NCBI GenBank assembly: GCA_039889245.1
Contig: JAZGVH010000002.1
Location: 3,162,001-3,226,000, forward strand
Source: Dermatophilaceae bacterium Soc4.6
Lineage (GTDB): Bacteria > Actinomycetota > Actinomycetes > Actinomycetales > Dermatophilaceae
Direction: 5' to 3'
DNA length: 64,000 nt
Part shown: one piece after another, positions 1 to 64,000 of the stretch
Layout: each line of letters begins with the position of its first letter
Position numbering within the stretch: position 1 is the stretch's first letter
The notes under the pieces: model-generated
The model's input: the letters and a program-made list of their open reading frames with translations, nothing else
The model's database searches: none
Told to the model about the DNA's origin: nothing
Made by a program: the position numbers and the translations under genes

Positions 1-1095
1 AACGGACTGCCGCACGAGTCGGTGCTCGAGATCGAGATCCTCACCGGTGACGGCGAGGTGGTGCGGGCGACCCCTGACGGCGAGCACACCGACCTCTTCC
101 ACGCCTTCCCCAACTCCTACGGCTCCCTCGGGTACGCCCTGAGCCTGACGATCGAGGTCGAGCGCGTCCACCCCTACGTCGCCCTGGAGCACGTGCGCTT
201 CCACGACCTCACCTCAGCGACCGACGCCATCGCCGCGATCATGCGCGAGCAGGCCTGGCAGGGTGAGCCCGTCGACTTCCTCGACGGTGTGGTCTTCAGC
301 GACGACGAGGTCTACCTGACCCTCGGGCGGTGGGCCGACACGCTGGCGGATGCCCCCGACGGCGTGCCCAGCGACTACACGGGCAGCAAGATCTTCTACC
401 GGTCGCTGCGAGAGCGCACCCACGACCTGCTGACCGTCCGCGACTACCTCTGGCGCTGGGACACCGACTGGTTCTGGTGCTCGCGGGCGTTCGGCGCCCA
501 GCACCCCGTCGTGCGGCGGCTGTGGCCCAAGAGCAAGCTGCGCTCCGACGTCTACTGGAAGATCGTCGCCTTCGAGAACCGGCACCAGGTGGCGGCCCGC
601 GTCGACGCGCGGCGCGGCCGCCTGCCGCGCGAGCGCGTGGTGCAGGACGTCGAGATCCCGCTCGAGCACACGGCCGAGTTCGTCGACTGGTTCCTGCGCG
701 AGGTGCCGATCGAGCCGCTGTGGCTGTGCCCCGTGCAGCTGCGCCCGCGACCCGGGCCGCCGCAGCCCGGCACCACCGGGTCACCCGACCAGCGCGCCGC
801 AAGCAGCACGCAGTGGCCGCTCTACCCCATGGGGGTCGGTCAGCCCTACGTCAACGTCGGCTTCTGGTCGACCGTGCCGATCGAGCCGGGCCGGGCCGAC
901 GGCGACACCAACCGCGGCATCGAGGCCGAGGTCACGCGCCTCGGGGGGCACAAGTCGCTCTACTCCGACGCGTACTACGACGAGGACACCTTCGCCGAGC
1001 TCTACGGCGGCAGCGACTACGCCCTGGTCAAGAAGCGCTACGACCCCCGGGGCCGGTTGCCCACCCTCTATGACAAGGCCGTGCGGGCCCGCTGA
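1..1095 (+). CDS. FAD-binding oxidoreductase, GlcD/DHCR24-like, 5' end cut by window
   Basis: The reading frame is open from base 1, so the N-terminus lies outside the window; the GTG at 22 is internal. What is visible is the second half of an FAD_binding_4 (GlcD-type) oxidoreductase: a stretch reading LEIEILTGDGEVVRATP followed by FPNSYGSLGYAL, typical of the end of the FAD domain, then a substrate domain with many Arg, Trp and Tyr residues. The C-terminus reads DPRGRLPTLYDKAVRAR, as in sterol delta24-reductase-like proteins. In several actinobacteria such a protein sits beside a cyclopropane-synthase-like methyltransferase and reduces the 10-methylene fatty acyl intermediate to a 10-methyl group (TmsA/BfaA). 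The next gene downstream is such a methyltransferase, so that role is likely here, by family and context rather than by any diagnostic residue. Confidence 0.8.
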   Translation, partial: NGLPHESVLEIEILTGDGEVVRATPDGEHTDLFHAFPNSYGSLGYALSLTIEVERVHPYVALEHVRFHDLTSATDAIAAIMREQAWQGEPVDFLDGVVFSDDEVYLTLGRWADTLADAPDGVPSDYTGSKIFYRSLRERTHDLLTVRDYLWRWDTDWFWCSRAFGAQHPVVRRLWPKSKLRSDVYWKIVAFENRHQVAARVDARRGRLPRERVVQDVEIPLEHTAEFVDWFLREVPIEPLWLCPVQLRPRPGPPQPGTTGSPDQRAASSTQWPLYPMGVGQPYVNVGFWSTVPIEPGRADGDTNRGIEAEVTRLGGHKSLYSDAYYDEDTFAELYGGSDYALVKKRYDPRGRLPTLYDKAVRAR

Positions 1096-1570
1096 TCGCG
1101 GACCCTCGCGGCCGTGGCCGCGCCGGCGTGAGGCCGGGGCAGACCTCGAGCCTCGGGCGGGTACGCCGAGCCCGCTGACGAACGACGCGCTGCTCGACTG
1201 GGTTGCCGGACAGGCCGCCGGAAGCCAGGTCGGTGGGGTTGTTCGCCCGCCCGATGGAGTCCTGGAAGAGGGAGCCACCGCCGACGGCGCGGCGAGACCG
1301 GGATCGGCGCACGGGGCCGAGTCGGGGCCATGGCTTAGCCGACGTGAACGTCACCCGGCCGTGCCTCCGCGCACCACTGAAATGCACGTCTGGGCTGTTT
1401 GCCCATGGGGCGAAGCGGGCGTATGCCGCGACGCCGTACGGGGTCGTTCCTCCTGCCGGGACGGTTGTGCTGCTCGACTTTCCTGAGGGGGTGGACGAGT
1501 GGCAGAGTAGGGGCGTGCATGCGACCCCCCGCTCCGGTGATCACGACGTCCTCGGGTTGGGAGCGACGGC
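1096..1570. other. 475 bp gap without a convincing gene
   Basis: Open frames exist on both strands, but none has a credible start with ribosome-binding site or recognisable protein sequence. A purine-poor stretch around 1335-1400 is less GC-rich than its surroundings and could hold the promoter for the methyltransferase at 1571. One copy of the heptamer GTATGCC lies at 1421-1427. The gap is unusual because the two flanking genes are normally adjacent in tuberculostearate operons; decayed coding sequence is possible but I could not recognise any. Confidence 0.4.
1107..1122 (+). terminator. GC-rich hairpin after the oxidoreductase
   Basis: Eleven bases after the stop codon lies CGCGGC-CGTG-GCCGCG, a 6 bp perfect stem with a 4 nt loop. 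There is no T-tract, as is common for terminators in high-GC actinobacteria. It may end the oxidoreductase transcript and would then make the methyltransferase a separate transcript. Confidence 0.35.
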
Positions 1571-2848
1571 ATGACGATGACCGTGGCGCAGGCCTTCACT
1601 GCCCTCTTCGGCCCCTCCGCCCTGGTGCGGTTCACCGCCTTCGACGGCTCGGCGACTGGTCCCGAGGATGCCCCTTGGCGCATCGACCTGCTCAGCGAGC
1701 GAGGGCTCAACTACCTTCTCACCGCGCCCGGTTCGCTCGGGGTGGTCAGGGCCTACCTCATGGACGACCTCGTGGTCGACCCGCTCGACGAGGCCGACCC
1801 CTACGAGGCCCTGCGGTTCATCGAGGACGAGCTGTCGATGCGGCGGCCGAGCGCCGCGGACGCCGCGGCCCTCGCCCGCTTCGTCAAGGAGCACCGCCCG
1901 TGGCTGCCCGAGCTGCCGCCGCAGGAGACGCCCGGCCAGCTGCGACGCATCGCGCGAGGGCTGCAGCACGGGCGGCGACGTGACGCCGAGGCGATCCACC
2001 ACCACTATGACGTCTCCAACCGCTTCTACGAGATGCTCCTCGGCGAGTCGATGACCTACACCTGCGCGTGCTACCCCACGCAGGAGGCGACCCTCGAGGA
2101 GGCGCAGTTCGAGAAGTACGACCTCGTCTGCCGCAAGCTCGGCCTCCAGCCGGGCATGCGACTGCTCGACGTGGGCTGCGGCTGGGGCGGGATGGTGCGG
2201 CACGCCGTGAAGCACTACGGCGTGACGGCAGTGGGGGCGACCCTCTCGGCCGAGCAGGCGTCCTGGGCCCAGGCGCGCTTCGAGGCCGAGGGTCTGTCGG
2301 GCCGGGCGCGAGTGCTGCACAGCGACTACCGCGACATCACCGAGACCGGCTTCGACGCCATCTCGTCGATCGGTCTCACCGAGCACATCGGGCCGAGCAA
2401 CTACGCCGCCTACTTCGCCTTCCTGCACGACCGGCTCGCCGACGGTGGGCGCCTGCTCAACCACTGCATCACCCGTCCCGACAACCGCGCCCCGGGCCTG
2501 CCGGCGCGCGGCTTCATCAACCGCTACGTCTTCCCCGACGGCGGCCTGACGGGCTCGGGAGACATCGCGCGGGTCATGGAGGACACCGGGTTCGAGGTAC
2601 GTCACCAGGAGAACCTGCGCGAGCACTACGCCATGACCTGCCGCGACTGGTGCCGCAACCTCGCCAAGCACTGGGACGAGTGCGTCGAGGAGGTCGGCCT
2701 GGGCACCGCCCGGGTCTGGGGCCTCTACCTCGCCGGCTCGTCACTCGGGTTCGAGCTCAACAGGATCCAGCTGCACCAGGTGCTGGCCAGCAAGACCAGC
2801 AGCGCTGGCGTCAGCGGGTTCTCGCTGCGTCCGACCTGGGGCAGCTGA
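1571..2848 (+). CDS. SAM-dependent fatty acyl methyltransferase, CFA-synthase family
   Basis: The protein has 425 residues, the length of cyclopropane fatty acyl phospholipid synthases (CFAS) and tuberculostearate methyltransferases. The N-terminal helical domain (about residues 1-140) precedes HHHYDVSNRFYEMLLG and MTYTCACYP, the CFAS signature, and the SAM-binding loop LLDVGCGWGG at about 198-207. It should transfer a methyl(ene) group from SAM to the double bond of an unsaturated acyl chain of a membrane phospholipid. Because an FAD reductase lies just upstream, the product may be a 10-methyl branched chain (TmsB/BfaB role) rather than a cyclopropane ring; the sequence alone does not decide. 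The ATG at 1571 (MTMTVAQAF) lies after GGGAGCGACGGC. It is followed by the convergent GGDEF-EAL gene, 37 bp away. Confidence 0.85.
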   Translation: MTMTVAQAFTALFGPSALVRFTAFDGSATGPEDAPWRIDLLSERGLNYLLTAPGSLGVVRAYLMDDLVVDPLDEADPYEALRFIEDELSMRRPSAADAAALARFVKEHRPWLPELPPQETPGQLRRIARGLQHGRRRDAEAIHHHYDVSNRFYEMLLGESMTYTCACYPTQEATLEEAQFEKYDLVCRKLGLQPGMRLLDVGCGWGGMVRHAVKHYGVTAVGATLSAEQASWAQARFEAEGLSGRARVLHSDYRDITETGFDAISSIGLTEHIGPSNYAAYFAFLHDRLADGGRLLNHCITRPDNRAPGLPARGFINRYVFPDGGLTGSGDIARVMEDTGFEVRHQENLREHYAMTCRDWCRNLAKHWDECVEEVGLGTARVWGLYLAGSSLGFELNRIQLHQVLASKTSSAGVSGFSLRPTWGS

Positions 2849-2885
2849 GCCACGAGGCCCCAGCGAGTCGCCGGAGTCGCCCGGG

Positions 2886-4913
2886 TCACCCGGCGCGCAG
2901 CTGCGGCACGGCGCAGGAGCGCCCGCGCAACCACTCCGTGACGTCCGCGGCCGGCATCGGGTGCGCGATGTACCAGCCCTGCACGCCGTCGCAGCCGAGC
3001 GACTCGAGCATCCGCAGCTCGTCGGCGGTCTCGACGCCCTCGGCGATGGAGCGCATCCCGAGCGCCTGAGCGAGGTCGACCAGCGCCCGGACGATACCCA
3101 CGGCGCGGTCGCCCTGCGACATCGCGGAGATGAACCCCCGGTCGATCTTGATCTCGTCGACCGGCAGCGAGCTCAGGCGCAGCAGCGACGAGTAGCCCGT
3201 GCCGAAGTCGTCGAGGCTGATCGACACGCCCAGGTCGCGCAGTGTGGCCAGGTTGCGCTTCACGTCCTCCACGGCGTGGGTCACGATGCGCTCGGTGATC
3301 TCGAGCTGCAGCATGCCCGGCGGCAGATCGTGCTGGAGCAGACCGCGGGCCACCACCCGGGGAAGCTCCGACCCGGTCAGGTCGGTGGGCGCGACGTTCA
3401 CAGCAACCTGGACGGTCATGCCGGCGTCGCGCCAGCAGGCGATCTGGGCCAGGGCGAGGTCGACGACCCGCTCGGTGAGCAGAGGCATGATGCCCGACCC
3501 CTCGGCAAGCGGGATGAACTCGTCCGGCGGGACGAACCCGCGCACCGGGTGCCGCCAGCGCACCAGCGCCTCGACCCCGATCGGCGTCCCCCCGGCCGTC
3601 GACACCTTGGGCTGGTAGTGCAGCTCGAGCTCGTCGTCGGCGAGCGCCTGTCGCAGCTCGCCGAGGAGGGCGAGCGCGTCGGCGGAGTTGGTGTCCCGCG
3701 CGGGGGAGTACACCTCGAGGCGGGTGCGGCTCTCCTTGGCCGTGTACATCGCGACGTCGGCGCGCCGCAGCAGGGTGCCGCCGTCGGTGCCGTGCGCGGG
3801 ACACATCGCGATGCCCACCGACGCCTCGGCCTCCAGCGAGAGGCCGCCCACGTCGATCGAGTGGGAGACCGACAGGCAGACCCGCTCGGCGACCTCGCGT
3901 CCGCCCGCCTCGTCTGTGCCGTGGACGATGATGGCGAACTCGTCACCCCCGAGCCGCGCGACGAAGTCACCGGGCCGGACCCGCTCGGTCAGCCGGGTCG
4001 CGAACTCGACGAGCAGGGAGTCGCCGACCTGGTGGCCGAGCGTGTCGTTGACCCGCTTGAAGTCGTTCATGTCGATGAGCATCAGGGCGAAGGGGGTGCC
4101 GTCGCGCTCGTGCGTCACCAGGGCGTTGTCGAGCTCGAAGCGGAGCGTCTTGCGGTTGGGCAGGCCGGTCAGGTCGTCGTGCCCGGCCGCGTGCTCGCGC
4201 TGGAGGGACATCGACGCCGTGTAGTACAGCAGCAGCAGCGGGATGAGCAGCAGCGGCAGCATGAACCACGAGTGAATGGCCACGACGACGATGATCGGCG
4301 AGATCGCCATGACCGAGAGCGTCATCAGCGTCACGTGGGCCAGGTCGCTGAACAGCAGCACGCCCAGCGGGGCGAGGTAGGTGAGCACGCAGGAGACGAC
4401 GAGGGTGTTGACGACGTAGTAGACGACCCAGGCGAGCGGGACCCAGAGCCAGGCGTCGACCTGGAGCCTCGGCAGGGAGTGGTCGAGGCTGATCGGGCCG
4501 TGAACGGCCCAGATGGCGAGGTACGCCGCGCCGACGGACATGGCGTACTGCGCCGGGTTGAACAGGACCTTCCACCACTCCTTGCCCGCGCGCAGGTCGG
4601 CAGCGAGCGACGCGATGCCGACGCTGAGGATGGCCGGCCAGACCCCCCAGAGGAAGAGCATGCCGCACAGGAACGCGGTCGACATGACGACACCCTGGGG
4701 GTCGTGACCGCGGCCGGCCACGAGGGGGAGGAGCTCGAGGATGACGAGGAGCCCGGCGGTCATGAGGAAGGCCGCCGGCTGCTCGACCGAGCCCACGGTC
4801 GCGACGTGGTAGACCGCGAGCAGGATGAGAGCCCACCCGACGGGCACGCTCGCGTACCACGTCACGCTCGACAAGGTGAGCGCGCGGAGCGAGAACGCAC
4901 TGTTCCTGACCAA
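2886..4913 (-). CDS. Membrane diguanylate cyclase/phosphodiesterase (GGDEF-EAL)
   Basis: This 675-residue protein makes and degrades cyclic di-GMP. About seven hydrophobic segments fill residues 20-255. A GGDEF domain follows with the intact motif at 322-326 and an RPGD inhibitory site five residues before it, then an EAL domain with the catalytic Glu in GVEALVRWRHP (about 448), LEITERI, LDDFGTGYSS, IKIDRGFI and AEGVET. Both catalytic centres therefore look intact, so the net activity cannot be predicted. I chose a TTG start (complement of 4911-4913) because AGGAGG (complement of 4919-4924) sits five bases upstream and the frame before it has no better start. The frame stays open for a further 270 codons upstream, but that part is antisense to the PAP2 gene. 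It looks monocistronic. Confidence 0.9.
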   Translation of the reverse strand: MVRNSAFSLRALTLSSVTWYASVPVGWALILLAVYHVATVGSVEQPAAFLMTAGLLVILELLPLVAGRGHDPQGVVMSTAFLCGMLFLWGVWPAILSVGIASLAADLRAGKEWWKVLFNPAQYAMSVGAAYLAIWAVHGPISLDHSLPRLQVDAWLWVPLAWVVYYVVNTLVVSCVLTYLAPLGVLLFSDLAHVTLMTLSVMAISPIIVVVAIHSWFMLPLLLIPLLLLYYTASMSLQREHAAGHDDLTGLPNRKTLRFELDNALVTHERDGTPFALMLIDMNDFKRVNDTLGHQVGDSLLVEFATRLTERVRPGDFVARLGGDEFAIIVHGTDEAGGREVAERVCLSVSHSIDVGGLSLEAEASVGIAMCPAHGTDGGTLLRRADVAMYTAKESRTRLEVYSPARDTNSADALALLGELRQALADDELELHYQPKVSTAGGTPIGVEALVRWRHPVRGFVPPDEFIPLAEGSGIMPLLTERVVDLALAQIACWRDAGMTVQVAVNVAPTDLTGSELPRVVARGLLQHDLPPGMLQLEITERIVTHAVEDVKRNLATLRDLGVSISLDDFGTGYSSLLRLSSLPVDEIKIDRGFISAMSQGDRAVGIVRALVDLAQALGMRSIAEGVETADELRMLESLGCDGVQGWYIAHPMPAADVTEWLRGRSCAVPQLRAG

Positions 4914-5047
4914 GGGGGCCTCCTGCGTGGACGTCCCTTTTCCATCGACCGCCGCACGACGGACCTGAGCCGTTCGGACCGAGCGGGCCACGTACAAACC
5001 GCCAGCGCGAGCGGCTGCCTGCTGCGCCAGACCTGGGTCAGCTGACC

Positions 5048-5845
5048 TCACGGCGCCGAGTCGGCGGCGCGGGCCCGGCGCACCGTCAGGTGCAGCCGGT
5101 GAACGGTCACCACGACGGCGAGCCACCCCAGACCGAGGAGCCAGCCGGCGACGACGTCGGTCAGCCAGTGGTGGCCGAGGTAGACGCGGCTCAGGCCGAT
5201 GGCCAGGGCGAAGACCGTGCCGGCGACGAGCACGGTGCTGCGGGTGCGCTTGCGGTGCAGGTGAAGCAGCACGAGGTAGACCACGACCCCCGTCACGACG
5301 ACGGAGTTGAGCGCGTGGCCGCTGGGGAACGACGCTGAGGACTCGTACGGCGGCACCGCCAGCGCCAGCGGCGGGCGGGTGCGCCCGGTGAGGTCCTTGC
5401 CCGCGACCGTCATGGCCAGCGAGCCGGCGGCCGCCAGCGCCAGGAGCACCAGCGGTGTCCAGCTGCGCCACCGCCAGGTCATGACCAGCACGGCGAGGGT
5501 GGCGAGGATCGGCATCCCGACCGGCCCGCCGAGGTTGGTGAACCCCGTGACGAGCGTGTCGAGGGTCGGCGTGCGCAGGGACACCGCGAGATCGAGCGCG
5601 GGCTGGTCGAGTCCGGCCAGGTCGTTGCGGTCGACGACCGCCTCGTAGACCTCGCCCGTGCCCCAGGTGGCGGCGAGCGCGACCCCCAGACCGATGGCCA
5701 GCGTGATGACGAGCGCGAGGTGCGCGCCCGCCCACCCGGCCAACCGGAGCCCGAGGCGGGCCAGACCGCGCCCGAAGTCAGTGGTCCACGTCGTGACGTC
5801 GCGGCTGCCGATGTGGCGTTCGGTGGTGGGGTCGTCGTACCGCAT
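5048..5845 (-). CDS. PAP2-family membrane phosphatase
   Basis: A 265-residue protein of the phosphatidic acid phosphatase 2 superfamily. The three catalytic motifs are all present: KDLTGRTRP (C1), PSGH (C2) and SRVYLGHHWLTD (C3), with the catalytic His in C3. Five to six membrane helices place the active site at the outer face. Typical substrates are phosphatidic acid, phosphatidylglycerophosphate or undecaprenyl diphosphate; the substrate cannot be told from sequence. The C-terminal tail is basic. Just upstream of the ATG, at six bases distance, is GAGGAT (complement of 5852-5857), a possible -10 element for a leaderless transcript. The gene reads in the same direction as the GGDEF-EAL gene, 134 bp apart, so they may be separately transcribed. 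Confidence 0.88.
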   Translation of the reverse strand: MRYDDPTTERHIGSRDVTTWTTDFGRGLARLGLRLAGWAGAHLALVITLAIGLGVALAATWGTGEVYEAVVDRNDLAGLDQPALDLAVSLRTPTLDTLVTGFTNLGGPVGMPILATLAVLVMTWRWRSWTPLVLLALAAAGSLAMTVAGKDLTGRTRPPLALAVPPYESSASFPSGHALNSVVVTGVVVYLVLLHLHRKRTRSTVLVAGTVFALAIGLSRVYLGHHWLTDVVAGWLLGLGWLAVVVTVHRLHLTVRRARAADSAP

Positions 5846-5866
5846 GGACCCATCCTCTCAGCCGCA

Positions 5867-5885
5867 CCCCCGAGCCCCTCGGGGG
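5867..5885. terminator. Perfect 8 bp inverted repeat beside the glycosylase relic
   Basis: CCCCCGAG-CCC-CTCGGGGG forms an 8 bp stem with a 3 nt loop. It lies between the start of the PAP2 gene (minus strand) and the start of a truncated glycosylase reading frame (plus strand). It may be an old terminator or a scar of the deletion that removed the N-terminal part of that gene. Confidence 0.35.
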
Positions 5886-6136
5886 GTGAGCCAGCGGCCC
5901 GGGCCGTTCTACGCCGAGCTCGTCGTCGCCCGGGGCCTCGGTCTGCTGGACGTGCTCGCGACGCACGAGCCGAAGGCCCTCGACCTCGTGCGGCGCCTGT
6001 GGGAGCTGCCGCAGGTCCCGACCGCGGCCGAGCTGGAGGCGGTCGCCCCGCCGTGGTCGCCGTTCCGCGCCTGGCCGTGGTGCACGTGCGGGCGGTCGGG
6101 GAGGCGTTGCTGCAGGAGCGGGCTCGCGTCGCCTGA
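5886..6136 (+). pseudogene. Relic of a DNA-3-methyladenine glycosylase (AlkA, HhH-GPD type)
   Basis: The translation from 5886 reads GPFYAELVVARGLG, then LDVLATHEPKALDLVRRLW and VAPPWSPFR. This is the C-terminal part of AlkA-type glycosylases, whose usual text is GIGPFYAELVVVRGxGxxDVLP ending in WRPFR. After SPFR the frame is broken; a one-base shift gives LAVVHVRAVGEALLQERARV and then the stop at 6134-6136. Only about 80 residues remain, so the helix-hairpin-helix and the catalytic Asp, which lie further upstream in the family, are gone. The fragment starts directly at the promoter end of the PAP2 gene. I infer an N-terminal deletion plus a frameshift; the recognition rests on motif memory, not an alignment. 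Confidence 0.7.
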
Positions 6137-6155
6137 CGCGGCCTCCGTGACGCCG

Positions 6156-6800
6156 TCACGAGGGGTCGACGGCAGCCTGCCGGTCGGCGCGTGGCACGGG
6201 AGCCGTCCAGCCGCGCCAGAGGGCCAGCAGCCGGAGGCCGGTCATGCCGACCGCGGCGGCGACCACGGCCACGTCGGTGACCGGCCTGTCCCCGGCCGTG
6301 ACCACGAGGGCGAGGCAGCCGGCGACGGCGGGCACGGCATACAGCCTGGACTGGGGGCGGAAGAGGGACGGGATCGTGCCGGCGAGCACGTCGCGCAGCA
6401 CGCCGCCGCCGACGCCCGTGACCGTGCCGAGGAAGACGGCCGTGACGGGTGGGGCGCCGACCGCGAGCGCCTTGGCCGTCGCCGTCGCGCAGAAGAGACC
6501 CAGCCCGACGGCGTCGACGACCTCGACGGCGCGGGCCAGGCGGCTGACGACCGGGTGGAAGAAGAAGACGACCACGGTGGCGGCCAGGGGGAGCAGGAGC
6601 CACGAGGGGGTGACGAGGGCGACCACGGGCACCTCGAGCAGGACGTCACGCAGGATGCCGCCGCCGAGGGCGGCCGCGGTCGCGAGCACCGCCATCCCCA
6701 CGACGTCGAAGCCGCGACGTACGCCCGTGAGCGCGCCGGAGAGGGCGAAGGCGAAGAGGCCCACGAGGTTGAGCCACGGAGCGACACCGGTGGAGAGCAC
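6156..6800 (-). CDS. TRIC/UPF0126-family membrane protein
   Basis: About 214 residues with six to seven hydrophobic helices. Two Gly-rich repeats, ALGGGILRDVLLEVP and GVGGGVLRDVLAGTIP, are the hallmark of the TRIC (trimeric intracellular cation channel-like, formerly UPF0126) family, which forms cation channels in bacteria. The start is taken as GTG (complement of 6798-6800), giving MLSTGVAPWLNLVGLFAF; no strong ribosome-binding site is seen. It begins 17 bp after the acyl-CoA dehydrogenase stop and could be the last gene of that operon, although the function does not obviously fit. Confidence 0.82.
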   Translation of the reverse strand: MLSTGVAPWLNLVGLFAFALSGALTGVRRGFDVVGMAVLATAAALGGGILRDVLLEVPVVALVTPSWLLLPLAATVVVFFFHPVVSRLARAVEVVDAVGLGLFCATATAKALAVGAPPVTAVFLGTVTGVGGGVLRDVLAGTIPSLFRPQSRLYAVPAVAGCLALVVTAGDRPVTDVAVVAAAVGMTGLRLLALWRGWTAPVPRADRQAAVDPS

Positions 6801-6817
6801 GACCCATTGTGGCGGGG

Positions 6818-8043
<1,226 letters not shown>

Positions 8044-8044
<1 letters not shown>

Positions 8045-9129
8045 CAGTGTTGTCCTGTCGTGTGGGTCGGGTCGGTGGTGGTCTCGAGACGGTCCATGGC
8101 CTCGTGGCCGAGCGCGATGAGCGGCTCGACCATCTCGCCAACGGACGCAAAGCCCTCGCCGACGGTCTGGCCCTGGGCGAAGCGGTAGTGGATGCCCTCG
8201 AGGATGACCGCCAGCTTGAAGCAGGCGAGCGCCTCGTAGAAGCCGAGGTGGTGCAGGTCGCGGCCGCTGCGGGCGGCATACCGGCTGATGATCTCGTCCT
8301 CGGTGAGGAAGCCGGGCGCGAGCGAGACGGTGGACACGCCCGTGGCGCCCTGCTGGGCGACCCGCTGGTAGGTCAGCAGCAGGGCGATGTCGGTGAGGGG
8401 GTCGCCGAGGGTGGCCATCTCCCAGTCGACCACGGCCGCGAGCTCGTCGTGCGGGCCGTCGGTGCTGGTGAGGATGTTGTCGAGTCGGTAGTCGCCGTGC
8501 ACGATCGCGGCGGGGGACTCGGCCGGCACGCCGGCCGACAGGCGGGTGCGCAGGTCGTCGGAGCCGGCGAGGTCGCGGCTGTGCGAGGAGTCGAGCTGCT
8601 GACCCCAGCGCCGCACCTGCCGGGCGAGGAAGCCCTCGGGGCGGCCGAAGTCCGAGAGGCCCACCGTGGCCGGGTCGACGCCGTGCAGGTCCGCGAGGGT
8701 GTCGACCATGAGCTCGCTGATGGCCCGGGTGCGCTCGGGGCCGAGCGGCTCGAGCTGCTCACGGGTGCGGTAGGGCACGCCGGCGACGTGCTCCATGACG
8801 TAGAACGAGGCGCCGATGACGGTGTCGTCGCTGCACGCGGCCAGCATCAGGGGCACGGGCACGGCGGTGTCGGCGAGCGCGTCCATGACGCGGAACTCCC
8901 GCGCCATGTCGTGGGCGGTGGCGAGGACGTGGCCAAGGGGAGGCCGCCTCACGATGACGCGGGTGGTGCCGTCGGTGACGCGATAGGTCAGGTTGCTCTT
9001 GCCGCCGGCGACGACCTCGGCGGTCAGCGGGCCCTCGAGCAGGCCGGGCGCGGCGGTGCCGAGCCAGTCGTGCAGTGCGGCGAGGTCGAGACCCGGGGGG
9101 TTGGGGCCGTGCTGCGGCTGCTCGGTCAT
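8044..9129 (-). CDS. APH-family phosphotransferase, ACAD10/11 kinase-domain type
   Basis: A 361-residue kinase-fold protein. The N-lobe has GGKSNLTYRVTDG and a Lys/Arg-rich strand RVIVRRPPLGHVL; the catalytic loop is HGDYRLDNIL from about residue 211, and VVDWEMATLGDP supplies the metal-binding Asp at about 235. The sequence belongs to the acyl-CoA-linked APH group rather than to antibiotic kinases: LGxVLxTAHDMxREFRV is typical of proteins paired with acyl-CoA dehydrogenases. It probably phosphorylates a hydroxyacyl-CoA. The 4 bp overlap with the upstream oxidoreductase and 1 bp overlap with the dehydrogenase imply translational coupling. Confidence 0.87.
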
Positions 9130-10130
9130 GAGGAGGCTCCTGCGTCGTAGACGACCCGGCCGATGGTCGAGCCGTCAGCGAGCCGCTGCACCCCGTCGGC
9201 GACGGCACCGAGGGTGACCCGCTCGCTCACGAGGGGGTCGATCAGACCCTCGTCGACCATGCGGGTGAGGTCGGCGTGGCACTCACCGATCAGCTGCGGC
9301 ATGACCTTGGCGTAGAGGCCCCAGTGCAGGCCGAGGATGGTGTAGTTCTTCACCAGCGCGTGGCCGAGCGGCGGCGTCTGGATGGTGCCGCCGGCGAAGC
9401 CGATGACCACGATGCGGCCCTCGAAGGCGATGCACTTCGTCGACCGGTCGTAGGTCGAGCCGCCGACCGGGTCGTAGACCACGTCGGCGCCCCGGCCCCC
9501 GGTCTCGCGCTTGACGACCTCGACGAAGTCCTCGGTGTGCCGGTCGATCACGACGTCGGCGCCGAGGTCGCGGGCGACCTGGGCCTTGGCCGGTCCACCG
9601 ACGACACCGATGACCCGGGCGCCGGCCGCCTTGCCGAGCTGGACGGCGGCGCTGCCGACGCCGCCGGCGGCGGCGTGGACGAGCAGGGTCTCACCGGCTT
9701 GGAGGTGGGCGCGGCGGTGCAGGCCGAACCAGCCGGTCTGGTAGCCGATGAAGAACCCGCCGGCCTGCGCATCGGTGAGCCTCGTCGGCGCCGGGAGGAC
9801 GGCGCGCGCCTCGACGACCGACTGCTCGGCGAAGGCGCCGTGGGGGATGACCGAGCTGCCGATGATGCGGTCACCGACGGCCAGGCCGGGCCGCGTCTCG
9901 ACGCCGGGGCCGAGCTCGAGCACCTCGCCGCACAGCTCGACGCCGGGGGTGAAGGGCAGGTTCGGCTTGACCTGGTAGAGCCCGCGGCACATGAGGGCGT
10001 CGGGGAAGTTGGCGGCGGAGGCCAGCACCCGGACGCGCACCTGGCCCTCGCTGAGCGTCGGCTCGGGGAGGTCGACCAGGCTCATGACGTCACGGGGTTC
10101 GCCGAGGGCGGTGACCTGCCAGGCCTTCAT
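9126..10130 (-). CDS. NADPH:quinone oxidoreductase-like MDR protein
   Basis: A 334-residue zinc-independent medium-chain dehydrogenase. It has NFPDALMCRGLYQVKP and PFTPGVELCGEV in the substrate domain, HAAAGGVGSAAVQLGKAAG as the NAD(P)-binding loop, and VYDPVGGSTYDRS typical of the acryloyl-CoA reductase/quinone oxidoreductase subgroup. The start is the ATG (complement of 10128-10130; MKAWQVTALGEP); the open frame extends further but only as a shadow of the SDR gene. It overlaps both neighbours by 4 bp. In this acyl-CoA operon it is more likely an enoyl or acryloyl thioester reductase than a true quinone reductase, but that is an inference. Confidence 0.85.
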   Translation of the reverse strand: MKAWQVTALGEPRDVMSLVDLPEPTLSEGQVRVRVLASAANFPDALMCRGLYQVKPNLPFTPGVELCGEVLELGPGVETRPGLAVGDRIIGSSVIPHGAFAEQSVVEARAVLPAPTRLTDAQAGGFFIGYQTGWFGLHRRAHLQAGETLLVHAAAGGVGSAAVQLGKAAGARVIGVVGGPAKAQVARDLGADVVIDRHTEDFVEVVKRETGGRGADVVYDPVGGSTYDRSTKCIAFEGRIVVIGFAGGTIQTPPLGHALVKNYTILGLHWGLYAKVMPQLIGECHADLTRMVDEGLIDPLVSERVTLGAVADGVQRLADGSTIGRVVYDAGASS

Positions 10131-10957
10131 GCTGTTGCCTCCGTGGGGGACTCGGGTGTGGTGCCGGCGCTGGTCGTGCCGAGGACCGTGTCGAGCTTGG
10201 CCTGGAGGCGGCCCATGCCGCCGAGCCAGCGGTCGGGGTCTGCGGCGCGGGCGCGGTAGTAGTCGGCGACCTGCGGGTGGGGGAGCACCAGGAACGGGTC
10301 GCCCTGCAGGGCCTGCCAGACGGTCTCGGCGACCTCGGTGGGCTCGAGGGCGCGGTCGTGCGAGAGCAGGTCCTTCAGCGGGCCCGAGTCGTCGAGCATC
10401 CTGGTGTTGACGCCCTGCGGGCAGATCGCCTGCACGACGATACCCCTGTGGGAGTAGGTCGCTCGCAGCCACTCGGCGAAGGCGACGGCGCCGTGCTTCG
10501 TGACGCTGTAGGGCGCGCTGCCGAGCATCGTCAGCAGCCCGGCGGCCGAGGCGGTGACGACGAGTCGGCCCTGGCCGCGCTCGAGCCACCCGGGCACGAG
10601 TGCGCGGGCGGCCCGCACGTGGGCCATGACGTTGACCTCCAGGGCCGTGGCCCACTGGGCCTCGCTCGACTCCAGGCCCTTGCCGCCCTCGACGCCGGCG
10701 TTGGCGAAGAAGACGTCGATGTCACCGACGGCCGCGTGGGCTGCCTCGACGAGGGCCGCGACCCCGGCCTCGGTGGCGCAGTCGCCGGCGAAGGCCGTGA
10801 CCTGCTCGCCGAGGGCGTCGGCGACCTCGGCGACCGAGGGGTCGACGTCGGCGACGACGACTCGGAAGCCCTCTGCGACAAGGCGTTCCGCGATGGCACG
10901 GCCGATGCCCCCGGCCGCGCCGGTGACGACGGCGGTGGAGCCGGCGGCATACGGCAT
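10127..10957 (-). CDS. Short-chain dehydrogenase/reductase with C-terminal extension
   Basis: A 276-residue SDR. The cofactor motif is TGAAGGIG near residue 13, NAG appears as FFANAGVEGG, and the catalytic Ser-Tyr-Lys set as TASAAG and YSVTKHG. CPQGVNTRML follows, as in fatty-acid-linked SDRs. The last 50 residues (DYYRARAADPDRWLGGMGR) form the tail seen in actinobacterial SDRs of lipid or steroid degradation clusters. The ATG is the complement of 10955-10957, sharing one base with the stop of the upstream SDR. The substrate is probably a hydroxyacyl or ketoacyl thioester. Confidence 0.87.
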   Translation of the reverse strand: MPYAAGSTAVVTGAAGGIGRAIAERLVAEGFRVVVADVDPSVAEVADALGEQVTAFAGDCATEAGVAALVEAAHAAVGDIDVFFANAGVEGGKGLESSEAQWATALEVNVMAHVRAARALVPGWLERGQGRLVVTASAAGLLTMLGSAPYSVTKHGAVAFAEWLRATYSHRGIVVQAICPQGVNTRMLDDSGPLKDLLSHDRALEPTEVAETVWQALQGDPFLVLPHPQVADYYRARAADPDRWLGGMGRLQAKLDTVLGTTSAGTTPESPTEATA

Positions 10958-11709
10958 CAGACGCCGCCGGTCATCGTGATGCCACCGTCGAGCACCATGG
11001 TCTGGCCGGTGATCCACGCCGCGTCGTCCGAGAGCAGGAAGGCGACGGCGGCGCCGATGTCGTCGGGCTCGCCCAGGCGCTTGAGCGGGTAGGCGGCGGC
11101 GACCTCCTCCTCGCGGCCCTCGTAGAGGGCGACAGCGAACTTCGTCTTGACCACGGCGGGGGCGACGGCGTTGACCCGGATGGTCGGGCCGAGCTCGACC
11201 GCGAGCTCCTGCGTCAGGTGGATGAGCATCGCCTTGCTGGCGCCGTAGAACGCGATGCCGGGCGCGGGCCGCAGGCCCGCGACGGACGCGACGTTGACGA
11301 CGGCGCCGCCGTGCGCGGCGAAGGCGGCGGCATACGCCTTCTGCACCCACGACAGAGCGGCGATGTCGTTGACCTCGACGATCTTGCGGGCGGCCGCGAG
11401 GTCGAGCTGCATCAGGGGGCCGTAGGCAGGGTTGATGCCCGTGTTGTTGACCAGGAAGTGGAGCCCGCCGTAGGCGTCGATGGCCGTGGCGATCGCCTCG
11501 TCCTGGTGCGCGGCGTCGTCGCCGGGGCCGGCCACGGCGATCGCGTGCTCGGGGCCGCCGAGCTGCGCGACCGCCGCGTCGAGGGCCTCCTGCTTGCGGG
11601 CGGTGACGACCACCCGGGCGCCGTCGTCGACCAGGCGCTGCGCGATGGCCAGCCCGATCCCTCGGCTGGCTCCGGTGACGATGGCGGTCTTCCCGTCGAA
11701 ACGACCCAT
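10957..11709 (-). CDS. SDR-family oxidoreductase, first gene of the operon
   Basis: A 250-residue classical SDR with TGASRGIG, NNTGINPAYGP (NNAG-like, with Thr for Ala), NVASVAG, YGASK and ITGQTMVLDGG, so all catalytic residues are present. The pattern resembles 3-oxoacyl reductases and hydroxyacyl dehydrogenases. It leads a coupled operon of two SDRs, an MDR, a phosphotransferase and an acyl-CoA dehydrogenase. A good ribosome-binding site (GAGGAGAG) precedes the ATG by four bases, and a TetR-type dyad lies 41 bp upstream, so the operon is probably derepressed by an acyl-CoA-like ligand. Confidence 0.9.
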   Translation of the reverse strand: MGRFDGKTAIVTGASRGIGLAIAQRLVDDGARVVVTARKQEALDAAVAQLGGPEHAIAVAGPGDDAAHQDEAIATAIDAYGGLHFLVNNTGINPAYGPLMQLDLAAARKIVEVNDIAALSWVQKAYAAAFAAHGGAVVNVASVAGLRPAPGIAFYGASKAMLIHLTQELAVELGPTIRVNAVAPAVVKTKFAVALYEGREEEVAAAYPLKRLGEPDDIGAAVAFLLSDDAAWITGQTMVLDGGITMTGGV

Positions 11710-11749
11710 GGACTCTCCTCGTTGAGCGTGCTGGCGTGCTGGCGCCGAC

Positions 11750-11763
11750 TAAGCGCTCGCTTA
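11750..11763. promoter_or_regulatory. TetR-type operator dyad TAAGCG-N2-CGCTTA
   Basis: TAAGCG-CT-CGCTTA is a perfect inverted repeat with 6 bp arms, 41 bp upstream of the first SDR start. Its spacing and AGCG/CGCT core match operators bound by TetR-family regulators in front of actinobacterial fatty acid catabolism genes. No tetR gene lies in the window next to it, so the regulator must be elsewhere. Confidence 0.6.
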
Positions 11764-11870
11764 CCTTGACCCAGGTGGGCGGCTGGCGTCAACCGCCCGG
11801 GGCTCCCGGACCCCTGCGAACCCGCAACACGTGGGGATGGGGGAGGCGCACGGGAGCGCACGGGGGCTGC

Positions 11871-13628
11871 TCAGGCGGGGCGGCGGACCTTGCGCAGCAG
11901 CAGGGTGCCCATCCGCCCGGCGATGCGGACCACCGGGTCGACGAGCTCACCCACCTCGGTGATCTCGAGCAGGGCGGCCAGGGTGAGGTAGAAGAGCACG
12001 AAGACGCCGCCGCCGACGAGCAGGGGGATCAGCGCCTCGAGCCGGCCGTCGCCGAGGATGCGGTGGAACCCCAGCACGACCAGCCAGGCGACCAGGCCGG
12101 AGATCGCCGACGCGACCCCGACCCGCAGGTACGAGCGCACGATGGCCCGCCCACCGAGGCGGCCGATCCGCGCCCGGATGATCCACAGGCCGAAGATCGA
12201 GCTGAGCACGTTGCTGACGACGATGCCGCCGGCGATGACGGCCACGACGTACTCCGCCGGGCAGAAGAGCCACGCGCAGATGTTGATGACCGTGGCGCTG
12301 CCGGTGAGGACGCACTGCTCGGTGAGGGCCATGCGCCCGTCGTCGTGCGCGTAGAGGTAGCGCTGGTTGAGCACGTCGATGCCGAAGGGCACCACGCCCA
12401 GGGCCATGGTGGCCAGCACCAGCGCCGTCGGGCCGGGGTAGGAGTGGAAGAGCAGGCTGCAGATGGGCAGGGCGAAGACCAGCAGCACGACCGACATCGG
12501 CAGGGTCAGAGCGGTGGGGATGGTGAGCCCCCGGACGTAGTCGCGGCGCAGCGCCGGCAGGTCGTGGCGCTGGGCGGCCGCCGAGATGCGGGGATACATC
12601 GCGGTGATGAAGGACAGCGCGACGAAGGAGTGCGGCATCTGGAAGACCAGCAGGGCGCTGGAGTAGACGGTGAGACCGGCGACGAAGCTGCTGGGGCTCT
12701 GCTGGTCGGACGCGTTGGTCATGATGCGCGACGCGAGGATGAAGCCGACCTGTGAGACGGTCAGGGCGGCGAACGCCCAGCGCGCGATGACCGACGCCTG
12801 ACCGAGCCCGACCCCGCGCAGCCCGAAGCGGGGCGTGAAGCGGAAACCGCTGCGGTAGAGCGGATAGAGCAACACGACACCCTGCACGGCGATGCTCGCC
12901 GTGGCCGTGCCACCGAGCCACCAGACCATCGACGGGGTCCAGTCGCCGACCGCCGCCTGTCGGGGGAAGAGCACGAGGAACGACACCAGCCCGGCGATCG
13001 CGACGACATTGGCGATGGCGGGCGACCAGCCGAAGGCGAGGAACCGCCCCCGGGCTCCGAGCACCTGTCCGAGCAGGGCGTAGATGCCGTAGAAGAAGAT
13101 CTGCGGCAGCGTGATCAGGGCGAAGAAGACCGCGAGGTCGAGGGTCTGCCCGCTGAAGTCGGTGAGCAGGCGCATCAGCAGGCCAGCAGCGGCCGTGCAC
13201 ACGATGGTCACGAGCAGGATGGCGCCGCCGCCGACGGTGAGGATGCGGTCGGTGAACTCGCGCCCGCCGTCGGGGTGGTCGGCCGCCTTGACCAGCTGGG
13301 GGATGAGCACGGAGTTGAGCACGCCGCCCGCGATGATCATGTAGATGACGTTGGGCAGGGTGTTGGCGGCGGTGAACGCGTCTCCCGAGAGCGACAGGCC
13401 GACCACCGCGACGATGAGCGACTGCCGGATGACGCCCAGCACCCGCGAGACGATCGTGCCCGACGCCATCGCGAGGCTGCTGCGCGCGATGCTGGGCGCG
13501 GGCGCGGCGCGCTGTGCCGTGGCCTCGGACACGATCGGGGTGGCACCGGTCTCGGGCTGGGAGGGCACGGGGGCACGCGGCGTACCAGTCGTGCCCGTGG
13601 CTCCCTCACCCGTCGTCGCCTGCGTCAT
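11871..13628 (-). CDS. murJ: Lipid II flippase MurJ (MviN family)
   Basis: A 585-residue polytopic protein. A low-complexity Thr/Ala/Pro-rich cytoplasmic tail of about 45 residues precedes SSLAMASGTIVSRVLGVIRQ, the MurJ signature in helix 1, and the rest reads as 13-14 membrane helices (for example GDAFTAANTLPNVIYMIIAGG). MurJ flips undecaprenyl-linked peptidoglycan precursor to the outer face. The more C-terminal PeptidoG-linked extension found in mycobacterial MurJ (a pseudokinase domain) is absent; the protein ends after helix 14 with RMGTLLLRKVRRPA. It starts 3 bp after menD on the same strand and is probably co-transcribed with it. Confidence 0.92.
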   Translation of the reverse strand: MTQATTGEGATGTTGTPRAPVPSQPETGATPIVSEATAQRAAPAPSIARSSLAMASGTIVSRVLGVIRQSLIVAVVGLSLSGDAFTAANTLPNVIYMIIAGGVLNSVLIPQLVKAADHPDGGREFTDRILTVGGGAILLVTIVCTAAAGLLMRLLTDFSGQTLDLAVFFALITLPQIFFYGIYALLGQVLGARGRFLAFGWSPAIANVVAIAGLVSFLVLFPRQAAVGDWTPSMVWWLGGTATASIAVQGVVLLYPLYRSGFRFTPRFGLRGVGLGQASVIARWAFAALTVSQVGFILASRIMTNASDQQSPSSFVAGLTVYSSALLVFQMPHSFVALSFITAMYPRISAAAQRHDLPALRRDYVRGLTIPTALTLPMSVVLLVFALPICSLLFHSYPGPTALVLATMALGVVPFGIDVLNQRYLYAHDDGRMALTEQCVLTGSATVINICAWLFCPAEYVVAVIAGGIVVSNVLSSIFGLWIIRARIGRLGGRAIVRSYLRVGVASAISGLVAWLVVLGFHRILGDGRLEALIPLLVGGGVFVLFYLTLAALLEITEVGELVDPVVRIAGRMGTLLLRKVRRPA

Positions 13629-13631
13629 CGC

Positions 13632-15290
13632 TCAATCCTGCATCAGCGCGGCGACCGCAGCGGCCGTCGCCCGCCGGTCGGCGCGTCCCACCCGGGCCTC
13701 GACGACCCGCAGCCCGCGGCACTCGTCGGCCAGCGCACGGCGCAGCGACGTGACGTCGTCCACCCGCTCGTAGGCCGTGTGGCTGGCGGCGCAGAGCGCC
13801 TCCAGGTCGACACCGTGCGGCGTCGCGAAGACCCGCTCGAACGCGGGGGCGAAGGCGTCCGAGCCCTGCTCGAGGCCGGCGAAGATCGAGCCGCCGTCGT
13901 CGTTGACCACCACGAGCGTCAGGTCGGGGCGGGGCTCGTCGGGCCCGAGGAAGAGACCGGTGGCGTCGTGCAGGAAGGTCACGTCACCGAGCAGGGCCAG
14001 GCTGCGGCGCGGAACGCCGTCGTGGCGGGGGCGGGCCAGCGCGACGCCGATGGCCGTCGAGACCGTGCCGTCGATGCCGGCGAGGCCCCGGTTGCCGACG
14101 ACGAGCCGGTGCTCGCCGGGTGGGTAGGGGGCCATGACGAGGTCGAGGTCGCGCACCGGGTTGGAGGAGCCGACGACGAGGGTCGTACCCGCCGTCGTCG
14201 CGGCGCAGACCTCGCGGGCGACCTGGAGCGCGTGCAGCGGCGGCAGGTCGTCGACCAGGGCGTCGACGCGGTCGCCGAGCTGCCGGTCGGCCGCCTGCCA
14301 CGCGGCGAGCCAGTCGGCGTCGGCCTCGGAGGGGGTGGTGTCGTCGGGCACGGACGGCACGGCCTCGAGGTGGGCGGCGACCCGCCCCGGGTCGGTGACC
14401 ACCCCACCCGGCCCGGGCGCGGCGAGCACCTCGAGACCGGCCCGGGCGATCAGCCGCGTGATCGGGCGCGACAGGGTCGGGTGGCCGACGACCACTACGC
14501 GCTGCACCTCCTCACCGAGGGGGCCCCCGAGGAGCAGGCGGTAGGTGCGGATCGCGTTGGTGCCGGCCCGCGACCCCGACGTGGGCTCGGCGAGCAGGGG
14601 CCAGCCCATGCGCTGGGCCAGGATGCGGGCAGCCGGGCCGGCGTCGTCACCGGCGACGACGACCGTGCGGGGGCCGGCCGTGATGGGGGGGCCGGCCGCG
14701 AAGCGGGGGCCGTCGGTGCGGCGCCGAGCCGAGGCGCCGGGGTGCGGCGGGACGTCGGGCCACCAGCTGGCCTCGTCGGGGTCGGGCAGCAGCGGCTCGC
14801 CGAGCTGGAGGTTGAGCTGGCTGGGGCCGCGGCGCAGACCCGCGCGCGTCACGGCGGCGACGAGCTCGTCATCGGTGGTCGCCTCGGTGAGGTCGTCGCA
14901 CGGGGCGAAGACCCCGAAGATCCCCGCCTGCGTGGTGGTCTGGCTCGCACCGCTTCCCCGCAGGGCGTCGGGGCGGTCGGCGGACAGCACGATGACGGTG
15001 CGCCCGCTGTGGTGGGCCTCCATCACCGCCGGCAGCAGGTTGCCGACCGCGGTCCCTGACGTCATCACCACCGCCACCGGGTGGCGGGAGCCGACGTGCA
15101 GGCCCAACGAGAGGAAGCCGGCCGTGCGCTCGTCGAGGCGCACGTGCAGGCGCAGGTCGCCGGCGCGGTCGGCGGCATACAGGGCGAGGGCGAGGGGGGC
15201 CGAGCGCGAGCCGGGCGAGAGCACGACATCCGCGACCCCCACCGCGGTGAGGGCCTGCAGGAGCCGCGTCGCACGCTGGGCCGAGGTCAC
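13632..15290 (-). CDS. menD: SEPHCHC synthase MenD
   Basis: A 552-residue thiamine diphosphate enzyme that condenses 2-oxoglutarate with isochorismate, the first committed step of menaquinone synthesis. The N-terminal domain has VVLSPGSRSAPLALA and the catalytic Glu in RLDERTAGF (about residue 54); MTSGTAVGNLLPAVMEA follows, and the ThDP site is LGDVTFLHDATGL near residue 440. GTG (complement of 15288-15290) is the start; CATACT (complement of 15299-15304) eight bases upstream could be a -10 element for a leaderless mRNA. It reads with murJ, divergent from the DUF6891 gene and near menF, menG and menJ. Confidence 0.93.
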   Translation of the reverse strand: MTSAQRATRLLQALTAVGVADVVLSPGSRSAPLALALYAADRAGDLRLHVRLDERTAGFLSLGLHVGSRHPVAVVMTSGTAVGNLLPAVMEAHHSGRTVIVLSADRPDALRGSGASQTTTQAGIFGVFAPCDDLTEATTDDELVAAVTRAGLRRGPSQLNLQLGEPLLPDPDEASWWPDVPPHPGASARRRTDGPRFAAGPPITAGPRTVVVAGDDAGPAARILAQRMGWPLLAEPTSGSRAGTNAIRTYRLLLGGPLGEEVQRVVVVGHPTLSRPITRLIARAGLEVLAAPGPGGVVTDPGRVAAHLEAVPSVPDDTTPSEADADWLAAWQAADRQLGDRVDALVDDLPPLHALQVAREVCAATTAGTTLVVGSSNPVRDLDLVMAPYPPGEHRLVVGNRGLAGIDGTVSTAIGVALARPRHDGVPRRSLALLGDVTFLHDATGLFLGPDEPRPDLTLVVVNDDGGSIFAGLEQGSDAFAPAFERVFATPHGVDLEALCAASHTAYERVDDVTSLRRALADECRGLRVVEARVGRADRRATAAAVAALMQD

Positions 15291-15339
15291 GACGGTCGAG
15301 TATGTCGCACTGACCTGCGTGCGCCGCTGGCTGCTCGTC

Positions 15340-15345
15340 TAGGGT
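15340..15345 (+). promoter_or_regulatory. -10 element TAGGGT of a probable leaderless promoter
   Basis: TAGGGT lies six bases before the ATG at 15352, the spacing at which transcription begins on the start codon. There is no ribosome-binding site between them. No clear -35 is visible. Confidence 0.5.
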
Positions 15346-15351
15346 GCGGGC

Positions 15352-16020
15352 ATGGGGTTCTTCGACCGCCTCCGACCCGGCGCCGACGCCGGTCAGGCAC
15401 CGCCGGGCGCCGGTGCGCCCGACCGGGCTCCGGACGAAGCAGCGAGCCCCGATCGCCCGGCTCGCGTCGAGCAGCTCGAGTGGCTCGAGGAGTCGGCCCG
15501 CGACCTCGTGTCGCCCGCGTTCCTGGGCCACGACGACGTGCACGAGGCGTTGCTCGAGCAGTACGTCGAGGACGACGAGCTCGACCTCACCGAGGGTGAC
15601 GTGGGCTCGGTGCTCGAGCGGGTGTGGGCCGAGCGGCTGCAGCAGGAGGCCGGGTGGACCGACGAGGGCGACTACACCCGGGTGGCAGCGGCGTTCGCCG
15701 CCCTCGAGGCCGACGGCATCGTGGCCCGGATGGGCTTCACCTGCTGCCAGACCTGCGGGCACGCCGAGATCGGCGACGAGGCGGGGCCGTCGTCGCGCGG
15801 CTACGTGTTCTTCCACGAGCAGGACGCCGAGCGGCTGGGGCCGGGGGGCAGCGACCTCTTCCTGGCCTACGGGGGGTTCGAGGCGCCCCCCGAGGTCGTC
15901 GCGGGCGAGGTGGTCGCGGCGCTCACGGCCCAGGGGCTCACCGTCGAGTGGGACGGCACGACGGCGGCGCGGGTCATGGTCACGGGCGTCGACTGGCGCA
16001 AGCGGGTGCCGCGGACCTGA
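15352..16020 (+). CDS. DUF6891 protein, function unknown
   Basis: A 222-residue soluble acidic protein. The conserved core reads GFTCCQTCGHAEIGDEA (Cys 131, 132 and 135) followed by RGYVFFHEQDAERL and LFLAYGG, which I recognise as the DUF6891 family of actinobacteria. Residues 15-40 are a Pro/Ala-rich linker. The closely spaced cysteines could bind metal or react with thiols, but nothing is established. It is divergent from menD and followed 31 bp later by a gene relic. Confidence 0.75.
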   Translation: MGFFDRLRPGADAGQAPPGAGAPDRAPDEAASPDRPARVEQLEWLEESARDLVSPAFLGHDDVHEALLEQYVEDDELDLTEGDVGSVLERVWAERLQQEAGWTDEGDYTRVAAAFAALEADGIVARMGFTCCQTCGHAEIGDEAGPSSRGYVFFHEQDAERLGPGGSDLFLAYGGFEAPPEVVAGEVVAALTAQGLTVEWDGTTAARVMVTGVDWRKRVPRT

Positions 16021-16051
16021 CGCGCTCGGGTGAGCCACACAGGGTGGAGGC

Positions 16052-16320
16052 ATGGAGCTGCGCATCTTCACCGAACCCCAGCAGGGCGCCTCGTACGACG
16101 AGCTGCTCTCCGTCGCCCGCACGACCGAGGACTGTGGGTTTGCCGCGTTCTTCCGCTCCGACCACTACCTCGCCATGGGCGGTGACGGGCTCCCCGGCCC
16201 CACCGACGCCTGGGCCGGTATGCCGCGGCTGGCGCCGAGCGCGTCTACCTCCAGGTGCTCGACCTGCACGACCTGGAGCACCTCGCGCTGGTGGCGAGCG
16301 AGGTCATGCCCCAGGTCTGA
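16052..16320 (+). pseudogene. Internally deleted LLM-class F420-dependent oxidoreductase
   Basis: The first 55 residues, MELRIFTEPQQGASYDELLS to AAFFRSDHYLAMGGDG and GPTDAW, are the N-terminus of a luciferase-like F420-dependent oxidoreductase. After 16217 this frame becomes meaningless, but the next frame reads AERVYLQVLDLHDLEHLALV and SEVMPQV with a stop at 16318-16320, the normal C-terminus of the same family. About 200-250 central residues are therefore missing and the two ends are joined out of frame. The junction falls at GTATGCC (16218-16224). The protein cannot be functional. A frame starting at 16052 stays open to 16702, but beyond 16320 it is antisense to menF. Confidence 0.8.
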
Positions 16321-16372
16321 GCGCGCGGGGTCAGGGGTCGACTCAGCGTCGACCTCGCCCGGGCGGCTGCCC

Positions 16373-17662
16373 TCAGGTGGCGGTGAGGGCGTCGCGCATC
16401 GGCACGAGCTTGGCGTCGGACTCGGCCACCTCGGCGTCAGGATCGGAGCCGGCGACGATGCCGCACCCGGCGAAGAGCCTGATGCCGCGGGGGTCCTCGT
16501 CGTCGAAACGGCCACAGCGCAGCGCGATGCCCCACTCGCCGTCACCGGTGGCGTCCATCCAGCCGACCGGCCCGGCATACCGGCCGCGGTCGAGGTCCTC
16601 GAGCTCGGCGATGAGCGCCACCGCCGCCTCGGTGGGTGTGCCGCCGACCGCGGCCGACGGGTGCAGCGAGGCAGCCAGCCCCAGCGACGTGACCTCGTCT
16701 GAGCTGACCCCCGCCACGTCGGTCGCGAGGTGCATGACGTTGCTCAGGTGCAGCACGAAGGGCGACTCGGGCACGTTCATCGACGAGCAGTGCGGCGCGA
16801 GGGCGTCGGCGACCGAGCGCACGGCGTACTCGTGCTCCTCGAGGTCCTTGCTCGAGCGGGCGAGCGACCCTGCGAGCGCGACGTCGGAGGCGTCGTCGCC
16901 GGTGCGGCGGATGGTGCCGGCGAGCACCCGCGAGGTCACCAGGCCCTGGTCGCGCCGCACGAGCAGCTCGGGGGTCGCCCCCACCAACCCCGCCACACTG
17001 AAGGTCCATGTCGTGTCGTACCGCAGCGCCAGCTGCTGCAGCACCCAGCGCGCATCGATGGGGGTCGAGCTGCGCACGTCGAGGTCGCGGGCCAGGACGA
17101 CCTTGTCGAGGTCGCCCCGGGTGATGCGGTGCACGGCCTCGGCGACACTGGCCGCCCAGCGCGTGGGGTCCTGCACGCCGTCGGAGAAGGCGATGTCGGT
17201 GGGAGCCACCGGGGCCTGCGTCGGGCCCACGACCGGCAGCGTCGTCAGTGCCGGCTCGACCCCGGCGGTCGTCACCCACCACCGACCACCACGGTGCCCG
17301 ACGGTGACCGCGGGGACGACGAGCTGGGCCAGGTCGGTCGAGTCGTCGGCGAAGGGGAAGGACCCGAAGGCCACCGCCCCACTGCCGGGCAGGCGCACCT
17401 CGTCGCGCACGACGGCGTGGCCCGCCGTGGCGGTCCACCACTCCTGGGCTGCCGAGAAGCGCTCGGGTCCGCTGGTCTCGCACGTCGCCGCGCGCCCCCA
17501 CCCCACCAGGCCCTCGCCGCGCCTGACCCACGAGAAGAGCTCACTGGCGGGGAGGGCGGGAAGCAGGTCGAGCAGCGGGCCGGGGTCGGCGACGAGGAAG
17601 GACCTCACGACCAACGGGCCGGCTGCGGCAGCAGTCGGCTCGGGTGCGAGGGCGGTGGACAT
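16373..17662 (-). CDS. menF: Isochorismate synthase MenF
   Basis: A 429-residue chorismate-utilising enzyme that makes isochorismate for MenD. Signatures are [59 protein letters not shown] and [22 protein letters not shown], in family order; the catalytic Glu and Mg-binding residues lie in the last three. The start is ATG (complement of 17660-17662). TACGCT (complement of 17671-17676) eight bases upstream is a possible -10 element. An entC-type siderophore role is less likely because menD and menG flank it. Confidence 0.92.
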
Positions 17663-17811
17663 CACCCACAAGCGTACGGCGACCCCCCTCTCCCGTCCGG
17701 TGCGTAGGACGCCGGACGAGGAGAGGTGCGCGACGTCACAGCCTGACGCCGTCAGGCTCCTGGCACCGCCCACGGCGGACGGCCGCACGCTGCATGCGGG
17801 AGAATGGGGGC
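17663..17811. promoter_or_regulatory. Divergent menF/menG promoter region
   Basis: This 149 bp interval separates the divergent starts of menF and menG. TACGCT faces menF (complement of 17671-17676) and GAGAAT faces menG (17800-17805), each 6-8 bases before its start codon, so both transcripts may be leaderless. No shared operator dyad is visible. Confidence 0.4.
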
Positions 17812-18510
17812 ATGAGCCGCGCCAGCCTGGACAAGCAGCCCGCCGAGGTCGCCACGATGTTCGACGGGGTCGCCGAGAAGTACGACCTGACCAACGACGT
17901 GCTGTCGCTCGGCCAGGACCGCGCCTGGCGCCGCGCCACCGTCGCTGCGGTCGAGGCCCGCCCCGGCCAGACGGTGCTCGACATCGCGGCCGGCACGGGC
18001 ACGAGCTCGGAGCCCTTCGCCGACGCCGGTGTGCGGGTCGTGCCCGCCGACTTCTCGGTGGGGATGCTGCGCGTCGGCCACCGGCGCCGCCCCGACCTCG
18101 CCTTCACCGCCGCCGACGCGATGCGGCTGCCCTTCGCCGACGACTCCTTCGACGCCGTGACCATGTCGTTCGGCCTGCGCAACGTCTCCGACATGCAGGC
18201 CGCGCTCGCCGAGTTCCTCCGGGTGACGAAGCCGGGCGGGCGCCTGGTCGTGTGCGAGTTCAGTGCCCCGACCAACCCGGCCTTCCGCACCGTCTACACC
18301 AACTACCTCATGCGCGCGCTGCCGCCGATCGCCCGGCGCACCTCGAGCAACCCCGACTCCTACGTCTACCTCGCCGAGTCGATCCGGGCCTGGCCGGCGC
18401 AGCGCGAGCTCGCCGAGTCGATCGCCGCGACCGGCTGGGGCGAGGTCACCTGGCGCAACCTCACGGGCGGGATCGTCGCGCTGCACCGGGCCACCAAGCC
18501 GCTCGCCTGA
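17812..18510 (+). CDS. menG: Demethylmenaquinone methyltransferase MenG
   Basis: A 232-residue SAM methyltransferase of the UbiE/MenG family; it C-methylates demethylmenaquinone in the last headgroup step. It has [20 protein letters not shown], the SAM loop [10 protein letters not shown] at 55-64, [19 protein letters not shown] and VCEFSAP. The ATG at 17812 is preferred over the in-frame ATG at 17794 because the family begins near [10 protein letters not shown] and because a -10-like GAGAAT lies six bases before it. It is followed by the menJ promoter. Confidence 0.93.
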
Positions 18511-18550
18511 GCGGCTCCATCCGCACTCCGGCAGGGGGCCGGCCCCGCAA

Positions 18551-18579
18551 CTGACACCTCCCGCGCACGGGCTTAGACT
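18551..18579 (+). promoter_or_regulatory. Sigma-70-type promoter of menJ (CTGACA-N17-TAGACT)
   Basis: CTGACA at 18551-18556 and TAGACT at 18574-18579 are separated by exactly 17 bases, an unusually good housekeeping promoter for such GC-rich DNA. Transcription would begin near 18586, about 45 bases before the menJ ATG at 18631. The Rex-type dyad begins immediately downstream. Confidence 0.7.
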
Positions 18580-18590
18580 CGTCCAGACGT

Positions 18591-18608
18591 TCGTGAAGAT
18601 CTTCACAA
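18591..18608. promoter_or_regulatory. Predicted Rex operator (ROP) over the menJ transcription start
   Basis: The 18 bases match the published actinobacterial Rex consensus TTGTGAA-N4-TTCACAA at 13 of 14 defined positions; only the second base differs (C for T). The central 14 bases GTGAAGATCTTCAC are a perfect palindrome. The site starts 12 bases after the -10 element, where a bound repressor would block initiation. Rex senses NADH/NAD+, and complex I genes are known Rex targets in Streptomyces, so the site fits the following menJ and nuo genes. Confidence 0.75.
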
Positions 18609-18630
18609 GCAGCGAAGGCACCCCCCGACG

Positions 18631-19947
18631 ATGACCACCAGCACCCGCTCAGGCACCCCCGGCCCGACCTCCACGCAGGGACCGAGCGCCGACGTGATCG
18701 TGGTCGGTGCCGGCCCCGGGGGCAGCGCCACCGCTGCCTACCTGGCCGACCACGGCCTCGACGTGGTGCTCCTCGAGAAGTCGACCTTCCCCCGCGACAA
18801 GATCTGCGGCGACGGACTGACCCCGCGGGCCACCAAGGAGCTGACCTCGCTCGGTGTCGACACCAGCGACTGGCAGCGCACGGCCGGCCTGCGGATCAAG
18901 GGCGGCGGGCACACCCTGCAGCTCGACTGGCCGCAGACCTCGACCTTCCCCGGCCACGGCTTGGTGCGCACCCGCGCGATGCTCGACGAGACCCTCGCGC
19001 GGCACGCGGAGCACAAGGGCGCCCTGCTCCAGGAGCGCACCAGCGTCACGGCGCCGGTCCGCGACCCCGGTGGCCGGGTCACCGGCGTCACGGCCAAGCG
19101 GCTCGACGAGCGCGGCCGCGACACCGGCGAGACGATCACCTACCGCGCCCCCGTCGTGGTGGCCAGCGACGGCGTCTCCTCCCGCCTCGCGACCTCCGTC
19201 GGCCGCCCCAAGCGCGACGACCGCGTGATGGGCGTCGCCGTCCGTGCCTACTACCGCACGCCGCGCCGCGACGACTTCATGGAGAGCCACCTGGAGCTCT
19301 GGACCCGCGACGACAGCGGCAAGCGCATCCTGATGCCCGGCTACGGCTGGCTCTTCCCCCTCGAGGACGGCCGCACCAACGTCGGCCTGGGCACCCTCGA
19401 CACCACCTCGGCCTTCCGCAAGACCGACTTCAAGGACGTCATGCGGCGCTGGGTCGCCGACATCGACGCCGACTGGCACCTCGAGCACGACGAGTCGGCC
19501 GGTCCCATCCGGGGCGCCGCCCTGCCCATGGGCTTCAACCGCACCCCGCTGTATGCCGACGGCCTCGTCCTCGTCGGCGACGCCGGTGGCATGGTCAACC
19601 CCTTCAACGGCGAGGGCATCGACTACGCCCTCGAGGCAGCCCGCATCGGGGCCGAGGTCATCGCGCAGGCCCTGGCCCGCCCGAGCGACGCCCAGCGCGA
19701 GCGGGTGCTCGCGGGCTACCCGCGGGCGATGAAGGACGAGCTGGGCGGCTACTTCACGCTCGGCCGCTGGTTCGCCCACGCGATCGGGCAGCCCGAGATC
19801 ATGCGCCTGGCCACGAAGTACGGCCTGCCGCGCACGACGATGATGCGCTTCCTGCTCAAGGTGATGGCCAACCTGCCCGAGCAGCGCGGCGGCCGGGTCG
19901 GCGACCGCCTCATCCACGCGATGTCGTCGATCGCCCCCGACGCGTGA
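18631..19947 (+). CDS. menJ: Geranylgeranyl reductase family flavoprotein, MenJ-like
   Basis: A 438-residue FAD-dependent reductase. After about 20 low-complexity residues it has DVIVVGAGPGGSATAAYLA (dinucleotide loop at 26-31), FPRDKICGDGLTPRA, a family signature, and GDAGGMVNPFNGEGIDYALE, the second FAD motif. In mycobacteria the orthologue MenJ saturates one isoprene unit of menaquinone and lies beside a polyprenyl synthase; here menG is upstream and complex I plus a polyprenyl synthase are downstream, so the same role is likely. The ATG at 18631 follows the predicted Rex operator by 22 bases. Membrane association would be peripheral. Confidence 0.88.
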   Translation: MTTSTRSGTPGPTSTQGPSADVIVVGAGPGGSATAAYLADHGLDVVLLEKSTFPRDKICGDGLTPRATKELTSLGVDTSDWQRTAGLRIKGGGHTLQLDWPQTSTFPGHGLVRTRAMLDETLARHAEHKGALLQERTSVTAPVRDPGGRVTGVTAKRLDERGRDTGETITYRAPVVVASDGVSSRLATSVGRPKRDDRVMGVAVRAYYRTPRRDDFMESHLELWTRDDSGKRILMPGYGWLFPLEDGRTNVGLGTLDTTSAFRKTDFKDVMRRWVADIDADWHLEHDESAGPIRGAALPMGFNRTPLYADGLVLVGDAGGMVNPFNGEGIDYALEAARIGAEVIAQALARPSDAQRERVLAGYPRAMKDELGGYFTLGRWFAHAIGQPEIMRLATKYGLPRTTMMRFLLKVMANLPEQRGGRVGDRLIHAMSSIAPDA

Positions 19948-19990
19948 ACGCCCCCACCCCCGGGGCGCAGCGCCCGTTCCGCGAGCCCCC

Positions 19991-19996
19991 TAGGAT
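19991..19996 (+). promoter_or_regulatory. Possible -10 element (TAGGAT) for the nuo operon
   Basis: TAGGAT is the best -10 candidate in the 130 bp between menJ and nuoA; no -35 match is seen at 17 bases. A small hairpin, GGGCG-CAG-CGCCC at 19963-19975, lies before it and might be a weak terminator for menJ. No second Rex site is visible here, so nuo control by Rex would need read-through from the menJ promoter. Confidence 0.35.
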
Positions 19997-20077
19997 GGGG
20001 TCGCTCGACCGGAACCAGTCCCCAGATCTATCCGCGGCGCCCCGAGCGCGACGACCCGGATGCCAGAGAGGCACGCG

Positions 20078-20440
20078 ATGACCAACGAGTGGATCCCGCT
20101 CCTGTTCCTGCTGGCCCTCGGCTTCGGCTTCGCCCTCCTGTCGGTCGGCACCAGCCTCGTCGTCGGCCCGAAGCGCTACAACCGCGCCAAGCTCGAGGCC
20201 TACGAGTGCGGCATCCAGCCGACCCCGCAGGCCGTCGGCGGCGGTCGCGTGCCGATCAAGTACTACATCACGGCGATGTTGTTCATCGTCTTCGACGTGG
20301 AGAGCATCTTCCTCTATCCGTTCGCCGTGGCGTTCAACCAGCTGGGACTGTTCGCGCTCGTCGAGATGGTCCTGTTCATCCTCACCGTGTTCGTCGCCTA
20401 CGCCTACGTCTGGCGTCGGGGCGGGCTGGACTGGGACTAG
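20078..20440 (+). CDS. nuoA: NADH-quinone oxidoreductase subunit A
   Basis: A 120-residue membrane subunit of complex I with three helices. Family motifs are [39 protein letters not shown] and [10 protein letters not shown], including the loop Cys next to the quinone channel. The ATG at 20078 follows AGAGAGG by six bases; the upstream ATG at 20060 would put the ribosome-binding site inside the gene. First gene of a 14-gene operon. Confidence 0.96.
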
Positions 20441-20449
20441 GAGAAACAC

Positions 20450-21004
20450 ATGGGAATCGAAGAGAAGCTGCCGGCAGGTTTCCTGCTCACCTCGATCGAG
20501 AACCTCGCCGGCTACATGCGCAAGACGTCCATGTGGCCCGCGACCTTCGGTCTGGCCTGCTGTGCCATCGAGATGATGGCGGTCGGCACCCCCGACTACG
20601 ACATCGCCCGCTTCGGTATGGAGCGCTTCGCCGCGACTCCGCGCCAGGCCGACCTGATGATCGTGGCCGGACGGGTGAGCCAGAAGATGGCGCCGGTCGT
20701 GCGCCAGGTCTACGACCAGATGAGCGAGCCCAAGTGGGTCATCTCGATGGGTGTCTGCGCGAGCTCGGGCGGCATGTTCAACAACTACGCCATCGTCCAG
20801 GGCGTCGACCACATCATCCCGGTCGACATCTACCTTCCGGGCTGCCCGCCGCGCCCGCAGATGCTGCTCAACGCGATCCTCACGCTGCACGACGAGATCC
20901 TCAAGATGCCGCTCGGGGTCGACCGGGTCACGGCGGCCCAGGCGGCCGAGGCCGCCGCCATGGCCGCCACCCCGACCCATGCCATGAAGGGGCTGCTCGC
21001 CTGA
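20450..21004 (+). CDS. nuoB: NADH-quinone oxidoreductase subunit B
   Basis: A 184-residue subunit holding the terminal 4Fe-4S cluster N2 that hands electrons to quinone. All four ligands are visible: Cys37-Cys38 in [10 protein letters not shown], Cys103 in GVCASSGG and Cys132 in PGCPPRP. It lies 9 bp after nuoA with GGAGAAAC as ribosome-binding site, and its stop overlaps nuoC by one base. The paralogue at 54124 is about 110 residues longer. Confidence 0.97.
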
Positions 21005-21758
21005 TGGCCGACGACACCAGCCCCGGCATCCCCGGCACGGAGGCGGCGCAGGAGCACGGCGACGTCGTCGTGCGTCGACGGGACGTCGACACGACCCCGG
21101 TCGTGATCGCCGAGCGCGACGGCATGTTCGGCGCGACCCAGGGCGCCGACACGACCGGCTACGGCGGTCTCAAGACCCCCGTGCTCCTCCCCGGGGCCAC
21201 GGCCCGGCCCTACGGCGGCTGGTTCGACGAGGCGGCCGACGCCCTCGAGCGGGCCCTCGTCGGCGGCAGCGCCTCGATGGCCGAGGCCATCGAGCGGGTG
21301 GTCGTCGACCGCGGTGAGATGACGCTCTTCGTGCGCCGCGAGCACCTCCTCGAGGTCGCCCGCACGCTGCGCAACGACCCGGCCCTCCGGTTCGAGATCT
21401 GCACCGGTGTCTCTGGGGTCAACTATCCCGACGAGACCGGCCGCGAGCTGCACGCGGTCTACCACCTCCTGTCGATCACCAACGGCAGCAAGCGGATCCG
21501 CGTCGAGGTCACCTGCCCCGACGCCGATCCGCACATCCCGTCGGTGGTCGAGGTCTATCCCGCCAACGACTGGCACGAACGTGAGACGTGGGACATGTTC
21601 GGCATCCAGTTCGACGGCCACCCTGCGCTGACCCGCATCCTGATGCCCGACGACTGGCCGGGACACCCGCAGCGCAAGGACTACCCCCTCGGCGGGATCC
21701 CCGTCGAGTACAAGGGCGCCACCATCCCACCGCCCGACCAGCGGAGGTCGTACTCCTG

Positions 21759-21759
<1 letters not shown>
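21004..21759 (+). CDS. nuoC: NADH-quinone oxidoreductase subunit C
   Basis: A 251-residue hydrophilic subunit of the connecting module. The first 90 residues are a variable acidic leader; the core contains [21 protein letters not shown] and [17 protein letters not shown], the standard NuoC signature. It is separate from NuoD, unlike the fused CD protein of enterobacteria. Starts at ATG 21004, sharing one base with the nuoB stop. Confidence 0.96.
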
Positions 21760-23110
<1,351 letters not shown>

Positions 23111-23111
<1 letters not shown>

Positions 23112-23932
23112 TGTCCACCAGTCACGACCTGTCCGCTCCGCAGACCGCTGCCGGCCACCTGACCGTCAGCGAGGAGAGCCGGGCCCCCTACCCCGCGCAG
23201 GTCGAGGCGCAGCTGCGCGCCGACGCCGCACTGGTGATCGCGCGCTACCCCGTGGCCCGCTCGGCGCTGCTGCCGCTGCTGCACCTCGTGCAGAGCATCG
23301 ACGGCTACGTCTCCGGCCGCGGGATCGCGCTCTGCGCCGAGCTGCTCGACCTCGAGACCGCCGAGGTCAGCGGGGTCGCGACCTTCTACACCCAGTACAA
23401 ACGCCACCCCAACGGCGAGTTCACCGTCGGCGTCTGCACCAACACGCTGTGCGCGATCATGGGTGGCGACCTCATCTGGGAGTCGGTCAGCGAGCACCTC
23501 GGCATCGGGCACGACGAGACGACCGCCGACGGCAAGATCACCCTCGAGCGCGTCGAGTGCAACGCCGCCTGTGACTACGCCCCCGTCGTCATGGCCAACT
23601 GGGAGTTCTTCGACAACCAGTCGCCGGCGTCGACCAGGCAGCTGGTCGACGACCTGCGGGCCGGCAAGACGGTGCGCCCGACGCGCGGCCCGAGCCGGGT
23701 CTGCTCCTTCAAGCAGGTCTCGCGCGTGCTCGCCGGCTTCCCCGACGGCCTCGCCGACGAGGGTGTCGGCGCCGGTCCGGCCTCGCTCGAGGGCCTCGGC
23801 GTGGCCAAGGCCAACGGCTGGCGCGCTCCCGGCGAGGACAGCGCGACCGGCGACACCCCCAGCAACGCCCCCGACGAGGCGCCCGGCGATTCGACTGCCC
23901 GTTCGGGCAAGGACAAGGAGGCGGGGCTGTGA
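23111..23932 (+). CDS. nuoE: NADH-quinone oxidoreductase subunit E
   Basis: A 273-residue thioredoxin-like 2Fe-2S subunit of the NADH module. The ligands are Cys109 and Cys114 (GVCTNTLCAIMGG) and Cys150 and Cys154 (VECNAACDYAP). A Ser/Ala/Pro-rich C-terminal tail of about 60 residues (ending GKDKEAGL) is not part of the common core. It overlaps nuoD by one base and nuoF by four. Confidence 0.96.
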
Positions 23933-25257
23933 GCACCGCACTGACCCCGATCCTCACGAAGTTCTGGGACCACCCCCAGTCGTGGACCCTCGCGACCTAC
24001 GAGGACAATGAGGGCTACCAGGGCCTGAAGAAGGCCCTGGGCATGTCCCAGGCCGACCTGGTGACGATGACCAAGGAGTCGGGCCTGCGTGGCCGCGGAG
24101 GCGCCGGCTTCCCCACCGGCATGAAGTGGGGCTTCCTGCCCCCGCCCGACGGCGGCCCCCGCTACCTCGTGGTCAACGCCGACGAGTCCGAGCCGGGCAC
24201 CTGCAAGGACACGCCGCTGATGATGGCGGCCCCGCACTTCCTCATCGAGGGCATGGCCATCACGTCGTACGCCATCGGCTGCACGCACGCCTTCATCTAC
24301 CTGCGCGGCGAGATCGTGCACGTCTACCGCCGGCTCATGCGCGCCGTCGAGGAGGCGTATGCCGCAGGCCACCTCGGCACGAACATCCACGGCTCGGGCT
24401 TCGACCTCGACATCACCGTGCACGCCGGCGCCGGCGCCTACATCTGCGGTGAGGAGACGGCGCTGCTCGACTCGCTCGAGGGTCGTCGCGGTCAACCGCG
24501 TCTCAAGCCCCCGTTCCCGGCCGTGGCCGGCCTCTACGCGCGACCCACCGTCGTCAACAACGTCGAGAGCATCGCGTCGGTCCCGCCGATCCTGCTCCAC
24601 GGCTCCGAGTGGTTCAAGGCGATGGGCACCGAGAAGTCCACCGGCTTCGGCATCTTCAGCCTCTCCGGCCACGTCACGAGGCCCGGGCAGTACGAGGCCC
24701 CGCTCGGCATCACCCTGCGTGAGCTGCTCGAGATGGCGGGCGGGATGCGCGGCGGCAAGGATCTGAAGTTCTGGACGCCGGGCGGCTCGTCCACCCCGCT
24801 GTTCACCGACGAGCACCTCGACGTGCCCCTCGACTTCGAGTCGGTGGGTGCGGCCGGCTCGATGCTCGGCACCCGGGCCCTGCAGATCTTCGACACCACG
24901 ACCTGCGTCGTGCGCGCCGTCGAGCGCTGGACCGACTTCTACAAGCACGAGTCGTGCGGCAAGTGCACCCCGTGTCGCGAAGGCACGTGGTGGCTCGCGC
25001 AGATCCTCGAGCGCCTCGAGCACGGCCCGGCCGGCGCGGCCACCGAGGCCGACTTCGACAAGCTGCTCGACATCTGCGACAACATCCTGGGTCGGTCGTT
25101 CTGTGCCCTGGGTGACGGCGCGACGTCACCGATCACGAGCAGCATCCAGTACTTCCGCGACGAGTTCCGCGACCACCTGTCGGTCGACGGCTGCCCGTTC
25201 GACCGCGACGCGTCGTCGTACTTCGCCGACGCCACGAAGGAGTCAGCGTCCGCATGA
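23929..25257 (+). CDS. nuoF: NADH-quinone oxidoreductase subunit F
   Basis: A 442-residue NADH-oxidising subunit. [16 protein letters not shown] and [14 protein letters not shown] form the FMN and NADH sites; [19 protein letters not shown] follows; the 4Fe-4S cluster N3 is held by Cys343, Cys346 and Cys349 ([10 protein letters not shown]) and Cys392. The GTG start at 23929 overlaps nuoE by 4 bp, and GAGGCGGGG lies just upstream. Complete and apparently functional. Confidence 0.96.
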
Positions 25258-27797
25258 CCACCACCCCCACGACCCCGGCCGTCGGCCCGACGACCAACAG
25301 CCCGGCGTCGGGCGGCAACTCGGTGAGCACCGGCGGCAACGCCTCGGTGCCCGCTGCCGTCGACGGGGTCAGCCTGACCATCGACGGGATAGCGGTCTCG
25401 GTGCCCAAGGGCACCCTGGTCATCCGAGCGGCCGAAGAGGTCGGGGTGGCGATCCCCCGGTTCTGCGACCACCCGCTGCTCGAGCCGGTCGGCGCCTGCC
25501 GACAGTGCCTCGTCGACATCGCGACCCCCGGCCCGGACGGCTCCTTCCGCCCGATGCCGAAGCCGCAGGCCTCCTGCACGATCACCGTGACCGAGGGCAT
25601 GCGGGTCAACACCCAGCACACCTCCGCGGTGGCCGACAAGGCCCAGCACGGTCAGATGGAGTTCCTGCTCATCAACCACCCGCTCGACTGCCCCGTCTGC
25701 GACAAGGGTGGCGAGTGTCCCCTGCAGAACCAGGCGATGAGCAACGGTCGCGCCGTGTCCCGCTTCGAGGACGTCAAGCGCACTTACCCCAAGCCGATCA
25801 ACATCTCCAGCCAGGTGCTGCTCGACCGCGAGCGCTGCATCCTCTGCGCCCGGTGCACCCGCTTCTCCGACCAGATCGCCGGCGACCCGTTCATCGCGCT
25901 CGTCGAGCGCGGTGCCCTCCAGCAGGTGGGTATCTACCAGGAGCAGCCGTTCGAGTCGTACTTCTCCGGCAACACCGTGCAGATCTGCCCGGTGGGTGCG
26001 CTGACCGGGGCGGCCTACCGCTTCCGCTCGCGTCCCTTCGACCTGATCTCCACGCCCACGGTCTGCGACGGCTGCGCCTCCGGGTGCGCCATCCGCACCG
26101 ACCACCGTCGCGGGGTCGTCCTGCGACGGATGGCGGCCAACGACCCGGCGGTCAACGAGGAGTGGAACTGCGACAAGGGCCGGTGGGCCTTCACCTGGCC
26201 GACCCTCGCCGACCGGCTCACCACCCCGCTGGTGCGCGACGAGTCAGGCGAGCTGCGCGCCGCCGGCTGGCCCGAGGCCCTCGAGGTCGCCGCTGCCGGC
26301 CTGCGCAAGGCCCGCGCCGCGGCCGTGCTCGTCGGCGGTCGCGCAACCGCCGAGGACGCCTACGCCTACGGCAAGTTCGCACGAATCGCGTTGCAGACCA
26401 ACGACATCGACTTCCGTGCCCGGCCCCACTCGGCCGAGGAGGCCGACTTCCTGGCCGCGCGCGTCGTCTCGACGGGCCCCGGTGGGGGAGGCGTGACCTA
26501 CGCCGACCTGGAGGCCGCCCGTGCTGTGCTCCTCGTCGGCTTCGAGCCCGAGGACGAGTCACCCATCGTGTTCCTGCGGCTGCGCAAGGCCGTCCGCAAG
26601 ACCGGCGCGTCGGTCGCCTCCGTGGCCCCGTACGCCAGCCGTGGCCTGCGCAAGCTCTCCGGCCTGCTGCTCCCCACCGCCCCGGGGCAGGAGGCCGCGA
26701 CCCTGCGCGCGCTCGGTGACACCGACGCCGGTCGCGCCCTGGAGACCAGCCTCGCCGACGGCGGCATCGTCCTCGTGGGCGAGCGGCTGGCCTCCGTGCC
26801 CGGTGCGCTGACCGCCGCCGCCGCCCTGGCCGACCGCACGGGAGCCCGGCTCGCCTGGGTCCCGCGCCGAGCGGGGGAGCGTGGGGCGCTCGAGTCCGGC
26901 GCGCTCGGCTCGCTGCTGCCGGGCGGACGCCCGGTTGCCGACCCGGTGGCCCGGGCCGAGGTCGCCGAGGTCTGGGACAGCGTCGGTCTGCCCGACGCTC
27001 CGGCGCGTGACACCGCCGCGATCGTCGAGGCCGCCTGCAGCGGCGCGATCGGAGCCCTCGTCGTCGCGGGCGTCGACCCGGTCGACCTCGCGCTGCCGGG
27101 CGTCGAGGAGGCGCTGGCCAAGACCTTCGTCGTCTCGCTCGAGGTGCGCGAGTCGGCCGTGACCCGCGTCGCCGACGTCGTCCTGCCTGTCGCCCCGCCG
27201 TCGGAGAAGGTCGGCACCTTCGTCGACTGGGAGGGTCGACTACGACCCTTCGAGGCAGCCCTCCACACCAACGCGATGAGCGACCACCGGGTGCTCGACA
27301 TGCTCGCCGCCGAGCTCGGGATCTTCCTCGAGACCAAGACCCAGGCCCAGATCCACGCCCAGTACGAAGAGCTGGGCCCTTGGGCCGGCGCGCGACCCAC
27401 CCTCACCGACGCGCACGTGCCGACGCCCCCGGTGGTGCCCGGACAGCTCGTCCTCGCCACCTGGGCCCCGCTGCTCGACAAGGGCCGGATGCAGGACGGC
27501 GAGCCCTACCTCGCCGGCACCGCGCCCGTCGCGGTCCTGCGGATCGGCCCGGCCGATGCTGGGCGTCTGGGTGTCGGCGACGGCGCCCCCGTCACCGTCA
27601 CGACCGCGCGCGGCTCCGTCCGGGTGCCCGCGCTGGTGACCCCCGACCTGCTCGAGGGGGTCGTCTGGCTCCCGACCAACTCCGAGGGCTGCGACGTCCG
27701 CGGTAGCCTCGGTGCGCTCGCGGGTGACCCGGTCACGGTGTCACCCGTCGTCTCCACGGTCAGTCGCCCGCTCGCTGCTTCGGAAGGTGCCCGCTGA
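25254..27797 (+). CDS. nuoG: NADH-quinone oxidoreductase subunit G
   Basis: A large 847-residue iron-sulfur subunit. After a Thr/Ser/Gly-rich leader of 35 residues come a 2Fe-2S ferredoxin domain ([20 protein letters not shown]), the His/Cys N5-type region ([15 protein letters not shown]), a 4Fe-4S pair ([14 protein letters not shown], then QICPVGALT), and a molybdopterin-oxidoreductase-like domain that in complex I no longer binds a metal. [10 protein letters not shown] holds the extra cluster N7 ligands found in several bacteria. ATGA overlap with nuoF. Confidence 0.96.
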
Positions 27798-29227
27798 TGT
27801 CCACGTTCGCCTCGCTGGTCGGCGAGGTCCAGGCTGTCGCTGCCGCCGTCCCTGCCATCGACAACCCCTCCGCCGACTTCAGCGACACCCCGTGGTGGCT
27901 GTCGCTGATCAAGGTCCTGATGGCCTTCGTCTACCTCCTGCTGAGCACGCTGCTCGTCATCTGGTTCGAGCGTCGCGTCATCGGGCGCATGCAGCAGCGT
28001 CCCGGGCCCAACCGGGCCGGCCCCTTCGGCCTTCTCCAGACCCTGGCCGACGGCGCCAAGCTGATGCTCAAGGAAGACGTCACCCCGGCTGCCGCGGACA
28101 AGTTCGTCTTCACCCTGGCCCCGCTGATCTCGGCGACCATGGCCTTCGTGTCGTTCGCGATCATCCCCTTCGGGGACGAGGTCACGATGTTCGGCCACAG
28201 GACCCCGCTCCAGATCACCGACATGCCGGTCGCCGTGCTGCTCGTGCTCGCGGTCGCCTCGGTCGGTGTCTACGGCATCGTCCTCGCCGGCTGGTCGTCC
28301 GGCTCGACCTACCCGCTGCTCGGTGGGCTGCGCTCGACCGCCCAGGTCATCTCGTACGAGATCGCGATGGGCCTGGCCCTCGTGGCCGTCTTCATCTACA
28401 GCGGCTCGATGTCGACCTCGCAGATCGTGGCCGGCCAGGAGCGCCTCTGGTACTTCATCCCCGCCTTCTTCTCCTTCGCCGTCTACGTCGTGACGATGTT
28501 CGGCGAGACCAACCGCCTGCCCTTCGACCTCGCCGAGGGCGAGGGTGAGCTCACCGGTGGCTTCCACACCGAGTACTCCTCGATGCGCTTCGCGATGTTC
28601 TTCCTCGGCGAGTACATCAACATGTTCGTCGTGGCCGCCCTCGCCACCACCGTCTTCCTCGGTGGCTGGATGGCCCCCCCGTTCGTCGCCATGATCAACG
28701 GTGGCATGTTCAACCACGGCTGGTGGGGCGTGCTCTGGTTCACGGCCAAGCTGTGGTTCTTCATCTGGGGCTTCGTCTGGGTGCGAGGGTCGCTGCCGCG
28801 AGTGCGCTACGACCAGTTCATGCGCTTCGGCTGGAAGTTCCTCATCCCCTCCACGCTCGTGTGGGTCGTGGCCGTGGCCTTCATCCGCGGCTCGCAGAAC
28901 GGATGGTTCGGTGACGGTAAGGTCGGCCTGCTCGGCCGCCAGTTCCCCGTACCCACCCTGGTGCTCGTCGGGGTCATCGCGGTGGTGGCGCTGGCGGTGG
29001 CCTGGGTCTACGACAACAAGCGCGCCGACGAGGAGGAGCGGTCCGCCGCCGAGCGGTTCCCCGCCGAGATCGACCCCTTCGCCGGCGGCTACCCGGTGCC
29101 GCCGCTGCCCGGGCAGCGACTGCGGGAGCCGGACCGCATCCCCGAGCCCGTGGGCGCCCCCGCCAGTCTCACCACCATCCCGGGCGACATCCCCGCCTCA
29201 ACCGTGAAGGAGGACGCTCGTGGCTGA
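27797..29227 (+). CDS. nuoH: NADH-quinone oxidoreductase subunit H
   Basis: A 476-residue membrane subunit that forms the quinone chamber. It has [48 protein letters not shown] and the conserved [17 protein letters not shown] hydrophilic C-terminal tail of about 80 residues is longer than in Escherichia coli. Its stop overlaps nuoI by eight bases. Compared with NuoH2 (55553) the acidic loop after [11 protein letters not shown] is fully conserved. Confidence 0.97.
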
Positions 29228-30032
29228 CGACGCCACCACTGCGCCCACCGGAAGCTCCCTGCCCCCCGTGCCGCGCCCGTCCAGTCCGGCGCGCCCGGCC
29301 AGCGGGTCGAGCGAGCGGCCTACGCCGAGCGAGCAGCCCAAGTGGTACGCCCCCGTAGGCGGCTTCGGGGTGACGTTCGCGACGCAGTTCCGCACGGTGC
29401 TGACCGAGGAGTACCCCGAGAAGCCACGGGCCACCGCGCCGCGGTTCCACGGTCGCCACCAGCTCAACCGCCACCCCGACGGTCTCGAGAAGTGCATCGG
29501 TTGCGAGCTCTGCGCGTGGGCCTGCCCGGCCGACGCGATCCTCGTCGAGGGCGCGAGCAACGACGACACCGCGATCAGCGAGGGGGGCACCGGTCGCTTC
29601 TCGCCCGGTGAGCGCTTCGGCCGCGTCTACCAGATCAACTACCTGCGCTGCATCTTCTGCGGGCTCTGCATCGAGGCCTGCCCGACCCGGGCCCTGACGA
29701 TGACCAACGACTACGAGCTGGCCGACAACAACCGGGCCGACCTGATCTTCACCAAGGACATGCTGCTCGCCCCGATGCAGCAGGGCATGCTGCCCTCGCC
29801 GCACCCGATGGTCGAGGGCATGGAGGAGCGCGACTACTACCTCGGCAAGGTCAGCGGAGCCACCAGCGCCCAGCGCGAGTGGGCGACGGAGCACGAGGCC
29901 GAGGTCGACTCGATCCGCCCCGAGAAGTACGCCCAGCCGCCACTGCGGGGCGGGGCCCGACTGCGGGCCGGTGCCAAGATCGGCCAGCCGACGACCGCCC
30001 CGTCGACCGCCGAGCCGGAGGGCACCCGATGA
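29220..30032 (+). CDS. nuoI: NADH-quinone oxidoreductase subunit I
   Basis: A 270-residue subunit with two 4Fe-4S clusters (N6a, N6b): Cys92, 95, 98 and 102 in [12 protein letters not shown], and Cys144, 147, 150 and 154 in [12 protein letters not shown]. The N-terminal 40 residues are Ser/Pro-rich and variable; the tail after 200 is basic. GTG start at 29220, with AAGGAGG seven bases before it inside the end of nuoH. Confidence 0.96.
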
Positions 30033-30808
30033 CCGGCACCGGCGAGGCGATCGCCTTCTGGATCCTCGGCATCCTCATGGTCGCCGCCTCGCTCGGGCTG
30101 GTGTTCGCCCGCAAGGCGGTGCACGCCGCCCTGTGCATGGCGTTCGTCATGGTCAACCTGGGCGTCCTCTACATCATGGAGCAGGCCCAGTTCCTCGGCA
30201 TCGTGCAGATCTTCGTCTACACCGGCGCCGTGATGATGCTCTTCCTCTTCGTGCTGATGCTCGTCGGCGTCGACTCGGCCGACTCGGTGGTCGAGACCAT
30301 CCGCGGTCAGCGCTTCTGGGGCTGGGTGCTCTCGCTCGGCCTCGCGGGCGTCATGCTCTCGGCGCTCGGCAGCCTCACGCTCCCGGCCACGGTGGGGCTC
30401 GAGGCGGTCAACGCGGGCGCTGACGGCAGCGGCAACGTGTCGGGGGTGGCGCAGCTGATCTTCGGCAAGTACGTCTGGGCCTTCGAGATCACCTCGGCCC
30501 TGCTGATCACCGCTGCCATCGGGGCGATGGTGCTCGCGCACCGTGAGCGCCTCACGGCCAAGATCACCCAGCGCGAGTGGGCCGAGCGCAGGGTCCGCGA
30601 GAACCAGTACGTCGCCGGTCTTCCGGCGCCCGGTGTCTACGCCCGGCACAACGCCGTCGACACCCCGGCCCTGCTCCCCGACGGCACCCCCAGTGAGCTG
30701 TCCGTCTCGCGGGTGCTCGTCTCCCGCAACCAGGTCGCCCGTCCCGAGCGCTACAAGTCGCTGGAGCAGGCCATCGAGGTCGAGATCGAGGAGGGCAGCA
30801 CCCGATGA
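30029..30808 (+). CDS. nuoJ: NADH-quinone oxidoreductase subunit J
   Basis: A 259-residue membrane subunit with five helices; the pi-bulge helix reads [20 protein letters not shown]. The last 90 residues are hydrophilic and longer than the family average. ATG at 30029 overlaps the nuoI stop by 4 bp, and its own stop overlaps nuoK by 4 bp. Confidence 0.95.
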
Positions 30809-31104
30809 GCCTCGTCTACTACGTCTACCTCTCGGCGATCCTCTTCTCGATCGGTGGTGCCGTGGTGCTGCTGCGCCGCAACGCCATCATCGTGTTCATG
30901 GGGGTCGAGCTGATGCTCAACGCCACCAACCTGGCCTTCGTCACCTTCGCGCGCGTCCACGGCACCCTCGACGGCCAGGTCATCGCCCTGTTCGTCATGG
31001 TCGTCGCGGCCGCCGAGGTCGTGGTGGGCCTGGCCATCATCATGGCGATCTTCCGCGCCCGCCGGTCGGCCTCGGTCGACGATGCCAACCTCTTGAAGCT
31101 TTAG
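30805..31104 (+). CDS. nuoK: NADH-quinone oxidoreductase subunit K
   Basis: A 99-residue membrane subunit with three helices. The two proton-path glutamates are present, in [11 protein letters not shown] and in [12 protein letters not shown]. Standard length for the family. Followed 12 bp later by nuoL with AGGAGCG in between. Confidence 0.96.
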
Positions 31105-31116
31105 GAGCGCCGAGGC

Positions 31117-33027
31117 TTGACTACTCTCACCGCGACAGGCGCGACATCGTACGCCTGGCTGCTCGTCGTGCTGCCGGCGCTCGGCGCCGCCGTGCTCCTC
31201 CTCGGGGGAAAGCGCACCGACAAGTTCGGCCCGCTGCTGGCGACCGCGCTGTCCTGGGCCTCGTTCGTCGTCGGGCTGCTCGTGGTCATCGCCATGGTGG
31301 GCCGCGCCGATGACCAGCGCGCGATGCACCTGCACCTCTTCCCGTGGTTCAGCGTGGGCTCGTTCACCCTCGACGCGGGGCAGCTGCTCGACCCACTGTC
31401 GATGGTCTTCGTCCTGCTCATCACCTTCGTCGGCTCCCTCATCCACGTCTACTCCCTCGGCTACATGGAGCACGACCCCGCCAAGCGGAGGTTCTTCGCC
31501 TACCTCAACCTGTTCGTGGCCGCGATGCTGCTGCTGGTCACGGCCGACAGCTACCTCCTGCTCTACGTCGGCTGGGAGGGCGTGGGCCTCGCGTCCTGGC
31601 TGCTGATCGGGTTCTGGAACCACAACCCGGCCTATGCCACGGCGGCCAACAAGGCCTTCGTGGCCAACCGGGTCGGCGACCTCGGGCTGTCGATCGCGAT
31701 CATGATCATGTTCTTCCAGTTCGGGCACGTCGACTTCGCGTCGGTGTTCGCCGGGGCGGCCGGCGGCGCGAGCCAGCCCGCGCTGACGGCCATCGGCCTG
31801 ATGCTGCTGCTGGGCGCCTGCGGCAAGTCGGCGCAGTTGCCCCTGCAGAGCTGGCTGGGTGACGCGATGGCCGGTCCGACGCCCGTGTCGGCGCTCATCC
31901 ACGCGGCGACCATGGTCACCGCGGGCGTCTACCTCGTCGTGCGCAGCCACGTGATCTTCGAGGGCGCGCCGACCGCGCAGCTGCTCGTCGTCATCGTGGG
32001 CGCCATCACCCTGGTCTTCGGCGCGATCGTCGGCTGCGCCAAGGACGACATGAAGAAGGCCCTGGCCGCCTCGACCATGAGCCAGATCGGCTACATGATG
32101 CTCGCGGCCGGGCTCGGCCCGGTGGGCTACGCCTTCGCCATCGCTCACCTGCTCACCCACGGCTTCTTCAAGGCGGGGATGTTCCTCGGCGCCGGCTCGG
32201 TCATGCACGGCATGAACGACCAGGTCGACATGCGCCGGTTCGGCGGGCTGTTCTCGAGCATGCGGGTCACCGCCGTGACCTTCGGGCTCGGCTTCCTCGC
32301 GATCATCGGCTTCCCCTTCCTCTCCGGCTTCTACACCAAGGACGGCATCATCGAGGCCGCCTTCGTCGGTGAGGGCTGGCGGCCCTGGGTCTTCGGGCTC
32401 GCCGCCATGCTCGGGGCCGGGGTGACCGCGTTCTACATGTCGCGGCTCTACTTCATGACCTTCCTCGGCAAGAAGCGGTGGACCGACGACGTGCACCCGC
32501 ACGAGTCACCCCTGACCATGACGATCCCCATGATGGTGCTGGCGGTCGGCTCGGTCGGGCTCGGTGCCGCCCTCGTGCCGACCGGCCTGATCAAGTCCTG
32601 GCTCGACCCGACCCTGGGCGTGGCCGAGGGCACGGAGGAGAACCCCGTGCTCGCCCCGCTGCTGATCACCGCCCTGACGATGGTGCTCCTCGTCGCGGGG
32701 GTCGCGCTGGCCTACCTGCGCTACTGGCGGGACGCCGTGCCGGTCGAGGCGCCGCGGGGGAGCCTGGTCACCCAGGCCGCCCGCCGCGACCTCTACCAGG
32801 ACGCCGTCAACGAGGGCGTGCTCATGCGCCCCGGCATCCACCTGACCCGCTCGCTCGTCTTCACCGACAGCCGCGGGATCGACGGTGCGGCCGGTGGCCT
32901 CGCCGCCATGATCGGCGGCGCCTCGGCCCGCGTGCGCAAGCTCCAGAACGGCTATGTCCGTTCGTATGCCCTGACGATGCTCGCCGGTGTCGTCGTCGTC
33001 CTCGGAGCCCTGTGGGTGATTCAGTGA
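31117..33027 (+). CDS. nuoL: NADH-quinone oxidoreductase subunit L
   Basis: A 636-residue antiporter-like subunit. The key residues are visible: Glu in [20 protein letters not shown] and Lys in [19 protein letters not shown], with [18 protein letters not shown] after it. The C-terminal part carries the amphipathic lateral helix region. The start is TTG at 31117 ([10 protein letters not shown] read as Met-Thr-Thr), nine bases after AGGAG. Complete. Confidence 0.95.
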
Positions 33028-34580
33028 TGTCCGCCTTTCCCTACCTCACCGTCATGGGGGCCCTACCCCTGGTGGGATCGGCCGTCGTGCTCCTGCTGCC
33101 GGCCTCCCTGGCGGCACGGGCCAAGCAGGTCGCTCTGGGCTTCTCGCTGGTGACGCTCGTCGTCGGCGTCGTGGCCGCACTGCAGTTCAAGACCAGCGGC
33201 ACGACGGGCCAGTTCCAGCTGATGGAGCAGCACGGGTGGATCCCGCAGTTCGGGGTGAGCTACGCCCTCGGGGTCGACGGCATCGCCCTCGCCCTGATCC
33301 TCATGTCGGTGATCCTCACACCGATCTGCCTGCTCGCGGCCTTCCGTGACCTGCCCGAGGACGAGCAGGGCACCTCGCGCGAGAAGACCTACTTCGCACT
33401 GATGCTCGTGCTCGAGACCTTCATGATCGGCGTCTTCGCGGCCACCGACGTCTTCCTGTTCTACGTCTTCTTCGAGGCCATGCTCATCCCGGTCTACTTC
33501 CTCATCGGGCGCTTCGGTGGGGCCCGTCGGCAGTATGCCGCGGTCAAGTTCCTGCTCTTCTCGCTCCTCGGCGGCCTGGTCATGCTGGCCGCGGTCATCG
33601 GGCTCTACGTGCAGGGTCCCGGCGGCACCGAGGGCTTCCTGGTCGAGAAGCTCACCGGGCTGCCGCTGTCGGTCGACACCGGCCGCTGGCTCTTCGTCGG
33701 CTTCTTCTTCGCCTTCGCGGTCAAGGCCCCGATGTTCCCGGTCCACACCTGGCTGCCGGATGCCGCAACCGAGGCGCGCCCGGCCACGGCGACCCTGCTC
33801 GTGGGCGTGCTCGACAAGGTCGGCACCTACGGCATGCTGCGCTTCTGCCTGCAGATGTTCCCCGAGGCCAGCAGGTGGGCGACCCCGGTCGTCATCGTCC
33901 TCGCCGTCGTCTCCGTGCTCTACGGCGCGCTGCTGGCCATCGGCCAGACCGACGTCATGCGGCTGATCTCCTACACCTCGATCAGCCACTTCGGCTTCAT
34001 CGTGCTGGGCATCTTCGCCATGACGTCGACCGGCGCCTCCGGGGCCACGCTCTACATGGTCAACCACGGCTTCACGACCGCCGCGCTCTTCCTCTTCGCC
34101 GGCATGCTGGTCAGCCGCCGCGGCAGCAAGCGCATCGAGGACTACGGCGGCTGGCAGCGGATCACCCCGGTGCTGGCCGGGTCCTTCCTCATCGCCGGGC
34201 TGTCCGGTCTCGCGCTGCCCGGGATGGGGGCGTTCCTCGCCGAGTTCACCACGCTCGTCGGCATCTTCCAGCGCTATCCCGCGCCGGCCATCGTCGCGAC
34301 CTTCGGCATCATCCTGGCCGCGCTCTACATCCTGCTGATGTACAAGAAGATGATGACCGGGCCCAAGCCCGAGGGGCTCGACTCCACCCCCGACCTCGGG
34401 ATGCGTGAGAAGTGGGTCGTGGCCCCGCTCATCGCCCTCTTCCTCGTGCTCGGCTTCTATCCCAAGCCGGTGAACGACATCGTCAACCCGGCCGTCACCA
34501 CGACCCTGAGCTATGTCGGGGTCACCGACCCGAAGCCCGTCGTGCCTGTCGCCGACCTGGTGCAAGGAGCTTCCAAGTGA
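33027..34580 (+). CDS. nuoM: NADH-quinone oxidoreductase subunit M
   Basis: A 517-residue antiporter-like subunit. VFLFYVFFEAMLIPVYFLIGRFGG holds the conserved Glu, and AFAVKAPMFPVHTWLPDAATEA the conserved Lys. ATG at 33027 shares one base with the nuoL stop. Typical length of 500-520 residues. Confidence 0.96.
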   Translation: MSAFPYLTVMGALPLVGSAVVLLLPASLAARAKQVALGFSLVTLVVGVVAALQFKTSGTTGQFQLMEQHGWIPQFGVSYALGVDGIALALILMSVILTPICLLAAFRDLPEDEQGTSREKTYFALMLVLETFMIGVFAATDVFLFYVFFEAMLIPVYFLIGRFGGARRQYAAVKFLLFSLLGGLVMLAAVIGLYVQGPGGTEGFLVEKLTGLPLSVDTGRWLFVGFFFAFAVKAPMFPVHTWLPDAATEARPATATLLVGVLDKVGTYGMLRFCLQMFPEASRWATPVVIVLAVVSVLYGALLAIGQTDVMRLISYTSISHFGFIVLGIFAMTSTGASGATLYMVNHGFTTAALFLFAGMLVSRRGSKRIEDYGGWQRITPVLAGSFLIAGLSGLALPGMGAFLAEFTTLVGIFQRYPAPAIVATFGIILAALYILLMYKKMMTGPKPEGLDSTPDLGMREKWVVAPLIALFLVLGFYPKPVNDIVNPAVTTTLSYVGVTDPKPVVPVADLVQGASK

Positions 34581-36202
34581 CCCCCGCCCTCGTGACCGTG
34601 CTCACGACAGCCCCCCTGGCGCCCGGCGACTTCCCGCGGGCGTCGCTCGACTACGGCGCCCTGGCCCCGGTGCTCGTCATCTCGGGGGCGGCGCTGCTCG
34701 GGGTGCTCGTCGAGGCCTTCGTGCCCCGCCGCAGCCGGTATGCCGTGCAGGTGGGGCTCGCGCTGCTCGGCCTCGTCGCCGCCTTCGTCGTGCTCGTCGT
34801 CGTCTCGGTCGACCACCAGACCGCGACCGCCGGGCTGAAGTCGGCTGGGGGAGCAGTGCTCGGCTCGGTCATCATCGACGGCCCTGCGCTCTTCCTGCAA
34901 GGCGCGATCCTCGTCTTCGCGGTGCTCGGGGTGCTGACGATGGCCGAGCGTCTCGGTGGCACCGGCTCCGACGCCTTCACACCGGTGGGTTCGACCACGC
35001 CGGGCTCGGCCGGTGAGGCCCTGGCCGAGAAGGCCGGGGCGATGACCTCCGAGGTCTTCCCCCTCACCCTCTTCGCCGTCGTCGGCATGATGCTCTTCCC
35101 GGCGGCCGGTGACCTGCTGACGATGTTCATCGCCCTCGAGGTGCTGTCGCTGCCGCTCTACATCCTGACCGGCCTGGCTCGTCGCCGTCGCCTGCTGTCG
35201 CAGGAGGCCTCGCTGAAGTACTTCCTGCTGGGCGCCTTCTCGTCGGCCTTCTTCCTCTTCGGCTCGGCGCTGCTCTTCGGCTACTCCGGGTCGGTCTACC
35301 TTCCGGAGATCGCGGCGGCCATCAGCGCTGGTGGCTCGCCGATGCAGGGTCTGCTGGTGCCCGGCGTCGCCCTCGTGGCCATGGGCCTGCTCTTCAAGGT
35401 CGGCGCGGTGCCGTTCCACTCGTGGACGCCCGACGTCTACCAGGGAGCGCCCACCCCGGTCACCGGGTTCATGGCGGCGGCGACCAAGCTGGCCGCCTTC
35501 GGAGCCATCCTGCGCCTGTTCTACGTCGGCATCGCCGGTGACCGGTGGACGTGGACGCCGGCCGTGGCCGTCATCGCCCTGCTCACCATGGTGGTCGGCG
35601 CCGTCCTGTCGGTGACGCAGACCGACGTCAAGCGCCTCCTGGCCTACTCGTCCATCGCGCACGCCGGCTTCATCCTGGTCGGGGTCCTGGCCTTCGACCG
35701 GGTGGGCATCAGCGGTGTGATGTTCTACCTCGTCGCCTACGGTCTGGCCACGATCGCGGCCTTCGCCATCGTCGGTCTCGTGCGGGCCGACGGGGCCGAG
35801 GCGACCCACCTGTCCCAGTGGGCCGGGCTGGGCAAGCGCCACCCGTGGACGTCGGCGGTCTTCGCGTTCCTGCTGCTGGCCTTCGCCGGTATCCCGCTCA
35901 CCTCCGGGTTCACGGCGAAGTTCGCCGTGTTCGCGCCCGCCCTGCGCTCCGGCGGCATCGGCACCACGCTGGTGATCGTGGGTCTGCTCAGCAGCGCCAT
36001 CACCGTCTTCGTCTACGTGCGGGTCATCGTGCTGATGTACTTCACCGACTCGACCGGCGACAGCGCCAACGTCGCCGTCGTCACCCCGTCGGCGATGACG
36101 ACCGTGGCGATCACCTTCGGCGCCCTGCTCACGCTGGTCCTCGGGGTCTTCCCCTCCCAGCTGCTCCAGCTCGCCTCCGACGCCTCGCTGTTCGTTCGTT
36201 GA
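34577..36202 (+). CDS. nuoN: NADH-quinone oxidoreductase subunit N
   Basis: A 541-residue antiporter-like subunit. MFIALEVLSLPLYILTGL carries the conserved Glu; LFKVGAVPFHSWTPDVYQGAP the conserved Lys. The GTG start at 34577 overlaps nuoM by 4 bp and follows CAAGGAG. Last subunit of the operon; the polyprenyl synthase follows after 16 bp, so it is probably co-transcribed. Confidence 0.96.
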   Translation: MTPALVTVLTTAPLAPGDFPRASLDYGALAPVLVISGAALLGVLVEAFVPRRSRYAVQVGLALLGLVAAFVVLVVVSVDHQTATAGLKSAGGAVLGSVIIDGPALFLQGAILVFAVLGVLTMAERLGGTGSDAFTPVGSTTPGSAGEALAEKAGAMTSEVFPLTLFAVVGMMLFPAAGDLLTMFIALEVLSLPLYILTGLARRRRLLSQEASLKYFLLGAFSSAFFLFGSALLFGYSGSVYLPEIAAAISAGGSPMQGLLVPGVALVAMGLLFKVGAVPFHSWTPDVYQGAPTPVTGFMAAATKLAAFGAILRLFYVGIAGDRWTWTPAVAVIALLTMVVGAVLSVTQTDVKRLLAYSSIAHAGFILVGVLAFDRVGISGVMFYLVAYGLATIAAFAIVGLVRADGAEATHLSQWAGLGKRHPWTSAVFAFLLLAFAGIPLTSGFTAKFAVFAPALRSGGIGTTLVIVGLLSSAITVFVYVRVIVLMYFTDSTGDSANVAVVTPSAMTTVAITFGALLTLVLGVFPSQLLQLASDASLFVR

Positions 36203-36218
36203 CCGGCGACCGGCTCCA

Positions 36219-37259
36219 GTGACCACACCGACTGCCAGCGCGCCCCCGCCCTCCGCGGGGGCGACGCCCCCGGTGCTCGCCCTCCCCGGGGTCACACCCG
36301 ATCTGGGGCGGCGGCTCCAGGACGGGCTGGCCCGGGTCGACGCGCTCATCCTGGCGACGGTCGACCACGACGACGCGCTCATCGCACGGGCGTCGGCGCA
36401 CCTCACCAGCGCCGGGGGCAAGCGCATGCGACCCCTGCTCACGCTGCTGGCGGCGGAGCTGGGCACGGGGATCAACGACGCCGTCGTCTCGGCGGCTGCC
36501 GGGGTCGAGCTGACCCACCTCGCGTCGCTCTACCACGACGACGTGATGGACGAGGCCGACGTGCGTCGCGGCGTGCCCAGCGCCAACTCGCTCTGGGACA
36601 ACTCGACCGCGATCCTGATCGGCGACCTGCTCTTCGGCAAGGCCTCCGAGATCATCGCCGACCTCGGACCCGAGGCCGTCAAGATCCAGGCCCGCACCTT
36701 CGTGCGCCTGTGCGGGGGGCAGATCCGTGACGACCGGCCGGCGCCCGCAGACGCCGACCCGGTCGCCTACTACCTCGGGGTCCTCGCCGACAAGACGGGC
36801 GCCCTCATCGCGGCGGCTGCCCGCTACGGCGCCATGTTCGGCGGCAGCGACGAGCACGTGGTGAGCCTCGTGACCGCCTACGGTGAGGAGCTGGGCGTGG
36901 CCTTCCAGCTGGCCGACGACCTCATCGACGTCTCGTCGGAGGGCCACGAGACGGGCAAGACGCCGGGCACCGACCTGCGCGAGCGCAAGCGCACGCTGCC
37001 GGTGCTGCACGCGCTGGCCACCACCGACGAGAGCAGCGCCCGGCTGCGCGAGCTGCTGCTGGGTGACCTGCACGACGACGAGCCGGGCCTCATCGAGGCC
37101 CTCGACCTGCTGCGGGTCCACCCCGCGCTCGAGCGGGCGCGAGCCGAGACCCAGCAGGTCGGCCGCGCCGCCGCCGAGAGGCTCGACGCGCTGCCGCCGA
37201 GCGACGCACGCACCGCCCTCCAGACCCTCGTCATGTCCGTCACCGACCGCGTCGGCTGA
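36219..37259 (+). CDS. All-trans polyprenyl diphosphate synthase
   Basis: A 346-residue trans-prenyltransferase. The two Asp-rich motifs are present: first Asp107-Asp108-x-x-Asp111 (YHDDVMDEAD) and second Asp233-Asp234-x-x-Asp237 (LADDLIDV); GGKRMRP near 67 binds isopentenyl diphosphate. It most likely makes the hepta- to nonaprenyl tail of menaquinone (like GrcC1 or HepT), since it closes the nuo operon and the window carries the rest of the menaquinone genes; mycobacterial menJ also neighbours such a gene. Chain length cannot be read from the sequence. GTG start at 36219. Confidence 0.9.
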   Translation: MTTPTASAPPPSAGATPPVLALPGVTPDLGRRLQDGLARVDALILATVDHDDALIARASAHLTSAGGKRMRPLLTLLAAELGTGINDAVVSAAAGVELTHLASLYHDDVMDEADVRRGVPSANSLWDNSTAILIGDLLFGKASEIIADLGPEAVKIQARTFVRLCGGQIRDDRPAPADADPVAYYLGVLADKTGALIAAAARYGAMFGGSDEHVVSLVTAYGEELGVAFQLADDLIDVSSEGHETGKTPGTDLRERKRTLPVLHALATTDESSARLRELLLGDLHDDEPGLIEALDLLRVHPALERARAETQQVGRAAAERLDALPPSDARTALQTLVMSVTDRVG

Positions 37260-37260
37260 C

Positions 37261-37303
37261 CCACCCCCCGCGTTCCGAACGAGGGAAACCCTTCAGGGGG
37301 TGG
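37261..37303. terminator. Inverted repeat between convergent genes
   Basis: CCACCCCC (37261-37268) and GGGGGTGG (37296-37303) form 8 bp arms around a 27 nt loop, between the ends of the polyprenyl synthase and the MOSC gene. The right arm lies inside the last codons of the MOSC gene. A bidirectional terminator is plausible but the loop is long. Confidence 0.35.
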
Positions 37304-37973
37304 GGTGGGCGTCGCGGGCGGCCTGCTCCGCGGCCTGCCTGGTCTGCGGCTCGAGGTCGTCGCCAGCGGCCAGCAGGCCCGGCAGCAGGTCCTTGCGGAC
37401 CGTGGTGGCCAGGAAGACGTCACTGACACGTATGCCGTGAGCCGGGCGGTGGACGACCTCGACCACGTCGTCGGCGGCCACCGGCCCCGGCTCGACCACC
37501 GCGAGGTAGGCGCCGGTGCGGTTCTCCGCCGTGAAGGTCCTGAGCCAGCCCTTGACGTCGATCCAGGCCCGGAAGGTCGAGCAGGGGACCCGGGGCGCCG
37601 TCACCTGGAGCACCAGGGTCTCGCCGACCCGCCACCGCTCACCCACCACCGCGTCGCTCACGACGAGGCCTGACGTCGTGAGGTTCTCACCGAAGGCGCC
37701 ACCCGCCAGGTCGCGCCCGAGCAGCCGCTCAAAGTGGTCGAGGTCCTCGCGGGCGTAGGCATACACCGCCTGGGTGTCGCCGCCGTGATGCCGGTGGTCG
37801 CCGAGCTCGTCGCCCACGAGGCCGCTGCCGAGGCCACCCTGCTTGTGGCCCGGCGCCCGCACCTGCACCGGTCCCTCGACCGGCACCTTGCCGATGCCGG
37901 ACGGCAGCTGCTTGGCCGAGCGGATCGGCTCGAGGCGCCCGACGTTGACGGTGAGGACCCGGGGTGACGGCAT
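37293..37973 (-). CDS. MOSC-domain protein, YiiM-like
   Basis: A 226-residue protein of the MOSC (molybdenum cofactor sulfurase C-terminal) superfamily. Conserved parts are GDTQAVYAYAREDLDHFE, GAFGENLTTSGL, VGERWRVG and the Cys in APRVPCSTFRAW, which carries sulfur or substrate in the family. Related YiiM proteins reduce N-hydroxylated compounds with molybdenum cofactor. The ATG (complement of 37971-37973; MPSPRVLTVNVG) fits the family start; the frame stays open upstream only as a shadow. Confidence 0.87.
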   Translation of the reverse strand: MPSPRVLTVNVGRLEPIRSAKQLPSGIGKVPVEGPVQVRAPGHKQGGLGSGLVGDELGDHRHHGGDTQAVYAYAREDLDHFERLLGRDLAGGAFGENLTTSGLVVSDAVVGERWRVGETLVLQVTAPRVPCSTFRAWIDVKGWLRTFTAENRTGAYLAVVEPGPVAADDVVEVVHRPAHGIRVSDVFLATTVRKDLLPGLLAAGDDLEPQTRQAAEQAARDAHPTP

Positions 37974-38052
37974 GTGACCATGGTACGGAGCCACGAGAGC
38001 GCACCCAGCGCCCCCACCGCGTGCCTGCACGCCGCCCTGAGACGGAGCCCGA

Positions 38053-39597
38053 GTGAGCATGACCCCCCACGAGCCGACGCAACCGGTCCGACACCGGCCC
38101 GAGACCCGCTTCCCCCACGAGCACGACACCACCTCGGTGCGTGCCGCCCTGCGCTCCCCGAAGCGCCTGCGCGTCGAGGTGCTCGCCGGTCTCGTGGTGG
38201 CGCTGGCCCTGATCCCCGAGGCGATCTCCTTCTCCATCCTCGCCGGGGTCGACCCGCGGGTCGGGCTCTTCGCGTCCTTCACCATGGCCGTGACGATCTC
38301 GGTCGTGGGTGGCCGCCCCGCGATGATCTCGGCCGCGACCGGCGCCGTCGCCCTGGTGGTCGCCCCCGTGGTGCGCCAGCACGGCATCGACTACCTGATC
38401 GCGACCGTGCTCCTCGCCGGGGTGCTGCAGGTCGTGCTGTCCGTCGTGGGGGCGGCCCGGCTGATGCGCTTCGTGCCGCGCTCGGTGATGGTCGGCTTCG
38501 TCAACGCCCTCGCGATCCTCATCCTCTGGGCGCAGGTGCCCCACCTCGTCGGTGTGCCGTGGATGGTCTATCCGCTGGTGGTCATCGGCCTGCTGGTCAT
38601 GGTCTACCTACCCCGCCTGACCACCATCGTGCCCGCTCCGCTGGTGGCCATCGTGCTGCTCACCGGAGCGAGCGTCGTGGCCGCGATCGCCGTGCCGGAC
38701 GTGGGCGATGAGGGCGCGCTGCCCGACAGCCTGCCTGGCCTGGTCATCCCCCACGTGCCCTTCACGCTCGAGACCCTGCGCATCATCGCGCCCTACGCCC
38801 TCGCCATGGCGCTGGTGGGGCTGATGGAGTCGTTGATGACCGCCAAGCTGGTCGACGACGTGACCGACACCCACTCGTCCAAGACCCGCGAGGCATGGGG
38901 CCAGGGCGTCGCCAACCTCGTGACCGGAGCCTTCGGCGGCATGGGCGGCTGCGCGATGATCGGGCAGACGATGATCAACGTCAAGGTCTCAGGGGCCCGC
39001 ACCCGCATCTCGACCTTCCTCGCCGGGGTGTTCCTGCTCGTGCTGGTCGTCGGCCTCGGCGACGTCGTGGCCCTGATCCCCATGGCCGCGCTCGTGGCCG
39101 TGATGGTGATGGTGTCGGTGGGCACCTTCGACTGGCACAGCATCCGCCCGTCGACGCTGCGCCGGATGCCGATCAGCGAGACCGCCGTGATGGTCGTGAC
39201 CGTGGTCGTCGTGGTCGCCACGTCGAACCTCGCGATCGGTGTGGTCGTCGGCACGGTGATGGCCATGGTGCTCTTCGCCCGCCGGGTCGCCCACCTCACC
39301 CGGGTCGTCGACGTCGCGCACCCCGACCCCGACACCCGCGTCTACGCCGTCGAGGGGGCACTGTTCTTCGCCTCCAGCAACGACCTGGTCACGCAGTTCG
39401 ACTACGTCGGGGACCCAGCGACGGTCGTGATCGACCTCTCGGCCTCGCACGTCTGGGACGCCTCCACGGTGGCCGCACTGGACGCCATCCAGCAGCGGTA
39501 TGCCGCCAAGGGCAAGACCGCGACCATCGTGGGGCTCAACGACAACAGCAGGGCCCGGCACGAGGCGCTCGCCGGGCAGCTCGGCGCCGGCCACTGA
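38053..39597 (+). CDS. SulP/SLC26 anion transporter with STAS domain
   Basis: A 514-residue transporter. The membrane domain begins after about 45 hydrophilic residues with LRVEVLAGLVVALALIPEA, the SulP signature, and has 10-12 helices including GGMGGCAMIGQTMINVKVSG. The cytosolic STAS domain is at the C-terminus (VIDLSASHVWDASTVAALD). Substrates in the family are sulfate, bicarbonate or dicarboxylates; none is indicated here. GTG at 38053 and ATG at 38059 are both possible; GGAG at 38044 suits either. Confidence 0.9.
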   Translation: MSMTPHEPTQPVRHRPETRFPHEHDTTSVRAALRSPKRLRVEVLAGLVVALALIPEAISFSILAGVDPRVGLFASFTMAVTISVVGGRPAMISAATGAVALVVAPVVRQHGIDYLIATVLLAGVLQVVLSVVGAARLMRFVPRSVMVGFVNALAILILWAQVPHLVGVPWMVYPLVVIGLLVMVYLPRLTTIVPAPLVAIVLLTGASVVAAIAVPDVGDEGALPDSLPGLVIPHVPFTLETLRIIAPYALAMALVGLMESLMTAKLVDDVTDTHSSKTREAWGQGVANLVTGAFGGMGGCAMIGQTMINVKVSGARTRISTFLAGVFLLVLVVGLGDVVALIPMAALVAVMVMVSVGTFDWHSIRPSTLRRMPISETAVMVVTVVVVVATSNLAIGVVVGTVMAMVLFARRVAHLTRVVDVAHPDPDTRVYAVEGALFFASSNDLVTQFDYVGDPATVVIDLSASHVWDASTVAALDAIQQRYAAKGKTATIVGLNDNSRARHEALAGQLGAGH

Positions 39598-39602
39598 CCG
39601 GT

Positions 39603-39631
39603 CCTGCTGACCCGTGCGCGGGTCAGGCAGG
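39603..39631. terminator. Strong hairpin between convergent sulP-type and rarD genes
   Basis: CTGACCCG-TGCG-CGGGTCAG (39607-39626) is a perfect 8 bp stem with a 4 nt loop, extended by CCTG and CAGG with one bulged G to about 12 bp. It lies right after the transporter stop and reaches into the last codons of the convergent EamA gene. It is the best terminator candidate in the window and would work in both directions. Confidence 0.65.
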
Positions 39632-40564
39632 GCGCAGCCGTCGGGGCCGGGGGCGGGCGGCGAGCGAGTCGACACTGAGCAGCAGCAGCGCCACCCACAC
39701 GACGCCGAAGCCGATCCACCGTGCCGTCGAGAGCCGCTCGCCCAGCAGTATCACCCCGCACAGCAGCTGCAGCACCGGGGTGATGAACTGCAGGAGCCCG
39801 ATCGTGACGAGGGGGATCCGCCGGGCGGCAGCAGCGAAGAGCAGCAACGGGATCGCGGTCACGACGCCACCGAGCACGAGCAGGGTCGGGTGCGCCGACC
39901 CGTTGCCGGTGAAGGTCTGGGCGCCCGTGCGGCCGAGCACCACGAGCACCACGAGGGCGAAGGGCGCGAGCACCACCGTCTCGACGGTGAGACCGTGCAG
40001 GGCTGGCAGCCCCACCCCGAGGCGCTTCTTGAGCAGCCCGTAGGCCGCGAAGCTCACCGCGAGCACGAAGGAGATCCAGGGCACGTGGCCGGCGGCCACG
40101 GTGAGGTAGAGGCCAGCGGCGACGCCCACGCCGACGGCCGCCCACTGGAGCGGACGCAGGTGCTCACCCAGCACGACGACGCCGAGCGCCACGGTCACGA
40201 GCGGGTTGAGGAAGTAGCCGAGCGACGCGTCCGCGACGTCGTGCGCCGCGACGGCCGCGACGTAGAAGCCCCAGTTGACCGCGATGGCGACCGCTGCGAG
40301 AGCGAGCCCGCCGAGCAGCCGCGGCTGCCGCACGAGGGCGGGCACCCACCGCACGTCGCGCACGACGACCAGCACCAGCAGGCACAGGGCCAGCGTCCAG
40401 ACGATGCGATGGGCCAGGATCTCGAGCGCCCCCGCGGGGGCGAGCGCGTGGAAGTAGAGCGGGAAGGCGCCCCACACGGCATACGCGATGAGCCCGTACG
40501 CCGTGCCCTTCGCCGTCTCGTCGGCGGTTGCGCCACCCTGGCCCGTCGGAGAGCTCCTCGTCAC
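39623..40564 (-). CDS. rarD: EamA-family transporter RarD
   Basis: A 313-residue membrane protein with ten helices in two EamA repeats. TAYGLIAYAVWGAFPLYFHAL and VNWGFYVAAVAAHDVADASLGYFLNP match RarD (chloramphenicol-sensitive family), and LLQFITPVLQLLCGVILLGE the second repeat. The transported compound is unknown. Its GTG start overlaps the korB stop by 4 bp, so it is the third gene of the kor operon. Confidence 0.9.
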   Translation of the reverse strand: MTRSSPTGQGGATADETAKGTAYGLIAYAVWGAFPLYFHALAPAGALEILAHRIVWTLALCLLVLVVVRDVRWVPALVRQPRLLGGLALAAVAIAVNWGFYVAAVAAHDVADASLGYFLNPLVTVALGVVVLGEHLRPLQWAAVGVGVAAGLYLTVAAGHVPWISFVLAVSFAAYGLLKKRLGVGLPALHGLTVETVVLAPFALVVLVVLGRTGAQTFTGNGSAHPTLLVLGGVVTAIPLLLFAAAARRIPLVTIGLLQFITPVLQLLCGVILLGERLSTARWIGFGVVWVALLLLSVDSLAARPRPRRLRPA

Positions 40565-41694
40565 CCGCCGACGACCCAGGAGTCGCGCCCGGTGAGCAGC
40601 TCGTCGAGGTCGGAATCGGTGGCGGCGACGGCGATGCCGTCGTCGTCGGCTCCGTGCAGCCCCATGACGGCGGCGTCGACCTGGTCGCGCACGAGGTCGT
40701 CGTAGGTCGGACGGTCGACGTCGCGGAAGATGCCCATGGGCACGTGAGCCAGGGTCGGGTCGATGAGCCGCGAGATGGCGAAGGCCTGCGACGGGTCTGC
40801 CGCGTGGGCGTCGTGGCGCACGATGCGGGCGGGGTCGGCGACCGCACGGTCGACGACCTCGAGCCCTCCGCCGTCGGCGCGCACGACGACGGTGCCGCTG
40901 TCGGCGTCGCCGGTCGCGATCTCCTTGCCGTGGCGCAGCGGCAGGATCCGTGCCGCGGCCTGAGTGCGGTCCTTGAGCACCGCGAAGACGCCGTCGTTGA
41001 AGATCGGGCAGTTCTGGTAGATCTCGACGAGCGACGTGCCCCGGTGGGCGGTGGCCGCGCGCAGCACCTCGGTCAGGTGCGCACGGTCGGAGTCCATGGT
41101 GCGGGCCACGAAGGTCGCCTCCGCGCCGAGGGCGAGGCTGACCGGGTTGAAGGGAGCGTCGACCGAGCCGGCCGGGGTCGACTTGGTGATGGCGCCGACT
41201 GGTGAGGTCGGGGAGTACTGACCCTTGGTCAGGCCGTAGATCTCGTTGTTGAACAACAGGATCGTGAGGTTGACGTTGCGCCGCAGCGCGTGGATCAGGT
41301 GGTTGCCACCGATCGACAGGGCGTCGCCGTCGCCGGTGACGACGAAGACCGACAGGTCACGGCGCGACGTGGCAAGCCCCGTGGCGATGGCCGGAGCACG
41401 CCCGTGGATCGAGTGCAGGCCGTAGGTGTCGAGGTAGTAGGGGAAGCGCGACGAGCAGCCGATCCCCGAGACGAAGACGACGTTCTCGCGGCGCAGACCC
41501 AGCTCGGGCAGGAAGCCCTGCACCGCGGCGAGGATGGCGTAGTCGCCGCACCCCGGGCACCACCGCACCTCCTGGTCCGAGGTGAAGTCCTTGCGGGACT
41601 GCGGTGCCGAGCCCTCGGGCAGGGTCGGGACGCCGGCCAGGCCGTGCCCCGGCATACCGAGGGAGACGGGGGGAGCGGGGTGGGTGGTGGTCAT
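40561..41694 (-). CDS. korB: 2-oxoacid:ferredoxin oxidoreductase beta subunit
   Basis: A 377-residue thiamine diphosphate subunit. Cys46 and Cys49 (RWCPGCGDYAI) and the Cys in SGIGCSSRFPYY are cluster ligands; VVTGDGDALSIGGNHLIHALRRN binds thiamine diphosphate and Mg; LFNNEIYGLTKGQYSPTSP is typical of 2-oxoglutarate-using KorB. With KorA it oxidises 2-oxoglutarate to succinyl-CoA and reduces ferredoxin. Overlaps korA by 4 bp. Confidence 0.92.
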   Translation of the reverse strand: MTTTHPAPPVSLGMPGHGLAGVPTLPEGSAPQSRKDFTSDQEVRWCPGCGDYAILAAVQGFLPELGLRRENVVFVSGIGCSSRFPYYLDTYGLHSIHGRAPAIATGLATSRRDLSVFVVTGDGDALSIGGNHLIHALRRNVNLTILLFNNEIYGLTKGQYSPTSPVGAITKSTPAGSVDAPFNPVSLALGAEATFVARTMDSDRAHLTEVLRAATAHRGTSLVEIYQNCPIFNDGVFAVLKDRTQAAARILPLRHGKEIATGDADSGTVVVRADGGGLEVVDRAVADPARIVRHDAHAADPSQAFAISRLIDPTLAHVPMGIFRDVDRPTYDDLVRDQVDAAVMGLHGADDDGIAVAATDSDLDELLTGRDSWVVGG

Positions 41695-43574
41695 GCGGGC
41701 ACCTCCGTGCCGGGAGTGTGGGTGTCGCGCAGGAACGGCCGCAGCACCTCGACGAGCTCGGCCGAGGTGAAGGGCAGACCGCGGACTGCGGTGTGCGAGT
41801 GGATGTCGACGAGGTAGCGCCCGCGCAGCAGCAGGGCGAGCTGGCCGAGGTTCATCTCCGGCAGCACCACCCGGTCGTAGGCGTGCAGCACCCGTCCGAG
41901 GTTGGACGGGAAGGGGGCGAGGTGGCGCAGGTGGGTGCGGGCGACGGTGTGCCCGTCGGTGCGCAGAGCGCGCACCGCAGCGGCGATCGGGCCGTAGGTC
42001 GAGCCCCAGCCGATGACGAGCACCCGCGCGTCACCCGTGGGGTCGTCGACCTCGAGGTCGGGCACGGTGATGCCGTCGATCTTGGCCTGGCGCAGGCGCA
42101 CCATCCGGTCGTGGTTGGCCGGGTCGTAGGAGATGTCGCCCGTCACGTCGGCCTTCTCGATGCCACCGATGCGGTGCTCGAGACCGGGCGCGCCCGGCAC
42201 GGCCCAGGGGCGGGCCAGTGTCTCGGGGTCGCGCAGGTAGGGGTGGAAGATCGGGTTGCCTTCGGCATCAACGGCGTTGGGCTCGGTGGTGTGCCGCACG
42301 GGTGGGTCGGGCAGGTCGGCGACCGCCGGCAGCCGCCACGGCTCGGAGCCGTTGGCGAGGTAGCCGTCGGACAGCAGGATCACCGGTGTGCGGTAGGTCG
42401 TGGCCGTGCGCACGGCCTCGCGGGCCGCGTCGAAGCAGTCGGAGGGGGACTGGGGTGCGATGACGGCGACAGGCGACTCGCCGTTGCGGCCGTAGAGGGC
42501 CTGGAGCAGGTCCGCCTGCTCGGTCTTGGTCGGCAACCCCGTCGAGGGGCCACCGCGCTGCACGTCGACGACGACCAGGGGCAGCTCGAGCGAGACCGCG
42601 AGCCCGATGGTCTCGGCCTTCAGGGCGAGGCCCGGCCCCGACGTGGTCGTCACCCCGATGGCGCCGCCGAAGGCTGCGCCGAGGGCGATGCCCACGCCCG
42701 CGATCTCGTCCTCGGCCTGGATCGTCGTGACTCCGAAGCGCTTGAGACCCGAGAGGGTGTGGAGGATGTCGGACGCGGGGGTGATGGGGTAGGACCCGAG
42801 CACGAGCGGCAGCTGCGCCTTGTGGGCGGCGGTGGCGAGCCCGTACGCCAGCGCGAGGTTTCCGGTGATGTTGCGGTAGCGCCCGGCCGGCATGGTGGCG
42901 GCGCCGACCTCGTAGCGGACGGCGAACTCCTCTGTGGTCTCGCCGTAGTTCACCCCCGCGCGCAGGGCGGTGAGGTTGGCCGACAACAGGTCGGGCTTGT
43001 TGCCGAACTTGGCGGTGAGGAAGTGCTCGGTGGGCTCGCTGGGGCGGGTGTAGAGCCATGACAGCAGGCCGAGGGCGAACATGTTCTTCGCCCGCTCCTT
43101 GTCCTTGCGGGTCAGGTCGGAGCCGGCGAGCGCGGCGACCGTCATCGACGTGAGCGGCACCCGGTGCACGGCATACGCCTCGAGGGTGCCGTCGTCGAGC
43201 GGCGAGGTGGCGTAGCCGACCTTCGCCAGGTTGCGTCTGCTGAACTCGTCGGTGTCGACGATGACCGTCGCGCCCCGCGGCAGGTCGGGCAGGTTGGCCT
43301 TCAGCGCCGCCGGGTTCATGGCGACGAGCACGTCGGGCTCGTCGCCCGGCGTGAGCACGTCGTGGTCGGCGAAGTGCAGCTGGAAGCTCGAGACGCCCGG
43401 CAGGGTGCCCTGGGGGGCGCGGATCTCGGCGGGGAAGTTGGGCAGGGTCGACAGGTCGTTGCCGAGCACGGCGGAGTCGTTGGTGAAGCGGTCGCCGGTC
43501 AGCTGCATCCCGTCGCCGGAGTCTCCGGCGAAGCGGATGACGACGCGGGCGAGGCGCTGGGTCGTGGCAGTCAT
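41691..43574 (-). CDS. korA: 2-oxoacid:ferredoxin oxidoreductase alpha subunit with fused gamma domain
   Basis: A 627-residue subunit. The gamma domain (residues 1-195) begins RVVIRFAGDSGDGMQLTGDR; the alpha domain has GSYPITPASDILHTLSG (262-266) and TSGPGLALKAETIGLA, the usual order in actinobacterial KorA. It gives the cell a 2-oxoglutarate route that yields reduced ferredoxin rather than NADH. No ferredoxin gene is in the window. A -10-like TACGAT (complement of 43627-43632) lies about 55 bases upstream. The kor operon sits between the two nuo clusters. Confidence 0.93.
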   Translation of the reverse strand: MTATTQRLARVVIRFAGDSGDGMQLTGDRFTNDSAVLGNDLSTLPNFPAEIRAPQGTLPGVSSFQLHFADHDVLTPGDEPDVLVAMNPAALKANLPDLPRGATVIVDTDEFSRRNLAKVGYATSPLDDGTLEAYAVHRVPLTSMTVAALAGSDLTRKDKERAKNMFALGLLSWLYTRPSEPTEHFLTAKFGNKPDLLSANLTALRAGVNYGETTEEFAVRYEVGAATMPAGRYRNITGNLALAYGLATAAHKAQLPLVLGSYPITPASDILHTLSGLKRFGVTTIQAEDEIAGVGIALGAAFGGAIGVTTTSGPGLALKAETIGLAVSLELPLVVVDVQRGGPSTGLPTKTEQADLLQALYGRNGESPVAVIAPQSPSDCFDAAREAVRTATTYRTPVILLSDGYLANGSEPWRLPAVADLPDPPVRHTTEPNAVDAEGNPIFHPYLRDPETLARPWAVPGAPGLEHRIGGIEKADVTGDISYDPANHDRMVRLRQAKIDGITVPDLEVDDPTGDARVLVIGWGSTYGPIAAAVRALRTDGHTVARTHLRHLAPFPSNLGRVLHAYDRVVLPEMNLGQLALLLRGRYLVDIHSHTAVRGLPFTSAELVEVLRPFLRDTHTPGTEVPA

Positions 43575-43840
43575 CAGTGTGGTGCCTCAGGTCAGTGAGT
43601 ACGGCGCCTGGTTGGCTGCCTCGTTCATCGTATGTCGCCCCCTTCCCTCGCCAGCGGGTGCCCACCGGCAGGGAGGTGCGCGTCCGCGGGCACACGAGAC
43701 GCCCGGTGCAGATCGCTGCCGCCTCTGCGCTCTTGACGCCACTTCTCGCCGGACACCACAACTCTGCGCAGGGGAGGGGAAACACCCCCTCTGCATGCCG
43801 CGTCGTCCCGCCGAGCGGCCTCCTGTCAGGACGTGACACC
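43575..43840. other. korA upstream region
   Basis: A 266 bp interval between korA (minus) and a degenerate secreted-protein gene (plus). Its only visible signal is TACGAT on the minus strand, a weak -10 candidate for korA. Open frames here are shadows. Confidence 0.3.
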
Positions 43841-44445
43841 GTGCGACTCAGGCTGACCCGACCGACCCACCGCACCCCTCTTCGCAGTGCGGTGCTCGGC
43901 GGCATCCTGGCGCTCGCCGTCGCTGCGCCGGCATCGGTCCTGCCGGTGGCCGCGGCGCAGGCGGTCCCGCACCCTCCGGCGGTCGGGCCCTACGGGCACG
44001 TGCTGCTCGTCGGTGACAACGACGACATCCCCGTGAGGGACCCGGACGGCCCGATGGGCGGCATCACGAGGGCCCTCACCGCCGTGGGGTCTCGCGTCGA
44101 CTCCCGGCCCGCGCTGCCGGATGACCTCAGTGCCTACGGCCAGATCTGGTCGATCCATGCCTACAGCGGTCTCGGGTCGGTCGTGGAGGGGCGGCTGATC
44201 GACTTCGCTCGAGCAGGCGGCAGCATCCTGCTCGTCGGTGACAACGCGAGCTGCTGCGGGGGGGTGAAGGAGTCCGACAAGCGGATCGTCGACGCGCTGG
44301 TCGCCTTCCCGGCGGGCGGCATCGTGCTGAACCCCGCCCGTGTCGTCGGGGCCCCCACGCAGAGTACGGCGACCGCTACTGGGCCCTGCTGACCGGGGCG
44401 CCGGTCGCACCCTGCGACAGCACCGGGCCGGAGGTCGACGCGTGA
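43841..44445 (+). pseudogene. Secreted protein of unknown function, frameshifted near the end
   Basis: GTG at 43841 opens a frame with a typical Sec signal peptide: an Arg-rich start, then AVLGGILALAVAAPASVLPV and AAAQA before the mature part. The exported domain reads GHVLLVGDNDDIPV, ITRALTAVGSRVDS and RAGGSILLVGDNASCCGG, resembling Rossmann-like extracellular domains, but I do not recognise the family. The frame ends with a poor tail at 44392. One base shift near 44355 instead gives HAEYGDRYWALLTGAPVAP and CDSTGPEVDA with a stop at 44443-44445, which looks like genuine protein. I therefore read it as a gene with a recent frameshift. Confidence 0.5.
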
Positions 44446-44464
44446 CGACGGCGCTCGCTCGTCG

Positions 44465-44673
44465 CTCGCACCGGCCGACCTCTCGACGCTGCTCGACGGC
44501 CAGTTCCGCTCGCGCACCGTGGTTCCCGCGGCCTACGCCTCGCTCACTGACAAGGAGCGCGCAGCGAGTCGACCGTGAAGACCCACGTGGGCGCGATCCT
44601 GCACGAGCTCGCCCTGCGCGACCGCGTGCAGGTGGTGGTCTTCGGTCACGAGCACGGGCTCGGTGACCCGTAG
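44465..44673 (+). pseudogene. Relic of a LuxR/NarL response regulator C-terminus
   Basis: Two fragments in different frames add up to the end of a LuxR-type regulator. The first reads LAPADLSTLLDGQFRSR and LTDKER, matching the linker and the LTxRE start of the HTH domain. The second (44563-44673) reads SESTVKTHVGAILHELALRD and RVQVVVFGHEHGL, the recognition helix and last helix. The middle of the HTH (about 20 residues) is deleted and the frames do not connect. Nothing of the receiver domain is left. Its final TAG overlaps the -10 element of the next gene. Confidence 0.7.
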
Positions 44674-44676
44674 TCT
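44671..44676 (+). promoter_or_regulatory. -10 element TAGTCT for the ABC-F gene
   Basis: TAGTCT lies six bases before the GTG at 44683, the leaderless spacing. It includes the stop codon of the LuxR relic, which suggests that the relic survives partly because its end serves as promoter. Confidence 0.5.
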
Positions 44677-44682
44677 GGGCGG

Positions 44683-46320
<1,638 letters not shown>

Positions 46321-46494
46321 TCTGGCGTGCTGGTGAGTGGTGGTGCGGGTGCTCGAGGAGCGGCTCGAGCGGGGCGAGGTCGGCGGGGGAGCCGGTGCAC
46401 CACGGTGCTCGTGGCCGACCCGGTGACGGCCCCGGCGATAGCGGTCGACGTCGCCACCTTCCTCAAGGTGCCGGGCGGCCGCGCCGCCTGACCG

Positions 46495-47463
46495 TCACGT
46501 CTCGGCAGGCTCCGGTGGCTCCTCCACGCCGTCGCGCTCGTCGCGAGCAGCCCACTCCAGCAGGGCATCCAGCCGGTATGCCGTGTCGTCGATGGCCGCC
46601 ATCAGGTCGCCCTTGGCGGCATACCGGCTCGGCACCGTGGCGAGGGTGAGCTCACGGGGCTCGACGTCGTCGACCTCGTCCCACGCGATCGGCGTCGAGA
46701 CCGTGCCGTCGGGGACCCCGCGCACGGAGTAGGCGCTGGCGATCGTGTGGTCGCGGGCGTTCTGGTTGTAGTCGACGAAGACGGCGGCGGGGTCGCGGTC
46801 CTTGCGCCACCACGTCGTCGTCGCCTCCCCGGTGGCCCGGCGCTCGACCTCGCGGGCGAAGGCGAGTGCGGCTCGTCGCACGTCGGGGAAACCCCACTCC
46901 GGCTCGATCCGCACGTAGACGTGCAGGCCGCTGCCCCCGGACGTCTTGGGGTAGCCGGTGATCCCCAGCTCGTCGAGCACCTCGTGCGCCACGTGGGCCA
47001 CGCGCTTGGTCTTCGCGAGGTCGCACTCGGGCATCGGGTCGAGGTCGATGCGCCACTCGTCCGGCCGCTCAGGGTCGTCGCGGCGGCTGTTCCACGGGTG
47101 GAACTCCACGGTCGACATCTGGACCGCCCAGATCACCGAGGCGAGCTCGGTGACGCACAGCTCGTCGGCCGTGCGGTTCCACCGCGGGAAGTGGATGCGC
47201 ACGGTCTCGAGCCACGGCGGAGCGCCCGCGGGCACCCGCTTCTGGTGCACCTTCTCGCCGGCGAGGCCGGTGGGGAAGCGGTGCATCATGCACGGACGGT
47301 CGCGCAGGGCGCGCACGATGCCGTCCCCGACGGAGAGGTAGTAGTGCGCCAGGTCGAGCTTGGTCCAGCCGTGGGCGGGGAAGTAGACCCGGTCGGGGTT
47401 CGAGAGGCGCACCGTGCGGTCGCCGACCTCGAGCAGGGCCGCGGGGGACGTCGCCTTCGCCAT
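46495..47463 (-). CDS. Stand-alone LigD-type primase-polymerase domain
   Basis: A 322-residue protein of the archaeo-eukaryotic primase superfamily, as in the polymerase domain of DNA ligase D. It has NPDRVYFPAHGWTKLDLAHYY, the metal-binding DxD in WRIDLDPMP, SGGSGLHVYVRI, and the third acidic residue in VFVDYNQNARDHTIASAYS. It can extend or fill DNA ends, normally in non-homologous end joining with Ku and a ligase. Neither Ku nor a LigD ligase domain is encoded in this window. It is divergent from the MetX-like gene, with 109 bp between them. Confidence 0.88.
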   Translation of the reverse strand: MAKATSPAALLEVGDRTVRLSNPDRVYFPAHGWTKLDLAHYYLSVGDGIVRALRDRPCMMHRFPTGLAGEKVHQKRVPAGAPPWLETVRIHFPRWNRTADELCVTELASVIWAVQMSTVEFHPWNSRRDDPERPDEWRIDLDPMPECDLAKTKRVAHVAHEVLDELGITGYPKTSGGSGLHVYVRIEPEWGFPDVRRAALAFAREVERRATGEATTTWWRKDRDPAAVFVDYNQNARDHTIASAYSVRGVPDGTVSTPIAWDEVDDVEPRELTLATVPSRYAAKGDLMAAIDDTAYRLDALLEWAARDERDGVEEPPEPAET

Positions 47464-47572
47464 GGCCCGACTGTATGCCGCTCCTTCGCCCGAGGGTCTC
47501 GACGGCGGCCCTCATTCGTGGTTGGCTCTGGCTCGCGGGCGACGAGGCCCGCCCCGGCCCCTGGGAGTCCCC

Positions 47573-48661
47573 ATGCTCGACAACCCCTTCTACACGCCCG
47601 AGGTCCAGGGGGCCTACCAGCTGCACGGCCTGGGGGACTTCGCCCTCGAGGAGGGCGGCACCATCCCGGACCTCCGGCTGGCCTACGCGACCTACGGCGA
47701 GCTCAACGAGGCCAAGGACAACGCCGTCCTCATCCCCACGTGGTTCTCCGGGACGCACCAGACGTGGGAGCAGGTCTACATCGGCGAGGGTCGGGCGCTC
47801 GACCCGACGCGCTGGTTCATCGTCGTCGTCAACCAGATCGGCAACGGACTGTCGACCTCGCCGCACAACACCGACGGAGCCGTGGCCATGTCGCGCTTCC
47901 CGCACGTGACGATCGGTGATGACGTCGTCGCCCAGCAGCGGCTGCTGAGCGAGCTGTTCGGTGTCGAGCGGCTGGCCCTGGTGGTGGGCGGGTCGATGGG
48001 GGCGCAGCAGACCTGGGAGTGGGCGGTCCGCTTCCCCGAGCGGGTCGAGCGCGCGGCGCCGATCGCCGGCACGGCGCAGAACACCCCGCACGACTACCTC
48101 TTCACGAAGGCGCTCCTCGAGGCCATCACGTCCGACCCCGGCTGGAACGGCGGGGAGTACGCGTCGAACGCCGACGTACACGCCGGGCTCGCCCGGCACG
48201 CGGGCATCTGGGCCGTCATGGGGCTCTCGACGGAGTTCTGGAAGACCGAGTTCTGGCGCGGCATCCAGGTGCCCGACTACCAGTTCACCAGCCGCGACGA
48301 CTTCATGACCAACTTCATGGAGGCCGTCTTCGGCGCCATGGACCCCAATGCCCTGCTGGTGATGGGCCGGAAGTGGCAGCACGGCGACGTCACCCGGCAC
48401 ACCGGGGGCGACCTGGCCGCGGCGCTGGGGCGGATCACCGCCCGCACGATGGTGATGCCGATCGACGAGGACATGTTCTTCCCCGTGCGCGACTGCGCGG
48501 CCGAGCAGGCCCTGGTGCCCGACAGCGAGCTGCGGGTGCTGCCCAGCGTCGCCGGTCACTTCGGGCTCTTCGGCTTCGAGCAGACCTACCTCGACGCCGT
48601 CGACAACGGGCTGCGCGACCTCCTGGCCACCCCCGCCCGAGCGGGGAGCGAGGGGGAATAG
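47573..48661 (+). CDS. MetX-like alpha/beta hydrolase
   Basis: A 362-residue alpha/beta hydrolase of the homoserine acetyltransferase-like group. VGGSMGAQQTWEWAVRFPE holds the nucleophile Ser141, PIDEDMFFP the acid and VAGHFGLFGF the His. FIVVVNQIGNGLSTSPHN corresponds to the family's oxyanion region. True MetX carries LGGSMGG with a longer lid; the differences suggest another acyltransferase or esterase. ATG at 47573 after GGGAG. Confidence 0.85.
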   Translation: MLDNPFYTPEVQGAYQLHGLGDFALEEGGTIPDLRLAYATYGELNEAKDNAVLIPTWFSGTHQTWEQVYIGEGRALDPTRWFIVVVNQIGNGLSTSPHNTDGAVAMSRFPHVTIGDDVVAQQRLLSELFGVERLALVVGGSMGAQQTWEWAVRFPERVERAAPIAGTAQNTPHDYLFTKALLEAITSDPGWNGGEYASNADVHAGLARHAGIWAVMGLSTEFWKTEFWRGIQVPDYQFTSRDDFMTNFMEAVFGAMDPNALLVMGRKWQHGDVTRHTGGDLAAALGRITARTMVMPIDEDMFFPVRDCAAEQALVPDSELRVLPSVAGHFGLFGFEQTYLDAVDNGLRDLLATPARAGSEGE

Positions 48662-48689
48662 CGCACCCGGTGGGGGCGCTGGACCGGAC

Positions 48690-49394
48690 ATGACAACCAT
48701 CGGCCTCATCGGCAGTGGACACATCGGCAGCACGGTCGCACGACTCGCCGTGGCGGCGGGCCACGACGTCGTGCTGAGCAACTCGCGGGGCCCCGAGACC
48801 CTCGCCGACCTCGTCGCCGAGCTCGGCCCGCACGCTCGTGCGGCGACCGCCCTCGAGGCGGCGCAGGCCGGTGACGTGGTGGTCGTGACCATCCCGCTCA
48901 AGGCCTACGAGAGCGTGCCCACCGAGCCCCTCGTCGGCAAGGTCGTGATCGACACCAACAACTACTACCCGCAGCGTGACGGGCAGTTCCCCGGTCTCGA
49001 TGACGGCTCGACGACTTCGAGCGAGCTGCTGCAGCAGCACCTGCCGCAGTCGCACGTCGTCAAGGCGTTCAACAACATCAACTTCGCCCACCTCGGCGGC
49101 CTCGCCCGCCCGACGGGTGCCGACGACCGCAGCGCGCTCGTCATCGCCGGTGACGACACGGGGGCCAAGCAGACGGTGACCGCCCTGCTCGACGAGCTGG
49201 GCTACGACACCCTCGACGCCGGAGCGCTCTCCGAGGGTCGGCGCTTCGAGCCCAACACCCCGGCATACGGTGTGCCGTACTTCGACCCCGAGGCCGACGC
49301 CTCGGACGCCGACCCGACGAAGGGGATCATGCCACCCGCCAGCACGACGACGGTCGACGACCTGCGCGCTGCCCTGGCGGCCTTCGGAGGCTGA
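48690..49394 (+). CDS. NADPH-dependent F420 reductase-like protein
   Basis: A 234-residue Rossmann protein with GLIGSGHIGSTVARLAVAAG (GSGHIG at 8-13), SNSRGPETL and VVVVTIPLKAYESVP, FNNINFAHL and GDD. This is the F420H2:NADP oxidoreductase-like family (FNO), which moves hydride between F420 and NADP. Some actinobacterial members have other cofactors, so the assignment is by family. A deleted F420-type oxidoreductase lies elsewhere in the window, in line with an F420-using organism. It follows the MetX-like gene by 28 bp. Confidence 0.85.
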   Translation: MTTIGLIGSGHIGSTVARLAVAAGHDVVLSNSRGPETLADLVAELGPHARAATALEAAQAGDVVVVTIPLKAYESVPTEPLVGKVVIDTNNYYPQRDGQFPGLDDGSTTSSELLQQHLPQSHVVKAFNNINFAHLGGLARPTGADDRSALVIAGDDTGAKQTVTALLDELGYDTLDAGALSEGRRFEPNTPAYGVPYFDPEADASDADPTKGIMPPASTTTVDDLRAALAAFGG

Positions 49395-49420
49395 CCGTTC
49401 GGCTCTGGCCCTGACGTGGA

Positions 49421-49460
49421 CCTGCGGATAATATTTCTGGAATGTCCGTATATCGGTAGG
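49421..49460. other. AT-rich island upstream of the Cys-rich orphan
   Basis: The stretch around GGATAATATTTCTGGAATG and GTATATCGG is far richer in A and T than anything near it. It probably contains the promoter of the gene at 49497, but I cannot place -35 and -10 with confidence. It could also mark the edge of acquired DNA. Confidence 0.4.
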
Positions 49461-49496
49461 CGTCAGCGAGCACGATCAGAGTAGGGACCGCAGGTC

Positions 49497-49898
49497 ATGG
49501 AGCACGGTCAGGTGACGGACCACGGGTCCGGTGACGTCGTGGTCCGTGACGGCTGTGTGCACTGGCACGCGTGCGCCGCCTGCGAGGTGCGCGACTCACG
49601 CGAGGGCGTGGTCGCCTACCGCGTCAGCCTGCGGGACGCCTGGTCCAGCTGCCTCGTGCCCTGCCCGGAGTGCGCGGGCAGCAAGGTGGCTCTGGCGGCC
49701 GATCGGTGGGGTGACCCGACGCCGGTCGAGCGGGCCCGGCTCACCCTGCCCGTGATCCAGGACCTCGTGACCGGAGTGACGATCGTGCCCACCTCGGCAC
49801 CGGTGGCCGGCGCCCGCCGGCTGCCGCCGCTGCCCCCCGAGGTGGAGCTGTCCGCCACCGCCGCCCCCGAGGGGTCGCGGGTGGCGTCCAGGCGCTGA
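49497..49898 (+). CDS. Small Cys-rich protein, function unknown
   Basis: A 133-residue protein that I do not recognise. The first half has HWHACAACEVRDSR and, 35 residues later, CLVPCPECAGSK, which could together form a zinc ribbon with two Cys pairs. The second half is Pro-rich and probably disordered. ATG at 49497, with GTAGGGA shortly before it. Because the region downstream consists of gene relics, this may be a recent arrival or a regulator; there is no context to decide. Confidence 0.6.
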   Translation: MEHGQVTDHGSGDVVVRDGCVHWHACAACEVRDSREGVVAYRVSLRDAWSSCLVPCPECAGSKVALAADRWGDPTPVERARLTLPVIQDLVTGVTIVPTSAPVAGARRLPPLPPEVELSATAAPEGSRVASRR

Positions 49899-49924
49899 CC
49901 GTGCCGGTTCGCCCCGGTCAACCG

Positions 49925-50013
49925 CCCGCAGCCGCTGGAGCATCAGCCCCCGGTGCACGTCGCGCTCGTGCGCCCGACCCGACGCCTTCGGCCTCGACGA
50001 AGGCCGGTACGAC
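49925..50013 (-). pseudogene. C-terminal relic of a second Gfo/Idh/MocA dehydrogenase
   Basis: On the minus strand this reads ASGRAHERDVHRGLMLQRL, very close to the C-terminus ASGRSHELDAHRGLMIQRL of the intact dehydrogenase at 50235; the bases match as well. Just before it, in another frame, VPAFVEAEG corresponds to MAAFVGAVA. So the last 30 residues of a paralogue remain, with one frameshift, about 220 bp beyond the end of the intact copy. Confidence 0.7.
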
Positions 50014-50039
50014 TGCCCGCGGCGGTCTCGTCGGACACG

Positions 50040-50147
50040 GTGCCCGTGTCGCGGATCCTCGACACCCGCACCGCCGGTGGGGGCGCCCGGCCGCTGCCGG
50101 CGGGGCGCACCACCAGCAACCTCGTCCTCGCCGAGGTGTCCTGCAGC
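50040..50147 (+). pseudogene. Fragment of a secreted RxLDTR-repeat protein
   Basis: The plus strand reads VPVSRILDTRTAGGGARPLP, then AGRTTSNLVLAEVS. RILDTR followed by a Gly/Pro stretch and AGxT is the repeat found in many exported actinobacterial proteins. Only one repeat of about 35 residues is left, without signal peptide. The assignment rests on this short motif. Confidence 0.4.
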
Positions 50148-50234
50148 TCCATCACGCGGCGCTTCCCGCGATCGGTCCGGGCACGCGCAGCCGGTAACGG
50201 CCCGACGACGACCTGAGGCGGAAGGCACCGGCGC

Positions 50235-51158
50235 TCAGCCGGTAGCGCCCGCCCCCTCCAGCAGCCGCTGGATCATCAGCCCGCGGTGCGCGTCGAGCTC
50301 GTGCGAGCGTCCCGATGCCACCGCCCCGACGAAGGCGGCCATGATCGCCCTGGGCACGGTCTCGTCCTCGTCGGGGAGCAGCGGCCCCAGCGACGTCACG
50401 CCCCCGTCGTGGACGAGATCGAGCCGCAGCTGCCCCTCGACGCCCGGCACGGTGAGCGACAGGGCGACCTGCCCGACGGCGCCTCCGGTGTGCCGGGTGG
50501 TTACCCCCACCCACCGCTTCGGGTCGCCGGTCGCGGTGATCCCCTCGACCGGCCCGAGGAGCGCCTCGATGAGGTCGAGCGCGTGCGGCGCGAGGTCGAA
50601 CAGCGCGCCCCGCTCCTGACGCCACGGCGTCGCGAAGGTCTCGCCCGGCAGGGCGGCCCCGGACACGAAACGGGCGACGACCCCGCGCGTGACGACCTCG
50701 GCACTCGCGTGCAGCAGCTCGACGACGGCCGGGTCGAAGCGGTTGCGCACCATCAGCAGGCTCGTCACCCCCGCCGCGTCGACGGCGTCGACGATCTCCT
50801 GCGCCCCCGCCACCGTGAAGGCCAGCGGCTTCTCGAGCAGGAGGTGCCGACCCGCCCGCGCCGCCCGGGGAGCGAGGTCGGCCTGCACGTCGGGGGGCAC
50901 GGCGAAGGCGACCGCGTCGCAGTGGGCGAGCAGGTCGTCGTACGACGAGCTCACCCGGGCTCCGTAGGGAGCCGCGAGCGCCACCGCCGCCTCGGCCCGG
51001 CGAGCCCACACGCCCGCCAGCTCGACTCCTGGGGAGCCCGCGATCATCGGGGCGTGGAAGCGCTCGGCCCACGGCCCGGCTCCCACGAGCCCGAAGCGGA
51101 TCACCGGCACCGAGGAAGTGGAGGGAGTCTCGGACACTGAGGGGGTCACGGGAGTCAC
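50235..51158 (-). CDS. Gfo/Idh/MocA family oxidoreductase
   Basis: A 307-residue NAD(P)-dependent dehydrogenase. FGLVGAGPWAERFHAPMI is the cofactor loop, LLLEKPLAFT contains the catalytic EKP motif, and FDLAPHALDLIEALLG the GGxxxDxxxH-like region with Asp and His. Substrates of the family are sugars, inositol or derivatives. GTG start overlaps the upstream MDR gene by 4 bp, so the two form an operon. Confidence 0.88.
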   Translation of the reverse strand: MTPVTPSVSETPSTSSVPVIRFGLVGAGPWAERFHAPMIAGSPGVELAGVWARRAEAAVALAAPYGARVSSSYDDLLAHCDAVAFAVPPDVQADLAPRAARAGRHLLLEKPLAFTVAGAQEIVDAVDAAGVTSLLMVRNRFDPAVVELLHASAEVVTRGVVARFVSGAALPGETFATPWRQERGALFDLAPHALDLIEALLGPVEGITATGDPKRWVGVTTRHTGGAVGQVALSLTVPGVEGQLRLDLVHDGGVTSLGPLLPDEDETVPRAIMAAFVGAVASGRSHELDAHRGLMIQRLLEGAGATG

Positions 51159-52093
51159 GGCACGACGACGAGCTTGCCCCGGGTGTGCCCGTCCATGCTG
51201 TCGCGGTGCGCCTGCTCGGTCTGCTCGAGCGGGTAGGTGCGGGCTACGGGCAGCTCGACCTCTCCGCTGGCCAGCAGCGCCAGCACCTCCGGAACGGCGG
51301 CTGCGCGCACCTCGGTGCCGGGGTCGGCACCGGGGCCGCCACCGATGGCGACGATCCCGAGCTCGGCGACGCGGGCGAACCCGGCGATGGTGACGACGCG
51401 GGAGCGGTCGGCCACGAGGGCCACGCTCGTGTCGAGGGCCTCGTCGGTGCCGACGGCGTCGATCGCGGCGTCGACACCCTCGGGGGCGAGGTCGCGCACC
51501 CGCTGCTCGAGTCCTTCTCCGTAGAGCACCGGCTCAGCGCCGAGGCCTCGCAGGTAGTCGTGGTTACCCGCGCTCGCTGTCGCGATCACCCGGGCCCCGC
51601 GACGGGTGGCCAGCTGCACGACGAGGCCGCCGACCCCGCCGGCGCCGCCGTGGAGCAGCAGCGTCTCGCCGTCGCCGAGGTGGACGGTCTCGAGGGCGTG
51701 CACGGCCGTGCCGGCGACGACCCCGACTCCCGCAGCCACCTCGAAGGAGACGCTCTCGGGCTTGGCGACCAGCAGCTCGACCGGCGCGATCACGTGGTCG
51801 GCGTAGGCCGATCCCGGCAGCGAGGCGACGACGACGGCGTCCCCGAGGCTCCAGCCGGTCACGTCGGCGCCCAGGGCCTCGACGGTGCCGGCGAGATCCG
51901 ACCCGATGGCCGCGAGCATGCCGGGGTGGGTGCCGAAGGCGCCGGAGTAGAGCTTCCAGTCGATGGGGTTGACGCCGATGGCGCGGACGGCGAGCCTCAC
52001 CTCGCCGGCCTGGGGCTCGGCCGTGGGAGACGTGGTCAGGGAGAGCTGCTCGGGCCCGCCGAAGCCCTGGGGTGCGACGCTGCGTGTGGTCAT
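51155..52093 (-). CDS. Zinc-independent MDR oxidoreductase (NADP-dependent)
   Basis: A 312-residue quinone oxidoreductase-like protein. GVNPIDWKLYSG and AIGSDLAGTVEALG lie in the catalytic domain; LLLHGGAGGVGGLVVQLATRRGA is the NADP-binding loop; the end QAHRDSMDGHTRGKLVVVP is typical. No zinc ligands. First gene of a two-gene operon with the Gfo/Idh protein. The ATG is the complement of 52091-52093. Confidence 0.88.
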   Translation of the reverse strand: MTTRSVAPQGFGGPEQLSLTTSPTAEPQAGEVRLAVRAIGVNPIDWKLYSGAFGTHPGMLAAIGSDLAGTVEALGADVTGWSLGDAVVVASLPGSAYADHVIAPVELLVAKPESVSFEVAAGVGVVAGTAVHALETVHLGDGETLLLHGGAGGVGGLVVQLATRRGARVIATASAGNHDYLRGLGAEPVLYGEGLEQRVRDLAPEGVDAAIDAVGTDEALDTSVALVADRSRVVTIAGFARVAELGIVAIGGGPGADPGTEVRAAAVPEVLALLASGEVELPVARTYPLEQTEQAHRDSMDGHTRGKLVVVP

Positions 52094-52235
52094 GACCGGT
52101 CAACTAGGGGGTCACGTCCGCCATTCCTCCCAGACTTTTCCGTCGGTCGCTAGCACCGGACTGGGGCAAGGTGTCGGGTTTCACTGATCAGAAGGCAAGG
52201 GTGGGCCGCGGGGCGTGATTCGGTGGTGGCGGTGC

Positions 52236-52264
52236 TTGTGTAACCACCAAAAAGTGTGCATAGT
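52236..52264 (+). promoter_or_regulatory. Promoter TTGTGT-N17-CATAGT
   Basis: TTGTGT (52236-52241) and CATAGT (52259-52264) are 17 bases apart in a locally A-rich stretch (CCACCAAAAAGTGTG). Transcription would start near 52271, giving a leader of about 200 bases before the acyl-CoA dehydrogenase. Confidence 0.5.
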
Positions 52265-52323
52265 GGACACGTTGCGAACTCCCACCCTGCGGATCTGAGG
52301 GGGTCGACGCAGCGGGGCCTAGT

Positions 52324-52337
52324 CCCCCTGTAGGGGG
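52324..52337 (+). repeat. Inverted repeat CCCCCT-GT-AGGGGG
   Basis: Perfect 6 bp arms around 2 bases. In RNA the loop is too small to close fully, but a 5 bp stem with a 4 nt loop is possible; as DNA it is a dyad that could bind a regulator. Confidence 0.45.
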
Positions 52338-52345
52338 GCGTACCA

Positions 52346-52359
52346 GTCGCTTCAGCGAC
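52346..52359 (+). repeat. Inverted repeat GTCGCT-TC-AGCGAC
   Basis: Perfect 6 bp arms, eight bases after the preceding repeat. The two could form consecutive hairpins in the leader RNA. Confidence 0.4.
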
Positions 52360-52468
52360 ACGGGGGCGACGGGTGGAACGGTCCGGGCAGGTCATCTGGG
52401 GGGTGGCCGGCCCGGACCAGTCACCCGGCGCAGGGGCGCGCACCGCCGGTGGAGCATACGGTGTCGTG

Positions 52469-53686
52469 GTGAGCGCCAACGAGACGTTGAGGGGCACCTT
52501 CGCCCATCCATCCGACTTCTACCGGTATGAAGACCTCCTCGACGAGCGGGAGCGGGAGCGCCTGACGGCGCTGCGCGAGTTCCTCGAGCTGCGGGTGCGG
52601 CCGGTGGCCGACGACCACTGGGAGCGGGGAGAGTTCCCGCACCACCTCGTCCCGGCGCTGAAGGACCTGCGGATCGCGGGGTCGACCTACGCGGGCTTCA
52701 CCCCTGACGGCGGTGAGCCGATGACGCGGCTCTTCGACGGCTTCGTCGCGCTCGAGATGTCGCGGGTCGACCAGTCGTTCGGCACGTTCTGGGGGGTGCA
52801 CACCGGGCTGGCCTTCGCCAGCATCTTCCACTGCGGATCCGAGGCGCAGCGGCAGCGGTGGCTGCCGGCGATGCTCGACTTCACGAGCATCGGGGCCTTC
52901 GCCCTCACCGAGCCCGACCACGGGTCCGACGTCGCGGGCGGGCTCGAGACGACCGCGCGACGGGTCGACGGCGGCTGGGTGCTCGACGGGGCGAAGCGGT
53001 GGATCGGCAACGCGACCTTCGCCGACGAGATCGTGGTCTGGGCCAAGCAGGAGGGGGGTGACGACGACGGCGAGGTGGCCGGCTTCGTCGTCGCCCGCGA
53101 GACGCCCGGGGTCGTCACCACCAAGATCGAGGGCAAGATCGCCCTGCGCGCAGTGCAGAACGCCGACATCACCCTCACCGACGTGCACGTGCCGGACGAC
53201 CGGCGGCTGGAGCAGGCTCGCACCTTCGCCGACACGGCCAACGTCCTGCGGATCACCCGCGGGGGGGTCGCCTGGGGCGCCGTCGGTCTGCAAATGGGCG
53301 CCTACGAGCGGGCGCTCGCCTACACGCAGGAGCGTCAGCAGTTCGGCCGGCCGCTCGCCTCCTTCCAGCTCGTGCAGGACCACCTCGCGACCATGCTCGC
53401 CAACATCACCTGCTCGCTCGGCCTCGTCGTGCGTCTGGCCCAGATGCAGGACGCCGGCCTCGAGCAGGAGGAGCACGCAGCCCTAGCCAAGGCCACCACC
53501 TCGACCCTGATGCGCCAGACGGTCGCCCGGGCCCGCGAGGTGATGGGCGGCAACGGCATCGTGCTCGGGCACGGGGTCGCCCGCTTCTTCGCCGACGCCG
53601 AGGCGGTCTACTCCTACGAGGGCACCCGCGAGGTCAACCAGCTCATCGTCGGGCGGGCGGTGACGGGGCACAGCGCCTTCGTGTGA
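52469..53686 (+). CDS. Acyl-CoA dehydrogenase, glutaryl-CoA dehydrogenase-like
   Basis: A 405-residue flavoprotein. FALTEPDHGSDVAGGLET, GAKRWIGNATFADEIVVWA, RQQFGRPLASFQLVQDHLA and ARFFADAEAVYSYEGTREVN appear in family order; the Glu in YSYEGTREVN is the catalytic base. It resembles the glutaryl-CoA dehydrogenase branch, though residues for a second carboxylate are not evident. I chose GTG at 52469 (MSANETLRG): TACGGT at 52457-52462 lies six bases before it, a leaderless arrangement, and the upstream in-frame ATG adds a tail foreign to the family. Confidence 0.87.
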   Translation: MSANETLRGTFAHPSDFYRYEDLLDERERERLTALREFLELRVRPVADDHWERGEFPHHLVPALKDLRIAGSTYAGFTPDGGEPMTRLFDGFVALEMSRVDQSFGTFWGVHTGLAFASIFHCGSEAQRQRWLPAMLDFTSIGAFALTEPDHGSDVAGGLETTARRVDGGWVLDGAKRWIGNATFADEIVVWAKQEGGDDDGEVAGFVVARETPGVVTTKIEGKIALRAVQNADITLTDVHVPDDRRLEQARTFADTANVLRITRGGVAWGAVGLQMGAYERALAYTQERQQFGRPLASFQLVQDHLATMLANITCSLGLVVRLAQMQDAGLEQEEHAALAKATTSTLMRQTVARAREVMGGNGIVLGHGVARFFADAEAVYSYEGTREVNQLIVGRAVTGHSAFV

Positions 53687-53738
53687 GGTCGCTGTCTCAT
53701 CCCACCCCACCAGCCACCTCCCGCCGTCGACCCCTCGC

Positions 53739-53744
53739 TAGGCT
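53739..53744 (+). promoter_or_regulatory. -10 element TAGGCT of the second nuo cluster
   Basis: TAGGCT lies seven bases before the nuoA2 ATG at 53752, leaving no room for a leader. No -35 match and no Rex-type dyad are visible, so this cluster has its own control, different from the first. Confidence 0.5.
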
Positions 53745-53751
53745 GGGAGCC

Positions 53752-54111
53752 ATGGAGGGTTACGTGACCGTCGGTGCGGTCGTGGTCAGCGGCATCGTGC
53801 TGGTGCTGGCCGCTGCGGTCGCCCGTTACCTCCTCGCGCCCCGGGTGCCGACGCCCGCGAAGCGCACGACGTACGAGTCCGGGGTCGACCCCGTGGGCGC
53901 CGACTGGGCCCAGGTCAACGTGCGCTACTTCGTCTACGCGTTCCTCTACGTCATCTTCGCCGTCGACGCGGTCTACCTCTTCCCCTGGGCCACCGTCATC
54001 CGCGACCCTGACCTCGGCGCCGCGTCGCTGGTCGAGATGGGCATCTTCGTCGTCGTCCTCGTCATCGGCCTCGGGCACGCGGCGCGCCGCGGCCTGCTGC
54101 GCTGGGTCTGA
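53752..54111 (+). CDS. nuoA2: NuoA-like subunit, second cluster
   Basis: A 119-residue three-helix membrane subunit. KRTTYESGVDPVG replaces the usual KxxxYECG motif (Ser for the loop Cys), while VNVRYFVYAFLYVIFAVDAVYLFPWA keeps the helix-2 signature with Asp in place of the common Glu. The replaced Cys is the residue that in other complexes reports the active/deactive state. Only about one third identical to NuoA1 by eye. First gene of a ten-gene cluster. Confidence 0.92.
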   Translation: MEGYVTVGAVVVSGIVLVLAAAVARYLLAPRVPTPAKRTTYESGVDPVGADWAQVNVRYFVYAFLYVIFAVDAVYLFPWATVIRDPDLGAASLVEMGIFVVVLVIGLGHAARRGLLRWV

Positions 54112-54123
54112 GCTGGTGTCCCG

Positions 54124-55014
54124 ATGACCACCGACCTCCCGCTGCCCACCGTGCGGCCCCAGGTGGGCGTGCTGGCCGAGCACGCGCCGCAGCCCATGCG
54201 GGTCGTGCTCAACTGGGGCCGGCGCTACAGCCTGTGGGTCTTCAACTTCGGCCTCGCCTGCTGCGCCATCGAGTTCATCGCGGCGTCCATGGGTCGGCAC
54301 GACTTCATCCGGCTCGGAGTCATCCCCTTCGCGCCGGGGCCGCGGCAGGCCGACCTGATGGTGGTCTCGGGCACCGTGACCGACAAGATGGCGCCGGCGG
54401 TCCGGCGGCTCTACGACCAGATGCCCGAGCCGAAGTACGTGATCTCCTTCGGCGCCTGCTCCAACTCCGGCGGTCCCTACTGGGACTCCTACTCGGTGCT
54501 GAAGGGCGTCGACACGATCATCCCGGTCGACGTCTACGTGCCCGGCTGCCCGCCCCGCCCCGAGGCGCTGCTGCAGGGCATCGTCAAGCTGCAGGAGAAG
54601 ATCGCCGCCGAGCGCCTCACCAGCACGAGCCTGACCCGCAGGTATGCCGGGGGCCGCCTCGCGTCGGCCGCCGAGGTCCAGCGGGGCCAGGTCACCCCCG
54701 GGCAGGCCGGCCGGCTGCCCGGGCGCGGCGACGCGCTCACCCCGCGACCGGTCACCGGGGTGCCGGTGAGCGCCACGCCTGCGCCGCCGGAGGCAGCACC
54801 CCAGACGCCGGTGTCGCCGGAGACCGGACCCCCGACGCCCACGGCGCCGCCGCAGGGAGCACCCCGCACGCCAGCCGACCCGGCCCCCCGGCGCTTCTTG
54901 CGTCGTCGCCCCCCGCCGGCCGACCCGGGGCGGACGCTGGCCGACGACATCTTCGACCTCGGCTCCGGTGACGTGCGTTCCGAGACGCCGACCGACCCCG
55001 AGGGGCGGGCATGA
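54124..55014 (+). CDS. nuoB2: NuoB-like subunit with long Pro-rich tail, second cluster
   Basis: A 296-residue protein. All four ligands of cluster N2 are kept: Cys46-Cys47 (GLACCAIEF), Cys112 (GACSNSGG) and Cys142 (PGCPPRP). After residue 165 it carries about 130 extra residues, mainly Pro, Ala, Thr and Arg, ending with an acidic part ([15 protein letters not shown]). NuoB usually stops at 160-185 residues, so the tail is cluster-specific. It could dock a partner protein or fill space left by missing subunits. Overlaps nuoC2 by 4 bp. Confidence 0.92.
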
Positions 55015-55556
55015 CGCAGGAGCCGGCGACCCCCGTGGCTGAGCCCTGCCTCGACGTCGCCGTGGGGGAGTGGGTCGCGGCAGCGGCCGAGCTGCGCGGC
55101 GCGGGCTACACCTTCTTCGACTGGCTGACCGCCGTCGACGAGACCGATCGCGACGACGCCCCGGGGCTCGACGTGGTCACGCACCTGCTCGACGTGAGCA
55201 CCCCCGGAGCGCTGCGCGGGCACCTCGTGCGCACGCGCCTGCCGCTCGACCAGTCCCTGCCCAGCCTCACCGGCATCTTCCGCGGCGCCGCGTGGCACGA
55301 GCGCGAGACGCACGAGATGTTCGGCATCGAGGTCGACGGCTTCGACGACGGCACAGGGCTCGGCCTGCGCCCCTTGCTGCTGCCCGACGGCTTCGTCGGC
55401 CACCCGCTGCTCAAGTCCTTCGTGCTCGCGGCCCGGGCCAGCAAGCCCTGGCCCGGCGCCAAGGAGCCCGGCGAGGGCCACGAAGGCACCCGCGCTCCCG
55501 GCCGCAGACGCGTGACGGCGCCCGGTGTGCCCGGCCCCGACTGGGGTCCGCGATGA
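55011..55556 (+). CDS. nuoC2: NuoC-like subunit, second cluster
   Basis: A 181-residue NuoC homologue without the 90-residue leader of NuoC1. The signature [17 protein letters not shown] is intact, as is [16 protein letters not shown] near the end. In normal operons nuoD follows; here the stop overlaps the nuoH2 start (ATGA), so nuoD was lost or never present. The last 40 residues are basic and Pro-rich. Confidence 0.92.
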
Positions 55557-56518
55557 GTGCTCTCGAGGTCGTCGTACGCGCGGTCGTCACCCTGCTCGGC
55601 TTCCTCGTGCTGCCGCTGCTGGTCGGCCAGACCGAGCACAAGGTCATGGCCCACATGCAGGGCCGCCTCGGCCCGATGTATGCCGGGGGCTTCCACGGAT
55701 GGGCCCAGCTCGTCGCCGACGGGGTCAAGTTCGTGCAGAAGGAGGACATCACCCCGGTCGCGGCCGATACGTGGGTCTTCCGCGCCGCACCGGCTGTCGC
55801 GCTGATCCCCTACCTCGTCGCGATCAGCGTCATCCCGCTCGGGCCGGGCGTCGTCGGTGCCTCGGTCGACGCGGGCGCCCTCTTCGTCGTCGCGGTCGCC
55901 GGCGTCGGCATCCTCGGCACGCTCATGGCCGGGTGGGCCAGCGCCAACAAGTACTCCCTGCTCGGCGCCATGCGCTCCGCGGCCCAGCTGCTCAGCTACG
56001 AGCTGCCGCTCGTGCTGAGCGTTGCCTCGGTCGCGCTCGCGGCCGGCACCCTGTCGCTGCCGGGCATCGTGGCCGAGTGGAGCCCGTGGTGGCTGATCTG
56101 GCAGCTGCCCGGCGCTGTCGTCTTCCTCGTCGCCGCCCTGGCCGAGCTGCAGCGCCCACCCTTCGACATGCCGCTCGCCGACTCCGAGGTCGTCTTCGGA
56201 GCCGTGACGGAGTACACCGGGCTGCGGTTCGCCTTCTTCCTGCTCGCGGAGTACGCCGGCATCGTCGTCATGTCGCTGTTCTTCACCGTGCTCTTCCTCG
56301 GCGGCTGGCGCGGCCTGCTCGTCGGTCAGGTCGAGCCGCTCGGCGTCGTGTGGACCCTGCTCAAGGGCCTGCTCGTCGCCGTCGTCATCATCTGGTTCCG
56401 CGTCTCGTGGCCCCGGCTGCGCGAGGACCAGCTCCAGCGCCTGGCGTGGGTGTGGCTCGTGCCCGCCGGTATCGCCCAGGTCGCGCTCACCGGGGTAGTC
56501 GTGGTGATGAGACAGTGA
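55553..56518 (+). CDS. nuoH2: NuoH-like subunit, second cluster
   Basis: A 321-residue membrane subunit with eight helices. [20 protein letters not shown] and [12 protein letters not shown] match NuoH. The loop facing the quinone chamber (about 199-215) reads [20 protein letters not shown] instead of the usual [12 protein letters not shown]: the three Glu are replaced by Leu, Asp and Glu. The hydrophilic C-terminal tail of NuoH1 is missing. This suggests altered quinone coupling. Confidence 0.92.
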
Positions 56519-57117
56519 CCGAGAATCCCGCCCAGCCCGAGCCGCCCACCCGGCAGCCGAGCGACGCCGACAGCAGCAGCGGTCCGCGCGGCGCCGTACC
56601 GGGTCTGCTGAAGGGGCTGGCGACCACCGCCAAGGCGCTGATGACGCCGAGCCACACGGCGGAGTACCCCGACGTCGCGCCGGCGCTGCCGCCGCGCTCG
56701 CGCGGGGTCATCGCGCTCACCGAGGAGAACTGCACCTCGTGCATGCTCTGTGCGCGCGAGTGCCCCGACTGGTGCATCTACATCGACTCGCACAAGGAGA
56801 CGATCCCCGCGACGACCGAGGGCGGGCGCGACCGGCAGCGCAACGTGCTCGACCGCTTCGCCATCGACTTCTCGCTCTGCATGTACTGCGGCATCTGCAT
56901 CGAGGTCTGCCCCTTCGACGCCCTGCACTGGAGCCCGGAGTTCGAGTACGCCGAGACCGACATCCGCGACCTGCTCCACGAGAAGGACCGGCTGGGGGAG
57001 TGGATGCAGACGGTGCCGATGCCGCCCGCCCTCGACCCCGGGGCCGCCGAGGCCACCGAGGTCGCCACGGCCACCAAGCCGCCGCGCAGCTCGCGCGAGC
57101 CCCGGGCCAAGCCGTGA
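56515..57117 (+). CDS. nuoI2: NuoI-like subunit, second cluster
   Basis: A 200-residue subunit with both 4Fe-4S clusters: Cys73, 76, 79 and 83 ([12 protein letters not shown]) and Cys122, 125, 128 and 132 ([12 protein letters not shown]). An additional Cys87 lies in PDWCIYI. As in ferredoxin-accepting complex I relatives, NuoI would be the entry for electrons once NuoEFG are absent. GTG start at 56515, 4 bp overlap with nuoH2. Confidence 0.92.
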
Positions 57118-57641
57118 CGAGCCGCGACCTCGTCTTCGCCCTCGTGGGCGTGATCGCCGCCGTCAGCGCCCTGCTCAGTGTCACCACCCGGCACGTCGTC
57201 CACGCCGCCCTGTGGCTCGTCGTCTGCCTCGGCACCCTCGCCGGGTGCTACGTCGTGCTCGGAGCCGAGCTCGTCGCGCTGGTGCAGCTGCTGATCTACG
57301 TCGGCGCGGTCGTGGTGCTCGTGCTCTTCGCCCTGATGCTCACCCGTGCCCCCATCGGTCGTAGTGACGAGCTGGGCACCCCACTCCTGCAGCGGATCCT
57401 GGCCGCCGTGCTCGGCGCGACGACCACCGCCCTGCTCGCGGCGATGCTCGTCCCGCTGGTCGGCCAGGACGCGATCACCCCCGTCTCCGGCGACACCCGC
57501 GCCGTCGCGACCGCCCTCTTCGGCACGTGGGTCTGGCCCTTCGAGCTGCTCTCGCTGCTGCTGCTGGTCGCGCTCGTCGGTGCCTTCGCCGTCGTGCGGG
57601 CCACCGGCGCCACCCCCGCCGCGCCGGGGGGTAACCGGTGA
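57114..57641 (+). CDS. nuoJ2: NuoJ-like subunit, second cluster
   Basis: A 175-residue membrane subunit with five helices. [21 protein letters not shown] corresponds to the pi-bulge helix 3. It lacks the 90-residue C-terminal tail of NuoJ1. GTG start at 57114 overlapping nuoI2; its stop overlaps nuoK2. Confidence 0.9.
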
Positions 57642-58006
57642 TGCACCTGTGGCTCCCGATGGCCCTCGCCGCGGTCCTCGCCGGCACCGGCGTCTACGGC
57701 ATCCTCGCCCGCCGCAACGCCGTGCTCGTGCTCATCGGCGTCGAGCTCGTGCTCAACGCCGCCAACCTGCTGCTCGTCGCCCTCGGCGCCGCCGACTCCT
57801 CACCCCTGCAGACCGGGCAGAGCCTGGCCCTCTTCGTCATCACCATCGCGGCAGCCGAGATCTGCGTGGCCCTCGCCATCGTGCTCGCGATGTTCCGCGT
57901 GACCGGGCACATCGACGTGACCCGGGTGCCGTTCACCGGCGACGACGAGGGCGACGAGCCCTCCGAGCTCTCCGAGCACGTCGCGACCCCCGGAGGGTCT
58001 GCGTGA
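57638..58006 (+). CDS. nuoK2: NuoK-like subunit, second cluster
   Basis: A 122-residue subunit, about 20 longer than NuoK1 because of an acidic tail (GDDEGDEPSELSEH). Both proton-path Glu are present (GVELVLNAANLL, IAAAEICVALAI). GTG at 57638 or ATG at 57641 are possible starts; the former gives the usual 4 bp overlap. Confidence 0.92.
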   Translation: MMHLWLPMALAAVLAGTGVYGILARRNAVLVLIGVELVLNAANLLLVALGAADSSPLQTGQSLALFVITIAAAEICVALAIVLAMFRVTGHIDVTRVPFTGDDEGDEPSELSEHVATPGGSA

Positions 58007-60042
58007 GCGTCGTCGTCCGGCTCGTCGTCCTCCTGCCTGCCCTCGCTGCCCTGCTCGGCATCCTGCTCGGCCTGATCCGACCCCACCGGGTCGCCGCGGC
58101 GGGGCTCGCCGTCGGTGCTGCGGCGGTCGGCGTGGCGCTCGCCCTCGTCGACCTCGTCGGGTCGGGCGGCGCGGTCGGCCCCGACGGCGGCCCCCTCGAG
58201 ATCTCGACCATCGGCCCGCTGCCGGCCGGTGACCTCGTCGTCCCCCTGCACCTGCTGCTCGACCGGCCCTCTGCCGTGGTCGCGCTCGCCGTCACCGTCG
58301 TCGGGCTCGCCGTGCAGCTCTTCTCGGTGTGGTACCTCGCCGACGACGAGCGCTACCCCGTCTTCGCCGCCGAGGTCTCGCTCTTCCTCGCCGGCATGCT
58401 GCTGGTGGTGCACTCCGGCGACCTCGTGCTCACCCTCGTCGGCTGGGAGGTGATGGGCTGGTGCTCCTACCTGCTCATCGGCCACGTCAGCGCCCGGGAG
58501 TCGGCCCGCCGCGCCGCCCTCAAGGCCTTCCTGGTCACCCGCGTGGCCGACCTCGGCTTCGTGCTCGGCATCGTCGTGCTCGCCCACGGCGCGGGCTCGA
58601 CCCGCATCGCCGACGTGCTGGCCCAGCGCTCGGGCTACGGCTGGTTCGCCTACGCGCCGCTCACTGGCGAGACCTCCGGGGGTGGGCAGGCGTCCACCCT
58701 GGCCCTGGTCGCGCTGCTCGTCGGCGTCGCCGGCAAGTCGGGCCTCGTCCCCTTCCACGACTGGCTCCCCGACGCCATGGAGGGCCCGACACCCGCGTCG
58801 GCCCTCATCCACGCCGCCACCATGGTTGCCGCCGGCACCGTCGTGCTCGCCCGCCTCGAGCCCCTGTATGCCGCCGACCCCACCGCCCGCGCCGTCCTCG
58901 CCGTGCTCGCCGCCGTCACCATGGTCTGGGCCGCGCTGCTGGCCTGCGTGCAGGCCGACCTCAAGCGGATGCTGGCCTACTCGACGCTCAGCCAGATCGC
59001 GATCATGCTCGCGGCGCTCGCGGTCACGTCCGACCCGGATCCCTCGCTCCGCTACGCCGACTACCTGCCGTCCCCGCAGCCCGGCGAGCTGGCGGCATCC
59101 GCCTCCGCCGGCCTCAGCCACCTGGTCGGGCACGCCCTCTTCAAGTCGCTGCTCTTCCTCGCGGTCGGCTGGCTCTCGGTGCTCGCGGGCGGCACCGCCG
59201 TCGCGGCGCTCCGCGGGCGGGCCCGCGGGCGGGGGGCCCTCACCTGGGCCCTCGGCATCGGCCTCGCCTCGCTCGCCGGCGTCCCGCCGCTGGTCGGCTT
59301 CTTCAGCAAGGACGGCGTCGTCACCGTCGTCGAGGAGTCGCTCGGCAACGGCTGGTCGGCGTGGTTCCTGCTGCTCGCGCTCCTGCTCACGGTGGCGCTC
59401 ACCGCCGCCTACTCCATGCGGGCCTGGCTGCTGCTGACGACCGAGCCGAGCCTGGCCGCCGCCGAGGCCGCCGAGGCCGCCGAGGCAGTCGATGGCGCCG
59501 ACGGACAGAGCGAGGACGCCGAGCCGGCCGCAGCCGCGGGCGACGAGGCCCCGACGGGCGGGCACGAGGCCCGCCCGGTCAGCCTCGCCGCCGCCCTGGT
59601 CGTGGCCACCCTCGCCGTGCTCACCGCCCTCGGCGGTCTCGGCCTGCTCCTGCTGCCGGGAGGCCTGCACCTGGGCTGGCTGTCGGCCGCCCTGTCCGTG
59701 CTCCTCGTCGCGGGCGCGGCCTACCTCGTGTGGACCCGCTCGCCCGCCGGCGCCGATGCGGCCGACCTCGTCCCGGAGCGGCTGCGGGCGCGCGCCCAGA
59801 ACGGCTTCGGCGTCGACGTGGCCTACGTCGCCGTGGCCCGCGGCGTCGTCGGCCTCGCGACCGTGGTCGCCACGGTCGACCGGGTGACCCTCGACGCCTA
59901 CCCAGCGCTCGTGGCCCGCAGCGTGAACGCTGCCGGACGCACCGCGGACGGCGGCCACCGGGGCTCGCCCTCGGCGGGGCTGGTCGCCGTGCTCGTCGGC
60001 GTCGTCGTCGTCGCCGTCGCGGGGGTGACCCTGTGGTCCTGA
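58003..60042 (+). CDS. nuoL2: NuoL-like subunit, second cluster
   Basis: A 679-residue antiporter-like subunit. The conserved Glu (LVGWEVMGWCSYLLIG) and Lys (VAGKSGLVPFHDWLPDAM) are kept, with [19 protein letters not shown]. Around residues 483-530 lies an insertion rich in Ala, Glu and Asp (AAEAAEAAEAVDGADG) not found in NuoL1. The C-terminal anchor helix is present. GTG at 58003. Confidence 0.93.
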   Translation: MSVVVRLVVLLPALAALLGILLGLIRPHRVAAAGLAVGAAAVGVALALVDLVGSGGAVGPDGGPLEISTIGPLPAGDLVVPLHLLLDRPSAVVALAVTVVGLAVQLFSVWYLADDERYPVFAAEVSLFLAGMLLVVHSGDLVLTLVGWEVMGWCSYLLIGHVSARESARRAALKAFLVTRVADLGFVLGIVVLAHGAGSTRIADVLAQRSGYGWFAYAPLTGETSGGGQASTLALVALLVGVAGKSGLVPFHDWLPDAMEGPTPASALIHAATMVAAGTVVLARLEPLYAADPTARAVLAVLAAVTMVWAALLACVQADLKRMLAYSTLSQIAIMLAALAVTSDPDPSLRYADYLPSPQPGELAASASAGLSHLVGHALFKSLLFLAVGWLSVLAGGTAVAALRGRARGRGALTWALGIGLASLAGVPPLVGFFSKDGVVTVVEESLGNGWSAWFLLLALLLTVALTAAYSMRAWLLLTTEPSLAAAEAAEAAEAVDGADGQSEDAEPAAAAGDEAPTGGHEARPVSLAAALVVATLAVLTALGGLGLLLLPGGLHLGWLSAALSVLLVAGAAYLVWTRSPAGADAADLVPERLRARAQNGFGVDVAYVAVARGVVGLATVVATVDRVTLDAYPALVARSVNAAGRTADGGHRGSPSAGLVAVLVGVVVVAVAGVTLWS

Positions 60043-61586
60043 CCCTCCTGCTGCTGGTGCCAGCCCTCACGGGGGTCGTGCTGCTCGCCGTGGCCCGCAC
60101 CGACCGTGCCGAGCGACGCGGGTCCACCCACGCGGTCGCCCTCGCCGGCAGCGCGGTGACCCTCGTGCTGACCGTCGTCGCGGCCGTCGCCCGCCCCGGG
60201 GTCGACCTGCGCTGGGTGCCCACCCTCGGGGTGCGCTGGCACCTGGCCGTCGACGGCATCAGCGTGCCGCTGCTGCTGCTCACCGCCGCGCTCACCGTCG
60301 TGGTCGTCGTGCACTCGCGCGGCCGCGAGCCGGCGCGCGACGTGCCCGGGGAGCGCTCCGCAGCCACCTTCTACGCCTGCATCCTGCTCGTCGAGACCGG
60401 GGCCCTCGCGACCTTCCTGGCCCGCGACGCCATCGTCTTCTTCGTCGCCTTCGAGGTCGTGCTCGTGCCGATGTGGGTGCTCATCGGCCGCTTCGGCGAC
60501 CAGCACGCCGCCGAGCAGGCGCGCGCCGACGCCGCGGGCCGCTTCGTGCTCTTCACCGTGCTCGGCTCCACCCTCATGCTGCTCGGCATCCTGCTGGTCG
60601 TCACCCGCACGGGCACCTCCGACCTCGTCGCCCTCGCCACCGCCCGCGGCGCGGGTCTCGACCACGCCACGCAGGTCGCAGCCGCGGTGCTGCTCGTCGG
60701 GGGACTGGGCATCAAGATCCCGCTCTGGCCGGCGCACAGCTGGCTGCCGCCAGCCCACACCGTCGCTCCGACGGCCGGCTCGGTGCTGCTGGCCGCCGTC
60801 CTGCTCAAGATGGGCACCTACGGCATCGTGCGGGTCGTCATCCCGGTCGTGCCCGACGGCTTCACCGCGGTCTCTCCCTACCTCGCGCTCGTCGGCGCGG
60901 TCGCCACCGTCTGGGGCGGGCTGGCCTGTCTCGTCGAGCGCGACCTCAAGCGCCTCGTGGCCTACTCGTCGGTCGCCCACATGGGCTTCGTCGCCCTCGG
61001 CCTCGCCTCCGGCACGTGGACCGGGCTGCAGGCGGCGCTCTTCGGCAACATCGCCCACGGCGTCGTCTCGGCCCTGCTCTTCCTCGTCGTCGGCGGCCTC
61101 AAGGAGCGCTGGGGCAGCGCCGACCTCCAGGTCGCCCGCGCCGCCCTGCGCGACGTCTCGCCGCGCCTCGGCTGGTCGCTCGTGGTCGGCTTCGCCGCCG
61201 CCCTCGGGCTGCCCGGCCTGATCGGCTTCTGGGGTGAGCTCCTCGCCCTGTATGCCGCGTGGCAGCCGGCCGGCGACCGCCCCGTCGGGGTCTTCCGCGC
61301 CGCCGTCGTGGTCGCGCTGCTCGGCCTCGGGCTCGCCGCGGCCTACGCCCTGCGCGTCCTGCGCCTGGTCTGGGTCGGCGGGAGCGGCGAGCGCTGGGTC
61401 ACCCCCCCGCAGGTCGGGCCAGCCCGCGACGCGAGGGGCCGGGAGTGGGCGGTCGTCGCGCTGCTGGTCGCCGCGACCGTCGCGGGTGGCGTGCTCCCGC
61501 GGCCGCTCATGGCTGCGACGGCCGACGACGCCCGCACGACGGTCGGCGAGGCCGGCGTCGCCGGCGTCGGGGGAGGTGGCCGGTGA
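60033..61586 (+). CDS. nuoM2: NuoM-like subunit, second cluster
   Basis: A 517-residue antiporter-like subunit. Glu in FFVAFEVVLVPMWVLIGRFG and Lys in GLGIKIPLWPAHSWLPPAH are both conserved. It starts at GTG 60033, inside the end of nuoL2 (10 bp overlap). The C-terminus ends in a Gly/Val/Ala tail. Confidence 0.92.
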   Translation: MVLTLLLLVPALTGVVLLAVARTDRAERRGSTHAVALAGSAVTLVLTVVAAVARPGVDLRWVPTLGVRWHLAVDGISVPLLLLTAALTVVVVVHSRGREPARDVPGERSAATFYACILLVETGALATFLARDAIVFFVAFEVVLVPMWVLIGRFGDQHAAEQARADAAGRFVLFTVLGSTLMLLGILLVVTRTGTSDLVALATARGAGLDHATQVAAAVLLVGGLGIKIPLWPAHSWLPPAHTVAPTAGSVLLAAVLLKMGTYGIVRVVIPVVPDGFTAVSPYLALVGAVATVWGGLACLVERDLKRLVAYSSVAHMGFVALGLASGTWTGLQAALFGNIAHGVVSALLFLVVGGLKERWGSADLQVARAALRDVSPRLGWSLVVGFAAALGLPGLIGFWGELLALYAAWQPAGDRPVGVFRAAVVVALLGLGLAAAYALRVLRLVWVGGSGERWVTPPQVGPARDARGREWAVVALLVAATVAGGVLPRPLMAATADDARTTVGEAGVAGVGGGGR

Positions 61587-63049
61587 CCACCGTCGACTGG
61601 GGGCTGCTGCTGCCGGTGCTCGCCCCCGTGCTCGGAGCCGTCATCGTGCTCGTCGTCGACATCGCGATGCCGCGCGTCGTGCTCGGGCACTACGTCGTCG
61701 CCGGCATCAGCCTCGTCCTCGCGGCCGCGGCGACGGTGCTCACCCTGCGGCCACCGGTCGGAGACACCCGCGCCAGCCTCTGCCTGCCCGGCACGGGCGA
61801 GCAGGCACGCACCTGCTTCTACGCCGTCACCGGGGTGGGGGCGGGGCTCCAGCTCGCCGCGCTCCTGGCTGCCGCCGTCACCCTGCTGCTCGCCGCTCCG
61901 CTCGAGCCCAAGGACGAGCACGACCGCACCCCCGTCACCGTGTCCCTGCTGCTCGCCGCGACCGCCGGCGCCGTCGGGGTCGTCGGCGCGCGCGACCTCG
62001 GCTCGTGGCTCGTGACCCTCGAGCTCGCGACGCTGCCGGTCATCGCCCTCGCCGCCCTGCCCGGCACCCGCCGCGCCCTCGCCGGCGCGGTGCAGCTGCT
62101 CACGACCTCGCTCGTCTCGTTCGCCGTCCTCGCCCTCGCCGCCGCCTGCTGGTACGCCGCGACCGGCACCCCGCGCCTGACGGCCGACGCCGTGCTCGGG
62201 GTGAGCGGCACCCCGCAGAAGGGGCTGCTGGCCCTCGCCGTCGTCCTCGTGCTGGCCGGCATCGGCTTCAAGCTCTCGCTCGTGCCCTTCCACGCCTGGA
62301 CCCCCACGACCTACGCCGGCGCACCCCTGCCGATCGCCGTCTTCCTCGCCGGTGTCTCCAAGATCGCGGCCCTCGGCGCCCTGCTCGTCGTGGTCACCGC
62401 CCTCTCGTCGCTCGGCAAGGCCGCGCTCGTCACGACGGCGGTGGTCGCGGTCGCGAGCATGACCCTCGGCAACCTCGTCGCCCTGCGCCAGGACGACGTG
62501 GTGCGGCTGCTGGCCTGGTCGACGGTCGCGCAGGCCGGCTGGGTGGTCGTCCCCCTGGTGAGCGTCTCGGCGCTGGGGGTGCGCGCGTCGGCGTCCTACC
62601 TGCTGACCTACGTCGTGAGCACGCTCGCCGCGTTCAGCGTCGTGGCGGTCGTGGTGCGCGGCTCGGGCGGGCGCTCGGGCTACCGCCTCACGGCGTACGA
62701 CGGGCTGGTGCGTCGTCACCCGCTCCTGGGGGGTGTGCTCGCGCTGGCACTGACCACGCTGGCCGGGCTGCCGCCCGGCATCGTCGGGGTCGTGGCCAAG
62801 GTCGTGGCCCTGCGACCCGTCATCGCCGAGGGCTGGTGGGTCATCGCCGTGGTCGCCGCGCTCAACGCCGTGCTCGGGGTCGCGGTCTACCTGCGGTGGT
62901 TCCGCGTGCTGCTCGCTCGGCCCGACGCGTCGCAGGCCCCTGCTGCGGTCCCGGCGGTGCCGCTGCACCGGGTGGCCGTCGTCGTCACCGGCGGGGTGCT
63001 CGTGGCGCTGTCGGTGCAGCCGCAGCTGCTGCTCGGCCTGCTGGGCTGA
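61583..63049 (+). CDS. nuoN2: NuoN-like subunit, second cluster
   Basis: A 488-residue antiporter-like subunit. Glu in LGSWLVTLELATLPVIALAA and Lys in GFKLSLVPFHAWTPTTYAGAP are kept. About 50 residues shorter than NuoN1. GTG start at 61583 with 4 bp overlap; the cluster ends here and is followed by a tandem repeat. Confidence 0.92.
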   Translation: MTTVDWGLLLPVLAPVLGAVIVLVVDIAMPRVVLGHYVVAGISLVLAAAATVLTLRPPVGDTRASLCLPGTGEQARTCFYAVTGVGAGLQLAALLAAAVTLLLAAPLEPKDEHDRTPVTVSLLLAATAGAVGVVGARDLGSWLVTLELATLPVIALAALPGTRRALAGAVQLLTTSLVSFAVLALAAACWYAATGTPRLTADAVLGVSGTPQKGLLALAVVLVLAGIGFKLSLVPFHAWTPTTYAGAPLPIAVFLAGVSKIAALGALLVVVTALSSLGKAALVTTAVVAVASMTLGNLVALRQDDVVRLLAWSTVAQAGWVVVPLVSVSALGVRASASYLLTYVVSTLAAFSVVAVVVRGSGGRSGYRLTAYDGLVRRHPLLGGVLALALTTLAGLPPGIVGVVAKVVALRPVIAEGWWVIAVVAALNAVLGVAVYLRWFRVLLARPDASQAPAAVPAVPLHRVAVVVTGGVLVALSVQPQLLLGLLG

Positions 63050-63060
63050 CCGGCTCGACG

Positions 63061-63100
63061 CGACTCGGCCTGACTCGGCCCGACTCGGCCTGACTCGACC
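63061..63100. repeat. Four tandem copies of a 10 bp unit
   Basis: CGACTCGGCC, TGACTCGGCC, CGACTCGGCC and TGACTCGACC follow each other directly, starting 11 bases after the nuoN2 stop. Units alternate in their first base, so the underlying period may be 20 bp. It could be a slippage product or a protein-binding array. Confidence 0.8.
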
Positions 63101-63154
63101 CCCCGACGCGACGTGGTGCGGGAACGCCCCAACAGCACCCGGCGTTTCCAGGTC

Positions 63155-64000
63155 ATGCACCGCCATTTCAACGGACTCAAGACCGTCGCCCTCTTCGGCG
63201 CGATCTGGGCCCTGCTGCTCGGCCTCGGCGCGCTCGTCGCCGGTGGACGCTTCATCTGGCTCTTCGCCCTCATCGGCGTGGCCACGACGCTCTATGGCTA
63301 CTGGAACAGTGACAAGCTCGCCATCAGGGCGATGCAGGCCTACCCCGTGAGCGAGACGCAGGCGCCGGCGATGTACCGCATCGTGCGCGAGCTCTCGACG
63401 CGCGCCGGCAAGCCGATGCCCGCGCTCTACGTCTCACCCACCCAGGCCCCCAACGCCTTCGCCACCGGGCGCAACCCCTCGCACGCCGCAGTGTGCTGCA
63501 CCGAGGGCATCCTGGCGCTGCTCGACGAGCGCGAGCTGCGCGGGGTCCTGGGCCACGAGCTGCAGCACGTCTACAACCGCGACATCCTCACCAGCTCGAT
63601 CGCGGCGGCCGTCGCCGGCATCATCACGTCGGTGGCCCAGATGGCGATGTTCGCCGGGATGTTCGGGGGCTTCGGGGGCACCAACGACGAGGACCGCCCC
63701 AACCCGCTCGCCCTGCTGGTGCTGGCGCTGCTCGCCCCGGTCGCGGCCAGCGTCATCCAGCTGGCGATCAGCCGCACCCGCGAGTACGACGCCGACGAGG
63801 ACGGCGCCGCGCTCACCGGCGACCCGCTCGCGCTCGCCTCGGCGCTGCGCAAGCTCGAGACGGGGGTGGCCCGGGCCCCGCTGCAGCCCCAGCAGCAGAT
63901 CGTCAACGCCAGCCACATGATGATCGCCAACCCGTTCCGGGCGCAGGACGTCTCCCGGCTTTTCTCCACCCACCCACCGATGGCGGAGCGGATCTCCCGC
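63155..64000 (+). CDS. htpX: Zinc metalloprotease HtpX, 3' end cut by window
   Basis: The frame stays open to the window end, giving 282 residues of a protease that usually has 280-310. [20 protein letters not shown] starts the first of two N-terminal helices; the zinc site is HELQH at 134-138 with the third ligand in the downstream [13 protein letters not shown], and [16 protein letters not shown] is typical. HtpX degrades damaged membrane proteins. An in-frame GTG at 63116 would add 13 residues; ATG 63155 fits the family start. Confidence 0.93.

Follow-up and report, generated by a model that had tools for sequence, protein, structure and literature searches.

A predicted Rex operator ahead of the menJ-nuo genes in Dermatophilaceae bacterium Soc4.6 and its distribution among Actinomycetota

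In this study, we asked which regulator reads an 18 bp palindromic site lying between a predicted promoter (P1) and the menJ gene of Dermatophilaceae bacterium Soc4.6, where menJ heads the genes of respiratory complex I (nuo), and which of these genes the site serves. What is known of complex I regulation by Rex comes mainly from Streptomyces. All coordinates are positions in the window, the whole stretch of 64,000 nucleotides that was analysed (JAZGVH010000002.1, 3,162,001-3,226,000, forward strand). The gene order in the window is menD, the isochorismate synthase gene (menF), menG/ubiE, the site in question, menJ and nuo, and the features that matter here are as follows.

17812..18510, + strand: menG/ubiE, demethylmenaquinone methyltransferase (NF001241, 395.2 bits, cut-off 327; start codon picked by reading)
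18551..18556, + strand: -35-like hexamer CTGACA of P1 (sequence, promoter scan)
18574..18579, + strand: -10-like hexamer TAGACT of P1 (sequence, promoter scan)
18591..18608, no strand assigned: predicted Rex operator TCGTGAAGATCTTCACAA (consensus match, genome scan, conservation)
18631..19947, + strand: "menJ", FAD protein of the geranylgeranyl reductase family, first gene behind the operator (TIGR02032, Pfam FAD_binding_3)
19991..19996, + strand: -10-like hexamer TAGGAT of a second predicted promoter (P2), between menJ and nuoA (conservation)
20060..36202, + strand: nuo genes, complex I (family tests of nuoA, G, H, I, K, L, M and N)

The site, its promoter and the regulator

The initial annotation had described a promoter followed by an 18 bp site, and its coordinates, its consensus match and its palindrome were all verified. 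CTGACA and TAGACT are separated by 17 bases and TAGACT precedes TCGTGAAGATCTTCACAA by 11 bases, so placing the site directly behind the predicted promoter of the menJ-nuo genes. The 18-mer agrees with TTGTGAA-N4-TTCACAA at 13 of the 14 fixed positions (one mismatch), and its 14 bp core, GTGAAGATCTTCAC (18593-18606), is identical to its reverse complement. P1 was the sole sigma-70-like match of a promoter scan of 17700-20500, with 0.2 expected. Its transcription start would lie near 18586, about seven bases past the -10 element, and the operator would then span roughly +5 to +23; a comparable geometry is reported for the cydA1 operator of S. avermitilis, which lies downstream of the start with protection from -3 to +25 (PMC5355995, a source available to us in part, here and below).

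The genome encodes the regulator on which the reading depends, so the lack of a rex gene, which the initial annotation had named as grounds for refutation, does not apply. The rex gene is found about 31 kb outside the window, followed by hemA, and appeared canonical by domain, equivalog and structure alignment: the protein matches PF06971 (E 1e-18), passes the Rex equivalog NF003992 with 344.8 against a cut-off of 226, and its residues 17-219 align to a solved Rex chain. The genome-wide scan for Rex sites that the initial annotation had proposed was run with the consensus pattern. Sites with one mismatch numbered three in the 4.8-Mb genome, against 0.016 expected from base composition, and they lie before rex (TTGTGCAGGCGTTCACAA), upstream of atpB for the ATP synthase A chain, and before menJ; the frame between operator and atpB, read as atpI, had no Pfam match. 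With up to three mismatches allowed, the genome held 12 sites against 4 for the reversed pattern, and the window held two matches against 0.15 in 100 dinucleotide shuffles, TCGTGAAGATCTTCACAA being the sole one-mismatch site among them. In S. avermitilis, footprinting has identified both rex and atp as targets of Rex (PMC5355995), and the rex-hem and atp operators described there resemble the sites found here before rex, which hemA follows, and upstream of atpB. The cydA1 gene of S. avermitilis also has a Rex operator (PMC5355995), unlike cydA in this genome, around which 4407 bases contained no operator with up to four mismatches.

The genome holds five bare GTGAA-N4-TTCAC palindromes including that of menJ, and the others were rejected as operators: three fall inside long open frames (L001, L003, L005), and one (L002) falls within the final codons of a gene for an MFS transporter. 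The frame behind this last site, read as sdhC, had no Pfam match.

Operator, rex and gene linkage in the surveyed genomes

An even draw of 196 genomes from the class contained a MenJ match in 136 and a Rex-domain match in 155. We took 140 menJ regions, three of which were dropped for want of upstream sequence, leaving 137 loci; a locus was called linked when a NuoA match followed menJ within about 1 kb, a link that a contig end can hide (G083, G019, L075). Related genomes are not independent in any of the counts given in this work. An operator with at most two mismatches preceded menJ in 93 of the 94 linked loci from rex-positive genomes (20 without mismatch, 31 with one, 42 with two), representing 48 of 49 genera and 22 of 22 families, and in none of 1880 shuffled upstream regions. 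The sole failure (G069), of the same family, has rex, linked genes and TAGACT, and no operator with up to four mismatches. Where menJ was not linked, the operator was found in only one of 37 rex-positive loci, namely G083, where a contig end truncates menJ. Among these 37 homologues, identity to the query is 50% or more in 22, including 18 Streptomyces-like ones; the other 15, at 35-46%, may be paralogues.

The promoter element was conserved together with the operator. TA[GC][AG][ACT]T was found in the 40 bases preceding the operator at 86 of 94 linked loci, with 3.6 expected; by a stricter count, a -10 element was present in 79 of 93 loci against 36 of 1860 shuffles, and in 75 of the 79 it ended 8-17 bases before the operator. 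No -35 element stood out in a profile of 48 genera, and the CTGACA half of P1 is therefore the weaker one.

The arrangement extends to other classes. From an even phylum draw of 198 genomes, we took the best 40 of the 91 other-class genomes with a match (42-52% identity). Among these best 40, the operator was detected in 30 of 33 linked, rex-positive loci, and two of the three misses have a site with three mismatches; it was found in neither of two linked loci without a rex match, in one of two unlinked loci with rex and in none of three without. In the class draw, the corresponding loci without rex carried the operator in one of three linked cases and in none of three unlinked cases. The linked loci without a rex match thus amount to one operator in five over both draws, a figure that rests on few cases, some of them draft assemblies from which rex may be absent by chance. 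The carrier (G059) is itself a draft of 94% completeness whose congeners have rex. In family f74, the rex-bearing member has the operator and three members without rex lack it, a contrast confounded by linkage, as nuoA is not beside menJ in two of the three and is 579 bases away in the third.

A further set of 80 named loci, partly shared with the class draw, comprised the best matches to the query. In 77 of them nuoA follows menJ, and an operator with at most two mismatches precedes menJ in 67 of these 77, with four more showing a three-mismatch operator (L034, L054, L094, L096). Of the other linked loci, two have neither an operator with up to three mismatches before menJ nor a detected rex (L038, L069), three have rex and lack the operator (L039, L077, L089), and L068 has rex and two perfect operators 34 bases apart (4663-4714) between menJ and nuoA, with none before menJ. 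The remaining three of the 80 comprise a locus without upstream sequence (L070), one that stops at a contig end (L075) and one with no nuoA behind menJ (L084), the latter two showing no operator. A rex search in 16 named genomes recovered the gene in all eight operator carriers, L034 with its three-mismatch site included, and in five of eight exceptions.

Taken with the sites at rex and the ATP synthase genes, this conservation in other families and classes supports the Rex reading of the initial annotation, and TCGTGAAGATCTTCACAA is very probably an operator read by Rex. The same survey overturns the claim that its place before menJ would be a new arrangement, as this form is commoner than any other among the sampled Actinomycetota, with that of Streptomyces being the exception. 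A literature search, covering its sources in part, returned no report of Rex before menJ, and the arrangement may already be catalogued. Rex regulons were reportedly analysed by comparative genomics by Ravcheev et al. in 2012, and a 2003 paper by Brekasis and Paget is said to bear on the Rex question.

Some loci deviate in their details. The record of L068 is labelled Melainabacteria, yet its menJ is about 55% identical to that of the window. In family f44, outside the class, two Rex operators stand 30-36 bases apart before menJ (L317, L321, L322, L327). In G026 (C1:393404-394708; L218), the menJ with operator (L103) has an in-frame TGA in a six-frame match; a further copy of menJ at another place in the genome has neither nuo beside it nor an operator.

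The Streptomyces form and the origin of the arrangement

For nuoA genes away from menJ, we examined 12 of the 18 Streptomyces-like genomes and some others; the label "Streptomyces-like" (f20/g26) is ours, resting partly on a single large genus and on the letters of the nuoA operator. Among rex-positive genomes with unlinked nuoA, an operator with at most two mismatches was found before nuoA, within 600 bases, in 15 of 16 examined, that is, the 12 Streptomyces-like genomes, G139, G041 and G018, with G027 lacking it. In all 15, a -10-like element precedes the operator by 8-17 bases; in the Streptomyces-like genomes this element is TAGGAT or TAAGAT, 15 bases ahead. The operator letters in seven of the 12 are exactly those footprinted in S. 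avermitilis, whose nuoA1-N1 genes, like the complex I genes here, have a Rex-type 18-mer; that operator lies before nuoA, from -42 to -16 of the start, and the one described here lies before menJ (PMC5355995).

In the 12 Streptomyces-like genomes, some 2-7 kb separate menJ from the start of nuoA. In the two such loci read closely, a gene on the opposite strand stands between them, and in the one locus scanned this gene was NlpC/P60 by Pfam. The menJ upstream regions inspected in five Streptomyces-like genomes carry the TAGACT element and no operator. Since unlinked menJ goes without the operator and unlinked nuoA keeps it, the Rex site goes with nuo.

Sharing of the operator between classes suggests, by parsimony, that the arrangement is old, and the menJ-first form looks ancestral with the Streptomyces form derived. 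We give somewhat better than even chances to a fuller account, in which an ancestral Rex promoter-operator (a TAGACT-like -10 element, mostly 8-17 bases, and the 18-mer) before menJ-nuo would predate the split of the sampled Actinomycetota classes and tie side-chain saturation and complex I to the NADH/NAD+ ratio. The nuoA operator of Streptomyces would then be the later state, an inserted NlpC/P60 gene having split menJ from nuo and left the operator with nuo and the menJ promoter without one. Should the menJ-first operator prove general in the phylum, Streptomyces would be the atypical model, a quinone-modifying enzyme and complex I would answer the same NADH signal in many actinobacteria, and a testable prediction would follow for every genome with rex and a menJ-nuo string. 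Natural experiments on the pairing of regulator and site are available in lineages that have lost rex or the operator, or have shifted the latter to nuoA.

A related gene order is known from Actinomyces oris, where ubiE-ggr-nuo likewise presents a menaquinone methyltransferase, a geranylgeranyl reductase and nuo (PMC5478893). Unlike the present locus with its Rex site, the part of that paper available to us contains no occurrence of "rex".

Genes served by the operator and alternative readings

The link to menaquinone maturation proposed in the initial annotation is carried by gene context and not by the dedicated family test. The menJ product exceeded the cut-off of the geranylgeranyl reductase family TIGR02032 (238.4 bits, cut-off 158.8) and scored 243.7 bits on the MenJ equivalog NF045655 (menaquinone reductase), below its cut-off of 700; a Streptomyces-like counterpart likewise remained under it with 244.5, and a 38%-identical relative from another family (L220) reached 574.2. 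A role of the gene in menaquinone maturation is thus argued from the adjoining menG/ubiE and the nearby menD and menF. Beside menF, the frame at 16052-16702 matches an F420-dependent LLM-class oxidoreductase (TIGR03560) over its first 83 residues only and may be a remnant.

Read-through from P1 into nuo, also suggested initially, is plausible, with the qualification that a conserved TAGGAT before nuoA suggests a further, Rex-free promoter. This hexamer occurs in 11 of the 13 menJ-nuoA gaps inspected, that of the window included; for the 98 linked gaps from the class draw, 0.9 occurrences of each hexamer were expected, and 19 gaps had TAGGAT and 13 had TAGACT. In three relatives (L021-L023), TTGTGACGCCGAGCACAA stands just upstream of TAGGAT, and L020 has a close form. 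The menJ-nuoA gap of the window contains no operator with up to four mismatches, and P2 was not flagged by the promoter scan of 17700-20500. In this lineage, a second promoter lacking a Rex site therefore probably serves nuo, and Rex control of nuo may be partial; menJ, before which P1 alone was found, should be chiefly controlled by Rex. In 22 operator-bearing, rex-positive loci of the class draw, menJ and nuoA lie no more than 60 bases apart, so that a second promoter would hardly fit between them. A search of 17700-20500 turned up no terminator-like site, which is weak evidence, as 0.4 was expected by chance and scanning also missed P2 and any menG promoter. Transcripts from menG may also run on into menJ.

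Readings of the palindrome other than a Rex operator were considered against the same data. Regulators of the Crp/GlxR type recognize TGTGA-N6-TCACA, a consensus contained in that of Rex, and GTGA-N6-TCAC is indeed present in the operator; moreover, the genome site TTGTGATCGCGATCACAA, adjoining a phosphogluconate/dihydroxy-acid dehydratase gene, looks Crp-like, and the pckG sites of the family often hold the outer and not the inner bases. Yet the inner A..T, which Crp does not need, is kept in 93 of 96 GTGA-N6-TCAC matches before 97 linked menJ genes, the operator reads CGTGA in place of TGTGA, and the site is absent from four of the five linked loci without a rex match. Given this constraint on the inner bases, the site before menJ was rejected as Crp-type, and we regard a Crp/GlxR regulator as quite improbable. 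Still less credit is due to an RNA hairpin in the 5' leader acting as an attenuator: the palindrome is self-complementary and would lie in the predicted leader, but most positions of the two 7-mers hold and the four central bases vary, like sites precede rex and the ATP synthase genes, and the terminator search mentioned above, weak as it is, found no terminator-like site there.

A different question is whether the operator exists for nuo alone, with menJ as a passenger first gene and no selected tie between menaquinone saturation and NADH. This view is compatible with the site being a Rex operator, and we place it a little short of even chances. It draws on the contrast already described, in which unlinked menJ has the operator in one of 37 loci, a contig-end case, and unlinked nuoA in 15 of 16. 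On the other hand, linkage with the operator before menJ persists across 22 families within the class and also in further classes, and co-expression of menJ and nuo may itself be useful.

The best explanation of the whole, in which we place high confidence, is that the 18-mer is a Rex operator behind the P1 start and that rising NADH frees menJ and, by read-through, nuo. Rex would bind just downstream of the P1 start and block RNA polymerase from starting or clearing; a rise in NADH, for example in oxygen shortage, would release it; and the freed promoter would supply menJ together with read-through nuo transcripts, whose products would speed the oxidation of NADH into the menaquinone pool. 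As nuo would be served by both P1 and the Rex-free P2, its control by Rex would be partial. The site, the rex gene, the further sites in the genome, the conservation and the linkage to nuo are observed, and we infer binding, start site, read-through and P2 activity, taking the direction of the Rex effect by analogy from Streptomyces.

The PEP carboxykinase gene pckG was tried as a further Rex target and rejected, since a site with at most two mismatches was present in only 8 of 30 family loci, that of the genome itself included, and many other loci of the family show Crp-like forms. The Rex/Crp-like palindrome before pckG (L011 1501-1518; L269-L298) is variably kept in the family.
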